Shown piece by piece: positions 1 through 64,000 of a DNA stretch of 64,000 bases (positions within the stretch are counted from its first letter, which is position 1; every line of letters starts with the position of its first letter). The position numbers and the translations under genes are program-made. This DNA comes from Bacteroidota bacterium (GTDB lineage Bacteria; Bacteroidota; Bacteroidia; B-17B0; Aurantibacillaceae). The DNA lies in the NCBI GenBank assembly GCA_029237825.1, contig JAQZBQ010000002.1, positions 310,001 to 374,000 on the forward strand, read 5' to 3'. The notes under the pieces are model-generated. The model worked only from the letters and a program-made list of their open reading frames with translations. It had not been told where the DNA came from and searched no databases.

Positions 1-133
1 ATAATAATTTATTTAATTTTTAGGCAAGATTCAATGAGACTGTTCAATTTAAAAGTCTTCTTTCTTTGTCCGAGCTTCTTTTACACTCATTTAAAAAGTG
101 TTATTTACTTTACTATTAACCCGATAAAGTCAA

Positions 134-141
134 TATCTTTA
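134..141 (+). promoter_or_regulatory. possible -7 box of the polysaccharide operon
   Basis: The 190 bases before the first gene hold no convincing ORF. The only signal is TATCTTTA at this position, which fits the Bacteroidota -7 consensus TAnnTTTG except for its last base. No good TTTG/TTG -33 element sits 18-20 bp upstream, so the call is weak. If real, it would give a leader of about 45 nt before the TTG start at 191. Confidence 0.3.
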
Positions 142-190
142 CATGGTTTGTGTTAATCAAAACCTGCATTAATTTACATTTACTAGTACA

Positions 191-1036
191 TTGAACACTG
201 AGAAAATAATTATTGACCCTGATTTAAGTTCTTTCTTTTCTTTAAAGGAAATTCTTAGGTATAAAAGTTTGTTGACAAACCTGGCAAAACGAGATTTTCT
301 TGTACGTTACAAACAAGCATTTGCCGGCATCATGTGGGCGTTAATTAAGCCGCTTATTAACGTTCTTGTGTTCGGATACATCGCCTCTAAAATCAATAGT
401 ACCGATTCGGTTACTGAAAATTTTGTTTTCGTGGCGTCGTCCATGTTGTTGTGGCAACTTTTTTCGAGTGTTTTTAATGATGTGAGCAACTCAATCGTTG
501 GAAATTCAAATCTTTTCGCCAAAGTTTATTTTCCTAAGATTATTATTCCCTTGAGTACCTTGCTGGTGTGTTTGGTAGATTTTTTTATCTCTTTAATTAT
601 TCTGATTGTCGTATTTATCGTTTCAGGACAAACTGTGCTGTGGCAGATTGTATTAGCTCCGTTGTTCATCTTGCTTACGCTTATTAATGGTTTGGGTATT
701 GGATTATATTGCGCAACTATCAATGTAAAGTACAGGGACGTTAAATTTATAGTTCCGGTTATTATTCAATTTGGAATGTATCTTACTCCCGTTATTTTTC
801 CCACAAAATTTTACATGGAAAAGATTTCCATTTATTTGCCCGACTGGTGCCAGGTAATTTTCTTTTTAAATCCTATGGTAGGAGCTATCGATGGATTTAA
901 ATATGCGCTTTTTGGGGGCGAGGCCATTTACAGTGTTCCTTATTTTGCACTTTCTGTATGTGTGTCATTCATCTTCCTTTTCATTGGAATCAGGTATTTT
1001 TATAGGTTCGAACGAAACTTTGTGGATTATATTTAA
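191..1036 (+). CDS. ABC-2 type polysaccharide export permease (Wzm/KpsM/TagG family)
   Basis: This 281-aa integral membrane protein is the permease half of an exporter that moves a finished, lipid-linked polysaccharide across the inner membrane. Visible features are an N-terminal cytoplasmic stretch with the RDFLVRYKQ-type coupling segment found at residues about 36-44 of the family, followed by about six hydrophobic segments up to residue 265. The length is typical. The start is a TTG codon; it is preferred because the family's amphipathic N-terminal helix would otherwise be lost. The ATPase partner begins on the last base of this gene's stop codon, so the two are translationally coupled. 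The substrate cannot be read from the sequence, but the following glycosyltransferase genes suggest an O-antigen-like or capsular glycan. Confidence 0.92.
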   Translation: MNTEKIIIDPDLSSFFSLKEILRYKSLLTNLAKRDFLVRYKQAFAGIMWALIKPLINVLVFGYIASKINSTDSVTENFVFVASSMLLWQLFSSVFNDVSNSIVGNSNLFAKVYFPKIIIPLSTLLVCLVDFFISLIILIVVFIVSGQTVLWQIVLAPLFILLTLINGLGIGLYCATINVKYRDVKFIVPVIIQFGMYLTPVIFPTKFYMEKISIYLPDWCQVIFFLNPMVGAIDGFKYALFGGEAIYSVPYFALSVCVSFIFLFIGIRYFYRFERNFVDYI

Positions 1037-2286
1037 TGAGTAAAGAAACGATCATAAAAGTTGATGGCCTTGGTAAACATTACCTGTTAAATTCAAGTGC
1101 CGCACAAAAAAGCGATACCTTATACGGTGCGTTGATGAACGGTCTGAAGAGCGTGAAGAACATTGGGGCTAGAACCGAGCGGGTTGATTTTTGGGCGCTT
1201 AAGGATGTTTCCTTTGAAATTGAACGGGGAGATAAAGTAGGGATTATTGGCAGGAACGGCGCGGGTAAATCCACCTTGCTGAAAATTTTATCGCGAATTA
1301 CTCCTCCTACCAAGGGTAGAATTGAAATTACTGGTAGGGTAGCTTCGTTACTTGAAGTTGGCACCGGTTTCCATGGCGATTTATCAGGCAGGGAAAATAT
1401 TTACCTGAACGGTTCCATTTTGGGAATGACAAAATCCGAAATTGATAGAAAATTTGACGAAATTGTAAGTTTTGCTGAAGTGGAACAATTTTTAGATACT
1501 CCCGTGAAACGATACAGTAGTGGAATGTATGTACGTCTGGCTTTTGCTGTTGCAGCGCATTTGGAACCCGAAATTTTGATAGTGGATGAAGTATTAGCCG
1601 TGGGGGATGCTGCATTTCAGAAGAAATGCATCGGGAAGATGAATGATGTTTCAAGGGATGGAAGGACAATTTTATTTGTGAGTCACCACATGGCATCCAT
1701 TCAAAGTTTATGTAACAAGGCCCTTGTATTAAAAAATGGGCAAATTGATTTTCCTTTATCAGAAACAAATCTGAGCCTAAAACATTATTTGGGAGTTGTA
1801 ACCGAACAGTCCAAATCACTAATAGCGCTACGCACTGATCGTCAGGGTGAAGGTAATTTCAGATTCTCAAACATTGTGTTAAAGGATAATAACGGTACAG
1901 TTTTAACCGCTGCACAAACAGGTATAGATGTCACTTTTGAAATTGAATATACCTTAAAAGAGAAAAGTATTTCAAACATTTCAATCGCCATCACGGTGTA
2001 TACCGATGAAGGAAGGGAAATGTTTACCCTGGCAAATCATTTAGTGGATCAACCTTTTTTAAGAATTAATTCCGGAAACAAAATCCATTGTACAGTTAAA
2101 AAATTCCCGTTAAATAATGGGAAATACCTATGTAATATCATCGCTTATAAAGATAACGTGATTCAGGATTACATACAGGAGGCATTTTTATTGGAAGTAG
2201 AAGAAGGCGATTTTTATGGAACCGGAAAACCTGTACCGCATAGCAACCCCTGTTTTTTAATTGATAATAAATGGCAGGTCTCGTAA
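1036..2286 (+). CDS. polysaccharide ABC transporter ATPase with C-terminal Wzt carbohydrate-binding domain
   Basis: This 416-aa protein powers the permease encoded just upstream. Residues 1-240 form the ABC domain: Walker A GRNGAGKST at 72-80, signature SSGMYVR at about 161-167, Walker B LIVDEVLAVGD at 181-191 and the H-loop histidine in FVSHHM at about 217. Residues about 265-416 form an extra beta-rich domain of the Wzt C-terminal type. In the studied Wzt proteins this domain recognises the modified end of the O-polysaccharide and is required for export. Its presence sets this protein apart from capsule KpsT ATPases, which lack it. The gene overlaps the permease by 1 nt and the next gene by 16 nt. 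Confidence 0.93.
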   Translation: MSKETIIKVDGLGKHYLLNSSAAQKSDTLYGALMNGLKSVKNIGARTERVDFWALKDVSFEIERGDKVGIIGRNGAGKSTLLKILSRITPPTKGRIEITGRVASLLEVGTGFHGDLSGRENIYLNGSILGMTKSEIDRKFDEIVSFAEVEQFLDTPVKRYSSGMYVRLAFAVAAHLEPEILIVDEVLAVGDAAFQKKCIGKMNDVSRDGRTILFVSHHMASIQSLCNKALVLKNGQIDFPLSETNLSLKHYLGVVTEQSKSLIALRTDRQGEGNFRFSNIVLKDNNGTVLTAAQTGIDVTFEIEYTLKEKSISNISIAITVYTDEGREMFTLANHLVDQPFLRINSGNKIHCTVKKFPLNNGKYLCNIIAYKDNVIQDYIQEAFLLEVEEGDFYGTGKPVPHSNPCFLIDNKWQVS

Positions 2287-3989
2287 AGCTAAAACGGACT
2301 TTTGTTTTTGGCTCCATGTTTGTTAGTCTGGTGAGCTTAATGACTGTCGTTTCATTCGCGATCATTTTTTCAAATAGAGGATTTGAGTTATCAGATGAAA
2401 CCTATTATTTGTTTTTCTCAAATTACCATAACCCGGGTACATACATGATAACCAATTTTGGTTTGTTAAACGATTTGTTTTGTTTTGGAAATCCATCTTT
2501 AATAAACTTACGTTTGGCCAAACTGTTTTATCAGAGTGCGGCAGTGCTGTTTTTTTGTTATGGAGTTTTTCGGTATCTAAAATTTAAAGGCCAAAACTTA
2601 ACAACTATTCAGCGCGCTTTAATTTGTATGCTGTGCTTAATGTTATCGTACATCAATTATGATTATTTGCCAATGACATTATCGTATAATAGCTGGACTC
2701 TGATTTTAGGTCTCTCAGCCTTTTCAATGTTTTTCATTGAATTAACTTCCTCTTCACTTGGTACTCGAATGCTCATTGGCTTTTTTATAGGATTTATTTT
2801 ATTTTGTTTTTTCCTTGTAAAGCTACCTGGACTTGTTTTTTTTGGCTTTTTCTACGCTATATTATCGCTTTTTCATCAGCATACTATTCCTGCAAAACTT
2901 GTATCAGTATTCCTGGGAATGACTTGCGGCTATTTTATCTTTCTTAATGATTTCCAGCATTTAGAGAACATCATTACTGATTACTACATCACAATTTTTG
3001 AAGTGAAACATGTGGAAGCAAATTCATACCTGCATCAGTTTCGGGATCTTTTTTATTTATGCGAGGAGCGTAATTATATCTTAGTAGAACTTGTGTTTAT
3101 CCTGGTTGCCGTGATGTTACGAAAAGCTAATTTTCGCTATAAATCCTTTTTTTCGCATGTGTTAGTCGCCATTAACCTGTGTTTATTGTTTGTTTTCCGG
3201 AACGGAAACAGTAATGTTCTTCATAACGATTTTTTGTCGGGTATGTTAATGATCGTTTCACTCTTTATTTTTACATTATCGATGCCAAACTGGCCAGGTG
3301 GCAAGGCCGACCATCAGCATTGGATTATTGCTACGATGTTAATTTCTACACCTTTTTTATTAATGATCGGCACTAATAATAGTTTTTATTATACAGCCTC
3401 ACATCTTTTAATATTTGCTTATGTGGGAGCGCTGCTTTTTACCGGTTATAAAAGCAATGTCTGGAATGTGGGAAGCCTTGCTTTAAATACGGTTTTCATT
3501 TCTTGTTTTATTGTTCTGGTTTTGTATCATGGTGCGGTCAAAAATCCGTATCGGCAATCGGACCTTACTTTAAAAATGTACCCACTGAATTTTTCGAGTG
3601 AAATAAAAGGGATTGTGGAAAGCAAAGAACGATTCATCGATTATCAGGTTTTGAATCGGTTGGTATCTTATTGTAATCCACGCGATTCTCATGTCGTAAC
3701 CACTTTTAACTATTTCGGATTGTGTTTTTTAAACGATATCCGTGTCTTTCCCGAATCACAAATATCGGATGCGGAAAGAAATCTTTACATTAACAAATAT
3801 GTTTTAGATCGCTTTAAAATGGACGATCGTTTTGACCTGGTTGTAATTCCCGAGACGGTAAAAAACAGTTCCGCTTTCAAAGATCTTTTTGGTAGTTATG
3901 GCGTAAATTTAGGTGATAATTACAGGTTATTTTATCAATACAGGTTTTTGAGCACTGGCGAAAATATTTATTTCTATAAGCACGTATAA
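2271..3989 (+). CDS. polytopic membrane protein, probable GT-C fold glycosyltransferase
   Basis: This 572-aa protein has about 10-12 hydrophobic segments through residue 430, followed by a soluble C-terminal part of about 140 residues. An acidic pair (SDETYY at residues about 41-46) lies just after the first membrane segment. GT-C glycosyltransferases carry their catalytic acidic residue in this first periplasmic loop, usually within a DE or ED motif. The family suggestion rests on that layout and on genome context, not on an overall match that I recognise. It starts inside the end of the ATPase gene (16-nt overlap). An alternative start is the ATG at 2314, which would shorten the N-terminus by about 15 residues. 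Confidence 0.6.
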   Translation: MAGLVKLKRTFVFGSMFVSLVSLMTVVSFAIIFSNRGFELSDETYYLFFSNYHNPGTYMITNFGLLNDLFCFGNPSLINLRLAKLFYQSAAVLFFCYGVFRYLKFKGQNLTTIQRALICMLCLMLSYINYDYLPMTLSYNSWTLILGLSAFSMFFIELTSSSLGTRMLIGFFIGFILFCFFLVKLPGLVFFGFFYAILSLFHQHTIPAKLVSVFLGMTCGYFIFLNDFQHLENIITDYYITIFEVKHVEANSYLHQFRDLFYLCEERNYILVELVFILVAVMLRKANFRYKSFFSHVLVAINLCLLFVFRNGNSNVLHNDFLSGMLMIVSLFIFTLSMPNWPGGKADHQHWIIATMLISTPFLLMIGTNNSFYYTASHLLIFAYVGALLFTGYKSNVWNVGSLALNTVFISCFIVLVLYHGAVKNPYRQSDLTLKMYPLNFSSEIKGIVESKERFIDYQVLNRLVSYCNPRDSHVVTTFNYFGLCFLNDIRVFPESQISDAERNLYINKYVLDRFKMDDRFDLVVIPETVKNSSAFKDLFGSYGVNLGDNYRLFYQYRFLSTGENIYFYKHV

Positions 3990-3994
3990 TCAGA

Positions 3995-5146
3995 ATGGGT
4001 AAAATCAGATTTTTGAAAACTACTACAAATTATCCCAATTACATGGATGCATTTGTTTTAAATAATCCTGAGATTTTGTCCATGAACTATGAAGCTGCGC
4101 TTAAATTTTACTTCTCGGATTGTAATTCGTGGGCAGATTATTGGAAAATAAACCTTGAGGCGACCGGGAATTTCATTTGTGCGGAAGTGATTGAAAACGC
4201 TTCATTTTTACAAATGAAATGGGCCAGTGAACGCGGATTGAAATTCAATGAAAATCAATGGCGGGAGGAAATTTTGCTTGAACAAATCAAGGATTTTCGG
4301 CCTGATGTTTTGTTTTTGGTAGACCAGTATGGCGATAATTCACTCTCTAAAAAAATTAAGCAACTTGTTCCGTCAATAAAATTGTTATTAGGATGGGATG
4401 GAATTTTATGGCATAAACCAGAAACTTATGAAAATACCGATATTATCTTAACCTGTGTTCCGGAAACGGCCGATTTTTACAGGGCACACGGAAAAAAAAG
4501 TTATTATCATAAATTCGGTTTTGAAACCTCAGTTTTGGAAAGATTAACCCGAAAGAAAAAGCAAGACGATGTTGTCTTTGCAGGATCTTTAATTCTGAAC
4601 GAGAATTATCACATGAACCGTTTGAAATTAATTGCAGAGTTAAGCAGGAAAACGAACTTAACGATTCATGCCAGTTCGCTTCCAAAAAACTGGAGCCTTT
4701 TTCACCGTTACCGTTTAATGAATACCATTCGAAACAAAAATTATCAGTTCGCCCTGGATCTTCAACGCGTTGGCTTCAAGAATAAAGGTGAAGTTTTTGG
4801 TTTGAAAATGTTTAATGCGCTTTATAATTCAAAAATTGTTTTTAATACCCATGGCGATAATTCTATAAAAACTGCGGCAAATATGAGGATGACGGAAGCG
4901 ACTGGTGTAGGAAGTTTATTGTTAACTGATTGGAAAGAAAATTTGCATGAATTATTTATTCCGGATGAGGAGATTGTAACGTATAAAAGCGCTGCGGAGG
5001 CCATTGACAAGATCAGAATGCTTTTAAACGACGATAAATTGCGTACCAAAATTGCAACAAATGGGCAAAACAGAACCTTACGCGAGTATTCATATCGCGC
5101 AAGGATGCTCGAGTTTGAAAAATTTTTAACTCCTTTACTTGAATGA
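3995..5146 (+). CDS. glycosyltransferase, CgeB/GT-B-like family
   Basis: This soluble 383-aa protein looks like a GT-B glycosyltransferase of the CgeB-like group. The C-terminal third carries the hallmark stretch: a segment on young polymer-like sugar binding (FKMFNALYNSKIVFN-type, split here to FNALYNSKIVFNTHGD, residues about 268-285), then RMTEATGVGSLLLTD (about 297-311), where the nucleotide-sugar is expected to bind, and a final helical cap. The donor and acceptor cannot be deduced. It is separated from the upstream membrane protein by only 5 nt and overlaps the downstream deacetylase gene in an ATGA arrangement, so it is part of the same transcript. Confidence 0.75.
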   Translation: MGKIRFLKTTTNYPNYMDAFVLNNPEILSMNYEAALKFYFSDCNSWADYWKINLEATGNFICAEVIENASFLQMKWASERGLKFNENQWREEILLEQIKDFRPDVLFLVDQYGDNSLSKKIKQLVPSIKLLLGWDGILWHKPETYENTDIILTCVPETADFYRAHGKKSYYHKFGFETSVLERLTRKKKQDDVVFAGSLILNENYHMNRLKLIAELSRKTNLTIHASSLPKNWSLFHRYRLMNTIRNKNYQFALDLQRVGFKNKGEVFGLKMFNALYNSKIVFNTHGDNSIKTAANMRMTEATGVGSLLLTDWKENLHELFIPDEEIVTYKSAAEAIDKIRMLLNDDKLRTKIATNGQNRTLREYSYRARMLEFEKFLTPLLE

Positions 5147-6105
5147 GTTTAAAAGTATCGATATACAGACAAAAGGAAAAGGTTAAACGTAGTTTGTCCA
5201 GGGCATTACATGGCCATTGCGTGGTTTTGCTTTACCATCGCATTATCGATATGAAGTACGATCCACAGGGACTTTGCGTAAGTGCAGATAATTTTTCCGA
5301 GCAATTATCCTTTCTTAAGAAAAGACATATATTCATTTCAATAGAGGAATTCTGTGATTGCTTAGAGAAGAAAAAATTTCCCAAAAACGCGTTGCTTGTT
5401 ACTTTTGACGACGGTTACGCCGATAATTATTTTAATGCCTTACCTGTTCTGGAAAGTACTAACGTAAAAGGAATGTTTTATGTGGCTACCGAAAACATCG
5501 GCACCAAAAAATTATTTTGGTGGGATGAGCTGGATCTTATTTTTAAGCAGGTGAAAAAATATGGTATTGATTTGAGTACGTTGCGGAATATGCACGGCAC
5601 TTCAGATAATCGTTATTTATATGAATTTTACGTTAAAAATTGTAAGTCGGCTTCTTCTTTATTGCAACGGGAAGAATTACTTAAGGAATTAAGAAGCCAG
5701 GTGACAATAAATGACACTGAAAAGGGTAATTATTCTTTTCTCACAAAGGAGGAGTTAAAGGCGCTCCATCGTTCTAAATGGACTGATATTGGGGCTCATA
5801 CCGTTAACCACTTGTCACTCGGCCATTTAAATGTAACAGATCAGTTTATTGAGATTTCCGAATCGGTAAATACTTTATCTCAATTGCTCGGGTATAAGGT
5901 TGAACATTTTTCCTTTCCTTATGGTGAGCGAGTGAATTTTAATAACGATACCATTCGGATTTGCAAGCAACTCAATTTAAAATCTGCGGCGGCAAATTAT
6001 AGCGGTTACGTTTCATCAAACAGCGATGTATTTTCATTTCCACGTTTTGTGGTTCGAAATGATCGGCCTGAAGTGTTACAGAATAAGTTGAAAGAAATTT
6101 TATGA
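5143..6105 (+). CDS. polysaccharide deacetylase (NodB/CE4 family)
   Basis: This 320-aa protein is a carbohydrate esterase family 4 enzyme, predicted to remove an N-acetyl or O-acetyl group from a sugar in the glycan made by this locus. The metal-binding and catalytic motifs are visible: TFDDGYAD with the Asp pair D89-D90, the HTVNH metal motif with H219 and H223, and the FSFPYGE motif at about 255-261. There is no signal peptide, so the enzyme probably works on a cytoplasmic lipid-linked or nucleotide-linked intermediate. It overlaps its neighbours on both sides by 4 nt (ATGA), a sign of translational coupling. Confidence 0.88.
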   Translation: MSLKVSIYRQKEKVKRSLSRALHGHCVVLLYHRIIDMKYDPQGLCVSADNFSEQLSFLKKRHIFISIEEFCDCLEKKKFPKNALLVTFDDGYADNYFNALPVLESTNVKGMFYVATENIGTKKLFWWDELDLIFKQVKKYGIDLSTLRNMHGTSDNRYLYEFYVKNCKSASSLLQREELLKELRSQVTINDTEKGNYSFLTKEELKALHRSKWTDIGAHTVNHLSLGHLNVTDQFIEISESVNTLSQLLGYKVEHFSFPYGERVNFNNDTIRICKQLNLKSAAANYSGYVSSNSDVFSFPRFVVRNDRPEVLQNKLKEIL

Positions 6106-7373
6106 TAAAGGTAATTCAATTATCAACCAGTGATATGGGTGGCGCAGGTATTGCCGCTAAAAAGTTGCATCTCAATTTGCTTAATAATGGAATTGAATCT
6201 GAATTTGTTACAAAGGTTAAACTTGGCGGCGACATTCCTGCACATCGTTTAGTGAAAGAAACAAAGAAGAAAAATATTTTGGAACTTGCGTTAGAACGTG
6301 TGTCAAATACCATAAAGTACAGGATGCCTTTCTTTGATAATGATTTAAATTATTATGTGAGGGACCGTGACAAAAGATTCGATTACTTTAGTTTCCCTTT
6401 TTCTGACAATAATATCTACCAAATCGAAGCGGTAAAAAACGCGGATATCCTTCATTTGCATTGGATATCCGATGGATTCATTGATTACCGCAATGTGTTT
6501 TCCTCCGGTTCAGGGAAAAAGTTTGTATGGACTCTACATGATATGAATCCATTTACAGGCGGTTGCCATGCGAGCGACGGCTGCATGAAATTTGAAAACA
6601 ATTGCAATTACTGTTTTCAATTAGCGGGTACCCCCGATGAATACCTTTCAAATAAGTTATTAAATTATAAACTTGCTGCGCTTAATCAGTTGCGGGATGA
6701 TCAGCTTACCATCATAACACCCTCTCAATTTTTATCTGACTTGTCAAAACGCAGTAAGGCTTTCTCCCGATTTAAACATGAAGTAATACCAAATGTCATC
6801 GTGTTTCCCCAAGATGTTCTTTCAAGGGACGAATGTCGCGACGAATTCAATTTAGGGAGGGATACGGTTACGTTCCTCTTTGTTTCTCACAACGTAAATA
6901 ATGTCAGAAAAGGGATTGGCGTAATTAAGGAAGTTTTGCCACGCCTTGTAGATAAGAATATCAGTTTGATTACTATTGGTGAAAAGTCAGGCATCCAAAT
7001 TGAAGGTATTCAAATTCTGGAACTTGGGTTTGTCACCGATAAGCTATTAATGAAAAAGGCGTTTTTTGCGGCGGATGCATTTTTGTTACCCTCCGTTTCT
7101 GAAAATTTCCCGAATTCCATTGTAGAAGCGCTTTTATCGGGGACGCCTGTTATCGCTTCAAATGTCGGCGGCATCCCGGAACAAATTGATGAGAAAAATG
7201 GTATATTAGCTCTATCAAACTCTGTGCATGATTGGGAAATGGTTGTTAATCAATTCATAAACAGGAGAAGTATGTATAACAGAAGCGAAATTGCCAGGGA
7301 AGCTGCAAAAAAATACGAAGTGAACCAAATTGTTCAAAAACATATTGAGCTTTATAAAAGTATTTTAGGGTAA
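6102..7373 (+). CDS. glycosyltransferase family 4 protein
   Basis: This 423-aa protein is a GT-B retaining glycosyltransferase. The N-terminal half starts with a STSDMGGAGIAAKKLH-type loop (residues 8-23), which in family 4 enzymes lies beside the acceptor site. The C-terminal half has the FLLPSVSENFPNSIVEAL segment at about 326-343, containing the E-x7-E motif that binds the nucleotide-sugar. A cysteine-rich insertion (CHASDGCMKFENNC, about 152-165) is a recurring feature of a Bacteroidota subgroup; its function is unknown to me. The gene lies between coupled genes and its stop codon directly abuts the TTG start of the next one. Confidence 0.87.
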   Translation: MIKVIQLSTSDMGGAGIAAKKLHLNLLNNGIESEFVTKVKLGGDIPAHRLVKETKKKNILELALERVSNTIKYRMPFFDNDLNYYVRDRDKRFDYFSFPFSDNNIYQIEAVKNADILHLHWISDGFIDYRNVFSSGSGKKFVWTLHDMNPFTGGCHASDGCMKFENNCNYCFQLAGTPDEYLSNKLLNYKLAALNQLRDDQLTIITPSQFLSDLSKRSKAFSRFKHEVIPNVIVFPQDVLSRDECRDEFNLGRDTVTFLFVSHNVNNVRKGIGVIKEVLPRLVDKNISLITIGEKSGIQIEGIQILELGFVTDKLLMKKAFFAADAFLLPSVSENFPNSIVEALLSGTPVIASNVGGIPEQIDEKNGILALSNSVHDWEMVVNQFINRRSMYNRSEIAREAAKKYEVNQIVQKHIELYKSILG

Positions 7374-8144
7374 TTGGGTTTAATTTCCGTCATAACTATT
7401 AATTATAATAATGCTGTTGGCCTTCAAAAAACCATCAGCAACGTGCTTTCCCAAAGTTTCCGTGATTTTGAATTTATAGTTATTGATGGTGGATCGGATG
7501 ACGGAAGCGTAGATATTCTCCGTCAGTGTCCAGCAATCACGCACTGGGTCACTGAAAAAGACAATGGCATTTATGATGCTCAAAATAAAGGCATTGGTCA
7601 AGCTAGCGGTGATTACCTTTTATTTTTAAACAGTGGTGATGTGCTCGCAGATGCTACAGTTTTGGAAAAGGTAAAAGATAATTTAACTTCAGGGAAAGCA
7701 TTTTACTATGGAAATCTAATCTTAAGTATAGCTGACCGAAAGGAAAAACATATTGCTCCCAAAGAGATTGATCTGGATTTCTTATTAAATAGTACTTTTT
7801 GGCATCCCTGCGTGTTTATAAAAGCAGATTTATTTATAAAATTTGGTTTGTATAATCCCTTATTTAAAATCGCCGGTGATTACGAGTTTTTTATTCGTTG
7901 TTTATTAAAACCCGGAATTTTAACAGAGCATATCGACGAATTTATTTGCCTATTTGATGGTTCCGGGATCAGCAACAATCCTTTGCAGGTCGCCATTCAG
8001 TCAGAAGAGCGTGAAAAGGCATGGAAGTTAAATGTATCAGAGATAGTTTATGATAGTTTAAAGAAGTATAATTCCTTTTCAAGGAGTAAATATTCTTCAC
8101 TCGTAAATACATTTCAAAAGCTGAGGGGACACCGAACATTTTAA
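7374..8144 (+). CDS. glycosyltransferase family 2 protein
   Basis: This 256-aa GT-A enzyme should add one sugar residue to the growing glycan on the cytoplasmic face of the membrane. The N-terminus shows the family pattern SVITINYNNA, then VIDGGSDDGS with the first Asp motif (about residues 37-46). FLNSGDVL at about 84-91 corresponds to the usual DDD/DxD position, here with the acidic pair reduced to a single Asp. HPCVFIKADLF (about 143-153) is the acceptor-loop motif. The start is a TTG immediately after the previous stop codon, which implies re-initiation. No ATG lies close enough to keep the first beta strand. Confidence 0.85.
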   Translation: MGLISVITINYNNAVGLQKTISNVLSQSFRDFEFIVIDGGSDDGSVDILRQCPAITHWVTEKDNGIYDAQNKGIGQASGDYLLFLNSGDVLADATVLEKVKDNLTSGKAFYYGNLILSIADRKEKHIAPKEIDLDFLLNSTFWHPCVFIKADLFIKFGLYNPLFKIAGDYEFFIRCLLKPGILTEHIDEFICLFDGSGISNNPLQVAIQSEEREKAWKLNVSEIVYDSLKKYNSFSRSKYSSLVNTFQKLRGHRTF

Positions 8145-8926
8145 TGGCGCAGCTATTTAATATAAAAAAAGAGCTGTTTTATTTTAAGAAACGATGCTTA
8201 AAAAAATCCGGGAAAATCCTCAGGGATTTGCGCCGTTTAGTCGCACCCCGGAAAGCCATAACTTCAACGAATTGCTTTGAAGTTCCAATTATCATTAATA
8301 ACCGTAACAGGTATACGTTTTTGAAAATGATGGTTGATCAACTTGTCTCATTCGGATACAAAAATATTTTTATATTGGACAATGATAGCAACTACCCACC
8401 ATTATTGGAATATTATAAATCAGTTCCGGCGAAAGTAATTTTTCTTGGGAAGAATGTCGGATATAAGGCGCTGTGGGAAACTCGTGTTTTCGAGCAATTC
8501 AAAAATAATTATTATGTCTATTCTGATCCGGATATTTTAATGCAAGAAGACTGTCCAAAGGACTTTGTATATGCGTTATACTCAAAATTAATCAAGTACC
8601 CCTCTAAAGAAAAGGCCGGTGTTGCGTTAAAAATTAATGATTTACCAGATCATTATGTAAATAAAAAGGAGGTGCTTGAAAATGAAAAAGTGTTTTGGAC
8701 AAAAGAATTAGAACCTGAGGTATTTGATGCAATAGTCGATACGACTTTGGCCTTATATAGACCATTTGCTCACGGGAATGCTGAAGAGTGCAATGCCATT
8801 AGAGTTGGTGGAAATTTAGCCGCGTGTCACTTAACATGGTATCTTGATTCAAACAACCTTCCAGAAGAAGAGTTATTTTATAAAAAGTCAATTAAGTCGA
8901 ATACTTCCGTGTATAGTGTCAAATGA
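8144..8926 (+). CDS. GT-A-like glycosyltransferase of uncertain family
   Basis: This 260-aa protein resembles GT-A glycosyltransferases only in outline. It opens with a basic segment of about 40 residues, followed by a first beta strand (VPIIINNRNR, about 47-56), a nucleotide-binding-like stretch IFILDNDSNYP (about 74-84) and a metal-site candidate YSDPDI (about 125-130). The second half lacks the usual family 2 motifs and contains an alanine- and histidine-rich patch (RPFAHGNAEECNAIRVGGNLAACH) that is split here only for description. I cannot assign it to a named family. Neighbours overlap it by 1 nt upstream and 4 nt downstream, which supports a role in the same glycan pathway. Confidence 0.65.
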   Translation: MAQLFNIKKELFYFKKRCLKKSGKILRDLRRLVAPRKAITSTNCFEVPIIINNRNRYTFLKMMVDQLVSFGYKNIFILDNDSNYPPLLEYYKSVPAKVIFLGKNVGYKALWETRVFEQFKNNYYVYSDPDILMQEDCPKDFVYALYSKLIKYPSKEKAGVALKINDLPDHYVNKKEVLENEKVFWTKELEPEVFDAIVDTTLALYRPFAHGNAEECNAIRVGGNLAACHLTWYLDSNNLPEEELFYKKSIKSNTSVYSVK

Positions 8927-9867
8927 AGAAGACCGTTTCTATATGCATTCCTACTTATAAGCAAACTCGATATTTAGAAAGGTGTCTCCGGACCATTCTA
9001 GAACAGAGATATTCTGATTTCGAATTAATTATTTCTGACGACACGCCTGATGATAGTGTTGAAATGTTTATCCGGGGTCAACTCGGAAATTTCCCGTATT
9101 CTTATTACAGGAATAGTCAAGCATTAGGTAGTCCGGAAAACTGGAACTCGGCGATTGGGAAAGCGGGCGGAAAATACATCAAGGTAATGCACCATGATGA
9201 TTTTTTTACCGGTCCTGATAGTTTAGGATTAATGGTTGGGGAAATTGAAAAGGAAAAAGCGGCGTTTATGTTCTGCCAAACGGACGTATGGGATTTGGCA
9301 ACAAATTCGCATAGAATTCACACCATTTCTGATAAGCAATTAAAATTGTTGAAACGGAAACCGCAGTTTTTATTTTTTAAAAATGTAATTGGTGCTCCCT
9401 CAGCAACATTATATTTAAATAATAAATCGTTTCGTTATGATAAACGCTTAAAGTGGCTTGTTGACGTTGATTTTTACATGCAATATCTTTTTCATTCTCA
9501 AAAAATTGTACACTTACCGCTTCCGTTAATTTGTACAGCAACTAATACCGAAGGGCAGGTTACGGTTGATGTGATCAACGACCGGTATGTACAAATTAAA
9601 GAACATGTTTTGTTATTTAATAAAATTTCCGTGTATAAATTAAATGAAAGGGGTTTTATGGAGTTCTTTGATCATTTGTTTTTTAAATATCAGGTAGGGT
9701 CTTTTCAGGAATTGGAGGCAATTGTTCCTGAGGCAATTGAAAAAAGAGCTTTTTATAATCGGGTAATAAGTTCGCTCAACTCTTTTCGCGCCTTCAAACA
9801 ATTTAAGAAACGCTTTTTCGGAAGTCGTTATAATTATTATTATTTTAAAATGGAACAGTATTTATGA
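8923..9867 (+). CDS. glycosyltransferase family 2 protein
   Basis: This 314-aa inverting GT-A enzyme shows the classic order: SICIPTYKQ at residues 5-13, SDDTPDDS at about 38-45 and the metal-binding HHDDFF at about 89-94. ASATLYLNN-like segment APSATLYL (about 157-164) marks the acceptor side. The C-terminal 110 residues are basic and helical and may attach to the membrane. It is translationally coupled on both sides by 4-nt overlaps. The sugar it transfers is not deducible. Confidence 0.87.
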   Translation: MKKTVSICIPTYKQTRYLERCLRTILEQRYSDFELIISDDTPDDSVEMFIRGQLGNFPYSYYRNSQALGSPENWNSAIGKAGGKYIKVMHHDDFFTGPDSLGLMVGEIEKEKAAFMFCQTDVWDLATNSHRIHTISDKQLKLLKRKPQFLFFKNVIGAPSATLYLNNKSFRYDKRLKWLVDVDFYMQYLFHSQKIVHLPLPLICTATNTEGQVTVDVINDRYVQIKEHVLLFNKISVYKLNERGFMEFFDHLFFKYQVGSFQELEAIVPEAIEKRAFYNRVISSLNSFRAFKQFKKRFFGSRYNYYYFKMEQYL

Positions 9868-10751
9868 TAATAGTAAAGTTAATGGGTGGCCTCGGAAATC
9901 AGATGTTCCAATATTCCGCCGGACAACAACTGGCCCATCTTCATCGTACGGAATTGTTAGTTGATACCTCTTATCTTGAGACAGATCCGGAAGAGGCATA
10001 TACAAAGAGAAACTTAGAGCTTGAAGTTTTCAATTTGAAGTTAGAAATAGCAACACAGGAAGATATCGCGCGTTTTAAAATTAAGAGCGCTGGAAAGATC
10101 AGTCGTGCCTTGCAACGGCATTTGCCAATTTTGTGTAACACAGTGTATGCCGCAGAGAGTGGCCTTCATTTTCAAAAGCAATTTTTTAATTTTCCTTTAA
10201 ACACATATTTAGATGGTTTTTGGCAAAGCGAGGAATATTTTAAGGGAATCAGGGCAAATTTGTTAGCTGAGTTCGTTCCTAAGGAGGCAACGGGTCCAGA
10301 AAATCTCGCCTGGATACATAAAATGATATCCTGTGAGTCTGTATCGTTACATATTAGACGTGGCGATTATATTACTTCTCTGTCAGCTCAGCAACATCAT
10401 GGCAATCTCGATATTTCGTATTACCAGCGCGCCGTACGGGTTGTGAAAGATTATTGCTCAAAAGAAATCGAGATTTTTGTTTTTTCTGATGACCTGGAAT
10501 GGTGTAAGGAGAATCTGACATTTGATGAACAAATGCACTTTGTAGATTCAAACCAGGTGAAGAATTTTTATTGGGATATGTTTTTAATGAGTCGTTGCCG
10601 TCATAATATCATAGCGAATAGCAGTTTTAGTTGGTGGGCCGCATGGCTTAATCAAAATGAAAAGAAATGTGTAGTGGCACCTATTCACTGGTTTGCCGAT
10701 CAATCTGTTCGTAATAACAATTTAATTCCTTCAACATGGCATCTGACTTAA
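9864..10751 (+). CDS. alpha-1,2-fucosyltransferase (GT11 family)
   Basis: This 295-aa protein is a family 11 glycosyltransferase, which transfers L-fucose from GDP-fucose in alpha-1,2 linkage, usually to galactose. The diagnostic motif HIRRGDY is present at residues 163-169, preceded by the N-terminal GGLGNQMFQYSAG segment (8-20). A third family motif, IIANSSFSWWAAWL, lies at about 250-263. The length matches bacterial members such as WbsJ-type enzymes. The genes for GDP-fucose synthesis (gmd, fcl) are not in the window, so the donor must be made elsewhere. The gene overlaps the next one by 16 nt. Confidence 0.92.
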   Translation: MIIVKLMGGLGNQMFQYSAGQQLAHLHRTELLVDTSYLETDPEEAYTKRNLELEVFNLKLEIATQEDIARFKIKSAGKISRALQRHLPILCNTVYAAESGLHFQKQFFNFPLNTYLDGFWQSEEYFKGIRANLLAEFVPKEATGPENLAWIHKMISCESVSLHIRRGDYITSLSAQQHHGNLDISYYQRAVRVVKDYCSKEIEIFVFSDDLEWCKENLTFDEQMHFVDSNQVKNFYWDMFLMSRCRHNIIANSSFSWWAAWLNQNEKKCVVAPIHWFADQSVRNNNLIPSTWHLT

Positions 10752-11767
10752 AGGTAAGTTCACCCCAAGTATCGGTTGTTATGTCGGTATACAACGGAGG
10801 GGCTTATTTAAAAGAAGCAATTGAAAGTGTCTTAAATCAAAGCTTTTCAGATTTCGAGTTTATCATTATAAACGATGGATCTGTCGATAATAGTTTGTCG
10901 ATTATTAAGGAATACTCTGACCCTAGAATCGTTCTAATCAATAATGAAACCAATAAGGGTTTAATCTATTCGCTCAATCGGGGAATCACTCAGGCAAAAG
11001 GAGAATTTATTGCCCGAATGGATGCTGATGACATCTGTTTAAAGGATCGCCTTGATTTGCAAGTGTCTGAATTTTTAAATCATCCCGATGCCGTTGTAGT
11101 TGGTAGCGATTACTTTCTTCTAAATGACGGCAAAAGTGTTTCTGTTAAAAATATCAACGATAGTGATTACCAAAAAGCGGTATTGATTTTTGCACCTTGT
11201 TTCTGCCACCCTACCGTGATGATAAGGAATCTGTTTAAGGAAAAGGGTATTATGTATCATCCCGATTTTATACATGCCGAAGATTATAAATTATGGACTG
11301 ACTTATACAATTTAGGATCCTATTTAAATGTTAGTAAGCCTCTTTTAAAATACAGGCATCATCCTTCTCAGATTAGCAACAGGAACAACGAAAGTCAATT
11401 ATCCGTAAGCTGGCGCATCCGAAAAGAATACCTTGATCGTTTAACGTTTTCCTTGTCAGATAAAGAGTTCGCAACAATCAATTTAATCGGTAATAATACA
11501 CCAATTTCATCCATAACTACATTGAAAGAAATTGAAGTTTGTTTACTACGTTTAAATGCCGAGAATGAAAAGAAACAGCGCTTTAACAGGCCATCATTTA
11601 ACAGGTTTTTATTTAAGTTTTGGCTCGATTCCTGCGGAAATACGAATTTAGGCGTATCTGCTTTCCGCCTATTTTTTTCTTCACAACTTGCAAGTTATGG
11701 GAAACTAAGTTTTACTGACAAGAATATTTTTTTAATGAAGTGTTTAATTCGACGGTTCAGGAAATAA
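10736..11767 (+). CDS. glycosyltransferase family 2 protein
   Basis: This 343-aa GT-A enzyme has all the family 2 landmarks: VSVVMSVYNGGAYLKEAI at residues 12-29, IINDGSVDNS at about 43-52, and ARMDADDIC at about 91-99 with the DxD metal site. HPTVMIRN at about 156-163 lies on the acceptor side, followed by a HAEDY motif (about 176-180) containing the likely catalytic base. Its first 16 nt lie inside the fucosyltransferase gene, and its last 11 nt overlap the end of a gene on the opposite strand, an unusual convergent overlap discussed in the findings. Confidence 0.9.
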   Translation: MASDLKVSSPQVSVVMSVYNGGAYLKEAIESVLNQSFSDFEFIIINDGSVDNSLSIIKEYSDPRIVLINNETNKGLIYSLNRGITQAKGEFIARMDADDICLKDRLDLQVSEFLNHPDAVVVGSDYFLLNDGKSVSVKNINDSDYQKAVLIFAPCFCHPTVMIRNLFKEKGIMYHPDFIHAEDYKLWTDLYNLGSYLNVSKPLLKYRHHPSQISNRNNESQLSVSWRIRKEYLDRLTFSLSDKEFATINLIGNNTPISSITTLKEIEVCLLRLNAENEKKQRFNRPSFNRFLFKFWLDSCGNTNLGVSAFRLFFSSQLASYGKLSFTDKNIFLMKCLIRRFRK

Positions 11768-12884
11768 GTTTAGAAAATTCTTGCGCCCAATGATCCCAGT
11801 TCAATTGTTCTTCATACAACTGTCTGGTTCGATTTCTCAATTCAATATAAATTTCCGGTTTAAGGATGAGATTTTCAATTTTCCCGGCATACCCTTTTCC
11901 CTGATCGTTATATGGTAATAAAAATCCGTTTTCACCGTCTTTTAGGTGTCCGGCAACTCCTCCGCTTTCAGCAATTAAAGAAGGAATTCCAAACGCACTG
12001 GCTTCATTAATTACAATTGGTGTACAGTCAAAACGCGTAGGTAATATCAAAAAATGCTGTTCAGTGTAAATGCGTTTCATTTGTTCCTGCCCCACATCGC
12101 TATTCTTATCAATAAAAGGGATTACGTTAATCTTTTCGTTGTTTAATGCAGCCGGTGGTACGCATCCTAAAACCGTAAATTCAACAGGATAGCCTTTATC
12201 TTTTAGGATTTTGTAGGTTTTAAAAGCAATATCACCGCCTTTGGACTCCCAGTAAACACCTACAAAGAACAGGTTCCAAACTGTTGGAATTTCAAAATTC
12301 AATTCCCGTCTTTCAGGCAGCTGTTCAAAATTGGCACCATAAGGAATGGTTTTTACCTGTTGAGGGTCTTTGTGATAATCCTTAATGACAGAATTTTTTG
12401 CCCATTCGGAAGAAACAATAACATATTTGCTCTTTGCTATCGCCAGGCCTTCAATTGCGTTCCCCTCCAAAATTGATTTTCTGGTTAGATTGGAAAGGCT
12501 TTTATGGTATCCCAGGCATCCGGCAAATGTGCCGTCTGTTATATAAATGATGGGAACGCGGGTTTCGACATACGCTATTTCACAGGACGCGGCCGGTGCA
12601 ATGATAAAATCATAGGCACTGTCCTTTAATTTTTTATTGAAAAATTGGGCATATTGTTTACTGACCAGTTTACTATGCCTGTAACTAATACGTTTACCAA
12701 ACAATTTTAAAAAAATCTGATTTAATACCCGTAAAAGGAAGATGGTTTTTTTTGGTTCGTATGGTCCCAGAATATCTACCGAGCCGAGTTTTTTTAACGC
12801 TTTGTATATACTGAAGTGAGTGCCACTCCAAACCTTTTTGTTATTTGGATTTTCAGCTGATAGATATGCAAATTTATATTTCAA
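11757..12884 (-). CDS. glycosyltransferase family 4 protein
   Basis: This 375-aa GT-B protein is one of two genes on the minus strand inside an otherwise plus-strand glycan locus. The nucleotide-sugar binding motif is seen in LPTRFDCTPIVINEASAFGIPSLIAESGG, of which the key part is PIVINEASAFGIP (about residues 290-302) with its E-x7-E-like spacing. A connecting segment WNLFFVGVYWESKGGD (about 204-219) starts the second Rossmann domain. The gene begins 7 nt after the stop of the upstream minus-strand GT2 gene, so the pair forms its own short operon. No donor can be assigned. Confidence 0.87.
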   Translation of the reverse strand: MKYKFAYLSAENPNNKKVWSGTHFSIYKALKKLGSVDILGPYEPKKTIFLLRVLNQIFLKLFGKRISYRHSKLVSKQYAQFFNKKLKDSAYDFIIAPAASCEIAYVETRVPIIYITDGTFAGCLGYHKSLSNLTRKSILEGNAIEGLAIAKSKYVIVSSEWAKNSVIKDYHKDPQQVKTIPYGANFEQLPERRELNFEIPTVWNLFFVGVYWESKGGDIAFKTYKILKDKGYPVEFTVLGCVPPAALNNEKINVIPFIDKNSDVGQEQMKRIYTEQHFLILPTRFDCTPIVINEASAFGIPSLIAESGGVAGHLKDGENGFLLPYNDQGKGYAGKIENLILKPEIYIELRNRTRQLYEEQLNWDHWAQEFSKLIS

Positions 12885-12891
12885 TTTTCCT

Positions 12892-13644
12892 TCAGTTAAA
12901 TAATTTGCGTTTTAAAATACGTAAATTTAATAGGAGGCTCAACCGCGAATAAGGTGGACTGCCATATTCTTTCGCAATATTAAGTTGTTCGATCAGGAAA
13001 CGTGCGTCCTGGCTTCCTGATTTGGAATTTTTGTAGTATCTGAACTGCGCCGCTATTCTATTAATTTTAATAACCTGGCCGCCATTTTTTAAAATCCGAA
13101 GGACATACTCATAATCAAATGCGAATTTAAAGTCTCGGAGTTTACCAATTTTATAGGTGAACTCGGTTTTAAAAAACGATCCCGGTTGCGAAATAGAAGC
13201 ATCGAGGTGAGTTAAAGAATGTAGTGTGAATTCTCCACTTGATGCGTGATTAAGTGTCAAACCGTTTTCATCAATGATCTCAATATCGCCGTAAATATAA
13301 TCCGGCTTGTTTTTTTTAAGGTAATTGGCAATTTCCACAAATCCACGTACATCAATTAAGTCATCGGTATTCAGCCAGGTCCAATATTCTCCGGTGACAT
13401 GCTCCATTCCTTTATTAATGGCGTCATATTGCCCTTTGTCTTCTTCAATCTTTAAAACGTCTATGTGTTGCCTGTAATTTTCTAAAACTTCCCGTACATC
13501 TTTCACCGAGCAATTATCAAATACAATAACCTCAATGTCGATGCCTTCCTGAGCACACGATGTTTTAAGGGAAACTACGTTTTTAATGGTGGCTTCAATA
13601 AATTTAAATTGATTATAAGAAGGAATGATAATTGAGAAGCGCAT
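12892..13644 (-). CDS. glycosyltransferase family 2 protein
   Basis: I place the start at the ATG at 13644, giving 250 aa, because the family's first beta strand (MRFSIIIPSYNQ) begins exactly there and a TATATTTG promoter box lies just upstream. The longer frame reaching 13689 would translate through that box. Motifs are FDNCSVKD (about 51-58) for the first Asp cluster, TWLNTDDLID (about 101-110) for the metal site and SQPGSFFKTE (about 173-182) on the acceptor side. The layout is similar to the WcaA-like transferases of Bacteroidota. It heads the inverted two-gene segment. Confidence 0.88.
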   Translation of the reverse strand: MRFSIIIPSYNQFKFIEATIKNVVSLKTSCAQEGIDIEVIVFDNCSVKDVREVLENYRQHIDVLKIEEDKGQYDAINKGMEHVTGEYWTWLNTDDLIDVRGFVEIANYLKKNKPDYIYGDIEIIDENGLTLNHASSGEFTLHSLTHLDASISQPGSFFKTEFTYKIGKLRDFKFAFDYEYVLRILKNGGQVIKINRIAAQFRYYKNSKSGSQDARFLIEQLNIAKEYGSPPYSRLSLLLNLRILKRKLFN

Positions 13645-13650
13645 ATTATG

Positions 13651-13658
13651 CAAATATA
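13651..13658 (-). promoter_or_regulatory. -7 box TATATTTG of the inverted GT pair
   Basis: TATATTTG is a perfect match to the Bacteroidota -7 consensus TAnnTTTG. Its downstream edge is only 6 nt from the ATG at 13644, so transcription would start at or next to the start codon. No clear TTTG -33 element is seen at the normal distance. Confidence 0.5.
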
Positions 13659-13749
13659 CATTTTTGGAGCGTTTGTTATTAATAGTCATCTGTTTAAAAA
13701 GGCCTGTTTATTTTAAGAATTGCCTCTAATGTTTAGTAATTTTACACTT

Positions 13750-14838
13750 ATGCGGGTTTTACTACTTTCCGATACGTATTCAGAACATACTGAAAAGTGG
13801 GCACTTGGCCTGGCTGCAAATGGAATAGAGATTGGATTATTTAGTTTTAACAAAGCTTCTTATTCCTGGTATTCAGGTCAATCAAATATCACACTCCTGT
13901 TTGAACCTCAGGAAAAACTGAACTCAAATCAAAAATTCGCTTATTTAAAATTCATAGGTCCACTCCGAAAAGCGATCAAACGATTTCAGCCGGATGTGTT
14001 GCATGCACATTACGCTACAAGTTATGGATTGATCGGAGCGCTTAGTGGGTTTCACCCGCTGATTATTTCAGCCTGGGGTACTGATGTCATGAAGTTTCCC
14101 CAAAAAAACTGGATTAATAAACTCATATTAAAATATAATCTGAAGAAAGCAGATGCGATCTGTGCAACTTCTCACACGATTAAAGAGTTTTTAATCCCGT
14201 TAACATCAAAAAATATTCGTGTAATTCCGTTCGGCGTCGACCTTAATATATTTAAAAAGAACGATGTTAAACGCTTATTTGACGAAGATGCTTTCGTAGT
14301 TGGCAGCATTAAGCCCCTGGAACCCCTGTATAATACTGATAAGTTAATTAAGGCATTTCATATATTGGTAACAAAATTCCCTCAAAAGAGATTAGGACTG
14401 ATGATTATCGGGGAAGGTTCTCAGTTAGAGTACTTGAAGAATCTTACCAGTACATTCAATATAACCGATAAGGTGATTTTTACTGGACGGATTAGCTTTT
14501 CTAAGGTTGCCGATTATTTTAATATGCTGGATGTATTGGTAAATATTAGTGATTACGAGAGTTTCGGCGTTTCGGTAATTGAAGCCATGGCTTGTGAAAA
14601 GCCTGTTGTCGCTACTAACACAGGGGGTTTGAAAGAAATTATTGAAAACAGTAAGTTTGGAAGCCTGGTTGAAATTGGGGATGTGGAACAAACAGCCTCA
14701 GAAATAGAAAAGTATCTTTTGGATGAAAAATTCGCTAAGGAAATAGGAATTAATGCAAGAAAAAAAGTAATTGAAAAATACAACTGGGCAAACAATTTGG
14801 TGCAGATGGAAAATGTTTATCAATCATTACTGACCTGA
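13750..14838 (+). CDS. glycosyltransferase family 4 protein
   Basis: The frame is open from 13720, but I start at the ATG at 13750 (362 aa), where the conserved first strand MRVLLLSDTYSEHTEKW begins. A TAATTTTA box sits 5 nt before it. Other motifs are HAHYATSYGLIG at about 96-107, SAWGTDVMKFP at about 117-127, the domain-2 entry VVGSIKPLEP near residue 180, and ESFGVSVIEAMACEKPVVATN at about 277-297 (read as E-x7-E around VIEAMACEKP). Members of this group often transfer hexoses or N-acetylhexosamines to lipid-linked acceptors. It resumes plus-strand transcription after the inverted pair. Confidence 0.88.
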   Translation: MRVLLLSDTYSEHTEKWALGLAANGIEIGLFSFNKASYSWYSGQSNITLLFEPQEKLNSNQKFAYLKFIGPLRKAIKRFQPDVLHAHYATSYGLIGALSGFHPLIISAWGTDVMKFPQKNWINKLILKYNLKKADAICATSHTIKEFLIPLTSKNIRVIPFGVDLNIFKKNDVKRLFDEDAFVVGSIKPLEPLYNTDKLIKAFHILVTKFPQKRLGLMIIGEGSQLEYLKNLTSTFNITDKVIFTGRISFSKVADYFNMLDVLVNISDYESFGVSVIEAMACEKPVVATNTGGLKEIIENSKFGSLVEIGDVEQTASEIEKYLLDEKFAKEIGINARKKVIEKYNWANNLVQMENVYQSLLT

Positions 14839-14839
14839 T

Positions 14840-15802
14840 ATGATTTTAAAAAAAATAGATAACCGCGAAGAATATTGCTCCAGGGCGGAGAATTACATTG
14901 GTGTTTTTGCCAGTGAAAAGTGGTTATCAGTATACGGGCACGAATTAAACATCATTGGGATTTATAAAGATGAGCATCAGTTAATAGGTGGATTTTATTT
15001 TTTAAAAACCAAAAAATTTGGATTGAGTTTTATCAAGTTGCCGCCTTACAGTCCGCATTGCTGCTTGTTTTTTAATTCTGACGGAAAAAATATGTCGTCA
15101 GTAAATAGCTTTTCGAAGGAAATCATGACTGAAGTATGTAACTTCATGGAGTCACTCAAAAGTTCATTGTGCATCATGGCTTTTCCCACGCCTATCATCG
15201 ATCTTCAGCCTTTTATATGGAAGAAATTTAAGGTTATTCCAAATTACACCTATCGGATTAACCTAAAGCAACCACTGGAGATTATTAAATCGAATTTTGA
15301 TCCTAAGAATCGGAACGCCATTAATAAAGCCGTAAAAGAAGGTGTGATCGTTACAGAAAACAGTCTTGGAAGGGAGGAACTGTTTCATTTTTTTCAGAAA
15401 TCACTTCGGTCAGCAAACGCTAATATTTATAAACCCGAGTTGGAAGGTATATTTATGAAGTTTGCTGATTATCAAAATTCTTTTTGTGTTGTTGCCAGAA
15501 AGGCATCAGAAGTAATTGGCGTTGTATTTTGTGTTTTTGATAAGCAAACCTGTTATTATTTATTAGGTGGAGTAGATAAAAGTACGGGGATTGCGGGTGT
15601 AAATAATCTGCTTGTGCAAAAGAGTCTTGAAAAAGCTATGGAATTAGGCTGTTCGGTATTTGATTTTGAAGGTTCCATGTTGAAAGGAGTCGAAAAGTTC
15701 TTCAGAAGTTTTGGTCCTGAATTAGTCCCATATTTCACCGTTAATAAAGCTTCATTGCCTTTAGAAATGATGTTGAAGTTTAAAAAAAGGGAACTGTTTT
15801 AA
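14840..15802 (+). CDS. FemAB-like / GNAT-fold acyl- or aminoacyltransferase
   Basis: This 320-aa protein has the duplicated GNAT fold of the FemAB superfamily. The first half contains a conserved PPYSPHC segment at about 72-78 and the second half a DPKNRNAINKA segment (about 154-164) followed by the core strand-loop ending in LLGGVDKSTG (about 235-244) and a terminal FDFEGSMLKGVEKFF (about 272-286). The last motif, with an acidic residue and a Phe-rich loop, is typical of FemAB proteins found in exopolysaccharide loci. Such proteins add an amino acid or acyl group; the actual substrate is unknown here. The next gene encodes a divergent relative and starts on the last base of this stop codon. 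Confidence 0.72.
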   Translation: MILKKIDNREEYCSRAENYIGVFASEKWLSVYGHELNIIGIYKDEHQLIGGFYFLKTKKFGLSFIKLPPYSPHCCLFFNSDGKNMSSVNSFSKEIMTEVCNFMESLKSSLCIMAFPTPIIDLQPFIWKKFKVIPNYTYRINLKQPLEIIKSNFDPKNRNAINKAVKEGVIVTENSLGREELFHFFQKSLRSANANIYKPELEGIFMKFADYQNSFCVVARKASEVIGVVFCVFDKQTCYYLLGGVDKSTGIAGVNNLLVQKSLEKAMELGCSVFDFEGSMLKGVEKFFRSFGPELVPYFTVNKASLPLEMMLKFKKRELF

Positions 15803-16710
15803 TGCCTTCGTTAGAATATATCAAACATAAGCGTATTGATTTTGATAAGTGGGATACCGCAATCTTTTCCTCCGATTTACCTTTGGTATTTGCACAATCG
15901 TTTTATCTGAACGCAACTTGTCCTCATTGGGATGCATTAATCCTTGGTGATTATGAAAGTGTATTTCCAATTACCTACAAAACCCGCTTTGGATTCAGGT
16001 ATTTGCCGCAACCACCTTTTACTTCTCAGTTAGGCGCTTTTGGAAAAGTAGATCAGGATGTTGAGAAGGTTTTTCATGACTATATTTTGAAAACGTTCAA
16101 GCTTATTGAAGTTGAACTAAATGCCGGAAATCGCCTGAAGTCTGAATTTATTGTTCCTAAAAAAACGTATATCATTGATTATAAATCGGATTTTAAATTC
16201 AATCAAAATACGAAGCGTAATATTTCAAAGGCTCTTGAAAATGAACTTCGTGTTATTGAAGTGCCTTCAAACGAGGCGCTTATTTTATCGAAAAAAATTA
16301 TCAATCCTTTTTTGAGAAAAGAAGTCGCCCTTTCGAAAGAAACCGTCTTATGTTTGGACAGATTGCTGGTAAATGCAATCGCAGAGGGCTGTTTAAAAAC
16401 ATTTAAAGTTGCCGATAATAAAAACGGTATTAGGGCATTAGCACATTTTATTTGCAACGGTAAACATGCTTTGTATCTTAAAGGAGCACTTGTTGATAAA
16501 GGTGACAAATCCGGCAGCATGCATTTACTGTTAAGTCATGCAATTTCAGTTTATAAAGATCAATCCATTTTTTTTGATTTTGGAGGCGGTTCAGGATCAA
16601 AAGGATTGGCTGGATTCTATGAGGGGCTTGGTGGAGTTCCGATGGAATACAGCTTTTTAAGAGTTAACAGGCTTCCACGGTTAATTAAATTTCTTAAAAG
16701 CAAAAAGTAA
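15802..16710 (+). CDS. second FemAB-like / GNAT-fold protein
   Basis: This 302-aa protein is a divergent relative of the gene product directly upstream. It shares the general plan: an N-terminal half with a QPPFTSQLGAFG segment (about residues 66-77), a central basic stretch NTKRNISKALENE (about 135-147) equivalent to the upstream NRNAINKA segment, and a C-terminal FDFGGGSGSKGLAGFYEGLG core, key residues FDFGGG at about 254-259. The same end motif in both suggests a gene duplication with later change of specificity. The two may act on the same glycan or as a heterodimer. The function is inferred from the fold and the neighbours only. Confidence 0.65.
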   Translation: MPSLEYIKHKRIDFDKWDTAIFSSDLPLVFAQSFYLNATCPHWDALILGDYESVFPITYKTRFGFRYLPQPPFTSQLGAFGKVDQDVEKVFHDYILKTFKLIEVELNAGNRLKSEFIVPKKTYIIDYKSDFKFNQNTKRNISKALENELRVIEVPSNEALILSKKIINPFLRKEVALSKETVLCLDRLLVNAIAEGCLKTFKVADNKNGIRALAHFICNGKHALYLKGALVDKGDKSGSMHLLLSHAISVYKDQSIFFDFGGGSGSKGLAGFYEGLGGVPMEYSFLRVNRLPRLIKFLKSKK

Positions 16711-16742
16711 ACGGCTCTTTTTTGTTATTTTTAGCTGTGAAA

Positions 16743-17585
16743 ATGAAGGCTATCGTTTCTCATGATATTGACCATTTATCCCTTTCAGAACATTACCTGA
16801 AGGATCTGATCGTGCCAAAATTTTTTGTTCGGAGTTTTATTGAATTTTTTTCAGGGTTAATATCCTTTTCGGAATTACATTACCGTTTTCTGGACGTATT
16901 TAAAAATCAATGGCAGCATATCGAAGAACTCCATGTTTTTAACAAAGCACATTTTGTTCCCACAACATATTTTATTGGAGTAAATAATGGCATTGGATTA
17001 TCTTATTCAAGGGCGAACGCTGCTATATGGATAAAAAAAATGAAGGAGTTAGGATGTGATGTAGGAGTTCACGGGATTGAATTTGAAAATTTCGAAAAAA
17101 TTAATGCCGAATATTTAATGTTTAAGAATCTCTCCGGCCAAGCTCAGTTCGGTACACGAATGCATTATATTCGCACGAACCCGAATACGTTTTTAAATAT
17201 GTCGGCGGCTGGATATCTTTTCGATAGCAGTGAAATGGGATTTACAAAACCATATAGAATCGGAAATATGTGGGAGTTTCCATTCCAGATTATGGATGGT
17301 TATATCATCGAAAAACCCAAACAGTGGCAAAGTAAAACCTTCAAACAGAGTTGTGAGGAAACACAGCGAATTATTGATAAGGCCTTTAAAGGTAACCTGC
17401 CTTACCTCGGGATCGATTTCCATGACCGGTATTTTTCAGACGCCCATAAGACCTGGAAGGACTGGTATATGTGGCTGATTGAATACCTCGTTAGTCAGGA
17501 CATTCCATTCGTTAATTTCAGACAGGCCATTAATGAACTGGAAGGTAGTCGGAGTTATGTAGAAATTAAAATAAATAAACCCTAA
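16743..17585 (+). CDS. polysaccharide deacetylase-fold protein (HDIDH type)
   Basis: The start is placed at the ATG at 16743 (280 aa), since the first strand MKAIVSHDIDHL begins there; the frame is open from 16722. SHDIDH at residues 6-11 matches the Asp/His metal motif of a branch of the CE4 superfamily that is common in Bacteroidota glycan loci. DVGVHGIEF (about 104-112) and GTRMHYIRTNP (about 134-144) fit the second and third motifs of that branch, and GIDFHDRYF (about 221-229) supplies a late His/Asp pair. It could remove an acetyl group or act on another sugar substituent. It follows the two FemAB-like genes and precedes a GT4 gene. Confidence 0.7.
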   Translation: MKAIVSHDIDHLSLSEHYLKDLIVPKFFVRSFIEFFSGLISFSELHYRFLDVFKNQWQHIEELHVFNKAHFVPTTYFIGVNNGIGLSYSRANAAIWIKKMKELGCDVGVHGIEFENFEKINAEYLMFKNLSGQAQFGTRMHYIRTNPNTFLNMSAAGYLFDSSEMGFTKPYRIGNMWEFPFQIMDGYIIEKPKQWQSKTFKQSCEETQRIIDKAFKGNLPYLGIDFHDRYFSDAHKTWKDWYMWLIEYLVSQDIPFVNFRQAINELEGSRSYVEIKINKP

Positions 17586-17586
17586 G

Positions 17587-18807
17587 TTGAACTTACTAAT
17601 CTTAACTCAATATTTTCCCCCTGAAGTGGGCGCGCCCCAAAACCGTTTATTTGAGTTAGCGGTTCGCCTGAAAAAATTAGGAATACATGTTTCGGTATTA
17701 ACGGCCATGCCTAATTATCCGCAAATGAAAATTTATAGTGGGTATGAAAACAAAACTTATTTTTTTGAAGAGATAGACGGCATTGCTGTTCATAGATCCT
17801 CAATATATTTGCCAAAAAACAAGTCAATCGTAGAGCGGCTTAAAAATTATTTTTCATTTGTGTACTCTTCTGCGCGGGTTGGCGCAAGTAAAGTGGGGAA
17901 GGTAGATGTGATTCTTTGCGAGTCTCCACCTTTATTTTTAGGGTATTCTGCACTCTATCTTAAACGAAAAAAGAAAGCGAAGCTCATATTTAATGTTTCG
18001 GATTTATGGCCTGAAAGTGCTGAGAAACTGGGTGTAGTAACCAATGGTTTGATGCTGAAATTAGCGTACCGGCTGGAAGCAAAATTATATAAAAGTTCTG
18101 TTTTGGTAAGCGGACAAACGCAAGGAATTTGTAAAAGCGTTAGTGAACGGTTTCCGGACGTTGAAACTTATTGGTTGCCAAACGGAGTGGACGTTTCATT
18201 TTATGATCCTGCGCAGGTGGGTCAGGGCTGGCGAGACGACAACGGTTTTAATAGAGAAGATATTTTATTTCTCTATGCCGGTATAATTGGTATTGCCCAG
18301 GGCTTAGACGTAATATTATCTGCTGCAAAAAAGCTGCAATCTCAATCGAACATTAAATTCATTTTAGTAGGAAGTGGTCCGGAGAAAGAAAAGTTGGTGA
18401 AGATGAAGGAAACCCACAGGTTAAATAACGTCTATTTTTTTGACGCTGTTTCAAAATCTAAGATGCCTCCAATTGTTAGTGCAAGTGATGTCTCGATTAT
18501 TCCTCTCAAGAAACTCGATTTATTTTTAGGTGCAATTCCTTCAAAAATATTTGAAATCCTGGCAATGCAGAAAGCTGTTATTTTGGGCGTGGATGGAGAG
18601 GCACGCGAACTTTTTGTGAATCAGGGACAATGTGCATTATATTCGGAGCCTGAAAACGTAGAAGATTTGGTTAAGAATATCATGTTCTTGGTTGATAATC
18701 CGCCAAAAAGAAAACAATTAGGCCATAACGGTAGAATGTATGTAAAACAGAATTTTAATCGGGATACCATTGCCGAAAAATTTTATAAGAAGCTATTGAA
18801 TTTATGA
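17587..18807 (+). CDS. glycosyltransferase family 4 protein (WbuB-like)
   Basis: This 406-aa GT-B protein resembles the WbuB branch of family 4. The N-terminus has the branch signature QYFPPEVGAPQNRLFELA at residues 8-25, followed by TAMPNYP (about 40-46) and FNVSDLWPESAEKLG (about 138-152). The donor site has FEILAMQKAVILGVDGEA, key residues EILAMQKAV at about 321-329. WbuB-like enzymes transfer N-acetyl-fucosamine or related 6-deoxy amino sugars in some pathways, but that specificity cannot be read here. The start is a TTG just after the preceding stop codon. It overlaps the methyltransferase gene by 4 nt. Confidence 0.88.
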   Translation: MNLLILTQYFPPEVGAPQNRLFELAVRLKKLGIHVSVLTAMPNYPQMKIYSGYENKTYFFEEIDGIAVHRSSIYLPKNKSIVERLKNYFSFVYSSARVGASKVGKVDVILCESPPLFLGYSALYLKRKKKAKLIFNVSDLWPESAEKLGVVTNGLMLKLAYRLEAKLYKSSVLVSGQTQGICKSVSERFPDVETYWLPNGVDVSFYDPAQVGQGWRDDNGFNREDILFLYAGIIGIAQGLDVILSAAKKLQSQSNIKFILVGSGPEKEKLVKMKETHRLNNVYFFDAVSKSKMPPIVSASDVSIIPLKKLDLFLGAIPSKIFEILAMQKAVILGVDGEARELFVNQGQCALYSEPENVEDLVKNIMFLVDNPPKRKQLGHNGRMYVKQNFNRDTIAEKFYKKLLNL

Positions 18808-19463
18808 GTTTAGAAAAGCAGGTAACCGATCAGTATTCGAAAAGGATTCAAACCGAGAAGCTATATTCGGGTGGGTATTATGTTACCAAGGTTACAGAAG
18901 AGTTGGAATCGTCAATTTTTGAGTTGTTAAATAAAGAATTTTCTGACTTCAAAGATCTTAAGTTTCTTGAGGTGGGCGCAGGCAATGGCACAAACGCAAA
19001 TATGTTTTTAAAGTTCGGTTTTCAACTTCCGAATATATATTTTAATGAATTACTGCCAGAGAGAATTAAAGCCATAGAGCGAAATTTTCCGGCTAGTAAA
19101 TTATTTTCAGGAAATGCAATAGAAATTGATTTCGACACTAAGTTTGATGTCGTTTTTCAATCAACCGTTTTTACATCCATTTTAAAACCTGAAGACCGAA
19201 AATTACTTGCAGATAAAATGATGAATCTGTTAAATCCCGGGGGAATTATTTTGTGGTATGATTTTATTTATAACAATCCCCGAAACAAAGATGTGAGAAA
19301 GGTTGATCTGAACGAAATTAAGGAACTCTTCCCGGCGTCGTCTGGGGTAGCTTATAAAAAGATTACGCTAGCTCCTCCCATTGGCAGAAGAGTAGGTCGC
19401 TTTTATCAGTTATTTAATATTCCAGTTTTACGAAGCCATATTTTAGCGGTAATCCGAAAATAA
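18804..19463 (+). CDS. SAM-dependent class I methyltransferase
   Basis: This 219-aa protein contains the Rossmann-fold SAM-binding motif I LEVGAGNGTNANMF at residues about 54-67, an acidic strand-2 end and a motif IV-like segment FDVVFQSTVFTSIL (about 113-126), with a GGIILWYDF post-motif near 147. In this setting it probably methylates a sugar hydroxyl or a phosphate on the glycan. In well-studied Wzm/Wzt systems a terminal methyl group stops chain growth and is read by the Wzt C-terminal domain; whether that applies here is an inference. The gene is coupled to the WbuB-like gene by an ATGA overlap. Confidence 0.78.
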   Translation: MSLEKQVTDQYSKRIQTEKLYSGGYYVTKVTEELESSIFELLNKEFSDFKDLKFLEVGAGNGTNANMFLKFGFQLPNIYFNELLPERIKAIERNFPASKLFSGNAIEIDFDTKFDVVFQSTVFTSILKPEDRKLLADKMMNLLNPGGIILWYDFIYNNPRNKDVRKVDLNEIKELFPASSGVAYKKITLAPPIGRRVGRFYQLFNIPVLRSHILAVIRK

Positions 19464-19466
19464 TAA

Positions 19467-20696
19467 ATGCGAAAATTAAGAGCGACATATCACTTGTACG
19501 GATATCACCTTCCATTGTTGATCGCATTTTTATTGCCCTTTGGATTAAACTATTCTCCGTTAATTATTTTGTGGTCGCTTTCTTTTTTTGTGTTAGACGA
19601 TTTTAAGACCGGTTTGCGAAAAGTATTATCAAACGGATGGAGTTTCCTGTTGCTTACATTTTTCATGATTCATGTTGCTGGATATTTTTTCGCCGACAAC
19701 AAGGCAGAGGCCATAACTGCCATTGAAATTAAGTTATGTTTTCTTGCTTTTCCACTTTTAATTTATTCGTCATCCTATGAAAATCTTCAAGTAAAAAAAG
19801 TTTTTATTTCTTTCGTATCCGGCTGTGTTCTTGTTTGTTTATTTTATTTGTTCAGGGCTGGTTTTTTATATTTTTTCAACGATGTTAACGCATTTTACTA
19901 TACCGAATTCAGTTTTTTCATGCATCCTGGATATTTTTCTATGTATCTGGTATTCGCCCAATTAATTGTGATTATGTTTTATCCTGCATGGCTCAGGCAT
20001 TTATCCAATTTAAACGTAAAAATTGGATTTATATCGATACTTTTCATTACCTGTATCTTTTTATGTTCCTCAAAAATGGGTCTGCTATCTGCGTTGTTGT
20101 TAATCCCAATTACCATTTCTATTCTTTTATTTCGTTTGGGTTATAAAAAATTCATTGTTTTTTTTGCGAGTGCCGTTTTGTTAACCATCATGTTTTCTTA
20201 TCAATTTTTCCCAAAGCCCTTTGAAAGAATTACGCAGGCTGTAAGGGTAACTTCATCAGCAAAATCCATAGATAAGGCAGATGGAGAAAGTACTGCTGTA
20301 AGGATTTTGATCTGGAGGGAGTCCTTGAAAATCATTAAGGAGAATTTCATATTTGGAACTTCTCCCGGTGATGCAAATGATGCGTTAGTTCAGGCTTATA
20401 CAACCGAAGGAATGACTGGAGCTCTTGAAAAGAAATTGAATGCACACAATCAGTTTCTACAAACTTTTATTGGTACAGGTTTGATTGGTTTTATACTTCT
20501 ATGGTTATTTACATTTGGTGCATTCATTTACGCCATTATAAAGAAAAATTTTGCATTATCGTTGTTTAGTATATTAATTATCCTGAACTTTTTAATTGAA
20601 TCGATGTTGCAGGCGCAGGCTGGATTTTTGTTTTTTGTTTTTTTCTTTTGCTTTTTGACTCGTTATAATGTTCACAAATTAAATACTGAAGCATGA
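19467..20696 (+). CDS. O-antigen ligase/polymerase family membrane protein
   Basis: This 409-aa protein has about 11-12 hydrophobic segments and one large hydrophilic loop (about residues 245-330). The loop ends with LNAHNQFLQTFIGTGLIG (about 321-338), the H-N-x-[FY]-L signature of the Wzy/WaaL superfamily, whose His is needed for catalysis in WaaL ligases. The protein either polymerises repeat units or joins a finished glycan to a lipid or protein carrier. Because the locus exports through an ABC transporter, ligation is the more economical reading, but the sequence alone cannot separate the two. It overlaps the aminotransferase gene by 4 nt. Confidence 0.85.
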   Translation: MRKLRATYHLYGYHLPLLIAFLLPFGLNYSPLIILWSLSFFVLDDFKTGLRKVLSNGWSFLLLTFFMIHVAGYFFADNKAEAITAIEIKLCFLAFPLLIYSSSYENLQVKKVFISFVSGCVLVCLFYLFRAGFLYFFNDVNAFYYTEFSFFMHPGYFSMYLVFAQLIVIMFYPAWLRHLSNLNVKIGFISILFITCIFLCSSKMGLLSALLLIPITISILLFRLGYKKFIVFFASAVLLTIMFSYQFFPKPFERITQAVRVTSSAKSIDKADGESTAVRILIWRESLKIIKENFIFGTSPGDANDALVQAYTTEGMTGALEKKLNAHNQFLQTFIGTGLIGFILLWLFTFGAFIYAIIKKNFALSLFSILIILNFLIESMLQAQAGFLFFVFFFCFLTRYNVHKLNTEA

Positions 20697-21901
20697 TTCC
20701 TTTTTCTCCTCCCAGAATTGATGATAAAATAATAAATGAAGTTACTGCTGCTCTTAAATCCGGCTGGATTACTACAGGGCCCCGAACAAAAGAATTTGAA
20801 CGGAAAATTACAGAGTATTGCGGAAACAAAGCGACCTTATGTTTGAATTCAGCTACCGCCGGCCTGGAAATTATGTTAAGGTGGTTCGGTGTTGGAGAAG
20901 GCGATGAGGTGATTTTACCCGCGTACACGTATTCGGCAACGGCCAACGTCATCATACATTGCGGAGCTAAACCAGTTTTTGTGGATGTTAAAAGTGACGA
21001 TTTTAATATCAGTACAAGTAATATTGAGAAAGCGATCACCGAAAAAACAAAAGTGATTATGCCTGTGGATTTTGCCGGGTTTCCCTGCGACTACAGTGAA
21101 ATTAATGCTTTGGCAATAAAATATAAGTCACTTTTTAAAGCCAAATGCAGGAATCAGGAATTACTGGGTCGCATAATGGTGCTTTCAGATGCCGCTCATT
21201 CGTTTGGAGCGGAATATAATGGGCAAAAGTGCGGTTCGTTAACCGATGTGTCTGTTTTTTCTTTCCACGCCGTTAAGAATTTAACTACTGCGGAAGGGGG
21301 TGCGGTTGCATTGAATTTCCCTGAGCCTTTTGATAATACAGAGTTGTATAATTATTTGTGCATGTACACCTTGCATGGGCAGAATAAAGATGCCCTTGCC
21401 AAAACCCAAAAAGGAAATTGGAAGTATGACATCATTGAAGCGGGCTACAAATGTAATATGACTGATCTTTCAGCGGCGATTGGTTTGATAGAACTGGAGA
21501 GGTATGATTCGGATACCTTAATGAAACGAAAACACATCTTTGATGCTTATCAATCGGTATTTTCCGGAGATAAGCGATTTGAAATTCCTGTTTATGAAAC
21601 AGAAACTAAAACGGGCTGCTATCACTTATATCCACTAAGAATACGTGATGTTTCAGAAGGTCAACGGGACGCCATTATGAAAGAGATTTTTGAACAAGAC
21701 GTTTCAGTAAATGTTCATTTTATTCCTGTACCGGCAATGAGTTATTATAAAAATCTCGGTTATGATATGAAAAATTATCCGGTTACCTATGATAATTTCA
21801 GCAGGGAAATTTCGTTACCTGTGTTTTATAGTTTAACGGATGAGGATCTTCAGGTAGTCATCAAAGCTGTTATAAATTCGGTTAATAAAGTATTGTGTTA
21901 A
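20693..21901 (+). CDS. DegT/DnrJ/EryC1/StrS-family sugar aminotransferase
   Basis: This 402-aa PLP enzyme is expected to aminate a nucleotide-linked keto sugar. SDAAHSFGA (D166 binds the PLP ring nitrogen) and FHAVKNLTTAEGG with the Schiff-base lysine K195 are both present. The first 35 residues hold the family's FSPPRID and SGWITTGP motifs. The length is usual for ArnB/PseC-like enzymes. It directly precedes the gene for a small initiating sugar-phosphate transferase, a pairing often seen where a 4-amino sugar is the first sugar on undecaprenyl phosphate. No matching dehydratase lies nearby, so the keto substrate would come from elsewhere. Confidence 0.88.
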   Translation: MIPFSPPRIDDKIINEVTAALKSGWITTGPRTKEFERKITEYCGNKATLCLNSATAGLEIMLRWFGVGEGDEVILPAYTYSATANVIIHCGAKPVFVDVKSDDFNISTSNIEKAITEKTKVIMPVDFAGFPCDYSEINALAIKYKSLFKAKCRNQELLGRIMVLSDAAHSFGAEYNGQKCGSLTDVSVFSFHAVKNLTTAEGGAVALNFPEPFDNTELYNYLCMYTLHGQNKDALAKTQKGNWKYDIIEAGYKCNMTDLSAAIGLIELERYDSDTLMKRKHIFDAYQSVFSGDKRFEIPVYETETKTGCYHLYPLRIRDVSEGQRDAIMKEIFEQDVSVNVHFIPVPAMSYYKNLGYDMKNYPVTYDNFSREISLPVFYSLTDEDLQVVIKAVINSVNKVLC

Positions 21902-22485
21902 AACGCCTGTTCGATATTTGCGTTTCATTGATTGGCATACTTGTCCTACTGCCATTGTTTTTAGTCATCAGTCTGGCAATGGTTGCAACGTGCGGTTTTC
22001 CTGTGTTTTATTTTCAAACGCGGGTAGGAATGCATAACAAGGATTTTAAACTTTTCAAATTTAGAACAATGCATGCCAATGCCGATAAAAAGGGCTTACT
22101 TACCGTTGGCGGTCGTGATCCAAGAGTTACACCGATTGGGTATTATCTTCGAAAATATAAACTCGATGAGCTTCCCCAGTTATTTAACGTAATACTGGGT
22201 GATATGAGCTTGGTTGGTCCACGTCCTGAGGTACGGAAATATGTTGCTCTGTATTCAAAAGATCAGCAAGTGGTATTGTCCGTAAAACCAGGCATTACCG
22301 ATTATGCGTCCTTGGAATATATTAATGAAAACGAATTACTGTCCCATTCATCAGATCCGGAATCAACCTATATTAACGAAATTATGCCGGCGAAATTGGC
22401 TTTAAATAAGCGGTATATTGATGATCAGGGGCTTTTTACCGATTTGAAAGTAATCTTCAAGACTATCCGGAAGATAGTTGCCTAA
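21895..22485 (+). CDS. small initiating sugar-1-phosphate transferase (PglC/WcaJ C-domain type)
   Basis: This 196-aa protein belongs to the bacterial sugar transferase family, which moves a sugar-1-phosphate from a UDP-sugar to undecaprenyl phosphate, the first step of glycan assembly. It has one N-terminal hydrophobic re-entrant helix (about residues 8-32), FKFRTM (about 58-63), the catalytic KLDELPQLFNV (about 87-97, Asp-Glu dyad) and SLVGPRPE (about 105-112). It lacks the four-helix N-terminal module of WbaP/WcaJ, so it is of the short PglC type. The start is GTG at 21895, overlapping the aminotransferase gene by 7 nt. It is the last gene of the large locus. Confidence 0.9.
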   Translation: MLKRLFDICVSLIGILVLLPLFLVISLAMVATCGFPVFYFQTRVGMHNKDFKLFKFRTMHANADKKGLLTVGGRDPRVTPIGYYLRKYKLDELPQLFNVILGDMSLVGPRPEVRKYVALYSKDQQVVLSVKPGITDYASLEYINENELLSHSSDPESTYINEIMPAKLALNKRYIDDQGLFTDLKVIFKTIRKIVA

Positions 22486-22536
22486 TACCTTAATAAATTT
22501 TAATAAGTCTGTTTCTTCACCGGGGATAATCATGGC

Positions 22537-22544
22537 TATATTTG
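22537..22544 (+). promoter_or_regulatory. -7 box TATATTTG before the OmpH-like gene
   Basis: TATATTTG matches the Bacteroidota -7 consensus exactly and lies 19 nt before the ATG at 22564. A weak TTTC element about 21 bp upstream could act as the -33 region. It separates the OmpH-like gene from the polysaccharide locus. Confidence 0.5.
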
Positions 22545-22563
22545 ACCTTTAATTCTCTTATCT

Positions 22564-23217
22564 ATGAAAAATATTTTTTTTGTCCTCACCGCAATTTTAA
22601 CCATTGCAGTAGCTGTGTTGTTTTATCAGGTATATGCGCTTAAGTCCTCCGGGTTGTCAGGTAGTATAGCCAATGAAGTCCAAAATGCAGATTCAATAAA
22701 ATCGAAACCGAAGATTAATGAGGTTGGCCCTACCGCCTTAGCAGAAGCGAAAATTGCATTTTTAAACATTGATTCAATTAATTCACAATATCTCTACATT
22801 GCCGATGAATCGAAAAAAATGAAGGCGAAGGTTCTACACATTGAAGGGCAAATTGAGAGTCTAACAGCGAGTTTGCAATCTGAGTATGAATCGTACCAGC
22901 AATCGGCACAAACCGGTATAGCCCCTCAAAGCGAGATTTTAAAAATGGAAGAAAGTCTTAAACGAAAAGATCAGGAAATTAAGAATAAGCAACTACAGCT
23001 TCAGAATTATCAGTATGATCAGCAAGAAATGATTTTAGCGCTGAATGAAAAGCTTCAACAGGTTGTCGATAAATATAATAACGGACGTTTTGATTATGTC
23101 ATTTCCTATTCTGAAACACTGCCCATTCTTGTTTTCAAGAATAAAAAACTCGACATCAGCGGTGATATCATTCGCATTTTAAATGATGAATATAAAAGTA
23201 CTAAAGGTAAAAAGTAG
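22564..23217 (+). CDS. OmpH/Skp-family periplasmic chaperone-like protein
   Basis: This 217-aa protein begins with a hydrophobic segment (residues about 4-26) that serves as signal peptide or membrane anchor. It continues with the OmpH landmark KIAFLNIDSINSQYLYIAD at about 63-81, then a long charged coiled coil (about 85-165) and a C-terminal FDYVISYSETLPILVF strand region (about 179-194). Skp-like chaperones hold outer-membrane proteins in the periplasm with coiled-coil tentacles. Bacteroidota carry several such genes; this one is single and away from bamA, so it may serve a special client. Its promoter box is at 22537. Confidence 0.85.
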   Translation: MKNIFFVLTAILTIAVAVLFYQVYALKSSGLSGSIANEVQNADSIKSKPKINEVGPTALAEAKIAFLNIDSINSQYLYIADESKKMKAKVLHIEGQIESLTASLQSEYESYQQSAQTGIAPQSEILKMEESLKRKDQEIKNKQLQLQNYQYDQQEMILALNEKLQQVVDKYNNGRFDYVISYSETLPILVFKNKKLDISGDIIRILNDEYKSTKGKK

Positions 23218-23219
23218 CT

Positions 23220-23621
23220 ATGGAGGATAGGAAAATTCTGCTCAATAAAATTATGCATGTTCACCATTTCCATGAGACATTTCAAATTGGGAATGCTGAT
23301 AAACCTACTTTAATTAATGAACGCGATTATACATTACGTTATAATCTTATTAAAGAGGAAAATGAGGAATATCTGGAAGCCTGTAAGAATGGTGATCTGG
23401 TTGAAATTGCCGACGCTCTGGGTGACCAGTTATATATATTATTTGGCACAATTCTTAAGCATGGCCTACAACATAAAATTGAGGAAGTTTTTGATGAAAT
23501 TCAACGAAGCAATATGAGCAAGCTGGATGAAAACGGACAACCGATTTTCAGGGAAGATGGAAAGATACTGAAAAGCAATTTGTATTTCCGTCCTGACATT
23601 CAACGAATTCTCCAGGAGTAA
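23220..23621 (+). CDS. MazG-like nucleotide pyrophosphohydrolase
   Basis: This 133-aa protein has the all-alpha NTP pyrophosphohydrolase core: KEENEEYLEAC (about residues 42-52) supplies the ExxE half and EIADALGDQLYILFG (about 61-75) the ExxD half of the metal site. Family members cleave pyrophosphate from nucleoside triphosphates or from phosphoribosyl-ATP. The downstream KLDENGQPIFREDGKILKS segment (about 102-120) is a known extension of a phosphoribosyl-ATP-like branch often seen in large viruses and Bacteroidota. The gene starts 2 nt after the OmpH-like gene, so they may share a transcript. The exact substrate is uncertain. Confidence 0.8.
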   Translation: MEDRKILLNKIMHVHHFHETFQIGNADKPTLINERDYTLRYNLIKEENEEYLEACKNGDLVEIADALGDQLYILFGTILKHGLQHKIEEVFDEIQRSNMSKLDENGQPIFREDGKILKSNLYFRPDIQRILQE

Positions 23622-23635
23622 GAGTTCTAATTTGC

Positions 23636-24307
23636 TTAATTGTATGTATAGATAATTCCTTCCAGGTAGCGTTTGTTCGTTTCTATGTGGTAGGTGTTAA
23701 AGCAATTTCTCTCAAAAACGATTTTATGTTTGGGATTGAGGTAAATGCAGTAAATTTTTCGCGAATGCTGTTTTACACTCTCCAGGATATTTTGAACCAC
23801 CTGTTCCATAATTGCTTCTCCAAACGGATTGAAAAAGTAAAATACCTGTGACGTAACGGGGATTTCAAAACGTGTGGCATCACTAAAATAAAATGCGAGG
23901 ATACTGTCCATATTCTTTTTTGAATATATTTTCAGATTTTCCTCAGCCTGATTAATGAGTTCCCTGGCAATATCAACTCCAATTAAATTTCTAAAACCGC
24001 ATTGTTCGGCTACAAAAAGTGCCCTGCCTTTTCCGCAACCAAAATCTATTAAAGGATTTTGCCGTGCCTCCTTTGGAATTTTTGTAAATACGGAAAATAG
24101 TATATAATAGCTTGCGCCCTGGTAATGATGGTTTTCCTCGGAGTTATTTCCATCCAAAGTTAATTCACCAAGGTTTACAATACTGTGAGTATTAATGCCC
24201 AGTTTCTTTTCGTATTTTTTTTCATAGTAAAGTAGCTTGAACGTATTGGCAATTCCCCTGTAATAAAGGGATCGAAAGAAGTAAAAGATATATTGTAATA
24301 TTTTCAC
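23636..24307 (-). CDS. SAM-dependent methyltransferase-like protein
   Basis: This 223-aa protein carries the class I motif I LIDFGCGKGRALFVAE at residues about 87-102, with the acidic end of strand 2 in VDIARELI (about 112-119) and a motif IV-like FYFFNPFGE (about 162-170). NPFG in place of NPPY argues against a DNA or protein-N methyltransferase of the classic type. A basic N-terminal segment of about 60 residues precedes the domain. The start codon is GTG. It ends 14 nt from the convergent MazG-like gene. The substrate is unknown. Confidence 0.75.
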   Translation of the reverse strand: MKILQYIFYFFRSLYYRGIANTFKLLYYEKKYEKKLGINTHSIVNLGELTLDGNNSEENHHYQGASYYILFSVFTKIPKEARQNPLIDFGCGKGRALFVAEQCGFRNLIGVDIARELINQAEENLKIYSKKNMDSILAFYFSDATRFEIPVTSQVFYFFNPFGEAIMEQVVQNILESVKQHSRKIYCIYLNPKHKIVFERNCFNTYHIETNKRYLEGIIYTYN

Positions 24308-24422
24308 GCTCTAAAAATAGCGTTTAAATCTGATTTTAAATTTGTCTGGTCTTGTAAAAAAGCGGCTTGCCTTTGAGGTTCAATTTAAAAATATTACCTT
24401 CATACTCACTCAAATAGTACGT

Positions 24423-26621
24423 ATGCAAATTGATTTAGAAGCCGAAAAAAAGGAAATATTAAATAGATATAAGAATTTAATTAAAGCATCTAAACGTCGT
24501 CTTGAAAAAGGTGATAAGGAAATTATCAGGAAAGCCTTTGAAGTTTCGGTGGAAGCGCATAAGGAAATGCGTCGTAAGTCCGGGGAACCTTACATCTACC
24601 ATCCCATTGCTGTGGCTCAAATTTGCGCGGAAGAGATTGGCTTAGGTACAACCTCTATTGTATGTGCGTTATTGCATGATACAGTAGAAGATACCGATAT
24701 GACCATTGATGACATTAAGGGCATGTTTGGAGAAAAAGTTGCCCAGATTATTGATGGATTAACTAAGATTTCCGGTGTTTTTGACCATACCTCGTCGATA
24801 CAGGCAGAGAACTTCAGAAAAATGTTGCTTACACTCTCTGAAGACGTTCGGGTTATCTTAATAAAGCTGGCAGATAGACTTCATAACATGCGAACGCTGG
24901 ACCACATGAAGCGCGATAAGCAAATGAAGATAGCCGGCGAAACGTTATACCTCTATGCACCTTTAGCCCATCGTTTGGGATTAAACGCAATTAAATCCGA
25001 ACTGGAAGATCTTGGTTTAAAATATACAAATGAAGATTGGTACCGCGATATCGTTCAGAAACTAAAAGAGACAGAGCCTGTACGTAAAAAATTTATTAAA
25101 AATTTTATTGACCCTTTAAATGATATATTAAAAGAACAGGGTTTTAAGTTTAAAATATTTGGACGCCCAAAATCCATTTATTCAATTTATAATAAAATTA
25201 AACACAAAGGTGTACCCTTTGAAGAGATATATGATTTGTTTGCAATTCGAATTGTAATTGATACTCCACCCGACAAAGAAAAAGCCGACTGCTGGAAAAT
25301 ATATTCAATCATAACGGATTTCTACCATCCTAATCCTGATCGCTTACGGGACTGGATCTCAACACCAAAAAGCAACGGTTATGAAAGCTTACACACAACC
25401 GTGATGGGGCCGGAAGGTAAATGGGTGGAAGTGCAGATACGGACGATAAGGATGGACGAATTAGCGGAAATGGGTTATGCCGCGCATTGGAAGTATAAGG
25501 ATGCCGCAGCAGAAAAGGAAAGTAATCTGGAAAACTGGTTACGTCGGATCCGTGAAATGCTGGATAATCCTGATCCCAATGCTTTGGAATTTATTGATGA
25601 TTTCAAATTGAACCTTTTTTCTGATGAAATTTTTGTGTTTACCCCAAAGGGTGATATGAAAAGTCTACCGCTAACAGCCACCGCACTTGATTTTGCATTT
25701 GAAATCCACACAAAAGTAGGTGAACAGTGTATTGGCGCGAAGGTTAATCATAAACTGGTTCCGCTAAGTTACCAGCTGAAAAGTGGCGACCAGGTTGAAA
25801 TTTTAACCTCGGTTAAGCAACACCCGAAGGAAGATTGGATTTCCTATGTGGTTACCGCCAGGGCAAAATCTAAAATCAAAAATGCCCTTAAAGAAACAAG
25901 GCGGAAAATTGCAGAAACGGGTAAGGAATTATTAGAAAAGAAATTCTATAAATGCAAATTGGATTACACGATACAAAACGTGAATGATTTTGTTTCGTTT
26001 TTAAAACTTCCTTCTTCAGGGGAATTGTTTTACCGTACCGCGCTGGGAAATGTTGACGTTAAAGAAATAAAAGAGTTCGTAGAATTTAAGTCACATCCTG
26101 AAAGATTTAAGAGTAAAAAGAAAGAGAATAAAATCGAAGAACTGGTTACCAACATAAGAGGCAGCTCCGATATGCTCGTAATTGGTGACGATATGCAAAA
26201 ATTGGATTACGGTTTATCGCCCTGCTGTAGCCCAATACCTGGAGACGACGTATTTGGTTTTATTACTGTAAACGAAGGTATAAAGATCCACCGTGTTAAT
26301 TGTCCAAATGCTGTAAAGTTGTTGTCAAACTATGCCTACCGTGTTGTAAAAGCGAAATGGAATAATGATCATTTAATTTCCTTCCTGGCAGGGATTAAGA
26401 TAAAGGGAACTGATGAAATGGGACTAGTAAACAATATTACAAAAGTTATTTCAAGTCAGTTAAACATTAACATGCGCTCTATTAGTTTTGATACGGAAGA
26501 TGGGATTTTTGACGGTACAATTATGGTTTTCGTTCATGATGCCAAGCATCTTAGTAATTTGATTGAAAATTTAATGAAAGTTAAAGGGGTGACAAGTGTG
26601 ACCCGAATTGATAACAACTAA
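24423..26621 (+). CDS. rel: bifunctional (p)ppGpp synthetase/hydrolase, Rel/SpoT type
   Basis: This enzyme makes and degrades the alarmone (p)ppGpp. I start at the ATG at 24423 (732 aa), since the frame upstream to 24342 lacks similarity to the family. The order is an HD hydrolase domain with HDTVEDTDM near residue 85, a synthetase domain with [13 protein letters not shown] near 247 and [10 protein letters not shown] near 320, a TGS domain starting at [10 protein letters not shown] near 400, a zinc-finger-like [10 protein letters not shown] near 600 and a C-terminal ACT domain (about 655-732). The loop RLRDWIS corresponds to the RxKD motif of bifunctional enzymes, here with Arg instead of Lys. 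Length and order are normal. Confidence 0.93.
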
Positions 26622-26632
26622 AGGGAGAAAAA

Positions 26633-27115
26633 ATGACTCAGGACACAAAAGATGCTGTTGAGAAGATTCTAACGGATTATCTTGAAAGAAACAAACACCG
26701 GAAAACGTCAGAGCGTTTTGCTATCCTGAATGAAATATATTCGCATGAAGGGCATTTTGATATTGAGGGATTGTACGTGATGATGAAAAATAAAAAGTAT
26801 CGCGTAAGCAGGGCAACATTATATAACAATATCGAATTACTGCTGGAAGCGGGATTGGTGATTAAACATCAATTTGGAAAAAACCTGGCTCAATTTGAAA
26901 AAGCTTACAAGTTTAAACAACACGATCATTTAATTTGCAGCGACTGCGAGAAAGTGTTTGAGTTCTGCGATCCAAGAATTATACAAATTCAAAAAATGGC
27001 TGAGGATATGCTCAATTTCGATATTACCCATCACTCCCTTAATTTCTTTGCCAAATGCCGGTTACTTAAAGAAAAGGGGTTTTGCGAAAATAAAAAGTTA
27101 AATGGTTTTAAATAA
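26633..27115 (+). CDS. Fur-family transcriptional repressor
   Basis: This 160-aa protein has the winged-helix of the Fur family (residues about 15-90; [18 protein letters not shown] is its recognition helix region) followed by the metal-binding dimer domain. [12 protein letters not shown] (about 96-107) supplies the metal-site His residues and the first CxxC pair, and ITHHSLNFF (about 132-140) the later His pair. The second structural Cys pair is spaced C-x8-C ([11 protein letters not shown]) instead of the usual CxxC or Cx4C, so structural zinc binding may differ. It lies 11 nt after rel; a purine-rich AGGGAG before the ATG is an unusually good ribosome-binding site for this phylum. Whether it senses iron, zinc or peroxide is not known. 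Confidence 0.87.
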
Positions 27116-27201
27116 GGCTTAGGGTTTCCAGACAAACTACAATATTCATTCAATATATTTCATTAAATTTAAAATATCTCTAAACTAAATCGCTTAAAAT
27201 C

Positions 27202-27546
27202 ATGGTATTAGATTATAAAATTACAGAGGAAAATAAAATTCAGATTTTGTATTTAAGCGGAGAGTTGATTGATAAGCACCAGGCCACAGACTTAATAGCA
27301 AGTGTAAACAGTTTATTAGATGCCGGAAATCATAAATTAATCATTGATTTGTCTGATTTAAAATACATGAACAGCAGTGGTTTAAATGTATTAATCCAAC
27401 TGTTAACTAAAACGCGAACGATCGGAGGCGACAGTGTAATCTGTAATGTGAGTAAAAAAGTTAATGACCTGCTGATCATCACCAAGCTCAATACGTTATT
27501 TAAAGTTGCCGGTAACAAAGAGGAAGCTTTGAAAATGTTAGCTTAA
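27202..27546 (+). CDS. STAS-domain anti-sigma-factor-antagonist-like protein
   Basis: This 114-aa protein is a single STAS domain. LIIDLSDLKYMNSSGLNVLIQL (key part KYMNSSGLNVL at about residues 54-64) holds the conserved serine pair S58/S59 that is phosphorylated in SpoIIAA/RsbV-type proteins. No RsbW-like kinase, PP2C phosphatase or alternative sigma factor is encoded nearby. Its partner is therefore unknown. The last 4 nt overlap the end of the convergent phosphatase gene. Confidence 0.85.
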   Translation: MVLDYKITEENKIQILYLSGELIDKHQATDLIASVNSLLDAGNHKLIIDLSDLKYMNSSGLNVLIQLLTKTRTIGGDSVICNVSKKVNDLLIITKLNTLFKVAGNKEEALKMLA

Positions 27547-27995
27547 ACACCAACAATTTTTTGACAGGTTTTATAGACCATCTGAAATACATCCTCAAAT
27601 CCCTGTTCATTACCAAAATAAGGATCTGGTACTTCGAGATTTTTGCCAGGATGCAGCATATTTAAAAACAGATCTACCTTTTTTGTATGTTCCTCTTTGG
27701 ATGTCAAAGAAAGCACGTTTGTCAAATTGCTTTTATCCATCACAAGGATTTTATCAAAATTGTCAAAATCAGAAACTGTGAATTGCCTTGCTCGTAAAGG
27801 TTTCAAATCTATCCCATGTCTGGCTGCATTTAAAATTGATCGGCTATCAGGTGCTTGGTTTATATGGACTGATGATGTCCCCGCCGAGTCCACTTGCAAT
27901 TCTATTTTATGATCTTTGATCAGTTTTAAAAGGATGCCCTCCGCTAATGCGGATCGGCAAATATTACCAAGGCATACAACCAGAATTTTTTGCAT
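27543..27995 (-). CDS. low-molecular-weight protein-tyrosine phosphatase
   Basis: This 150-aa enzyme hydrolyses phosphotyrosine. The P-loop C8-L-G-N-I-C-R14-S is at the very N-terminus, as is normal, and the general acid is in VPDPYFGNEQGF near residue 122. Bacterial relatives (Wzb, Etp) control tyrosine kinases of polysaccharide export, but other Bacteroidota members act as arsenate reductases or have unknown clients. No kinase gene is near. The gene follows the YbjN-like gene after 3 nt, on the same strand. Confidence 0.92.
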   Translation of the reverse strand: MQKILVVCLGNICRSALAEGILLKLIKDHKIELQVDSAGTSSVHINQAPDSRSILNAARHGIDLKPLRARQFTVSDFDNFDKILVMDKSNLTNVLSLTSKEEHTKKVDLFLNMLHPGKNLEVPDPYFGNEQGFEDVFQMVYKTCQKIVGV

Positions 27996-27998
27996 GTC

Positions 27999-28400
27999 TT
28001 ATTTTTGAAAGCGTTCTTCAGGAACAAAGGTGCTTTGTTCTGCGTAAAAAGCAATTTTGGTAAGAATTACAACAATATGCTCTTTAACGAGGGACCGCGC
28101 TTCCGTAGTATACTTCAGGAAAACTGTGTCGTTTAACACAGCATAGGCAAGAGAGCTCAAACCGTAATTTCTTTCCAGCAGATGCAGTAAAAAATCCTCC
28201 CTGTTACCTTCAGGCAGACCGCATAATGGCGCCACTACCTGAAAAATATGCTGATTCTCTTGTTCCCATAAATCAATCATGATGTCGAACCTGCCTTTTT
28301 TTAAATTCCATTGCCCGGGTTGCTCTCCCCGAACTTCCTCCGGATTTAAGCCGAGTTCTGTTATGGCGCTATCAACTAATTTATAAAACGATTCGATCAT
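27999..28400 (-). CDS. small YbjN/type III chaperone-like fold protein
   Basis: This 133-aa acidic protein has the alternating pattern of the YbjN / type III secretion chaperone-like fold: an N-terminal helix, then strands (WNLKKGRFDIMIDLWEQ at about 31-47 and HIFQVVAPLCGLP at about 51-63), a short helix ending in LLERNYGLSSLAYAV (about 74-88) and a C-terminal helix. I do not know its role. Its start codon overlaps the stop codon of the class IV aminotransferase gene by 4 nt, so the two are translated together. Confidence 0.6.
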   Translation of the reverse strand: MIESFYKLVDSAITELGLNPEEVRGEQPGQWNLKKGRFDIMIDLWEQENQHIFQVVAPLCGLPEGNREDFLLHLLERNYGLSSLAYAVLNDTVFLKYTTEARSLVKEHIVVILTKIAFYAEQSTFVPEERFQK

Positions 28401-29242
28401 GATTTAGTAAGTTCATTAAGTTTTTCTGTAAAAAATACAGCGCGCTGATTTGTAAAAAACTTGTTTTTAAATTGGCCAACCCACTGTATTCCTTTTATCG
28501 CGTTGGTTAAGAAAACTTCATCACCATTCGTTAAGGTGTGGACAGTTAATGATTGCTCGAAAGCAAGGATTTTATTTTCAGCTGCAATTTCTAAAATTTT
28601 TTTTCGCATTACACCGTCAATACAGCCATCAGCAACGGGCGATGTATAAAGCGTGCCGTTTTTCACAACGAATATGTTAGAACTAATGGATTCAATAATG
28701 TGGCCATTATCATTTACAAGCAGGCAATCGTCAAGACGTAGCGATGTTTTGGTAAGTCCGGCCATAACATACAAAAGTGCGCTTCCGGTTTTGATATTTG
28801 AAATTTTATTTATCGGTTTTTTTATTTCCGCATACACGTCAACCCAATAACCTTTTTGGTTAAGGATGTAGCCGCTATCCGAAAGGTTTTCCGTTTCAAT
28901 TAAAAAAGAAATGTCATTTGTTTCCGGAGTGTAATAGCCACCTTCGTTCCTGAAAACTGTTAGCCTGATCCTCGCATCGTTGTGAATGTTGTTTTTGCTG
29001 ATCAGGTGATTTATTAAGTGTTCGATGTTTGATGAAGTGAATTCCGCGGGGACATTCATTCTTAAATTTGTCATGCTTAACTTGATTCTCTTTATGTGAT
29101 CAGGTAAAAACATGATCTTCCTGTTGGCATATCTGATGCTTTCAAAAACAGAGTCACCATACCGGAATGCCCTGTTGGTAAAACTTATGGCAGGCTCGTA
29201 TAAGCTAATAATATGGCCGTTATATATGCAAAAGGAATCCAT
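28397..29242 (-). CDS. class IV PLP aminotransferase/lyase (PabC/IlvE/DAT superfamily)
   Basis: This 281-aa PLP protein has the fold type IV landmarks. AFRYGDSVFESIRY (about residues 25-38) opens the small domain. The Schiff-base lysine is expected in NIKTGSALLYVMAG (near 150), and IESISSNIFVVKNG (about 186-199) carries the glutamate and phosphate-binding Ser/Asn. In Bacteroidota, proteins of this length with this pattern are annotated either as aminodeoxychorismate lyase, which gives 4-aminobenzoate for folate, or as D-amino-acid or branched-chain transaminases. The PabC assignment is attractive because folP and folA are in the same window, but motif evidence does not decide it. Confidence 0.8.
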   Translation of the reverse strand: MDSFCIYNGHIISLYEPAISFTNRAFRYGDSVFESIRYANRKIMFLPDHIKRIKLSMTNLRMNVPAEFTSSNIEHLINHLISKNNIHNDARIRLTVFRNEGGYYTPETNDISFLIETENLSDSGYILNQKGYWVDVYAEIKKPINKISNIKTGSALLYVMAGLTKTSLRLDDCLLVNDNGHIIESISSNIFVVKNGTLYTSPVADGCIDGVMRKKILEIAAENKILAFEQSLTVHTLTNGDEVFLTNAIKGIQWVGQFKNKFFTNQRAVFFTEKLNELTKS

Positions 29243-29316
29243 CTAGCTTTAAAAATAGAAAAAACGGATCGGTTTGTGTTCCTGTGTTGAAAATTGGTTA
29301 AAACAAATAGTTAGTT

Positions 29317-30360
29317 TTATTTTATTCTCGCCATTTTAAGCAAGGTGTCCACCCACAATTCCGGGGAAATCCGTTTTGATAACTGGTGGGAATGTTCACT
29401 CATATGGACTATTTCCATGGTAGTGGAGCTCATGATTTTCTTCATGGCTATTTTTAGATCATTGACATTCTTCGATTCAAATAAGTATCCGTTTTTTCCT
29501 GCCTCGAGAAATTGTTCCCTAGAGCCTACCTGATCACTTAATATTAATGGAAATCCACTGGCAGCGAATTCATGAACAACTACACCCCACGGCTCAAAAT
29601 GACTTGGTAGAATAAATACGCCGGTTTGTGAGGTATATTCATTCAACTTTTCCGGTTGAATGAATCCAAAATGCTTGATTTTCGGATGGGACACGGGCGG
29701 TATGTCGCCGGTACCAAGACACCAAAGCTCCCAGTCATTGGGCTCTTCATTATCGAGTTCAATAAACGCGTTCCACAGATCTTTGATCCCCTTAAACTCA
29801 TAATAACGGCCAACGTATAAAAACCGTTTTGGAAACTTAATTTCTTTGTTCGGTTTTTCTGATAAATAGATGGATTGAAACTGGGGTAAATTGCAGCTAT
29901 AAAACCCTTCTGAAATTCTGTGTTCCGGAAATCCTAATTTTTTGAGGTAGACTTTTTGGATACGGCCGGGAACCCACCCGTGGGAAAATATTTTTAATAT
30001 AGTGAATCTGCTAAATAATGTGGCAATCCGCTGTTTAATTGTCCCGTTCCAATGGGTGTCGCACGTTAAAATTGTAGGTATCTTTTTAAAATAACTGCGG
30101 GTAATTTTCAAGTAATCTTTATCTATCCATCCACTGCAGATGATAACATCAGGTTCAATTTTTGCTACTAAGTAGCGGAGTTCATCAAGCGTGTAATTCG
30201 GTTTATCATAAATCGTAATGTTATCGCCGACTGTAAATTTAAAGGGTGCTTCTTTATTGACAGGCCACCTCACAATGTAAACTTCACCATGGCGTGAAAG
30301 TTCTTTACAACAAGATAAAAAATATTCGGCTATTTCAGTATATAGAAAAAGAAACCTCAT
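29317..30360 (-). CDS. glycosyltransferase family 4 protein
   Basis: This 347-aa GT-B protein stands alone among housekeeping genes. The second domain opens at FPKRFLYVGRYYEFKGIKDL (key part YVGRYYEFKGIKD near residue 177), and the nucleotide-sugar site is in FEPWGVVVHEFAASGFPLI with the E-x7-E acid pair (near 258-276). The N-terminal domain lacks the usual glycine-rich loop seen in the other GT4 proteins here. It begins 20 nt after the terminator hairpin of rpmE2, so it must have its own promoter, possibly the TATAAATA stretch in that spacer. The acceptor is unknown. Confidence 0.83.
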   Translation of the reverse strand: MRFLFLYTEIAEYFLSCCKELSRHGEVYIVRWPVNKEAPFKFTVGDNITIYDKPNYTLDELRYLVAKIEPDVIICSGWIDKDYLKITRSYFKKIPTILTCDTHWNGTIKQRIATLFSRFTILKIFSHGWVPGRIQKVYLKKLGFPEHRISEGFYSCNLPQFQSIYLSEKPNKEIKFPKRFLYVGRYYEFKGIKDLWNAFIELDNEEPNDWELWCLGTGDIPPVSHPKIKHFGFIQPEKLNEYTSQTGVFILPSHFEPWGVVVHEFAASGFPLILSDQVGSREQFLEAGKNGYLFESKNVNDLKIAMKKIMSSTTMEIVHMSEHSHQLSKRISPELWVDTLLKMARIK

Positions 30361-30373
30361 AGGTATTTATAAA

Positions 30374-30407
30374 TAAAAAAATCCAACTGCGTTTAAGCAA
30401 TTGGATT
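30374..30407 (-). terminator. Rho-independent terminator of rpmE2
   Basis: On the minus strand an 11-bp stem (AATCCAATTGC with GCAGTTGGATT, one G-U pair) closes a 6-nt TTAAAC loop and is followed by seven T residues. It begins 23 nt after the rpmE2 stop codon. This is one of the two clearest intrinsic terminators in the window. Confidence 0.85.
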
Positions 30408-30429
30408 GATTATTTAATTTCTCAAAAAA

Positions 30430-30681
30430 TTATCCTTTTTTAGAATAACGTGTTTTAAATTTATCGATACGTCCTGCAGTATCCACTAATACTTGTTTAC
30501 CAGTATAAAACGGATGTGAAGTCATCGAAATATCTAATTTAACCAACGGATATTCATTTCCATCCTCGTGAGTGATTGTGTCTTTAGTCTCTGCACATGA
30601 TTTAGTTAAAAAAGTGTAGCCATTTGACATATCTTTAAACACTACTAATCTGTAATTTTCCGGGTGAATTTCTGCTTTCAT
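30430..30681 (-). CDS. rpmE2: 50S ribosomal protein L31 type B
   Basis: This 83-aa protein is the zinc-free, type B form of ribosomal protein L31. [17 protein letters not shown] at the start and SHPFYTGKQ (about residues 54-62) are family landmarks. The CxxC zinc ribbon of type A L31 is missing; a single Cys (C30) remains. Type B L31 replaces the zinc form under zinc limitation in some bacteria, but in many Bacteroidota it is the only copy. A strong consensus promoter and an intrinsic terminator frame the gene as a single unit. Confidence 0.95.
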
Positions 30682-30719
30682 TTTATATTCAATTATTTTA
30701 TTTCAAAAAATTTGGAATG

Positions 30720-30748
30720 CAAAGATAGTAATATTCTTGAAACTACAA
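30720..30748 (-). promoter_or_regulatory. rpmE2 promoter
   Basis: On the minus strand TTG (30748-30746) is followed after 18 bp by TATCTTTG (30727-30720), which matches the Bacteroidota -33/-7 consensus. The ATG lies 38 nt further on, leaving a normal AT-rich leader. Confidence 0.75.
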
Positions 30749-30800
30749 GTAATTTCCTTAAAAATATAATATAATTTATCGTTTGGCGTTATTTAAATTA

Positions 30801-30808
30801 TAAATTCG
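30801..30808 (+). promoter_or_regulatory. -7 box TAAATTCG directly before the lipoprotein start
   Basis: TAAATTCG differs from TAnnTTTG at one base and ends 4 nt before the ATG at 30813. TTTG at 30782-30785 could be a -33 element although the 15-bp spacer is short. Transcription would start at about the start codon. Confidence 0.4.
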
Positions 30809-30812
30809 CATT

Positions 30813-32294
30813 ATGAGTAGGTTTTGGTTGATTACTGTTGTAAGTGTTTGTTTATCAGTAAGTTTATTGTCTTGTAAAAAAGATAAACTTTTAACAGACC
30901 CTTCCGCAACTGTGCAGTTTTCGCAGGATTCCATTTTATTTGACACTGTTTTTACTACTATAGGTTCCACAACCCGGAATATACGTGTAATTAATAACAA
31001 TAATCAAAAAATAAATATATCAAGCGTTTACCTCGAAAAAGGTGCCGGATCAGCTTTTTTTCTTAATGTGGACGGTGTACCCGGAAAGACTGTTAATGAC
31101 GTTGAGATTCTTGCTCATGACAGTATTTACATATTTGTCCAGGTAAACGTTAACCCAACGAGCGCGCTGAGTCCGTTAATTATTGAAGATAAAATCTTGT
31201 TTAATATTAATGGGAATGTGCAGTGCGTTAGATTGGAGGCATGGGGCCAGGACGCTCATTATCACTTTCCAGATCGGGCAATCCAGTATAAAAATGGATT
31301 TTTACCGTACTCTACGGTCTCACAGTCGAATAACGTAACAGTAACGTGGGGCGGCGGTGCAGTAGGTCAGCCCGATGACAATCGTCCTCATGTAATTTAT
31401 GGTTGGCTGGTAGTTGATTCCACGCAAAAGCTAATCATCAATCCTGGAATTAAAGTATATTTTCATCAAAACGCAGGGTTATGGGTATATCGCTATGGAA
31501 CGCTGCAGGTTAATGGGGCCTTAAATAATGAAGTAGTTTTTCAGGGTGATAGGAGAGAAGCGGATTATGCAGACATGCCAGGGCAATGGGATCGCATTTG
31601 GATTAACGAAGGGCACACAGACAACTACATTAATTATGCAATTATTAAAAACAGTTTTATAGGCATCCAGGCTAGCATTTTATTGGATCCCAACCCACCC
31701 AGGCGCTTGAAAATTACAAATACCATTGTGAAGAACTGTTCAAAATGGGGTTTATATACGCAATATTTTGAGGTTTGGAGCGCTAACTCGGTTTTTGCTA
31801 ACTGCAAAGAGTATTGCGCGGCTCTTTCCTGGGGGGGGAAATATACGTTTTTGCATACCACATTTGCCAATTATTATTCGCAAGAAGGCGGCAGGGGTGG
31901 GCAACCAGCAGTGCACATTGATAATTATGACGGATCAACCTCGTGGCCCATGGACAGCGTATATTTTGCCAATTCCATTATTGAGGGCAGTCAGAGTTCG
32001 GAAATTGAGATGGATGTTCGACCTTATACGCCAGCGCCAAAATGTAAGTTTTCTAATTCTTTAATCAGGGGTGCCTTGCCTACAAATACGTTTGTGACGA
32101 ATTTCGGCAATGTTTTCAATGGGAATTCAGGCTTTGATAACCCGGCATCCTATAATTTCAAATTAAAATCGGGTTCATCGGCAAAAAATTTAGGCGACGG
32201 GGCTGTGGTTTCATCTTATACCTCAATTTTGGGCACAGATATTTTAGGAGCGCCGAGACCAACTGGCTCAGTTTCCGCTGGTGCGTATCAATGA
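30813..32294 (+). CDS. secreted lipoprotein with right-handed beta-helix
   Basis: This 493-aa protein starts with a lipoprotein signal (LLSC, lipidated Cys C21) followed by KKDK, so it should be membrane-anchored outside the cytoplasm. Residues about 35-130 look like an Ig-like beta sandwich. From about 195 to 470 the sequence shows parallel beta-helix repeats, with IKNSFIGIQA, ITNTIVKNCSKWGLY, SVFANCKEY and FANSIIEGS as successive rungs, a fold used to bind or cleave polysaccharides. No lyase catalytic triad is recognised. The final 25 residues (GTDILGAPRPTGSVSAGAYQ, split as GAPRPTGSVSAGAYQ) resemble the end motif of many beta-helix proteins. A TAAATTCG box lies 4 nt before the ATG. Confidence 0.75.
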   Translation: MSRFWLITVVSVCLSVSLLSCKKDKLLTDPSATVQFSQDSILFDTVFTTIGSTTRNIRVINNNNQKINISSVYLEKGAGSAFFLNVDGVPGKTVNDVEILAHDSIYIFVQVNVNPTSALSPLIIEDKILFNINGNVQCVRLEAWGQDAHYHFPDRAIQYKNGFLPYSTVSQSNNVTVTWGGGAVGQPDDNRPHVIYGWLVVDSTQKLIINPGIKVYFHQNAGLWVYRYGTLQVNGALNNEVVFQGDRREADYADMPGQWDRIWINEGHTDNYINYAIIKNSFIGIQASILLDPNPPRRLKITNTIVKNCSKWGLYTQYFEVWSANSVFANCKEYCAALSWGGKYTFLHTTFANYYSQEGGRGGQPAVHIDNYDGSTSWPMDSVYFANSIIEGSQSSEIEMDVRPYTPAPKCKFSNSLIRGALPTNTFVTNFGNVFNGNSGFDNPASYNFKLKSGSSAKNLGDGAVVSSYTSILGTDILGAPRPTGSVSAGAYQ

Positions 32295-32301
32295 TAACGA
32301 A

Positions 32302-34092
32302 TTACATTTTTTCCGGAACTTCAATTCCCAGGCAATTCATTCCGTTTTTTATGATGGCAGCTGTTGTGGCAATAAGTTTAATTCTGAACGTTTGAATCTT
32401 AAGATCAGGTTCTTTTAACACTGAGCATTCGTTATAGAACTGGTTAAATAGGCGGGCTAAATCATAAATGTAATTTGCAACAACCGCGGGATTATAAGTA
32501 TTTGCAGCTTCAGAAAGAATCTTTGGAAAATCGTACTGTAATTTGATCAGTTCTTTCTCCTTTTCATGAAGTGTCAAACCATCATGTACATTAAGACCGT
32601 TTATATCTGTTTTTGAATCTCTTAAAATGGATTTAATCCTGGCATGTGCATACTGAATGAAAGGGCCGGTATTACCATGCAAATCTATACTTTCTTTAGG
32701 GTCAAACAGCATTTTCTTTTTAGGATCGACTTTTAAAATGAAATACTTTAAAGCCCCCATTCCAATCGTATGAAACAACTTTTCTTTTTCCTCATTGCTG
32801 AAGTCGGAAACTTTACCAGACGATTCCGTAGTTTCTTTGGCGGTTTCAATCATGCCGTCCATTAAATCATCTGCGTCAACAACTGTACCTTCGCGGCTCT
32901 TCATTTTACCTTCTGGCAGTTCCACCATTCCGTAGGATAAATGGTAACATTCTTTAGCCCATTGATAGCCTAATTTTTCCAGAATCTTAAATAATACTTT
33001 AAAATGGTAGTCTTGTTCATTGCCCACCGTATAGATCATCTGGCTGATATGTGGAAATTCTTTAAAACGTTCAATCGCCGTGCCTAAATCCTGCGTAATG
33101 TAAACCGACGTACCATCACTCCTTAAAACAATTTTTTCATCGAGTTTATCAGCTGTTAAATCAATGGCAACACTATTATCCATTTTTTTATAAAAAACTT
33201 TTTTTGAAAGTCCCTCCTGAACAGCTTCTTTACCCAACAAATATGTATTGCTTTCGTAATACATTTTATCAAATTCTACACCGAGTTTTTTATAAGATAT
33301 CGCAAAACCTTCATAAACCCAACCATTCATCATTTTCCATAAGCTAATTATTTCCTGATCGTGTGCTTCCCATTTCTGAAGCATTTCCTGCGTTTTAAGC
33401 ATGATCGGTGCTTTTTTTTCAGCTTCTTCTTTAGAAGTTCCATTGTCAATTAAATGCTGAATTTCTTTTTTGTAAGCCCTGTCGAATTCCACATAGTATT
33501 TTCCAACCAGATGATCACCTTTTAATCCGCTGGATTCCGGTGTTTCTCCATTACCAAATAACTTCCACGCGATCATACTTTTACAGATATGAATTCCGCG
33601 ATCGTTAATCAGGTTAACTTTAATTACATCATGCCCCTGAGTTTTAAGGATCGTAGCCACAGAATAACCTAAGAGATTATTTCTGACATGTCCCAGGTGT
33701 AACGGTTTATTGGTGTTGGGAGAAGAATATTCGAGCATTATCTGTTTCCCGCTGCTCTTTTCAGGCTTTATGCCATAATTTGATTGTGCGCAAATATGTT
33801 TAAATTCAGATAACCAAAAATCGTTTGATAAGGATAAATTCAAAAATCCCTTGACCACATTAAATTTTATAATGGAAGGGTTAGTACTTAACAACTTCTC
33901 GCCAATACGCTCACCCGTAATTTCGGGAGAGCATTTAGACGCTTTTATATATGGAAATGTAACCAGTGTATAATCTCCCTCGAATTCTTTCTTGGTTTTT
34001 TGCAGCGTAATTTCTTCAGGCTGTATTGCTAAACCAAATAGTTCATTAATGACCTGGGAAATAAAGGATGCTAAAAAATGTTCTACGTTCAT
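32302..34092 (-). CDS. argS: arginyl-tRNA synthetase
   Basis: This 596-aa class I synthetase charges tRNA-Arg. The order is an N-terminal Add-1 domain (residues 1-110), the HIGH-like motif HLGH at about 117-120 within NKPLHLGHVRNN, the catalytic Rossmann domain, the KMSKS-equivalent GKMKSREGT near 393, and the DALR anticodon-binding domain (about 465-596, with TGPFIQYAHARI near 478). All catalytic motifs are intact and the length is standard. The gene is transcribed alone; a TACTTTTA box lies 4 nt before its ATG. It ends 7 nt from the convergent lipoprotein gene. Confidence 0.96.
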   Translation of the reverse strand: MNVEHFLASFISQVINELFGLAIQPEEITLQKTKKEFEGDYTLVTFPYIKASKCSPEITGERIGEKLLSTNPSIIKFNVVKGFLNLSLSNDFWLSEFKHICAQSNYGIKPEKSSGKQIMLEYSSPNTNKPLHLGHVRNNLLGYSVATILKTQGHDVIKVNLINDRGIHICKSMIAWKLFGNGETPESSGLKGDHLVGKYYVEFDRAYKKEIQHLIDNGTSKEEAEKKAPIMLKTQEMLQKWEAHDQEIISLWKMMNGWVYEGFAISYKKLGVEFDKMYYESNTYLLGKEAVQEGLSKKVFYKKMDNSVAIDLTADKLDEKIVLRSDGTSVYITQDLGTAIERFKEFPHISQMIYTVGNEQDYHFKVLFKILEKLGYQWAKECYHLSYGMVELPEGKMKSREGTVVDADDLMDGMIETAKETTESSGKVSDFSNEEKEKLFHTIGMGALKYFILKVDPKKKMLFDPKESIDLHGNTGPFIQYAHARIKSILRDSKTDINGLNVHDGLTLHEKEKELIKLQYDFPKILSEAANTYNPAVVANYIYDLARLFNQFYNECSVLKEPDLKIQTFRIKLIATTAAIIKNGMNCLGIEVPEKM

Positions 34093-34162
34093 GGTTTAAA
34101 AGTACACAAATTTTAGATTGAGAGCGGTTGACTAAAACCAATAATTATATAGCTAAAATTGC

Positions 34163-34170
34163 TATCTTCG
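34163..34170 (+). promoter_or_regulatory. possible -7 box TATCTTCG before the epimerase gene
   Basis: TATCTTCG fits the Bacteroidota -7 consensus with one mismatch and lies 19 nt before the ATG at 34190. It would drive the epimerase-asnB-GT-bioD unit. No clear -33 element is seen. Confidence 0.35.
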
Positions 34171-34189
34171 TTACTGATTTCAGAAAAGT

Positions 34190-35137
34190 ATGAGAAAAAT
34201 TTTGGTTACAGGCGGTGCCGGAAATGTTGGAGGTGCACTGGTGGAAAAATTGGTTCAGGATAAAGATAATTTTATTGTTGTTGTTGATAATTTATCTACC
34301 GGATTTATTTCAAAACTTCCTTCAGCTGATTATGATAACTGGAAATTTATTAAAGCAAATGTGAATGATTTCAGAGAGATTTCTTCCATTATGCTGGCCT
34401 ATAATTTTCATTACGTATTTCATTTTGCCGCCGTGGTTGGTGTAATCCGTACTCAGGAAAACCCAGTGAGCGTTTTGGACGATATTTCGGGGATCAAGCA
34501 TGTTTTGAATTTGTCAAAAAATTCTTCCGTTAGGCATGTATTTTTTTCTTCATCTTCCGAAGTATACGGTGAACCGGTGGAGTTGCCGCAGCATGAACAC
34601 AAAACCCCTCTGAACTCAAGGGTTCCGTATGCGGTGGTGAAAAATGTAGGCGAAAGTTTTTTAAAAAGCTATCAGCAGGAGTTTGGATTGCCCTACACAA
34701 TATTTAGATTTTTTAATACCTATGGGCCTAACCAGAGTACGGATTTTGTAGTGTCTCGTTTTCTTGCGCTTGCACTAAAAAATGAGAATATTACCATTTA
34801 TGGCGATGGATCTCAAACCCGAACCTTTACTTACGTTGATGATACGGTTGATACCTGTGTTACGATTATGAATAAAAAGCTACTTGAGAATGATGTTATA
34901 AATATAGGAAGTGATAAACTCATGTCGGTTATTGATCTTGCAAAGCTGGTAATTGAAATTACTAATAGTAAATCTAAAATTGTTCATTTACCGCCTTTAA
35001 AGGAAGGCGATATGACACGGCGCCAGCCTGATAATACAAAGATGAAAGAGATATTGGGCAGGGAATTAATCCCGGTAGAGGAAGGTATTAAACGTATGAT
35101 GTCAGATAAAAAATATCTGCACTCAATTGGACTATAA
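34190..35137 (+). CDS. NAD-dependent nucleotide-sugar epimerase/dehydratase (extended SDR)
   Basis: This 315-aa protein is an extended short-chain dehydrogenase acting on a nucleotide sugar. It has the NAD-binding GGAGNVGG loop at residues 8-15, DNLSTG near 34-39, the serine of SSSSEVYGEP near 121-130 and the catalytic Tyr-x3-Lys in YAVVKN near 148-153. The C-terminal RTFTYVDDT (about 213-221) is the usual substrate-side motif. It resembles UDP-glucose 4-epimerases and UDP-glucuronate decarboxylases; the sequence does not separate them. It starts a four-gene unit with asnB-like, GT4 and bioD genes and ends 2 nt before asnB. Confidence 0.87.
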   Translation: MRKILVTGGAGNVGGALVEKLVQDKDNFIVVVDNLSTGFISKLPSADYDNWKFIKANVNDFREISSIMLAYNFHYVFHFAAVVGVIRTQENPVSVLDDISGIKHVLNLSKNSSVRHVFFSSSSEVYGEPVELPQHEHKTPLNSRVPYAVVKNVGESFLKSYQQEFGLPYTIFRFFNTYGPNQSTDFVVSRFLALALKNENITIYGDGSQTRTFTYVDDTVDTCVTIMNKKLLENDVINIGSDKLMSVIDLAKLVIEITNSKSKIVHLPPLKEGDMTRRQPDNTKMKEILGRELIPVEEGIKRMMSDKKYLHSIGL

Positions 35138-35139
35138 AT

Positions 35140-37026
35140 ATGTGTGGAATTACAGGAATTGTAGGGAAGAATTTAAACAGTGAGTTTTACCGTTCTGCTT
35201 TGTTAAAGATGAACGGTGCCATTGCTCACCGCGGTCCTGATGCTGAAGGTTTCTGGAATGATGATTATTGTTACCTGGGTCATCGGCGATTATCTATCAT
35301 TGATTTGTCCGACGCGGGAAATCAACCTTTTTTTTCTGAAGACAAACGTTATGTCTTAGTTTATAATGGTGAAATTTACAATTATAAAGACATAAGGCTA
35401 GAACTCCAAAGAGCAGAACACGGAACTAAATCCATTCCCTATATCTTTAAAACTGATACCGATACAGAAGTTGTATTAGCTGCTTTTATGCGATGGGGAA
35501 AAGATTGTGTTAAGCGTTTAAATGGCATGTTTGCATTTTCTATTTGGGATAAGCAAGAGCAAAAACTATTAATCGCCCGTGATCGCCTCGGCATCAAACC
35601 ATTGTATTATAGTTACGAGCAGGATGTATTGGTTTTTGCATCGGAAATACGCGCTGTTCTAAGTTCCGGCTTAATTGAAAGGAAACTGAATTTAAATTCC
35701 GTTGGAGAATTTGTTCAATATGCCACTGTTTATGCACCGAACACGATTTTACGTGACGTGTCGATGCTAATGCCAGGACATTTATTGGAATATGAAGACG
35801 GGAAAATTCAAATGGAAAAGTACTGGGATATTAATCAGTTTACTAAATCCAAAGAAGACCTAACTTATCAGGAGACTTGCAATAGAATAAATCAATTGTT
35901 AGTTGCTTCAGTTGAAAGACGAATGGTAGCTGACGTGCCCTTTGGTGCTTTTTTATCCGGTGGAATTGACAGCAGTGCAGTGGTAGGATTAATGAGTAAA
36001 GTGACATCAGAAAAAATTAAGACATTTAATGTAAGCTTTGATGAAAGTGAATTTTCTGAAGCCGAATATGCCAGGCAAATTTCACAGAAATTTAATACCG
36101 ACCATCACGAAATAAAACTTACACCAGATGATTTTTTAAAGCAATTGCCTGAAGCATTGAATGCGATTGATCATCCAAGCGGCGACGGAGCAAATAGCTA
36201 CATCGTTTCAAAAGCTACTAAGAATGCGGGTATTACTATGGCATTATCCGGCCTCGGGGGAGATGAATTATTTGCCGGCTATGATATTTTTAAGCGGTAT
36301 TACGAATTAAATCGTAAAGGTTGGTTAAATCTTATTCCTGCTAAAGGTTTACTTGGTAAGTTATTGGCAGCAAAGAAGAAATCCGTTCAGGGAGATAAAA
36401 CTGCAGAGATCTTGAATTTGGATACTATTACAGCGCTTAACGCTTATCCTATTAACCGGAAACTTTTCAATCAGAAAGATTTTCATTCTTTGATGAAAGA
36501 ACATTTTAACGATAAAAATTTTCTCAAGACTATCATACACAAAATTGAAGTTGATAAAGATCATGTGTTAAGTAAAGTTTCTTTACTGGAAATTCAAACT
36601 TATATGCAAAATGTGTTGTTACGGGATACAGATCAGATGAGTATGGCAGTAGCACTGGAGGTACGCGTACCTTTTCTTGATTTTAAGCTCGTAGAATTTG
36701 TGTTAGGGGTGAAAGATGCGTTTAAGTATCCACACTCACAAAAAAAATTGCTGACAGACTCCTTAGGTGATTTGTTACCTGAAAATATTATTAATCGTCC
36801 CAAAATGGGCTTCATGCTTCCATGGAAGGATTGGTTGAAAGGCGATTTGAAAGATTTTTGTGAAGAAAATATTGTCCAGCTTTCGAAACGAAGTTTTATT
36901 CACCGGGATGCGGTTCTATTAATTTGGAACCGGTTTTTAAATAATGATCCCCGCGTCACATGGAGTAGGGTTTGGCATTTGGTAATTTTAAATAATTGGC
37001 TTAACGTCCATAAAATTGAAGCCTAA
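35140..37026 (+). CDS. asnB: glutamine-hydrolysing asparagine synthase-like amidotransferase
   Basis: This 628-aa protein has an N-terminal class II glutaminase domain (catalytic Cys2 in MCGITGIVG, RGPDAEG near 31-37, NGEIYNY near 75-81) and a C-terminal ATP-pyrophosphatase domain with the P-loop LSGGIDSSA near residue 271 and SGLGGDELFAGY near 368. Enzymes of this type make asparagine, but copies lying in glycan loci often amidate uronic acids or other sugar carboxylates. The position between a sugar epimerase and a glycosyltransferase makes the second role plausible. All catalytic residues that I can check are intact. Confidence 0.9.
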   Translation: MCGITGIVGKNLNSEFYRSALLKMNGAIAHRGPDAEGFWNDDYCYLGHRRLSIIDLSDAGNQPFFSEDKRYVLVYNGEIYNYKDIRLELQRAEHGTKSIPYIFKTDTDTEVVLAAFMRWGKDCVKRLNGMFAFSIWDKQEQKLLIARDRLGIKPLYYSYEQDVLVFASEIRAVLSSGLIERKLNLNSVGEFVQYATVYAPNTILRDVSMLMPGHLLEYEDGKIQMEKYWDINQFTKSKEDLTYQETCNRINQLLVASVERRMVADVPFGAFLSGGIDSSAVVGLMSKVTSEKIKTFNVSFDESEFSEAEYARQISQKFNTDHHEIKLTPDDFLKQLPEALNAIDHPSGDGANSYIVSKATKNAGITMALSGLGGDELFAGYDIFKRYYELNRKGWLNLIPAKGLLGKLLAAKKKSVQGDKTAEILNLDTITALNAYPINRKLFNQKDFHSLMKEHFNDKNFLKTIIHKIEVDKDHVLSKVSLLEIQTYMQNVLLRDTDQMSMAVALEVRVPFLDFKLVEFVLGVKDAFKYPHSQKKLLTDSLGDLLPENIINRPKMGFMLPWKDWLKGDLKDFCEENIVQLSKRSFIHRDAVLLIWNRFLNNDPRVTWSRVWHLVILNNWLNVHKIEA

Positions 37027-38161
37027 AAAGACTATATTGATTTTATGTGATTGGTTTTTGCCAGGTTACTTGGCGGGTGGGCCAATACAATCTGTTGCTA
37101 CACTTACGGAACATTTAGCGGAGAATTTTCACTTCAAAATCATTACAACCGATAGGGATTTTAAATCAAAGGCGCCTTATGAAAACGTTAAAATCAATGA
37201 ATGGACCCGTTTTTTAGGTCGCGAGGTGTACTACGTAAGTCCGGAAAATATGAAGCCAGACTTCATATTGAAACTTATTAAAAGCGTGCCTCATGATGTG
37301 ATTTATTTAAACAGTCTGTTTTCGAAACTGTTTGCGATTTATCCTTTAAAGTGGAAACGAACTGGCCATATCAAATCCAAGATTGTCTTGGCACCACGGG
37401 GAATGCTGAGGGACGCAGCGCTAAATGTAAAGCCGATAAAAAAGACACTCTTTCTGATATATGCGAAATTAGTGGGATTATTTAAAGGGGTTCATTGGCA
37501 ATCGACGTTGAGAGAGGAAACTGATGAGATCAGACGAAGAATAGGTGCATCTGTTCAAATATCGGAAGTGTCTAACTTGCCGGTTACTTCAAAAGAAATT
37601 TCTTTTTTGAAAAAAGATAAAGGACACTTGAAACTATGTTTTATCGCGCGAATTGTCAATATCAAGAATCTTAATTTTGCTATTGATCTATTACATGAAA
37701 CTAATAATTGTACTATTGAATTTGATATTTTTGGACCCAAGGAAGACGAAGCATATTGGAAAATTTGTGAAACAAACGCTAAATTTTTGCCGGATAGTGT
37801 ATTAATGAATTATTGTGGAGTTCTTCAACCGGGAAAAATTGGAGCGACATTAAGCCGATATCATGCATTGCTGTTGCCCACGCAAACTGAAAATTTTGGA
37901 CATATTATTGTTCAGAGTCTTCAAACTGGCCGACCAGTTATTATTTCAGATCAAACCCCGTGGAAGGATCTGAAAGATCATAATGTCGGGTTTGACATTT
38001 CACTGAAAAATAAATACGGGTTTGTTGAAGCGGTACATACTTTAGCTCAAATGGGGCAGGCTGATTTTGATAAAATGTGTAACGACAGCTTATCCTATAT
38101 TACTGAAAAATTGAATATTGACAAAATCAAGTCTCAGTACATCAACATGTTTTCGGAATGA
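37016..38161 (+). CDS. glycosyltransferase family 4 protein
   Basis: This 381-aa GT-B protein starts from a TTG that lies 11 nt inside the end of the asnB-like gene. It opens with CDWFLPGYLAGGPIQSVATL (key part PGYLAGGPIQS near residues 17-27), a glycine loop typical of a Bacteroidota GT4 branch. LAPRGMLRDAALN (near 123-135) lies in the acceptor domain, and LLPTQTENFGHIIVQSLQTGRPVI (key part ENFGHIIVQSLQTG near 288-301) in the donor site, with Gln in place of the second Glu of E-x7-E. The protein may therefore be slightly altered in catalysis. It overlaps bioD by 4 nt. Confidence 0.85.
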   Translation: MKPKKTILILCDWFLPGYLAGGPIQSVATLTEHLAENFHFKIITTDRDFKSKAPYENVKINEWTRFLGREVYYVSPENMKPDFILKLIKSVPHDVIYLNSLFSKLFAIYPLKWKRTGHIKSKIVLAPRGMLRDAALNVKPIKKTLFLIYAKLVGLFKGVHWQSTLREETDEIRRRIGASVQISEVSNLPVTSKEISFLKKDKGHLKLCFIARIVNIKNLNFAIDLLHETNNCTIEFDIFGPKEDEAYWKICETNAKFLPDSVLMNYCGVLQPGKIGATLSRYHALLLPTQTENFGHIIVQSLQTGRPVIISDQTPWKDLKDHNVGFDISLKNKYGFVEAVHTLAQMGQADFDKMCNDSLSYITEKLNIDKIKSQYINMFSE

Positions 38162-38766
38162 ACTATTTTATAACGGGCATAGGCACCAATGTTGGGAAGA
38201 CCATTGTTTCGGCTATTTTAACTGAGTCGCTCAAAGCAGATTACTGGAAACCAGTTCAGAGTGGAACAATTGAAGGTAGTGATTCGCGCTTGGTGAGATC
38301 GTTGGTTGCAAATTCTAAATCTGTATTCCACCCCGAAGCGTATTTACTGAAAGAACCGCTTTCTCCACATTTCGCAGCAAAACTGGAAGGAATCACATTA
38401 GATTTGAATGCCATTGAGCTTCCCAAAACAGATAATCATCTGATCATTGAAGGCGCCGGTGGTATTTTAGTTCCGCTAAACAATTCTCAATATGTCATTG
38501 ATATAGCTAAGAAAATTGATTGTCAAATTATCTTGGTTATTTCTAACTATCTGGGATGCATTAACCATTCATTATTATCCATAGATTATTTAGTTAAAAA
38601 CAACTACAAAATTAAAGCACTGGTTTTCAATGGAGACTTTGATATGGAAGTGAAAGATGCTATTCTGCGCATTTTACCAAGTACACGTGTCATAAATATT
38701 CCTCATTTGTCTAATTTGACAAAAGCCGCAATAACGGAATGTTCTCAATCTGTTAAGTTGAGTTAA
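38158..38766 (+). CDS. bioD: dethiobiotin synthetase
   Basis: This 202-aa ATPase forms the ureido ring of dethiobiotin from 7,8-diaminopelargonate and CO2. The P-loop GTNVGKT is at residues 8-14, KPVQSG at about 32-37 contains the conserved Lys that binds substrate, and EGAGGILVPL is near residue 97. The length is slightly short but complete. No other biotin gene (bioA, bioB, bioF) is visible in the window. The start codon overlaps the stop codon of a glycosyltransferase, an odd operon partner. Confidence 0.92.
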   Translation: MNYFITGIGTNVGKTIVSAILTESLKADYWKPVQSGTIEGSDSRLVRSLVANSKSVFHPEAYLLKEPLSPHFAAKLEGITLDLNAIELPKTDNHLIIEGAGGILVPLNNSQYVIDIAKKIDCQIILVISNYLGCINHSLLSIDYLVKNNYKIKALVFNGDFDMEVKDAILRILPSTRVINIPHLSNLTKAAITECSQSVKLS

Positions 38767-38877
38767 TATATTTTGCCTGTTTGTTGGTCAATTATTTTTA
38801 GTGTAATCGCTAAACTTTGATATAAAGACTTATTAATGGAGTCAAAGGAAAGCTCGAATAAATCAAAGTTAATATTG

Positions 38878-38885
38878 TATCTTTA
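38878..38885 (+). promoter_or_regulatory. possible -7 box before the arginase-family gene
   Basis: TATCTTTA lies 23 nt before the ATG at 38909 and agrees with TAnnTTTG at all fixed positions but the last. The rest of the 142-nt spacer after bioD shows no other clear element. Confidence 0.4.
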
Positions 38886-38908
38886 TACCTCTTTTTAAGA
38901 TTAACACG

Positions 38909-39862
38909 ATGATTAAACCAATAAAGCTAATAGAAGTAAAAAGTGAAATAGGAGCTGGCACGCGTGGAGCAAGCATGGGGGTGGATGCCATTAAAATTGC
39001 CGCTTTAGATTTTGGAAGTAATTTTTTTAAAAAATTTAAAGCGGTGGAAGTACAAAATGAAAATCATTTACTGTTGGAGCCTGTCGTTAACGATTATGCG
39101 AAACGTATTAAAGGAATTTACACCTTAAATGATCGCTTAGCTAATGAGATAAAAAAGACTTTATTGAAAGAAGAAGTTCCTATCGTTTTGGCAGGCGACC
39201 ATAGTTCTGCCTTAGGAACAATTAGTGGGATTAAAATGGCTTACCCAAATAAACGTATCGGGGTTATTTGGATTGATGCTCATGCCGATTTGCATACACC
39301 TTATACTACTCCAAGTGGTAATATGCATGGAATGCCCATTGCTTGTGTCTTGGGTGAAGATAACAAAGAAAGACAGCAGAATAAACCTGATGATGAAACG
39401 ATTGAATATTGGGAAAAAATAAAGAATCTTGGTGGTATCTCACCAAAAATATATTATAACGACCTGGTTTATATTGCTCTCCGTGATTTTGAACCGCAGG
39501 AAGAATACCTGATTAAAAAGAATAAAGTTCGCGTCTTCAATTTGCAGGAAATCCGTAAGAAAGCAGTAGAGCGCGTTGCTATTGAATCATTGAATTATTT
39601 AGATCATTGCGATATCATTTACGTGAGTTTTGATGTTGACAGTATGGACAGTCGTATTTCGAGTGGAACAGGAACACCTGTTCCTAACGGGATTACGGAA
39701 AAGGAAGCTGGTAATTTAATTTATTATATTATGCGTTCGAAAAAGATCGTTTGTTTTGAAATGGTGGAAATTAACCCTACACTCGATCGGGAAAACCTGA
39801 TGGCTGAAAACGCTTTTGAAATTCTCCAGAAAGCAACAAATCAGTTGAACAACGATTTTTAA
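38909..39862 (+). CDS. arginase/agmatinase/formiminoglutamase-family ureohydrolase
   Basis: This 317-aa binuclear manganese hydrolase carries the family metal ligands in order: GDHSSALG near residue 97, WIDAHADLHTP near 119-129 and SFDVDSMDS near 244-252. SGNMHGMP (near 133-140) is the substrate loop found in arginases proper. An insertion (about 155-205, containing ETIEYWEKIKNLG) is common to Bacteroidota arginase-like proteins. Hydrolysis of arginine to ornithine and urea is the most likely reaction, but formiminoglutamase cannot be excluded. The gene stands between bioD and an ABC exporter and seems to have its own promoter. Confidence 0.87.
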   Translation: MIKPIKLIEVKSEIGAGTRGASMGVDAIKIAALDFGSNFFKKFKAVEVQNENHLLLEPVVNDYAKRIKGIYTLNDRLANEIKKTLLKEEVPIVLAGDHSSALGTISGIKMAYPNKRIGVIWIDAHADLHTPYTTPSGNMHGMPIACVLGEDNKERQQNKPDDETIEYWEKIKNLGGISPKIYYNDLVYIALRDFEPQEEYLIKKNKVRVFNLQEIRKKAVERVAIESLNYLDHCDIIYVSFDVDSMDSRISSGTGTPVPNGITEKEAGNLIYYIMRSKKIVCFEMVEINPTLDRENLMAENAFEILQKATNQLNNDF

Positions 39863-39931
39863 AGTGTTCAATGGTATAAGTGTGACGATCGTGAATGATC
39901 TAGCTTTTTGTTTTTAATTTATAATTTCTTT

Positions 39932-41578
39932 ATGAATTCGCTCAAAACTATAAACGCCTATTTTATTAAATATAAATGGCGATTGATGTTAGGAGCTTTG
40001 TTTGTTTTTTTGTCTTCACTTTTTTCCATTTATCAGGGAGTTATCGTTCGGGACGCAACAAATGAAATTGTTGATCTGATAACAAACCATCATGAAGTTG
40101 ATTCTTTTAAATTTATCCGGTTTGGTTTAATACTTCTGGGCCTTGCGTTTACGAGTGGCTTTTTTCTTTTTCTTATGCGTCAAACCATTATTGTAATGAG
40201 TCGTCATATCGAATTCGATCAAAAAAATGAAATGTATGCGCATTACCAATCACTGGACGCGTCTTTTTATAAAAACCATAGTACCGGAGATCTGATGAAT
40301 CGTATCAGCGAGGACGTTGGAAAGGTGAGAATGTATACTGGGCCAGCCATTATGTATCTCATCAACACCTTTGCGACCATTTTGATCGTGTTAATTTTCA
40401 TGCTTAAAACAAACATGCAATTAACCGCGCTTGTTTTTGCTCCGTTACCGTTTTTATCTTTTGCAATTTATAAGGTTTCTGATTTAATTAATAAACGAAG
40501 CACTGTAGTACAGGAAGAATTGTCAAAATTAACCTCCCATACTCAGGAAACTTTTTCTGCTGTGCGTGTTATTAAAGCCTATGCGCGGGAGAAGTATTAC
40601 ATAGGTGAAATTGAAAAATTGAATTTAAACTTTAAACGGCAGAACCTGCACCTTGCGATTGTGGAAGCTTTTTTTCAACCTGTATTAGTGTTAATGGTAG
40701 GTATTAGTGTAATTGCTACGGTGTGGTTAGGGGGCCATTTGGTAATTTCAAAAACAATTGAACCAGGGAATATTACTGAGTTTATTTTGTACGTATATAA
40801 AATGACCTGGCCATTTGCTTCTTTGGGCTGGGTTACATCACTTGTGCAGAGAGCTTCTGCCTCACAAACACGAATAAATGAGTTTTTAAATTCAAAACCA
40901 CTTATCGCGAATGATCCTGAAATTAAGTCCTCAATTAGGGGTGACATTGAGTTCAGAAATGTTAGTTTTACTTATCCTGATACTGGTATTGAGGCAATTA
41001 AAGATTTAAGTTTAAAGATTAAGAAAGGTGATACCATTGGTATTAAAGGTCAGATAGGAACCGGAAAATCCACATTAGCGAATTTGATGATGCGTTTGTA
41101 TGATGTTTCGTCGGGAAGTATTTTGGTTGATCAACGGCCAATTCAAAAGTATGATTTGTTTGACTTGCGTCGAAGTATCGGTTATGTACCTCAGGAAGTT
41201 TTTTTGTTTTCAGATACTATCCGTAATAACATCGCTTTTTCTTCACGCCATCATTATTCTGAGGAAGAGGTACATCAGGCTGCAAAAGACGCAGGCGTTT
41301 ATGACAATATCATTGCTTTTCCAAATGCATTTGATACAGTTGTTGGCGAAAGAGGAGTAACTTTGTCGGGCGGACAAAAACAACGTATTTCCATAGCGCG
41401 GGCAATAATTTCAAAGCCACAGATCTTGATTTTTGATGATTGTTTATCAGCTGTGGATGTTGAAAGCGAAGAACTCATATTGAATAATCTGAGAAAACTG
41501 ATGAAGGATAAAACTACCATTATCATTAGTCACCGCGATTCTGCCTTGCGTTATGCTGATAAAGTGATTGAATTGTAG
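39932..41578 (+). CDS. ABC exporter with fused permease and ATPase (MsbA-like)
   Basis: I start at the ATG at 39932 (548 aa). Residues 1-310 hold six membrane segments of the type I exporter fold, with the coupling-loop pattern HQTGDLMNRIS-like HSTGDLMNRISED near residue 110. Residues 330-548 form the ATPase: Walker A GQIGTGKST near 373, LSGGQKQR near 477, Walker B ILIFDDCLS near 497 and the H-loop SHRDS near 532. D-D in the Walker B end takes the place of the more common D-E, which weakens the catalytic base in some half-transporters and hints at a heterodimeric partner, not found here. The cargo could be lipid or drug. Confidence 0.9.
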   Translation: MNSLKTINAYFIKYKWRLMLGALFVFLSSLFSIYQGVIVRDATNEIVDLITNHHEVDSFKFIRFGLILLGLAFTSGFFLFLMRQTIIVMSRHIEFDQKNEMYAHYQSLDASFYKNHSTGDLMNRISEDVGKVRMYTGPAIMYLINTFATILIVLIFMLKTNMQLTALVFAPLPFLSFAIYKVSDLINKRSTVVQEELSKLTSHTQETFSAVRVIKAYAREKYYIGEIEKLNLNFKRQNLHLAIVEAFFQPVLVLMVGISVIATVWLGGHLVISKTIEPGNITEFILYVYKMTWPFASLGWVTSLVQRASASQTRINEFLNSKPLIANDPEIKSSIRGDIEFRNVSFTYPDTGIEAIKDLSLKIKKGDTIGIKGQIGTGKSTLANLMMRLYDVSSGSILVDQRPIQKYDLFDLRRSIGYVPQEVFLFSDTIRNNIAFSSRHHYSEEEVHQAAKDAGVYDNIIAFPNAFDTVVGERGVTLSGGQKQRISIARAIISKPQILIFDDCLSAVDVESEELILNNLRKLMKDKTTIIISHRDSALRYADKVIEL

Positions 41579-41597
41579 AAAAGCAATTTAAGGCAAA

Positions 41598-42134
41598 CTA
41601 TCCTTTTAGTTTTATTAACGCGAATACCGAATAGTTAAGCATGTCCATGTAATTAGCTTCTACGCCTTCACTCGCAAGGGTTTGGCCTTTGTTGTCCTCA
41701 ATTTGTTTTACCCTGAAGATTTTCATTAAGATCAAATCTGTGAGTGAGCTTAAACGCATGTCGCGCCACGCTTCCCCATAATCATGGTTTTTATCTTCCA
41801 TTAATTTTTTTGTTTGAAGAGCGTATTTATTGTAAAGTTGTTCTACTTCGTCGTATGGAAGTTCGAGTCGGCTATCTGATTTTAACTCTAATTGAATTAA
41901 AGAAATGATGCAGTAATTGATAATACCTATATATTCTCCTTTAATATCGTCATTAATTTTTTGTGTTCCTTTTTCTTCAATGCTTTTAATGCGTTGCGCC
42001 TTAATAAAGATCTGATCGGTAAGTGACGAGGGCCTTAAATTACGCCAAGCTGTGCCGTAATCTTTCATCTTTTTCATGAAGAGTTCCTTGCAAAGCTGAA
42101 TGGCATTATCGTATTGAGAAGAAGTAGTATTCAT
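41598..42134 (-). CDS. DUF1599 protein (nucleotide modification-associated domain), duplicated
   Basis: This 178-aa protein is made of two similar halves. MKDYGTAWRNLRPSSLTDQIFIKAQRI (key DYGTAWRNLR near residues 24-33) returns as HDYGEAWRDMRLSSLTDLILMKIFRV (key DYGEAWRDMR near 119-128), each followed by a Tyr-x-Gly/Met-x-x-N-Y helix (IGIINYCI, MDMLNYSV). The family has been linked to nucleotide modification by genome context in other bacteria; its reaction is not established. The gene is divergent from folP, with a 97-nt spacer between the starts. Confidence 0.82.
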   Translation of the reverse strand: MNTTSSQYDNAIQLCKELFMKKMKDYGTAWRNLRPSSLTDQIFIKAQRIKSIEEKGTQKINDDIKGEYIGIINYCIISLIQLELKSDSRLELPYDEVEQLYNKYALQTKKLMEDKNHDYGEAWRDMRLSSLTDLILMKIFRVKQIEDNKGQTLASEGVEANYMDMLNYSVFALIKLKG

Positions 42135-42231
42135 TTGAGGTATCCCGTTATTTGTCTAAATGTCGTTTTATAATTCAATTTAATTGGTAACTTAAACATC
42201 GTATTATTTGATAATCGCTAATTTATAAATA

Positions 42232-43065
42232 ATGTATAAAACGTATTTAACAAATGGTAAACAATTGAGTTTTGAGAAGGCTCAGGTGATGGCGATTATT
42301 AATATTACGCCCGATAGCTTTTATGATGGTGGAAAATTTTCGTCGGTAACAGACATTATCAAAGATGCCGAAATGAAAATATACCAGGGCGCTTCAATTC
42401 TTGATATTGGTGCTGCTTCATCACGCCCGAAGGCACTCTCTGTAACTGTCAAGGATGAAATTTTTCGATTGCGTGAACCTCTTATTAAACTTAGAAAAGA
42501 ATTTCCGAAAATGCTCATTTCAATAGATACGTATTTGTCTGAGGTAGCCCAGTTTGGGATAGATCATGGTGCTGATATAATCAATGATATTTCCGGGGGT
42601 GAACTTGATGACAATATGATTGAGATAGTCAGCAAGCATCAGATTGCTTATGTTTTAATGCATATGCATGGGACACCACAAAATATGCAGACAAATCCAA
42701 CCTACGAAAATGTGGTAAAGGAGCTCGGTGATTTTTATAGAGGTAAGATTGAATATTGCCGGTTAAAGGGATTTGATAAATTGATTATTGATGTTGGTTT
42801 TGGGTTTGGAAAAACAGTTGAGCATAACTATGAACTATTAAAGTATTTGGGCGAATTTAGAAAATTCGGCTTCCCAATCCTGGTTGGCCTGTCTCGTAAA
42901 TCCATGATTAACCGAGTAATTCATACCTCGCCGGTAACAGCATTGAACGGCACAACAGTTCTCAATACTATTGCCTTAAAAAACGGTGCGAAAATATTGA
43001 GGGTACATGATGTAAAAGAAGCGAAACAAGCCATCGATTTGTTTGAATTTTATAAAAGTGTTTAG
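42232..43065 (+). CDS. folP: dihydropteroate synthase
   Basis: This 277-aa TIM-barrel enzyme joins 4-aminobenzoate to dihydropterin pyrophosphate in folate synthesis and is the target of sulfonamides. Motifs are INITPDSFYDGG at residues 20-31, DIGAASSRP at about 60-68, INDISGG near 109-115, GFGFGKTVEHN near 187-197 and the LVGLSRKSMI segment near 216-225 that binds the pyrophosphate. The length is standard. The folA gene lies 10 kb further on. Its stop codon is 2 nt from the end of the convergent pdxJ gene. Confidence 0.95.
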   Translation: MYKTYLTNGKQLSFEKAQVMAIINITPDSFYDGGKFSSVTDIIKDAEMKIYQGASILDIGAASSRPKALSVTVKDEIFRLREPLIKLRKEFPKMLISIDTYLSEVAQFGIDHGADIINDISGGELDDNMIEIVSKHQIAYVLMHMHGTPQNMQTNPTYENVVKELGDFYRGKIEYCRLKGFDKLIIDVGFGFGKTVEHNYELLKYLGEFRKFGFPILVGLSRKSMINRVIHTSPVTALNGTTVLNTIALKNGAKILRVHDVKEAKQAIDLFEFYKSV

Positions 43066-43067
43066 TT

Positions 43068-43784
43068 CTATTTTAGCTTTCTAAGATACATTTGAATGGT
43101 GTTTTCGAGCCCAAAGTAAATTGAATCACTTATTAGTGCGTGACCAATGGAAACTTCCAATAATTCCTTGGTGTTTTTTTTGAAATAAGAAAGGTTTTCC
43201 AAACTTAAATCGTGTCCGGCATTAAGACCCAATCCCAGCTGGTTCGCTAATTCTGACGCTTCTGTAAACGGCTTTACTGCATCTTCTTTATGTTTTGAGA
43301 ATTCCCGTGCGTAGGCTTCCGTATATAATTCAATACGGTCTGTTCCGGTTTCTTTTGCGCCTTCAACCATTTTACGATTAGGGTCTACAAATATGGATGT
43401 ACGAATTCCGGCTTTTTTAAATATGGAAATAATTTCTGACAGGTATTGTTTGTGTGTAATCGTGTCCCAACCATGGTCTGACGTTAATTGATTATCACTG
43501 TCCGGAACTAACGTTACTTGTTCTGGTTTAATATCTAAAACCAATTCAACGAATTTTTCTATTTTTGGATTTCCTTCGATGTTAAATTCTGTTGTCAACA
43601 CCTGTTTTAAATCGTATGCATCTTGATAACGGATATGTCTTTCGTCAGGACGTGGATGAATTGTTATACCTTCTGCGCCAAAGCGCTCGGCGTCCATGGC
43701 AACCTGTATTAAATTCGGGGTGTTGCCTCCTCTTGAATTACGCAGTGTGGCAATCTTATTTATGTTAACGGATAGTTTAGTCAT
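43068..43784 (-). CDS. pdxJ: pyridoxine 5'-phosphate synthase
   Basis: This 238-aa TIM-barrel enzyme condenses 1-deoxyxylulose 5-phosphate with 3-amino-2-oxopropyl phosphate to give pyridoxine 5'-phosphate. KLSVNINKIATLRNSRGG (key VNINKIATLRN near residues 5-15), TIHPRPDERHI near 42-52 with the catalytic His, and ELYTEAYA near 153-160 are diagnostic. LNAGHDLS near 192-199 binds substrate. The length fits the family. A TAAATTTA box lies 4 nt before its ATG, and the DCC gene follows after 21 nt on the same strand. Confidence 0.95.
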   Translation of the reverse strand: MTKLSVNINKIATLRNSRGGNTPNLIQVAMDAERFGAEGITIHPRPDERHIRYQDAYDLKQVLTTEFNIEGNPKIEKFVELVLDIKPEQVTLVPDSDNQLTSDHGWDTITHKQYLSEIISIFKKAGIRTSIFVDPNRKMVEGAKETGTDRIELYTEAYAREFSKHKEDAVKPFTEASELANQLGLGLNAGHDLSLENLSYFKKNTKELLEVSIGHALISDSIYFGLENTIQMYLRKLK

Positions 43785-43805
43785 GATGTAAATTTATAAA
43801 ACGAT

Positions 43806-44216
43806 TTATAAGAAGCGCGATTTCATTTCTGATACTGGGATAATGCAAGTTTCCTTTTTTCCATACCACTTATAGCGGTTTTTTGAAATAAAATCGTATA
43901 CTGCATTCCTTATAAATGCAGGAATAATCATAAAAAATAAAGATAGTTGAAATGCTCCACGTAAATATTTAGTAACCCGAAGAGCCGCTGAAGATTTCTT
44001 ATAAGCTTTCCCGTTCTCAATCAGCACTAAGCTATTTGTAACCTGAGGATCGATGGAATGTGCTTTAAGTAATTGGAGGCCTTTTTCGGACTGAAGCGAA
44101 CAAAAAAGCAAATCTGGTTTTTTTTCATGTTTAAGTACAAACTGGACAGAAGCATGGCATAGATTGCAGAATCCATCAAAAAGTAAAACCGGTTTATTTA
44201 TCAAATCTTGTGTCAT
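43806..44216 (-). CDS. thiol-disulfide oxidoreductase-like protein, DCC family
   Basis: This 136-aa protein carries the name-giving motif DGFCNLCH at residues 14-21, where Asp precedes a CxxC pair. The family (DUF393) has a thioredoxin-like fold; few members have been studied. A hydrophobic stretch (GAFQLSLFFMIIPAFI near 90-105) suggests membrane contact. Its start overlaps the stop codon of the haem/YVTN lipoprotein gene by 1 nt. Since that neighbour contains a haem-binding motif, a part in its maturation is an idea worth testing, not a conclusion. Confidence 0.85.
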   Translation of the reverse strand: MTQDLINKPVLLFDGFCNLCHASVQFVLKHEKKPDLLFCSLQSEKGLQLLKAHSIDPQVTNSLVLIENGKAYKKSSAALRVTKYLRGAFQLSLFFMIIPAFIRNAVYDFISKNRYKWYGKKETCIIPVSEMKSRFL

Positions 44217-45673
44217 TATGGACGAATCGCAATGGAATAAGGGTCTGACGCCACTTCGGTTTTTTGTTTTAATAACATCATTGTACTAGCTTGAAAATAG
44301 TTAACAAAGCCATTTCTGCCACATACCCCCAAATGGTGTGGTATAGGGCCGGCAGTAGAAATGTTTCTGCTTGCCACCACCAATACATCTTTTGCTTCAT
44401 CTAAAACCAGGCCGTGGGGTTGATATCCAACTTCAAAATTTTGGTTTTGATAAGTGAATAAATTAATCTGTGAAATACATCCTCTGATATTTGAATTAGG
44501 GGAGGGTTCATCCTGACAGGTAACATAAAGGTAATTATTATTGATTGCCATCTCAGAAGGATATTTTCCCGTAGAAATACTTTGTACCAAAACATCTCCC
44601 GCTGTAGCCACAACTCTAACTTCATTTGTTTTTTGACAGGTCACAAAGTAACGTGAACCATCTTTAGAAAAAATGATTTCGTGCGGATCAAGTGATGAGG
44701 TTTGGTTGGGAATGGAAGAGCCATCTAATGTAATTTCAGCAATGGTATTTAACGCCGTATCAATTTTATAAATGTAGTTTCCTGTTTGCCGGGTAATGTA
44801 AATTGTATCGTTTGAGGTATTCAAGGCAATGCCATGGGCGTCGCTGAAATTTCCACCACCAATATTATTGGCAAGGGTCATATTGTCTAAATTGACAACT
44901 GCTAACCTGCTGTTGCTTTGCCAGGAAACGCAATATGCTTTTTGGCTATTATTACTGATTACCATTGTGTTCCAATTTTGTACAGGCCCCAGTATTACCT
45001 GCGATATAAAACGGTCGTCGGCAGTACTATATTTTTGAAGGATGTTGTTAGCAAGAAAAATAACATACCAGTATTTTCCATCAGGCGATACTTTTATCAT
45101 ATGTGGGCTCTCAACCATGTTAGGGTTAGATCCCACCGTTATATACCGAATGGGTAATTTACTTTCGGCATCGATAACGGTAACAACATCACAGCCTTGA
45201 TTTAGAACATAGTATTTTTTACGATTAGGATTATCCGACCACATGATTTTTCCATCAATATCAGGAGCACCATTATCAATCCAGATTTTAATTTTCTGAA
45301 CTTCTTCTCGGCTTAACGCGGGGCCGTTTAATGGCATTCTCGGCGTATTAATTGGTCCAAGTTCATTATACGAATTGATGTAAAAGCAAAGAGAAGAAAA
45401 ATCGCTACGGTAGGGAATTACCGGTGAGCCATTCTTTGAACCTTGAAACATTTTTAAATAGGTGCTGAGGTTCAAGCCGTCTGCGGCTTCAAAACTTTGA
45501 TCATTATGACAGCCGGCCGTAGCACATTTGTTTACAATTATCTCACCGATTTCCGACGGATAATTTCCATATAGTGGTGGAGCAGAATCCTTGGTGCAGC
45601 TATTAAAAATAGCACACATAATCATTATGACAGAAACCTGAACTAAAAATTTCCCATAATGTAATTTGCCCAT
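44216..45673 (-). CDS. lipoprotein with cytochrome c-like motif and YVTN beta-propeller
   Basis: The start is set at the ATG at 45673 (485 aa), directly after a consensus promoter box; a TTG 15 nt further upstream would lie inside that box. The signal ends in FNSC with lipidated Cys C26. A short cytochrome c-like domain follows, with C50-x4-C55-H56 as the haem motif and TPRMPLNG (near 105-112) offering a methionine as second axial ligand. From about residue 150 on there are YVTN/NHL-like propeller blades (DGKYWYVIF, SQKAYCVSWQ, NDTIYITRQ, GSRYFVTCQ, NNYLYVTCQ). Electron transfer or sensing at the cell surface is a reasonable inference. The spacing of four residues in the haem motif is unusual. 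Confidence 0.8.
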   Translation of the reverse strand: MGKLHYGKFLVQVSVIMIMCAIFNSCTKDSAPPLYGNYPSEIGEIIVNKCATAGCHNDQSFEAADGLNLSTYLKMFQGSKNGSPVIPYRSDFSSLCFYINSYNELGPINTPRMPLNGPALSREEVQKIKIWIDNGAPDIDGKIMWSDNPNRKKYYVLNQGCDVVTVIDAESKLPIRYITVGSNPNMVESPHMIKVSPDGKYWYVIFLANNILQKYSTADDRFISQVILGPVQNWNTMVISNNSQKAYCVSWQSNSRLAVVNLDNMTLANNIGGGNFSDAHGIALNTSNDTIYITRQTGNYIYKIDTALNTIAEITLDGSSIPNQTSSLDPHEIIFSKDGSRYFVTCQKTNEVRVVATAGDVLVQSISTGKYPSEMAINNNYLYVTCQDEPSPNSNIRGCISQINLFTYQNQNFEVGYQPHGLVLDEAKDVLVVASRNISTAGPIPHHLGVCGRNGFVNYFQASTMMLLKQKTEVASDPYSIAIRP

Positions 45674-45677
45674 CCTA

Positions 45678-45685
45678 CAAAGGTA
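45678..45685 (-). promoter_or_regulatory. -7 box TACCTTTG of the haem/YVTN lipoprotein gene
   Basis: TACCTTTG is a perfect TAnnTTTG match on the minus strand and ends 4 nt before the ATG at 45673. It predicts a leaderless transcript and supports the start chosen for that gene. Confidence 0.55.
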
Positions 45686-45720
45686 CAAAATGATTTGGCC
45701 CTTAAAAAATCATTCATAAT

Positions 45721-46266
45721 TTATAAACATGCTAATCGAAGCGCTTGCATATAGGCAAGTCCTTTTTCACGTGCGAATTTAATGTTGTTTTGAGGAATTT
45801 TTTCCGGGTGAGGATATAGACTCAATGCTTTGGTTACACTGTCCTCCCTTAGAATATGTAACATGGGATAAATAGAGCGGTTTGTATAATTTGCCGGATC
45901 ATTTTTAGGAGCGCCATCGAAACAATAATCGGGATGAAAACTTGCAACCTGATAAATTCCTTCGTAATCCTCTTCCACTAAAACGTTTTCCGAAGCCTCT
46001 ACGAGGTTCAGATAGTCGTTGAAATCGATAAAACCTTCAGAAAGGATAATAAAACTGGTTTCAATTTCCGGATCACGATCGAGTTGATGCAATTCTGTTT
46101 TTAATGTTTGAAGTGTGGTGGTAATTTCGTTGGAAGGTTCAATTATGAAATTTATATCTCTTTTAAGCATGGCTTTTGCCGCAAAAGGACAAAAATTGCA
46201 GTCGATGACTACAGAATTAATCCACTTTTTTGTCTGGTTAATTATTGTTGCCCTATCCGTGCTCAT
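45721..46266 (-). CDS. DUF1415 family protein
   Basis: This 181-aa protein matches the DUF1415 family over its whole length. A CxxC pair in VIDCNFCPFAAKAM (residues about 20-33), SEGFIDFNDYLNL (near 98-110) and FHPDYCFDGAPKNDPANYTNRS-type core (key HPDYCF near 127-132 and NRSIYPMLHILRE near 143-155) are conserved features. No biochemical function is known to me. The gene starts directly after the stop codon of the YdcF-like gene, so both are in one transcript. Confidence 0.85.
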   Translation of the reverse strand: MSTDRATIINQTKKWINSVVIDCNFCPFAAKAMLKRDINFIIEPSNEITTTLQTLKTELHQLDRDPEIETSFIILSEGFIDFNDYLNLVEASENVLVEEDYEGIYQVASFHPDYCFDGAPKNDPANYTNRSIYPMLHILREDSVTKALSLYPHPEKIPQNNIKFAREKGLAYMQALRLACL

Positions 46267-46983
46267 TTATTTGTATGGTTGAATTGATTTCTTTTCTTTT
46301 TGGATTGCTAATTTAACTTCCTTTCCACGAGTTCCTCTTAAATTTTGGAAAATGCTTTCCTGTTGTCTTAACGGTATGAAATCTGGTTTGAAGGCCCTAC
46401 GTGCGTCGATTGTATTAATAGTTATCTCTAAGGTTTTTAGAGAGTCTTCCAAAAGGGGAAGAAAATCTACATTCAACTTAAATTTTCTTTTGAATGGTTT
46501 CATGAAGCTTGTTTGCGCGGCCTGGGAGGCGAATGCTATTTTTTGAAAGCCAGATTTTTCTGCTAGTTTGTAGGAATAATATAAATTTTCCGTTGTGTGT
46601 TTTGCATTGCTTTCAGTAAAAATATGTGAAGAATCGATGCCGAGTTTCAATGCATATAAACGCATAATTTCTGATTCAACATACGGACTGTGCACCGCTC
46701 CGCCTGAGAAAATGACATTATGGGTAAAACCTCTTTTATATAAAAAGCTGGCCCATTTTACACGTTGTTCTAGAAGATCGTTTGTTCCAAGTGAATCATA
46801 TGGATAGCCCGGAATAATCACCACATCGTAAGGTCTTTTGAAATAACATTCACGGAAGCATTTCTCCGGGTCTGTGTAGAAGGCATCATAATAAGGCTTA
46901 CAATTATGGAGGAATAAGCTCAAGGCGGCAAAAACAAAAAATTTAAGCGCATGTTCTTTAAACTTTTTGATTATTTTTTGCAT
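46267..46983 (-). CDS. YdcF/SanA/ElyC-like (DUF218) membrane-anchored protein
   Basis: This 238-aa protein has an N-terminal hydrophobic segment (about residues 14-30) and a DUF218 domain. VVIIPGYPYDS near 54-64 and VIFSGGAVHSPYVESE near 92-107 are landmarks, followed by ESNAKHTTENLYYSY near 122-136 with the conserved Thr/Glu/Asn cluster and FASQAAQTSFM near 149-159. ElyC and SanA relatives affect envelope integrity and peptidoglycan or lipid-carrier metabolism. The exact reaction is not established. A TACTTTTA box sits 5 nt before the ATG. Confidence 0.83.
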   Translation of the reverse strand: MQKIIKKFKEHALKFFVFAALSLFLHNCKPYYDAFYTDPEKCFRECYFKRPYDVVIIPGYPYDSLGTNDLLEQRVKWASFLYKRGFTHNVIFSGGAVHSPYVESEIMRLYALKLGIDSSHIFTESNAKHTTENLYYSYKLAEKSGFQKIAFASQAAQTSFMKPFKRKFKLNVDFLPLLEDSLKTLEITINTIDARRAFKPDFIPLRQQESIFQNLRGTRGKEVKLAIQKEKKSIQPYK

Positions 46984-47019
46984 GGTGATAAAAGTACAAT
47001 TAAAAGGACAGGCGTTACA

Positions 47020-47601
47020 TCAGGATGGTTCGTTTTTTCTTTTTAAAATCCAATAAATGCCTTTCACATTTGCTTCCCATACAGGCAGTAATAGGATCAT
47101 AATAATTTCTTCAATGAGATTTAAACCGGTGAAAATGGCGGCGCTGTAAAATAGAATATAAAGCGGATCCGTAAAAAACATTAATATAAAAAATAAACCT
47201 TGTAGAATGGCCGCTATCTTTGCCAGGTAGGTATGGAAACTGGTCATTTTCCGGTACCGGAAAAATGCCAGGGTATTTTGAATGATGAAAAGCACGAAAA
47301 GTGAAATTAGAATTTTTATTTCCTGGGAAATAAACTCGAACCTGAATAAGAAAGCGCCTAGTATGGCTGCAACAATAGTCAGGTCGTCGCCAATGGAATC
47401 AAGCTTTGCTCCAAGCACACTCGATACTTTGTACCTACGGGCCAGGAAACCGTCAATTAAATCCGTGAAAAAACTCAGAAGGAGTAACCATTTAAATACA
47501 TCTAAATTCCGGGTAAATGCCAGATATGCTAACACTGGCGATGCTATTATTCGGTAAATCGATATCGCGTTAATGAGTTTGTTAATGTTGGATTTCAGCA
47601 T
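47020..47601 (-). CDS. CDP-alcohol phosphatidyltransferase (PgsA-like)
   Basis: This 193-aa membrane enzyme moves a phosphatidyl group from CDP-diacylglycerol to an alcohol, most probably glycerol 3-phosphate as in PgsA. The full signature D-x2-D-G-x2-A-R-x8-G-x3-D-x3-D is present, beginning at DLIDGFLARR (near residue 47) and ending with SIGDD (near 71). About six hydrophobic segments surround it. gpsA, which makes glycerol 3-phosphate, is 6 kb away. A basic C-terminal tail (ILKRKNEPS) ends the protein. Confidence 0.88.
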   Translation of the reverse strand: MLKSNINKLINAISIYRIIASPVLAYLAFTRNLDVFKWLLLLSFFTDLIDGFLARRYKVSSVLGAKLDSIGDDLTIVAAILGAFLFRFEFISQEIKILISLFVLFIIQNTLAFFRYRKMTSFHTYLAKIAAILQGLFFILMFFTDPLYILFYSAAIFTGLNLIEEIIMILLLPVWEANVKGIYWILKRKNEPS

Positions 47602-47790
47602 CGGGAAATAACTAATACGCAGATTTATAAGTTCGAATAAGTATCAATTAAAAAGTGAAGGATTGACCTGTATCAAATCTAATTTTTTTTATGATTTTAG
47701 TATAATGAAAATGTTGTACATACCTAACAAATGTTTGAATATTTGAAAGCTAATGAAGTTTGAAAGGAGTCTGTCGTCAAAATAAATCGC
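47602..47790. other. intergenic stretch without recognised feature
   Basis: About 190 nt between the pgsA-like start and the tRNA-Lys terminator. It is AT-rich, with short runs but no ORF, repeat or clear promoter that I can support beyond the one the minus-strand pgsA-like gene must have. Confidence 0.5.
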
Positions 47791-47825
47791 AAAAAAAAGC
47801 CCTTAAATAAATTTAAGGGCTTTTT
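47791..47825 (-). terminator. intrinsic terminator of tRNA-Lys
   Basis: GCCCTTAAAT (47799-47808) and ATTTAAGGGC (47811-47820) form a perfect 10-bp stem. It is flanked by eight A residues on the left and five T residues on the right. For the minus-strand tRNA the run of eight T follows the hairpin, so it terminates that transcript; the symmetry could also stop transcription from the other side. Confidence 0.88.
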
Positions 47826-47847
47826 CACCAAAAAGTAAAAAATTCTG

Positions 47848-47920
47848 TGATCCTGCTGGGACTCGAACCCAGGGCCCATACATTAAAAGTGTATTGCTCT
47901 ACCAACTGAGCTACAGAATC
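47848..47920 (-). tRNA. tRNA-Lys (anticodon TTT)
   Basis: The minus strand folds into a complete cloverleaf. The acceptor stem GATTCTG pairs with CAGGATC (one G-U), the D stem GCTC pairs with GAGC, and the anticodon stem ATACA/TGTAT encloses the loop CTTTTAA with anticodon TTT. The T arm contains GGTTCGAGTCC. The discriminator base is A and no CCA is encoded, so the end is added after transcription. The gene is a single unit with its own promoter and terminator. Confidence 0.97.
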
Positions 47921-47954
47921 ATAAACTTAAGAACGTTTCTACCTTTTCGGGCTG

Positions 47955-47985
47955 CAAATATATAAACCAAATTGTAACTAGCAAA
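47955..47985 (-). promoter_or_regulatory. tRNA-Lys promoter
   Basis: On the minus strand TTTG (47985-47982) is followed after exactly 19 bp by TATATTTG (47962-47955). This is a full match to the Bacteroidota consensus and the best promoter of the window. Transcription would begin about 30 nt before the mature tRNA. Confidence 0.85.
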
Positions 47986-48061
47986 ACTTTTTTTATAATT
48001 TTTTTAATTTATTTTACTAGCTTGTTTTTGCTGGCTATTACCCTTATTTTTATGATCACTT

Positions 48062-48523
48062 ATGGATTTTACACCACAAATAAATTTGTTAAAAGGCTTC
48101 TGTACTTTAAATTTTGGCGTATCATCCGTTGATGCTGAATTAGTGTTTGGCAAGCCGGAAGAAATTCAGGTTTTAGATGATCCTGTTTTAGAAACTTCAT
48201 GCACCGTTTACCATTATTGGGATTCGGGGTTTTCTTTGTTTTTTGATAATAAGAACGCCATGAAATTTGGAAGTGTGGAAGTTGATAATAAAGATACATT
48301 GTTATTTGGAAAAAAATTGTTTTCATTAGACGAGAAACAATTAATAGGATTAATGCAGGAACATAATTATGCCTTATCCGATACCGAACATCAGGATTGG
48401 GGAGAAAAACGCTTAAGCTTCGATGAGGCAGGCTTAGACTGTTATTTTGAGAATGGAAAGCTTACTTCTATCAATTTCGGTGTAATTGATGAGCCCGGAA
48501 CATTTGAATTCCTCCCAAATTAA
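48062..48523 (+). CDS. hypothetical protein upstream of the Kdo8N genes
   Basis: I do not recognise this 153-aa acidic protein. It has no signal peptide or membrane segment. The pattern is alternating short strands and turns: FGVSSVDAELVFGKPEEIQ (key GVSSVDAELVFGKP near residues 19-32), YHYWDSGFSLFFDN near 51-64, FGKKLFSLDEKQLIGLM near 82-98, and two late repeats of a strand-turn element (DCYFENGKLTSINFG near 128-142). The start is the ATG at 48062, 4 nt downstream of an in-frame alternative. It is 48 nt before kdnA on the same strand, so it may be co-transcribed with the Kdo8N genes. Confidence 0.7.
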   Translation: MDFTPQINLLKGFCTLNFGVSSVDAELVFGKPEEIQVLDDPVLETSCTVYHYWDSGFSLFFDNKNAMKFGSVEVDNKDTLLFGKKLFSLDEKQLIGLMQEHNYALSDTEHQDWGEKRLSFDEAGLDCYFENGKLTSINFGVIDEPGTFEFLPN

Positions 48524-48571
48524 ACTGGAGGTGCAACTATACATTAAATAATCTGATTAATATTTAATAAA

Positions 48572-49780
48572 ATGCCTGGAACTGAATTATTTGGCGCAGA
48601 AGAGCGCAAGGAGATCGAAGACGTATTATCTACTGGTGTATTGTTTCGATACAATCATGATGCGCTACGAAATAACCACTGGAAAGCTAAAGACTTTGAG
48701 AATGAAGTGAAAAAAATAACCGGTGCAAAGTTTGCTCATGCCATGAGTAGTGGTTCAACAGCTGTTGCAACTGCCCTCGCAGCCAGTGGAATCGGTACAG
48801 GTGATGAAGTTATTGTTCCACCTTTTACATTTATGGCAACCATTGAAGCCGTGTTATTTGTGGGCGCTTTGCCTGTATTTGCTGAAATTGATGAAACCCT
48901 GTGTTTAAGTGCGGAAGGAATAAAAAAAGCCATCACGCCTAAAACCAAAGCCGTTTGTCTGGTGCACATGTGCGGCGGAATGGCGGATATGGATCCGATT
49001 ATGAAAGTGATAAGTGACCATAATTTAATTTTGGTAGAAGATGCCGGACAATCTTTTTCCTCATCCTATAAAGGAACTTCAACCGGTTTATTCGGCAAAG
49101 CAGGATGTTATTCGTTTGATTTCTTTAAAATTGCTACTGCCGGTGAAGGTGGTGTGATGGTAACAAATGACGAAACTACTTATAAGAAAGCAGATGTATA
49201 TAGCGATCACGGTCATGATCATATTGGCGCTGTCCGCGGCATGGAACAACATCCTTACCTTGGTTTCAATTACCGCATTTCTGAATTGCATGCGGCTGTT
49301 GGCGTTGCTCAAACTCGCCGGGTTCCTCAGATAAAAGAAAAGAACCGTGCCAACAAGAAGATGCTTATTGAGTTACTTTCCAAAACGCCTGGAGTTTCGT
49401 TTGCACGATTACCAGACCCTGAAGGCGATTCAGCAACTTGTTTGAATCTGTTATTGCCGGATACAGCAACAGCTCAGCGCGTAGTGGATGAGATGAAAGC
49501 AGCCGGGGTAGCCGGATTCGATTACTGGTTTAAAAACATGTATCATTTTATCAATCAGTGGGATCATATTAAGGAAATGCGAACAGTTTCTAAATTACCA
49601 ATTGAAATACTGGGCGCCCCACAAGATTACAAGAACTTACATTTACCTAAAACACAGGAAACCATTGGTCGCTTAATTTCATTTGGAATTAAATACAAAT
49701 GGACTGAAGAAGATATGCGCACCCTCGCCGGTAAAATATCTGAATGTGTTACGAAAGCTCTTAAAACTGAAAACGTCTGA
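48572..49780 (+). CDS. kdnA: 8-amino-3,8-dideoxy-manno-octulosonate transaminase
   Basis: This 402-aa DegT-family PLP enzyme is assigned as KdnA, which aminates the C8 aldehyde of oxidised Kdo with glutamate to give Kdo8N. D157 in VEDAGQSF and the Schiff-base K186 in SFDFFKIATAGEGG are in place. The assignment rests on the direct neighbours: a KdnB-type alcohol dehydrogenase starts on the last base of its stop codon, and kdsA follows. Alone, the protein could be any sugar aminotransferase. The N-terminal region TGVLFRYNHDA (residues 21-31) lacks the usual GxWxTxG motif seen in the other DegT protein of this window, in line with an unusual substrate. Confidence 0.85.
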   Translation: MPGTELFGAEERKEIEDVLSTGVLFRYNHDALRNNHWKAKDFENEVKKITGAKFAHAMSSGSTAVATALAASGIGTGDEVIVPPFTFMATIEAVLFVGALPVFAEIDETLCLSAEGIKKAITPKTKAVCLVHMCGGMADMDPIMKVISDHNLILVEDAGQSFSSSYKGTSTGLFGKAGCYSFDFFKIATAGEGGVMVTNDETTYKKADVYSDHGHDHIGAVRGMEQHPYLGFNYRISELHAAVGVAQTRRVPQIKEKNRANKKMLIELLSKTPGVSFARLPDPEGDSATCLNLLLPDTATAQRVVDEMKAAGVAGFDYWFKNMYHFINQWDHIKEMRTVSKLPIEILGAPQDYKNLHLPKTQETIGRLISFGIKYKWTEEDMRTLAGKISECVTKALKTENV

Positions 49781-50862
49781 TGCTTCATAAAAATTTTAAA
49801 AACATTGATAAGGTAACCTACGGACGCGGATCTTTTTACCAATTGGCTGAAACAGTTGAGCCGATCCGTAAAGAGAATAAAAATTATTTTGTGTACGTTG
49901 TCGACAATTATTTCAAGGGGAAAAAACTTTCTGATAACTTACAGAATAAGCCCGAAGATCTGATTTTTTACATCGACGTTGATCCACACGAACCTACGAC
50001 AGAACAAATTGATACACTGAGGGACGAAATTCTTTCAAAAAAAGGATTACCAAGTGGAGTCATCGGGATTGGTGGCGGAAGCATCATGGATATTGCAAAG
50101 GCCTTATCATTGATGTTAACAAATGAAGGTTCTTCTACGTTATATCAGGGCTTAAACCTTGTGAAAAAACCGGGAGTTTATCATTTAGGTGTGCCAACAA
50201 TTTCCGGTACGGGTGCAGAAGTTTCTATGACAGCTGTACTTACTGGCCCTGAAAAAAAACTTGGACTGAAATGTGATTGGACTGTGTTTAACCAGGTTAT
50301 TCTGGATCCTGAGTTAATTGCTTCTGTACCAACAGACTGGTGGTTTTATACAGGAATGGATACTTATATCCATTGCATTGAATCTGAAACGGGAATCCGA
50401 AATAACGCTTTCAGTCTTGCCTACGGAGAACAGTCTCTGAAGTTATGCCGCGAAATTTATTTGGGTGACAATGCCGGCCGCACGCCTGAAAACGATGATA
50501 AATTGATGGTGGCCTCATTGATGGGAGGTTTAAGTTTAACGTACAGTGAAGTAGGGGCTTGTCATGCCATCAGCTATGGATTGTCAAAAATCCTGGGAAC
50601 CCGTCATTGTTACGCAAACTGCATCATTTTTCAGCATCTAGGAGATATTTACCAGAAAGGTCATGGAGAGTTTATGGATATGATCAAAAAGCATAATATT
50701 GTTTTGCCTCAAAATTTAAGTAAAGATTGGAGTGAAGAAACGATTACTGCCATGGCAACTGTTTCCTATAATTTACCCTTTATGTGGAACCACGCATTTG
50801 GAGATAATTACAAAGAAATTGCCACGATGGACTACATTAAAGGGTTATTCAGAAGACTTTAG
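49780..50862 (+). CDS. kdnB: 3-deoxy-manno-octulosonate 8-oxidase (iron-type alcohol dehydrogenase)
   Basis: This 360-aa protein belongs to the iron-dependent alcohol dehydrogenase family. GIGGGSIMDIAKAL at residues 96-109 binds the nucleotide; VPTISGTGAEVS near 138-149 is the family motif. Metal ligands are expected at D194 and H198 in GMDTYIHCIES, in GACHAISYG (near 265) and in MWNHAFGDNY near 335. In the Kdo8N pathway KdnB oxidises the C8 hydroxyl of Kdo to an aldehyde for KdnA. The 1-nt overlap with kdnA supports joint function, since the unstable aldehyde must pass directly to the transaminase. Confidence 0.85.
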   Translation: MLHKNFKNIDKVTYGRGSFYQLAETVEPIRKENKNYFVYVVDNYFKGKKLSDNLQNKPEDLIFYIDVDPHEPTTEQIDTLRDEILSKKGLPSGVIGIGGGSIMDIAKALSLMLTNEGSSTLYQGLNLVKKPGVYHLGVPTISGTGAEVSMTAVLTGPEKKLGLKCDWTVFNQVILDPELIASVPTDWWFYTGMDTYIHCIESETGIRNNAFSLAYGEQSLKLCREIYLGDNAGRTPENDDKLMVASLMGGLSLTYSEVGACHAISYGLSKILGTRHCYANCIIFQHLGDIYQKGHGEFMDMIKKHNIVLPQNLSKDWSEETITAMATVSYNLPFMWNHAFGDNYKEIATMDYIKGLFRRL

Positions 50863-50929
50863 AATAAAATATAAATTCCGTTTGTAATTGAGAGTCGTTT
50901 TCAATCGTTGCGGTTAAAAATATAATACA

Positions 50930-51760
50930 ATGAAAAAGAAGATAGTAAAAGTTGGAAATATTGAATGTGGAACAGATGATTTGTTTCTTATTTCCGGGCC
51001 GTGTGTCATTGAAGAAGAAAGTATCATGATGAAAACCGCGGAGAAACTGAAAGAGGTTTCGGAACGGTTAAATATTAAAGTAATTTATAAATCGTCATTT
51101 ACAAAAGATAATCGAAGTAGCCTAAGCTATTACAAGGGGCCTGGACTAGCAAAGGGATGTGAACTATTAGCTAAAATTAGGTCTCAGTTCGGGTTTCCGA
51201 TATTAACGGATATCCATTCACACGATCAGGCTGCAGCAGCCGGTGAAGTAGTAGATGTGTTACAAATTCCCGCGTATTTGTGCATGCAAACTTCGTTATT
51301 GGAAGCGTCTGCAAAAACAGGGCGGGTAATCAACATTAAGCACGGGCAGTTTCTTGCTCCGGATAATATGAAACATCCTGCTCAAAAATGTGTTGATGCA
51401 GGTAACGATCAAATTATTTTAACCGAGCGCGGTTACGTATTTGGTTACAACGACCTGATTGTGGATCCACGTGCCTTTTACCACATGAACAATATTGGGT
51501 ACCCTGTTGTATTTGATGTCACGCATTGTGTCCGCAAATACGGTATTCCTAGTTCAGATAAAAAGGGCGGAGCTCGTGAGTTCTTGCCTGTTCTTGCAAG
51601 GGCTGGTGTGGCAAGCGGAATTGATGGAATGTTCATTGAAACACATCCTGATCCCGAAAAGGCATTATGCGATGCTGCTTCTCAATTATGTGTTAATGAT
51701 CTGGAAGAATTTTTAAAACCAATTATTGAACTGCATCAAGTAGAAGTTAAATACAGATAA
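50930..51760 (+). CDS. kdsA: 3-deoxy-8-phosphooctulonate (Kdo 8-phosphate) synthase
   Basis: This 276-aa TIM-barrel enzyme condenses phosphoenolpyruvate with arabinose 5-phosphate to form Kdo 8-phosphate. SGPCVIEEES at residues 22-31, KSSFTKDNRSS near 57-67 and KGPGLAKGCELL near 72-83 are diagnostic. C25 in GPCVIE marks the metal-dependent class; E. coli-type enzymes have Asn there. FDVTHCVRKYG near 196-206 contributes further metal ligands. The gene follows kdnB after 67 nt, so the enzyme that starts Kdo synthesis is encoded beside those that modify Kdo. kdsB, kdsC and kdsD are not in the window. Confidence 0.95.
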   Translation: MKKKIVKVGNIECGTDDLFLISGPCVIEEESIMMKTAEKLKEVSERLNIKVIYKSSFTKDNRSSLSYYKGPGLAKGCELLAKIRSQFGFPILTDIHSHDQAAAAGEVVDVLQIPAYLCMQTSLLEASAKTGRVINIKHGQFLAPDNMKHPAQKCVDAGNDQIILTERGYVFGYNDLIVDPRAFYHMNNIGYPVVFDVTHCVRKYGIPSSDKKGGAREFLPVLARAGVASGIDGMFIETHPDPEKALCDAASQLCVNDLEEFLKPIIELHQVEVKYR

Positions 51761-51777
51761 TCCCTAAATCTATACTC

Positions 51778-52182
51778 ATGAAAAAATTTGTTTTATTTAT
51801 TGCCGCAGGCTTTTTCTGCTCAACAATGTCGGCGCAAAGCCTTTACATTAACGGAAGTAAAAAAGGAGAAATTGAGTCTGATGGAGATGTTTACATTGGT
51901 GGATCCAGGAAAGGCCAGATTGAGTCCGATGGTGATGTTTATGTGAACGGATCCAAGAAGGGACAGATTGAAAGTGACGGAGATATTTATTTAAATGGAA
52001 GTAAAGTTGGGCAGATTGAAAGCGATGGTGACGTATATAAAAACGGTTCAAAAATCGGTCAAATAGAATCGGATGGAGACATCTACAAGAATGGATCAAA
52101 AATCGGTGATTGTAAAGGAGTGAAAAAGGAATGGGTTGGTGCAGTTGTTTTCTTTTTCTTCATAGAAGATTTAGCATATTAA
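51778..52182 (+). CDS. small secreted protein made of 16-residue repeats
   Basis: This 134-aa protein has a signal peptide (residues 1-19, cleavage near SAQS) and six units with a strict 16-residue period: Tyr at 23, 39, 55, 71, 87 and 103 starts each unit of the form Y-x-N-G-S-K-x-G-Q-I-E-S-D-G-D-x. The last unit is cut short (NGSKIGDCKG), and a hydrophobic tail WVGAVVFFFF (119-128) ends the protein. The regular beta-turn pattern suggests a closed or fan-like all-beta structure. I recall similar short repeat proteins in Bacteroidota described as a beta-flower fold; I could not verify this. It starts 17 nt after kdsA. Its function is unknown. Confidence 0.8.
   Translation: MKKFVLFIAAGFFCSTMSAQSLYINGSKKGEIESDGDVYIGGSRKGQIESDGDVYVNGSKKGQIESDGDIYLNGSKVGQIESDGDVYKNGSKIGQIESDGDIYKNGSKIGDCKGVKKEWVGAVVFFFFIEDLAY
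51844..52119 (+). repeat. 48-bp in-frame tandem repeats
   Basis: Six units begin at 51844, 51892, 51940, 51988, 52036 and 52084. The bases differ mostly at third codon positions while the amino acids are held, so selection acts on the protein and the repeats are not recent slippage copies. Confidence 0.85.
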
Positions 52183-52241
52183 TTAGAGGTGAACGCAATT
52201 GAAAATTTTTTCATTCATGCACGGCTTCAACAAATGAATTT

Positions 52242-52736
52242 ATGATTTTATCAAGCATTGTAGCGGCTTCTTTAAATAACGGTATTGGAAAGAATAATCA
52301 ATTGCCCTGGCACTTACCTGCGGACCTGAAGTTCTTTAAAACAACGACGATGGGCCGTCCGGTAGTTATGGGTCGCAAAACGTTTCAATCCATTGGTCGA
52401 ACTTTACCAGGCAGAAAAAATGTGGTCATAACACGCGACCATTCATTTAATGAAAATAAAGAATTTAATATTGAAGTGGTTCCCAGTATTGAGACTGCGA
52501 TTTCAAATTTAAAGGATGAAGAGGAAGTCTTTATTATTGGCGGAGGCGAGATATTTCAACAATCTATGAACCTCGTTGATACTATTTATTTAACGGTTGT
52601 TCATACAACTATCGACGCAGACGTTTTTTTTCCGGAGATTGATACAGACCTCTTTAAAAAGGTTTGGGAAGAAGCCCATGAGGCTGATGAAAAAAATAAT
52701 TTTGCCTATACTTTCCAGAAATTTGTACGGAAATGA
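52242..52736 (+). CDS. folA: dihydrofolate reductase
   Basis: This 164-aa enzyme reduces dihydrofolate to tetrahydrofolate with NADPH. LNNGIGKNNQLPWHLPADLKFFK (key GIGKNNQLPWHLPADL near residues 14-29, acid D27) is diagnostic, as are VMGRKTFQSIG near 44-54, the NADPH site RKNVVITRD near 59-67 and IIGGGEIFQQS near 97-107. Length and motifs are standard. The stop overlaps the start of the exonuclease gene by 4 nt. The 59-nt spacer before the gene shows no clear promoter, so it may be read through from the kdn genes. Confidence 0.96.
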   Translation: MILSSIVAASLNNGIGKNNQLPWHLPADLKFFKTTTMGRPVVMGRKTFQSIGRTLPGRKNVVITRDHSFNENKEFNIEVVPSIETAISNLKDEEEVFIIGGGEIFQQSMNLVDTIYLTVVHTTIDADVFFPEIDTDLFKKVWEEAHEADEKNNFAYTFQKFVRK

Positions 52737-53428
52737 ATACTGTAAAAATCGAAAACATTTTATTCATTGATATTGAAACGGTTCCTTTGCAATACCAATA
52801 CAGCACGCTTACGGAAGTGGAGCGTGATTTGTGGAACAAAAAATTTGGTTACAATAAAGATATTTTGCCAGAGCAACAGTACGCAAAGGCTGGTATATTT
52901 GCCGAATTTGCTAAGGTTGTTTGTATTGGTCTTGGATTTATAAGTGATGGAAAGTTCAGAACAAAAGCTATTGCTGGGGATGACGAGAAAGAAATTTTAA
53001 ATGATTTTTCGGATTTACTGGTTCAGTACTTTAATTCCAAAGAGCATGTTTTATGTGCGCATAATGGAAAGGAATTTGATTATCCTTTTCTATGCCGTCG
53101 GTTTTTGGTAAATAAGCTTCCGTTGCCAAAAATTTTGCAGATACAGGGTTATAAGCCCTGGGAAGTTAAGCATCTGGATACTATGGAAATGTGGCGTTTC
53201 GGGGATATAAAAAATTATACCTCACTTAGTTTGTTAGCGCATATTTTCAATGTTCCATCTTCGAAAGATGATATCGAAGGAAGTCAGATTGCCAAAGTTT
53301 ATTATGAAGAACAGAATATCGAACGCATTAAAACGTATTGTATCAAGGATGTTATCACGCTCTTAAGAATATACCAATCCTTAAATGGGTTGGTACCATT
53401 TACCGATGAAAATATCATTTACACATAA
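52733..53428 (+). CDS. predicted 3'-5' exonuclease, DNA polymerase B exonuclease-like (DEDDy)
   Basis: This 231-aa protein has the acidic motifs of the DnaQ-like exonuclease fold: Exo I FIDIETVPL near residues 11-19 with Asp and Glu, Exo II CAHNGKEFDYPFLCRR near 104-119 and Exo III YCIKDVITLLRIY near 202-214, with the Tyr five residues before the Asp that defines the DEDDy type. It is related to the exonuclease domain of family B polymerases but has no polymerase part. A role in DNA repair or degradation is likely. The ATGA overlap with folA indicates coupled translation. Confidence 0.85.
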   Translation: MNTVKIENILFIDIETVPLQYQYSTLTEVERDLWNKKFGYNKDILPEQQYAKAGIFAEFAKVVCIGLGFISDGKFRTKAIAGDDEKEILNDFSDLLVQYFNSKEHVLCAHNGKEFDYPFLCRRFLVNKLPLPKILQIQGYKPWEVKHLDTMEMWRFGDIKNYTSLSLLAHIFNVPSSKDDIEGSQIAKVYYEEQNIERIKTYCIKDVITLLRIYQSLNGLVPFTDENIIYT

Positions 53429-53485
53429 AGCAAGTTTGGAACTGTACGGATATATAGAATAGTTATGTGTAATTAATTTAGTAAA

Positions 53486-54484
53486 ATGAAAAATGGCAAG
53501 AGGATAGCGGTAATCGGTAGCGGAAGTTGGGCTACAGCTATCGTAAAAATTATTTGCAATAATGCAGGAACGGTAAGTTGGTTTTTTAGAAATCAATCAG
53601 ATATCGAGCACATGACCAAATATGGACATAACCCTCGCTATCTTAGCTCGGTTCAGTTCGATTCAGAGAAACTGGATTTGTCTTCAAATTTACTGGAGAT
53701 TATTAAAAATGCGGATATTATTATTCTGGCAGTTCCCTCCGCGTTTATCCATAATACTTTAAAAGACGTTCCTCCTGAAATGTTTCGCGACAAAATGATT
53801 TTCTCCGCTATTAAGGGGATTGTTCCGGAATTTAACCTTATTGTTGGGGAATATTTAAATTCTTTTTTCGACATCCTCCTCGATCACATTGGTGTTATAA
53901 CGGGGCCATGCCATGCTGAGGAAGTCGCACTGGAAAAACTATCTTATCTTACACTTGCCTGCAGGGATATTGAAAAAGCAGATGAATTGTGCGAATACAT
54001 GCGTTGCCGGTACATCAAGTGTTCCAGCAGCGATGATATTTATGGTACTGAATTGTCTGCGGTTTTAAAGAATGTTGTAGCGGTCGCAGGTGGCATTTGC
54101 CATGGGTTAGGCTACGGCGACAATTTTTTATCTGTCCTTGTCAGTAATGCCATTCAGGAAATTGACCGGTTTGTAGCAGCCGTTCATCCAATTGATCGTG
54201 ATACGAAAGCTTCGGCGTATTTAGGGGATTTGCTTGTAACAGCATATTCCCAGTTTAGCCGGAACCGGATGTTTGGTACCATGCTTGGCAAAGGTTACAG
54301 TGTAAGGCAGGCCCAGTTAGAAATGAATATGGTTGCTGAAGGCTATTATGCTGTTAAATGTGTTGTTGAAATAAACAAGAAATATGAGGTGCATATGCCT
54401 ATTACCAATGCAGTTAATAATATCATTTACAATCATAAAGATGCCAGAACAGAAATGGCAGACCTGGCAGAACAGTTAAGTTAA
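53486..54484 (+). CDS. gpsA: glycerol-3-phosphate dehydrogenase (NAD(P)+)
   Basis: This 332-aa enzyme makes sn-glycerol 3-phosphate for phospholipid synthesis. The N-terminal nucleotide site GSGSWATA is at residues 11-18, NPRYLSS near 52-58 and SAIKGI near 109-114; the catalytic Lys lies in LKNVVAVAGGICHGLGYGDN (key AVLKNVVAVAGG near 190-201). The C-terminal LGDLLVTAYSQFSRNR (key GDLLVTA near 248-254) is also conserved. Length is normal. The stop codon lies 3 nt from the stop of the convergent giant surface-protein gene, without a clear terminator between them. Confidence 0.95.
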   Translation: MKNGKRIAVIGSGSWATAIVKIICNNAGTVSWFFRNQSDIEHMTKYGHNPRYLSSVQFDSEKLDLSSNLLEIIKNADIIILAVPSAFIHNTLKDVPPEMFRDKMIFSAIKGIVPEFNLIVGEYLNSFFDILLDHIGVITGPCHAEEVALEKLSYLTLACRDIEKADELCEYMRCRYIKCSSSDDIYGTELSAVLKNVVAVAGGICHGLGYGDNFLSVLVSNAIQEIDRFVAAVHPIDRDTKASAYLGDLLVTAYSQFSRNRMFGTMLGKGYSVRQAQLEMNMVAEGYYAVKCVVEINKKYEVHMPITNAVNNIIYNHKDARTEMADLAEQLS

Positions 54485-54487
54485 ACT

Positions 54488-57400
54488 TTACTTCACTTTC
54501 GAGAGAAGTGTGATATGACCGGTTTTTATAACCATCTGTCCCGACATAGCTTTCACTTCAGCCTGATAAATGTATACACCCTGCTCGCAGAGTTGTCCTT
54601 TATGCTTACCATCCCAACCTGTGCTTTCACCATTACTTTCAAAAATCTTTTCTCCCCAGCGATTAAAGATGGTGAGCTTAATTTCCGCAATCCCAAAACC
54701 CATCGGAATAAATACTTCATTGTTTAAATCTCCGTTAGGCGTGAATGCATTTGGAATATATACGTCCCAGTTCTTTGTAACAGTAATACAAACAACATCT
54801 TTATTTTTACAGCCTTCAGGTGAAATCCCCTCTAATGTGTAGCATGTATTTTCCTGGGGGTTTACCGTTACAGTTGGACAATAATTGCAATCAAACGGCA
54901 CGCCCGTAGACGATGCGATAAATCCAACAGCAGTATTTCCGGTTCCATTTAATGTAATAACATTGTCGATGTTGATTGTGCTATCCTGTCCGGCAGTTAA
55001 TACAGGTAGCGCGTTAATTGTTATTTGAACAGTTGCTGTACTCGAACAATTATTTTTTGTTCCTGTTACTGTGTAAACCGTTATTCCGAAACCAGGCGGG
55101 TACACAGTGGTTGTTGAATCGTGAACCTCATCAACCCCTATAAAAGGACTCCACGTATAAGTAGTTGCTCCGGTGGCATAAATCACGGTGGATTGTCCCT
55201 CGCAAATAATCGGGTTTGGTCCCGGAATTATTACAGGTAAAGGAGTAACAGCAACCTGAACGGTTTTGGAATCCACGCAACCAAATACAGGCGGGCCGTT
55301 TGTTCCTGTTACAGTATACGTTATGGTTGTAGATGGACTGACTACAGTAATATTGGAGGTTGGGCTGCTCACCGAAGATGGTGACCAGCTGTATGTAGTA
55401 GCCCCGTGAGCTATTAATGTAGCGCTTACCCCAGCGCAAACAACAGATGAGCTGGATAATGCAGAAAGCGTCGGAGTTGGAATCACGAATACCTCTAACG
55501 TAGTTGTATTAACGCAGCCTAATGGAGAGGCACCTGTCACTGTATAAACTTCTGTCGATGGCGGAGTGGATACAACATTTGAAGATGTCGCGGTATTTAA
55601 ATGTATTGCCGGGCTCCACGTGTAAGTGTCAGCTCCGCTTGCCGAGATGGACGCTGATTGAGTTGAACAAATTGATTGCGAGTTAGCTGAAATTGTAGGG
55701 TTTACCGTTACGGTAATCGCGATCTCTTCAGTATCAAAACAGTCACTATTGGCTCCCACTATCGTGTAGGTTTGAGTAGTTGCTGGAGAAGAAATAACAA
55801 CAGATCCGGTATTGGAACTTAAACCAGTAGATGGCGACCATGAATAATTTGTTGCTCCAGTCGCCGTAAGTGTTGCGGAAGAAGCCGGACATATAATTGT
55901 TGATGATGAGTTTACGCTTAGTGTTGGTGTTGTTACAACAGTAATTGATGTTACAGAGGTGTTGATGCATGAGTTTTGGTCAGTACCGCTAACCGTGTAA
56001 GTTTCTGTTACATTGGTGGTTGATGTAACAAAACTCCCTGTTTGACTGCTTAAGTTGATTGCAGGTGTCCACGTATAGCTTTCTGCTCCCGCCGCTGTCA
56101 AAGATCCGGTTGTGCCTGAGCACATGCTAAAATTAGGTGAACTCGTGACATTTGGTAAGGCGTTCACATTTACCGTTGTTGTCGATGAATTAATGCAACC
56201 GTTCAGATCGGTTCCGATAACTGTATACGTTGTGGTTATTGATGGTGAGGCAATAACACTGGCGCCATTAACACTGCTTAATGATGTGTTCGGACTCCAG
56301 GTATAGGTTGCGGCTCCCGAAGATGAGATTTCACCGCTCGATCCTAAACAAACCGTATTACTTGTTGCTGTAAGGATTGGGAGGTTATTTACTGTCACAC
56401 TTGTTGTAGTGGTGTTTGCACATCCATTCGTATCAGTTCCAGTAACGCTGTATGTGGAAGTTAGTGTGGGAGTGGCAATAACGGTTGCCCCGTTAGTACT
56501 ATTTAAAAAAGATGAGGGAGTCCAAGTGTAGGTATCACCTCCATTTGCGGTTAATGCACCGCTAAGCCCAATACAAATTGTATTGCCTGTAGCGGTAATA
56601 AGCGGCAAAGGATTTACTACAATTGATGCTGTTGTTGAATCAACACAACCATTCAGGTCTGTAGCGGTAACCGTATAAGTACTCGTTACCGTAGCAGTAG
56701 TTATAACAGATGAACCCAAATCCGTATTTAAATCTGCGCCGGGATTCCACGTATAGGAGTCAGCACCCGTCACGCTCAGGGTAGCGGATGATCCTATACA
56801 CAAAGTATTGTTTGTTGAAGATAATAATGGTAAAGGGTTTACAACGGCCGCAACAGTGGATGTATTCAGACAGCCATTTAAATCTGTCCCTGAAATGGTG
56901 TAGGTTGTTGTGATTGTCGGATTGGCAGAAACGGTGGCGCCCGTGGAAGCGTTAAGTGAAATAGAAGGACTCCAGCTGAATGTGTCCGCACCGGAAGCAT
57001 TTAGCGTTACTGCCTGCCCAAAGCACATCGTATCACTTAACGAAACAATGACAGGCAAGGGATTCACCATTACACTTGTAGTATTCGAATTTACGCATCC
57101 GTTTATGTCTGTTCCGGTAACCGTATAATCCGTTGTAACTAGAGGGCTGGAAATAACTGTAGGTGTTGTAGTTATGTTTAAGGACGCTCCAGGTTGCCAG
57201 GAATAGGATGTTGCGCCCGAAGCATTCAGGGAAACATTTCCCCCTTCACAGATGGTGCCGGAAGACACGGAAATAGCGGGTAATGGATTTATTTGAACGT
57301 AAGACGTATCCTGTGCTACACAGGTATTTCGATTAACAGTTACAATATAACTATGAGAAAGCGGGGCAGACGTTGCATTTATACCAGTAATTATTGGATT

Positions 57401-60400
57401 GGACGAGGTCGGTGAATTTAAATCTGTTGAAGGCGACCATGAATACGTATATCCGTTAATGGCGTTATAACCTAAAGACCCGGTTTGCCCGGCACAAATC
57501 ACTGTATCGGTTGCAAAATTTTTAAGTGGGATATTTAAAGTTAGTTGCGACGGTGTACACGAGCAATTGTTGAATGCAGTATCCAAAACAGCTATTACAT
57601 GGCAAGCCGCGCCCGAAGGGATGTTTAACGTATAGGAATAGGAATAGGACCCATTGCTGGGAACCGTAATGCTGGCTGTATGTTGTGATATAAGTATATC
57701 CCCGGCATTGTAAACGCCATTAGAATTTACATCGTTATAGTAGCTGATCACAGTTGGGTTACTGGCATTTAATGTTTCGCCAGTGTTATTGATTGTGAAA
57801 TTAATGAACGCTGTTTCCCCCGAAGGCGGATTTGGTATGGAATACCCGCTGGCATTGGAAAGAGCCAGGTAACTTTTGTAAGTAAATATTGGTAAGGTGT
57901 CACCGCCCGTTATTACGTTTACACCACACAAACTTCCGGATAACGTGCAAAGTAATTCCGAACTGCTGGTAGTCTTAGCCTCAAAATTTGATATATTACA
58001 ATTTAATACACTTGGATCGCCAGAATAGCTAACATTGAATACTGTACTATCGCCGGTAGTTACACCCGGAGGAAGTTTCCATGTTAAGTGCTGTTGGTTA
58101 TTATAGAACGAAATTGCGGGAATACTGTTGCCTGGAAAATTATGTATGCCATTAAAGGACCCAGGGACATATGATACACCTGGTGGCAATGTAACCTGAA
58201 TGGAATCGGTATTGCCAAAAGACATACCTCCTAAATTTTCGGAGTATATTTTTAAAACAGAATTATTACTACAAGGTGAAATGTATGTACTTTTTAAAAT
58301 CGTATTTGTAAAATAGGGTGCGGAAGCTCCAGTAATTCCTAATTGTGAGGATAGGGACACCAGCTGGCCCGTTGAACCTCCACAACCACTCACTCCGAAA
58401 AAGCTAAAACTTGCAAGGCTTCCGGACGTGTAACCGCACGTGGTGCGGACTTTAAACTTTATTTTAACAGCGTTTTCACCTACATTAAGTATTCCAGGCA
58501 TTCCATTTAATCCAATACTTGGAGATAAAACAGAAATATTGTATTGATAAATTGTTCCACCCACATAAACCGGGTCGCTTACGGTTACATACGGACTGGC
58601 GATTGGATATGATAACTGCGAACTTCCGGAAACTATATTTACTCCTAATGGAAGATTAACACTAACGGTCAGGTTATATACACTTCCTAATTGAACGTTG
58701 GTTCCAATAACCTCATAAGATGCCGTATCACAAAGGTTGACCACCGTTGGCGGTGTGATGACGGTTGTTAGCAGTAAAGGCGTTTGAGGAGTTTCTTTCA
58801 ATGTGATCTTTTTTGTGACACAGGGATAGGCTGCAAGATTTGCCGGATATCCCTGGCAGTTCCAGCCGGCATGAACAGTAATACTATCCTGGAAGCATGA
58901 TGTATAACTTCCATACAACCTGTAATTTTTGAGTGCGCCACCAGGTAAGGTACCTAGCTGATAGATCCCACCTACCGGTGTCACAGTTGCGTTTGAAGCC
59001 AGGTCTACCACTGTGTTGATCGTTAAACCGGAAATAGTAGGCGCAGAAATCCAGGTATTAAAAGCTGAAGGGGTCGAAATATTTGACAAAGAGATGTCCC
59101 AGGTTACCACGTTGGTTGTGGCGTTTACATTTGGAAGTACCGACTGTAAGAAGATGTTGGGTCCGCTGTACGTTATCTGGTCCTGATTCGGGACATTTGA
59201 AGTATTTAAAGCCGTGGACTGGGGTAGAAACGCACTGGGTTTAAAAGTCCAGTTATAACCAATATCCTGCGCCACATTTTGCACTACTGCGCAACTAGGC
59301 TCAAGAGTGGCGGTAAGAACTCCATAGAACCCATCGTCACTTGGTATAATAGGGTTTGCAACGCTACTCGAGTAATATGTTCCCACAGGAAATTTCAGAC
59401 TCGGTCCGGAAGGGTTTATCGGAGTTAGTGTAAAGGTCGCCGAGGAGGAACCGGCGAACGTCCCTGCGGTTCGCACTTCGGCAAACTGCGCTGCGATATA
59501 GCGATATCCAATTGGTGGAACGATTTCCAGTGTATCTATTTTCGCCCAGTTCCTGTATTCGTATGGAAAGAGATTTCCTCCCGCATAATTACTGCAACAC
59601 GGCCCTATGGATAAATAGTAATTTTGTGAAATGGTTATCCGGTCACAATTGTTCACACTGTAACTATCCGGACCGTAATTTGTATAGTAATATCCGATTA
59701 TGGAAAAGTTTCCATCAAAACTATTACACGAAAAAATATTTGATGCGTTTGTAGGCGAAGCTATATCTGACACTACAAACGTATTGGTTGCTGCAGCAGG
59801 AATAATTGCCCCACCAATATTGGTTGTTACACGATACTGAGGTTCAAAAACCAGTGAATCGTTATTCTGAAAAACAAATCCTGTATTCACTCCTCCGGTT
59901 GTAATCAATGCAGCAGAACTCAAGTCATATTTAAAAGTAGCGGCCGGTAATACTGCAGCCACCCCTGGAATATTACAAGTGGCAAAAAGCGGTAAACCAG
60001 GCCCGCGGTAAATTCTTAATTTACCCCCAATCGCTGTAAGGTTGTTGCCGTTACTAATCGTTGAGCTTGCATAACAAAATTGCCAAGTAGGATGTGAAGC
60101 GCTTGTCTTAATGGTTCCGTAAAAACTTGATGTGATGGTATCACCGTACATGGCTCTTGATCTTTTAATTTTAGAAAAATCAAGTGTACCAGCACCGTCT
60201 GGTAGCCCATCGTCATTATTATCCGGAAGTCCGTAACTTGTTCGTCGAATGGAATAGTCACGAAAATTCAACCCCTCACAGGTTACAGGACAAACCAGGT
60301 TAAGATTGAAATTATTTGTAATTAAGAGCATTTCACATGTGCAGGATGCAGAAGGCGAATAATAAATTCCCACCCCAATTGTCCCAGGTCCACTCACGCA

Positions 60401-62074
60401 GGATGTACAATTACCTGTTAAATCAATTAATAGCTGAGCTTGCTCCAAAGACGAATACATGGTACTGTTAAAAGGTGGGCTACCAGTAAACATTGCCGTT
60501 ATCACATTTCCTACTTGATTTATCGATGCGGGAAGAAAAGTAGCTGTTCCCACACTATTTACTATTTTAAGTGTATTGGGAGCATAATTGTAGCAAGGTA
60601 AAATGGTGAATGTTACTTTTACATAGGCATCGGCAAGGGCAGGGGAGCTATTATAAACACCATTCAATAAAAAATTAAATGTGCTTGTTTGTCCGGAAGA
60701 AATTGTAGATGGTGACCCGTTATTGATAAGATTGAAGATATAATTTTGGTTATATACCCTTCCCCAGGCTGCAGGGACCACATAGTTATTGAGGCAGATA
60801 CTTTGATAACTAGCAGAATACGCCCAGCCATTATAATAGCCGTAACCTGTTTGACAACAACTCTGTGTATTCCAACTGATGCGTACAGTGTCTCCTGGAT
60901 TGATTGTGGGGATTGTTAAATCAACTGCTCCGATTGGAGCAGACGAGAGGCAGGGAGCTGAATTGCATGCAGAAACGGAAGTAGCAGCTAATGGATTCGC
61001 AGCACCATTATTCACTTTAATGGTAATGCTTGAAACATTAATTTCAGTTTGCTGCGCCGGATCATAATAAGTTGGGCCGGAAGTCTGGTAGATTTTTAAA
61101 AGGGTATTTATTGCCTGGCCCGCTCCAGTATTTACGATCACAAGGGTTTGTTGACTTAAATTTCCCACCCCCAAACATACGTTTGCTGTTGGCTGTGGAG
61201 TAATAACTAGATTAGGAACAAAATTTGGAAATACTACGTTGGCAGTTGAAACAGAAGTTTGACACGCTTGAGAGTTACATCCCCATGATGCTTCATAAGA
61301 AGAAAAAACCGAAGAGCAGTTATTAATGGTTACGGTTTCACAGATTGTTATACTTTCACCGGTTTCAAAAAATGCATTTCCATTACCAATATTTACAAAT
61401 TCAGTGGCCGTGAGTACGTAAGTTTCTGTTCCAGGAATACTTGTCCAGCTACCAGGTGTTGCCGCTGTTAGGGTGATTCCGTTGCCATGATTATCTGTTA
61501 ATGAAAACGTACTCAATTCTCCGGTACCACCATTTGTAATCGTAATGCATCTTGTATAGCTGGCACCAATAGCTCCGTTATATGATTGATTGGTAACTGA
61601 AGTAATTGACACATTTGGTTGTTTCACAATAAACACCTGAGTAGTATGTGTGTCGAAGCAAAGTGTGCTATTTGCAGTATAATTTACCTTGATCTGGTTT
61701 TCGGTGGGTAATCCAAGGCTTAAATAATTTAATATTTCGCAGTTGGCCGAAGCGGTGTAGGTAACCACAATAGATGAATTTGCCGGAATATTAGCGAGAG
61801 TGAAAACTGGTGTATTAGTCGCTGTACCAGAGGAAAATGTGGCATTTGTTACCGACCCGATCTGGTAATTCAGTCCGGCTGGCATGGTTAAATCAACAGA
61901 AACAGCGGTCAGGTTAAAGGCTGAAGGATTATTGATGGTGAATGAAAACAATTTGCCCTGACCGCATACGGTAACATCTGACGGCACAACGGATGAAATA
62001 GTGATATAACCTCCGGTTGAAAAGACATTAACAGAAAAGAACAAGGAAATAAGGAAAAAGTAAATTTTCTTCAT
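54488..62074 (-). CDS. giant repeat surface protein with type IX secretion C-terminal domain
   Basis: From the ATG at 62074 this protein has 2528 residues (the frame extends 7 codons further to a TTG). A signal peptide (KKIYFFLISLFFSVNVFS) starts it. Residues about 20-1520 are beta-rich DUF11/conserved-repeat-like domains with a calcium-loop-like DNNDDGLPDG near 625. Residues about 1521-2435 hold 11 clear and one degraded Ig/PKD-like repeat of 74-79 residues. The last 93 residues (IPNAFTPNGDLNNEVF ... IFNRWGEKIFES ... GWDGKHKGQ) form the gliding-motility-associated C-terminal domain used as a type IX (type B) sorting signal. It should be an exported adhesin or cell-surface filament. Its neighbour is gldD. 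Confidence 0.92.
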   Translation of the reverse strand: MKKIYFFLISLFFSVNVFSTGGYITISSVVPSDVTVCGQGKLFSFTINNPSAFNLTAVSVDLTMPAGLNYQIGSVTNATFSSGTATNTPVFTLANIPANSSIVVTYTASANCEILNYLSLGLPTENQIKVNYTANSTLCFDTHTTQVFIVKQPNVSITSVTNQSYNGAIGASYTRCITITNGGTGELSTFSLTDNHGNGITLTAATPGSWTSIPGTETYVLTATEFVNIGNGNAFFETGESITICETVTINNCSSVFSSYEASWGCNSQACQTSVSTANVVFPNFVPNLVITPQPTANVCLGVGNLSQQTLVIVNTGAGQAINTLLKIYQTSGPTYYDPAQQTEINVSSITIKVNNGAANPLAATSVSACNSAPCLSSAPIGAVDLTIPTINPGDTVRISWNTQSCCQTGYGYYNGWAYSASYQSICLNNYVVPAAWGRVYNQNYIFNLINNGSPSTISSGQTSTFNFLLNGVYNSSPALADAYVKVTFTILPCYNYAPNTLKIVNSVGTATFLPASINQVGNVITAMFTGSPPFNSTMYSSLEQAQLLIDLTGNCTSCVSGPGTIGVGIYYSPSASCTCEMLLITNNFNLNLVCPVTCEGLNFRDYSIRRTSYGLPDNNDDGLPDGAGTLDFSKIKRSRAMYGDTITSSFYGTIKTSASHPTWQFCYASSTISNGNNLTAIGGKLRIYRGPGLPLFATCNIPGVAAVLPAATFKYDLSSAALITTGGVNTGFVFQNNDSLVFEPQYRVTTNIGGAIIPAAATNTFVVSDIASPTNASNIFSCNSFDGNFSIIGYYYTNYGPDSYSVNNCDRITISQNYYLSIGPCCSNYAGGNLFPYEYRNWAKIDTLEIVPPIGYRYIAAQFAEVRTAGTFAGSSSATFTLTPINPSGPSLKFPVGTYYSSSVANPIIPSDDGFYGVLTATLEPSCAVVQNVAQDIGYNWTFKPSAFLPQSTALNTSNVPNQDQITYSGPNIFLQSVLPNVNATTNVVTWDISLSNISTPSAFNTWISAPTISGLTINTVVDLASNATVTPVGGIYQLGTLPGGALKNYRLYGSYTSCFQDSITVHAGWNCQGYPANLAAYPCVTKKITLKETPQTPLLLTTVITPPTVVNLCDTASYEVIGTNVQLGSVYNLTVSVNLPLGVNIVSGSSQLSYPIASPYVTVSDPVYVGGTIYQYNISVLSPSIGLNGMPGILNVGENAVKIKFKVRTTCGYTSGSLASFSFFGVSGCGGSTGQLVSLSSQLGITGASAPYFTNTILKSTYISPCSNNSVLKIYSENLGGMSFGNTDSIQVTLPPGVSYVPGSFNGIHNFPGNSIPAISFYNNQQHLTWKLPPGVTTGDSTVFNVSYSGDPSVLNCNISNFEAKTTSSSELLCTLSGSLCGVNVITGGDTLPIFTYKSYLALSNASGYSIPNPPSGETAFINFTINNTGETLNASNPTVISYYNDVNSNGVYNAGDILISQHTASITVPSNGSYSYSYTLNIPSGAACHVIAVLDTAFNNCSCTPSQLTLNIPLKNFATDTVICAGQTGSLGYNAINGYTYSWSPSTDLNSPTSSNPIITGINATSAPLSHSYIVTVNRNTCVAQDTSYVQINPLPAISVSSGTICEGGNVSLNASGATSYSWQPGASLNITTTPTVISSPLVTTDYTVTGTDINGCVNSNTTSVMVNPLPVIVSLSDTMCFGQAVTLNASGADTFSWSPSISLNASTGATVSANPTITTTYTISGTDLNGCLNTSTVAAVVNPLPLLSSTNNTLCIGSSATLSVTGADSYTWNPGADLNTDLGSSVITTATVTSTYTVTATDLNGCVDSTTASIVVNPLPLITATGNTICIGLSGALTANGGDTYTWTPSSFLNSTNGATVIATPTLTSTYSVTGTDTNGCANTTTTSVTVNNLPILTATSNTVCLGSSGEISSSGAATYTWSPNTSLSSVNGASVIASPSITTTYTVIGTDLNGCINSSTTTVNVNALPNVTSSPNFSMCSGTTGSLTAAGAESYTWTPAINLSSQTGSFVTSTTNVTETYTVSGTDQNSCINTSVTSITVVTTPTLSVNSSSTIICPASSATLTATGATNYSWSPSTGLSSNTGSVVISSPATTQTYTIVGANSDCFDTEEIAITVTVNPTISANSQSICSTQSASISASGADTYTWSPAIHLNTATSSNVVSTPPSTEVYTVTGASPLGCVNTTTLEVFVIPTPTLSALSSSSVVCAGVSATLIAHGATTYSWSPSSVSSPTSNITVVSPSTTITYTVTGTNGPPVFGCVDSKTVQVAVTPLPVIIPGPNPIICEGQSTVIYATGATTYTWSPFIGVDEVHDSTTTVYPPGFGITVYTVTGTKNNCSSTATVQITINALPVLTAGQDSTINIDNVITLNGTGNTAVGFIASSTGVPFDCNYCPTVTVNPQENTCYTLEGISPEGCKNKDVVCITVTKNWDVYIPNAFTPNGDLNNEVFIPMGFGIAEIKLTIFNRWGEKIFESNGESTGWDGKHKGQLCEQGVYIYQAEVKAMSGQMVIKTGHITLLSKVK
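54770..57511 (-). repeat. array of about 12 Ig/PKD-like repeats in the giant protein
   Basis: Each unit of about 75 residues follows the plan C-x-G, then GA-x-x-Y-x-W-x-P, then T-x-T-Y-T-V-x-G-T-D, N-G-C and a closing V-N-P-L-P. Eleven units fit and the one nearest the C-terminus is degraded. At the DNA level the units are far less alike than at the protein level, which indicates age. Confidence 0.88.
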
Positions 62075-62210
62075 AGTACTTAATTTTAGATGCAAGGGAT
62101 TACCTAAAACTAAATATAAACAGGTTTTTGATGATTTTTAAGTTGGAATTTCAATTATTATTTTGTATGCTCAATTGAACCGACAGTGATATAAATGGAT
62201 ACTAGCTTAA

Positions 62211-62810
62211 CTAATTTTTCCAATTGAATGTTTTGATCAGGTGAACGATATCCTTTCTGATATAGTCGACCACAACTTTGAGCGAATCAATATTAGGTGC
62301 AACGTTAAAATATAACGCGCCCCGCATGAAATGGCGTGTACTGTCAGTTAAGTAAAACTGAATATTGGAGGCAGTGTTCCCACTGATGTCATAAACCAAT
62401 CCAAAAACTTTTGCGCTGTCTCTTATTATTATGGTTTCATCCAATCCGGTGGCTTTAATCTGATGTTTGATGGCAAAATCGCGGCTGTCATTTAAAAATG
62501 TATCCAAATTATTGGTAACAGACTTATAACTCAGATGGATTTGTGCATTGTATTTCGGGAAATTCACGTTTATCCAGCAAGGATCCGCCCCTTTATGCCT
62601 GTCATTGTCAATATAGGCGTAAGTGGGGATTTCGAACTTATAAGGACATACACTATCAAACAACCGGTACGATTTTTCAGGGAAGTCGATTCGCGGATAA
62701 CCTTTTGGTTTAGGTAAAAAAACTTCATCCTCATCGTCACCGCATGACGGAATAATAAAAACGATAGTACTTATTAATAAAAGTCCCGGGATGAGTTTTA
62801 TGATTTTCAT
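62211..62810 (-). CDS. gldD: gliding motility lipoprotein GldD
   Basis: This 199-aa lipoprotein (IPSC, lipidated Cys C23, then an acidic GDDEDE) matches GldD over its whole length. Landmarks are PKPKGYPRIDFPEKSYRLF (key KPKGYPRIDFP near residues 34-44), INVNFPKYNAQIHLSYK (key NVNFPKYNAQIHL near 82-94) and NIQFYLTDSTRHFMRGALYF (key FYLTDSTRHFMRGALY near 153-168). GldD is needed for gliding and is linked to the type IX secretion system; its molecular task is not known. A perfect TAAATTTG box ends 4 nt before the ATG. The usual neighbour gldE is missing between gldD and ssb. Confidence 0.93.
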   Translation of the reverse strand: MKIIKLIPGLLLISTIVFIIPSCGDDEDEVFLPKPKGYPRIDFPEKSYRLFDSVCPYKFEIPTYAYIDNDRHKGADPCWINVNFPKYNAQIHLSYKSVTNNLDTFLNDSRDFAIKHQIKATGLDETIIIRDSAKVFGLVYDISGNTASNIQFYLTDSTRHFMRGALYFNVAPNIDSLKVVVDYIRKDIVHLIKTFNWKN

Positions 62811-62814
62811 CCGG

Positions 62815-62822
62815 CAAATTTA
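62815..62822 (-). promoter_or_regulatory. -7 box TAAATTTG of gldD
   Basis: A perfect TAnnTTTG match on the minus strand, ending 4 nt before the gldD ATG. TTTG lies 14 bp upstream, shorter than the usual -33 spacing. A leaderless transcript is predicted. Confidence 0.5.
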
Positions 62823-62872
62823 TTAATAAAAAACATCAAATGGCATTAGCCATTATTAATTATGAATTTCAA

Positions 62873-63292
62873 TTAAAACGGCAAACCATCTTTTTTGCCG
62901 AGGTCGTCGAAATTGGCATTGTTATTTTCTTCTGAAATATTTGGGTTTGGAATGTTGCTGTCTTTTCGTTGAAGGACTAAAAACGACTCGCCAACAACTT
63001 CGGTGATATTGCGTTTGTTACCTTCTTTATCAATCCATTGCCGTGTTTGTAATTTCCCTTCCAGATATATCTGGGACCCTTTTTTCAATAGTTTTTCAGC
63101 ACTTTCAGCCATACTTCGCCAAACCACAATATTATGCCATTCTGTTTGTTCAATCCTATTTCCGTTTTTGTCTTTATGAAATTCACTGGTTGCAATACTG
63201 AAATTTGCCCGTGCGATGTTACCTTCAAGGTATTTTAATTCCGGGTCTTTACCCAGATTTCCCACTAATATTACTTTATTTATTCCTGCCAT
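62873..63292 (-). CDS. ssb: single-stranded DNA-binding protein
   Basis: This 139-aa OB-fold protein coats single-stranded DNA during replication and repair. NKVILVGNLGKDPELKY (key VILVGNLGKDPEL near residues 7-19), FSIATSE near 31-37, EWHNIVVW near 51-58 and QIYLEGKLQTRQW near 75-87 are diagnostic. The tail is acidic and ends in KDGLPF, a variant of the usual DDDIPF tip that binds partner proteins. In many gliding Bacteroidota ssb, gldE and gldD are adjacent; here ssb and gldD are neighbours on the same strand with 62 nt between them. Confidence 0.96.
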   Translation of the reverse strand: MAGINKVILVGNLGKDPELKYLEGNIARANFSIATSEFHKDKNGNRIEQTEWHNIVVWRSMAESAEKLLKKGSQIYLEGKLQTRQWIDKEGNKRNITEVVGESFLVLQRKDSNIPNPNISEENNNANFDDLGKKDGLPF

Positions 63293-63456
63293 AATCCGAG
63301 TTTGAAAGTGTTTTGATTTTTAACAAACAAAGCAACAATTTTTTATTTATGCAACTCGTTCATCTACATATATTGCCGGTTAATGTGAAAACAAAATAAT
63401 TGACAGGCGTTTACAAAAAATTATGTTTCTTCCCACGCAGAACCCCCATAATTCCG

Positions 63457-63464
63457 TAACTTTG
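63457..63464 (+). promoter_or_regulatory. -7 box TAACTTTG of the helicase gene
   Basis: A perfect TAnnTTTG match ending 5 nt before the ATG at 63470, in the 177-nt divergent spacer between ssb and the helicase gene. It predicts transcription from the start codon. No clear -33 element is seen. Confidence 0.5.
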
Positions 63465-63469
63465 TAAGA

Positions 63470-64000
63470 ATGAGTGATTATTTAAATGAATTAAATCCGG
63501 TTCAAAGACTGGCCGCAGAAACAACAGAAGGCCCGGTTATGATTATTGCCGGAGCAGGTTCCGGAAAAACGCGTGTATTGACCTATCGTATTGCCCACAT
63601 TATGCAAAAAGGGAATGATGCGTTTAATATTTTGTCTTTAACTTTTACTAATAAAGCGGCTCGCGAAATGAAAGAGCGTATCGCTAAAATAGTGGGGAGT
63701 AAAGAAGCAAAGAATATATGGATGGGTACCTTTCACTCAATTTTTGCTAAAATTCTTCGTTTTGAAGCCGAGAAACTGGGATATCCCCCCAACTTTACAA
63801 TATACGATACCGATGATAGTAAAAGTGTGATTAAAGATATTTTAAAGCAGATGAACCTGGATGATAAGGTATATAAACCCTCATTGGTTTTAAACAGAAT
63901 TTCTTCTGCAAAAAATAGCTTGATATCTGCGAATCAATATGCAAATAACCCTATCACCCAGGCTGAAGACAGGGCTTCGAACAAACCTTTATTGGGACAG
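63470..64000 (+). CDS. UvrD/Rep/PcrA-type DNA helicase, N-terminal part
   Basis: The gene runs off the window end; 177 codons are visible. These hold the superfamily 1A helicase start: Q-motif LNPVQRLAA at residues 8-16, Walker A AGAGSGKT at 27-34, motif Ia TFTNKAAREMKER near 62-74 and GTFHSIFAKILR near 89-100. The following 1B subdomain begins normally. The full protein should be about 750 residues and act in repair and replication. The gene is divergent from ssb. Confidence 0.93.
   Translation, partial: MSDYLNELNPVQRLAAETTEGPVMIIAGAGSGKTRVLTYRIAHIMQKGNDAFNILSLTFTNKAAREMKERIAKIVGSKEAKNIWMGTFHSIFAKILRFEAEKLGYPPNFTIYDTDDSKSVIKDILKQMNLDDKVYKPSLVLNRISSAKNSLISANQYANNPITQAEDRASNKPLLGQ

Follow-up and report, generated by a model that had tools for sequence, protein, structure and literature searches.

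The window analysed here, a 64-kb stretch of DNA, carries three consecutive genes on its plus strand. The first, kdnA (48572-49780), encodes a 402-aa DegT-family PLP-dependent aminotransferase, assigned by phmmer, identity and a tree; the second, kdnB (49780-50862), encodes a 360-aa Kdo 8-oxidase of the group III (iron-type) alcohol dehydrogenase family, assigned by phmmer and identity; and the third, kdsA (50930-51760), encodes a 276-aa Kdo 8-phosphate synthase of the Cys (metal-dependent) type. Kdo is the sugar through which lipid A is attached to the remainder of the lipopolysaccharide (LPS) of the outer membrane. The kdnA stop codon TGA (49778-49780) and the kdnB start codon ATG (starting at 49780) overlap by 1 nt in the plus-strand sequence TGATG (49778-49782), coupling the two genes, and kdsA begins on the same strand after a gap of 67 nt from the kdnB stop. 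Both the three-gene layout and the overlap had been described in an initial annotation of this DNA, and both were reproduced to the nucleotide. Scans of the region for sigma-70 promoters and terminators gave matches no more often than chance, and were uninformative as to whether the genes form an operon.

In phmmer searches, the window KdnA matched Shewanella KdnA (PDB 5k8b) with 436.5 bits over residues 1-383, the next DegT family in the PDB scoring 168.8 bits, and its full-length identity to this Shewanella oneidensis enzyme is 49.9%. Lys186, the predicted PLP lysine, and Asp157, the PLP-binding Asp, are kept in 97 of 97 KdnA rows. We placed these 97 KdnA-like rows, which include the Shewanella and window sequences, in a quick tree with five other DegT enzymes: E. 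coli ArnB, E. coli WecE, a PseC-like enzyme from the window, 7b0m and 7l7x. The KdnA rows split from all five with 100% support, measured by SH-aLRT without bootstrap and across long outgroup branches. ArnB and PseC-type aminotransferases, whose substrates are nucleotide-linked C4 keto sugars, have the fold, the PLP chemistry and a role in envelope sugars in common with the window KdnA, but they fall outside the fully supported KdnA clade, and we therefore rejected an ArnB/PseC-like identity for the window transaminase. The tree that the initial annotation had proposed as a check thus groups the enzyme with Shewanella KdnA and away from PseC/ArnB-like enzymes. We conclude that its identification as KdnA is well supported, and transamination of 8-oxo-Kdo is its predicted reaction. 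There are two lineages within the KdnA tree, and the window sequence belongs to a subclade that is sister to that of Shewanella. In lineage 1 the window sequence is joined by 71 further rows, almost all from Bacteroidota, with one record labelled Ignavibacteriales; lineage 2 comprises Shewanella, records labelled Desulfobacterota or Myxococcota, one Cloacimonadota record and flavobacteria. As a separate observation, most genomes of one further family (f19; G010, G015, G020 and others) have a KdnA-like transaminase of 36-45% identity; nearly all of these carriers are without KdnB, and G145, G169 and G311 also have a diverged KdnB.

KdnB has been placed in the family FeADH3/cd08184 (PMC5125639). 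The window KdnB matched PDB 5k8c with 403 bits by phmmer (52% identity), and the next non-KdnB enzyme reached 85.5 bits; this comparison sets aside 3rf7, an iron-containing alcohol dehydrogenase that matches the window protein as well as 5k8c does and that looks like another KdnB. The metal ligands Asp194, His198, His262 and His276 are present and conserved in no fewer than 117 of 118 KdnB rows; a GGGS/T nucleotide-loop motif lies at residues 98-101. Oxidation of Kdo at C8 is the predicted reaction of this enzyme. Matches to the Shewanella enzymes of known structure over the whole protein length, together with the KdnA tree, bear out the KdnA/KdnB identities originally given to the pair. In the 2013 work of Gattis et al., KdnB was reportedly dependent on O2 and metal. 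Records under the names of Desulfobacterota, Myxococcota and Cloacimonadota also carry kdnAB (loci L114-L136). Several of these organisms are presumably anaerobic, which does not fit a strict need of KdnB for O2. The records with names of sulfate reducers and those of Cloacimonadota suggest that O2 is perhaps not the oxidant of KdnB everywhere, and raise the question of which oxidant serves in these groups. A diverged KdnB (41%) is encoded near kdsB at locus L052 (G118:C1), in a genome without KdnA whose KdsB has Gly at the residue discussed below.

KdsA scores over both NCBIfam equivalog cut-offs (NF003543, 353.6 versus 242 bits; TIGR01362, 335.1 versus 314 bits), and its GPCVIE motif has Cys where the metal-independent type, also seen among the sequences compared, has Asn, in agreement with the class first assigned to it. 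In this genome, which is 99.7% complete, the KdsA of the kdn unit is the sole KdsA over the cut-off, the other match being far below at 60.8 bits. There is likewise one KdsB over the cut-off, and one WaaA. The kdsB gene is on another contig (C22:77535-78233) and not in the kdn cluster, to which it is linked in many relatives; a second match in the KdsB search is weak and NeuA-like. Given that there is one KdsA, all Kdo 8-phosphate should come from the kdn unit, and given that there is one KdsB, all CMP-sugar should come from a KdsB with the lineage-1 residue described below. The single KdsA, KdsB and WaaA make it plausible that most or all Kdo is converted, as the initial annotation had suggested, and full replacement of Kdo by 8-amino-3,8-dideoxy-Kdo (Kdo8N) in the window bacterium is likewise plausible.

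Near these genes in several genomes we noted a protein of ~340 aa in which a transaldolase/fructose-6-phosphate-aldolase domain is fused to two CBS domains. Its gene adjoins kdsA and kdsC, is found downstream of kdsA in many loci, and lies, for example, at L059:11634-12641 and, in the window genome, at L361:1480-2592 (G000:C27). The CBS part resembles that of KdsD. KpsF/KdsD over the cut-off was not found in the window genome or in ten other searched genomes, and at least ten of these 11, the window genome included, carry the transaldolase-CBS protein; G551 has both. This protein may stand in for arabinose-5-phosphate isomerase; one possible route would be the aldol addition of glycolaldehyde to glyceraldehyde 3-phosphate.

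We propose, with a probability of about 0.82, that kdnA-kdnB-kdsA is a dedicated supply line for Kdo8N. In the predicted pathway, KdsA would form Kdo 8-phosphate by condensing arabinose 5-phosphate with PEP, and free Kdo would be released by a KdsC-type phosphatase whose gene lies elsewhere in the genome. KdnB would then oxidise the C8 hydroxyl of Kdo to an aldehyde, and KdnA would transaminate the resulting 8-oxo-Kdo to Kdo8N. The genome's single KdsB would activate Kdo8N to CMP-Kdo8N, from which the single WaaA would transfer it to lipid A, leaving the inner core positively charged at C8.

Across 395 Bacteroidota genomes, KdnA and KdnB were found in the same 26 and neither was found elsewhere, at thresholds (KdnB, E <1e-100; KdnA, E <1e-110) that were set post hoc in clear gaps of the score lists (Fisher's p ~3e-41, uncorrected for relatedness). 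The two genes are often unlinked, and are far apart in many flavobacteria; in all eight genomes with a KdnA locus that lacks kdnB, kdnB is found elsewhere. We conclude from this that the co-occurrence is more than mere linkage. We considered that most flavobacterial KdnB might occur without KdnA, and rejected this, since KdnA is encoded elsewhere in those genomes. Within one flavobacterial family, for which one genome was sampled per genus, KdnA is present in 99 of 149 genera, and a scan with the KdnA alignment yielded at least 580 KdnA relatives in GTDB genomes. The initial annotation had implied that the pair is rare. This did not hold: kdnAB is widespread in the phylum Bacteroidota, and the pair is also present in records of four further phyla, namely Desulfobacterota, Myxococcota, Ignavibacteriota and Cloacimonadota.

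We counted gene orders in 80 loci kept among the at least 580 KdnA relatives listed. The gene kdsA directly follows kdnB in 25 of the 38 lineage-1 loci with enough downstream DNA and in none of the 11 lineage-2 loci, such that kdsA linkage marks one of the two KdnA lineages. Because this order recurs so often in related loci, and because the kdn pair co-occurs, we do not regard the kdnA-kdnB-kdsA arrangement as due to chance. Seven loci have waaA-kdnA-kdnB-kdsA followed by kdsB; one of these was read throughout, and there kdsA and kdsB are separated by a transaldolase-CBS gene and a diverged kdsC. Lineage-2 Bacteroidota have kdnA-kdsB-kdnB, with waaA ahead in two cases. Moreover, several flavobacteria (L025, L334-L338) encode KdsB-KdnB fusion proteins of 614-638 aa, and a long frame of this type is present in ~15 of the 149 genera of the sampled family. 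Linkage to kdsA, kdsB, kdsC and waaA and fusion to KdsB support the conclusion that KdnA and KdnB belong to the Kdo pathway, and together with the co-occurrence they favour the Kdo-pathway reading with which the analysis began.

We compared KdsB from genomes with kdnAB (kdn+) and genomes without (kdn-) over 239 columns. A single column stood out, corresponding to position 231 of the window-genome KdsB (L002 ORF), two residues before the Asp of (I/V)DTPED. With numbering counted from the 1vh1 alignment, this is Gly233 of E. coli KdsB, near Asp235, a catalytic, Mg-binding residue. In this first set, kdn- sequences have G, S, A, P, N or D, lineage 2 and Shewanella have Glu in 22 of 23 cases, and lineage 1 has Cys in 13 of 17. 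Position 231, chosen on the first set, was then tested on 80 new flavobacterial KdsB sequences: all 40 kdn+ sequences have Glu, and among the kdn- sequences 32 have G, 3 have S and 5 have Glu; of these last, three come from genomes only 75-84% complete and two from complete genomes. Combining the sets, Glu is found in 62/80 kdn+ and 5/142 kdn- sequences, and Cys in 13/80 and 0/142. At this position, where Shewanella has Glu, the window-genome KdsB has Cys231; Cys here was confined to kdn+ genomes. A correlated-evolution likelihood test, run on the best KdsB tree, which was built without column 231, gave an LR of 51 for Glu, with 4 extra parameters; the LR was 62 when Glu and Cys were scored together, and none of 23 other kdn+-enriched columns exceeded 16.7. 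Only 3 to 5 well-supported independent contrasts were available; every one pointed the expected way, but they are too few for significance (p above 0.1). Because Ser occurs in both kdn+ and kdn- KdsBs, the signal in lineage 1 is not as clear-cut as that of Glu. We infer that position 231 lies near C8 of the sugar, where Glu would pair with the ammonium group, and it is possible that this position is a specificity switch for Kdo8N. A point against the Kdo8N reading is that the two complete kdn- genomes keep Glu. The residue offers a direct and cheap handle on substrate specificity.

Other explanations must be weighed against a dedicated supply line. Its own weak points are that the window KdnA and KdnB are only ~50% identical to the Shewanella enzymes, with KdnA in a sister clade, and that the KdsB has Cys rather than Glu and is unlinked to kdnAB. 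The latter facts bear on the strongest alternative, to which we assign roughly a one-in-three chance: that KdnAB make Kdo8N from only part of the Kdo pool, giving a mixed LPS, perhaps regulated or limited by O2. KdnAB act on free Kdo and would compete with KdsB for it, a KdsB with Cys at the putative switch residue may accept both sugars, and in many genomes kdsB and kdsA are apart from kdnAB. However, the coupling of kdnAB with the genome's only kdsA, and the change of the KdsB residue in all kdn lineages, both suggest a committed pathway. It is improbable that the product, Kdo8N or another 8-amino ulosonic acid, serves a capsule or O-chain instead of being the lipid A-proximal sugar. A large polysaccharide cluster does lie ~24 kb upstream (window 191-24000), but the unit adjoins kdsA, those of relatives adjoin waaA, kdsC and kdsB, no kdn unit among the loci read is in a glycosyltransferase cluster, and the genome has one KdsB over the cut-off beside the weak, NeuA-like match. 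Finally, although both folds are used in many pathways and neither KdnA nor KdnB has an equivalog model in NCBIfam, a different role for the pair, such as in a nucleotide-sugar or aliphatic amine pathway, is very improbable given score gaps of >260 bits to the next family, the KdnA tree, the strict co-occurrence, the linkage to Kdo genes and the KdsB fusion.

The S. oneidensis unit kdnA-kdnB-kdsB was reportedly characterised by Gattis et al. in 2013 and Zachman-Brockmeyer et al. in 2016, works to which PMC5125639 and PMC5036845 refer (KdnA, 5k8b; KdnB, 5k8c). The window shares with it an orthologous transaminase and oxidase, the kdnA-kdnB order, the catalytic residues and linkage to a Kdo pathway gene. 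This gene is kdsA in the window, whereas in Shewanella it is kdsB; the window KdnA belongs to a sister clade (~50% identity), and the window-genome KdsB is encoded elsewhere and has Cys, not Glu, two residues before the catalytic Asp. The flavobacterial kdnA-kdsB-kdnB loci and KdsB-KdnB fusions (L040, L044, L049, L051, L025, L334-L338) combine both enzymes with KdsB in the same phylum as the window; unlike the window, they have a KdnA of the Shewanella-side lineage and Glu in KdsB, and kdnA is often distant from kdsB-kdnB. In the 2013 work, the deletion strain was reportedly more sensitive to polymyxin and bile salts, with which the initial proposal that Kdo8N could lower affinity for cationic antimicrobials would agree.

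Kdo has been regarded as an almost universal first sugar of the core, and Kdo8N as a hallmark of Shewanella (PMC6357163, PMC3210612), where it replaces Kdo (PMC3210612). We found no report of Kdo8N (or synonyms) in Bacteroidota in the open-access literature searched, which counts against the proposal, though few core structures of these groups exist. We regard the gene set as real and unremarkable in appearance, with a well-supported predicted function. The Kdo8N pathway is known; what is new, with respect to the literature that could be searched, is its spread in Bacteroidota, the kdsA-linked order, the KdsB-KdnB fusion and the change at the KdsB residue. A broader reading, to which we give slightly less than even odds, is that Kdo8N is a widespread lipid A-proximal sugar in Bacteroidota rather than peculiar to Shewanella, fully replacing Kdo in the window lineage, with KdsB specificity switched by the one residue at position 231 (Glu in one lineage, Cys in the other, and a small residue in users of Kdo). 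Should these genes function in the predicted way, much of a major environmental phylum would have an outer membrane built on aminated Kdo, with a changed inner-core charge and consequences for Kdo-azide labelling, for antibody and detection assays that rely on Kdo and for how LPS structures of Bacteroidota are interpreted.

Elsewhere in the window, the polysaccharide cluster contains an ABC exporter pair and many glycosyltransferases, and also the PseC-like DegT transaminase (20693-21901), which scores below the PseC cut-off. Immediately after kdsA, positions 51778-52182 encode a small secreted repeat protein with GSKxGQIESDGD units (PF21785, 5-fold beta-flower). Further downstream, the minus strand encodes a repetitive surface protein of 2535 aa (54488-62095), whose C-terminal region resembles, by eye, a gliding/type IX secretion sorting domain.
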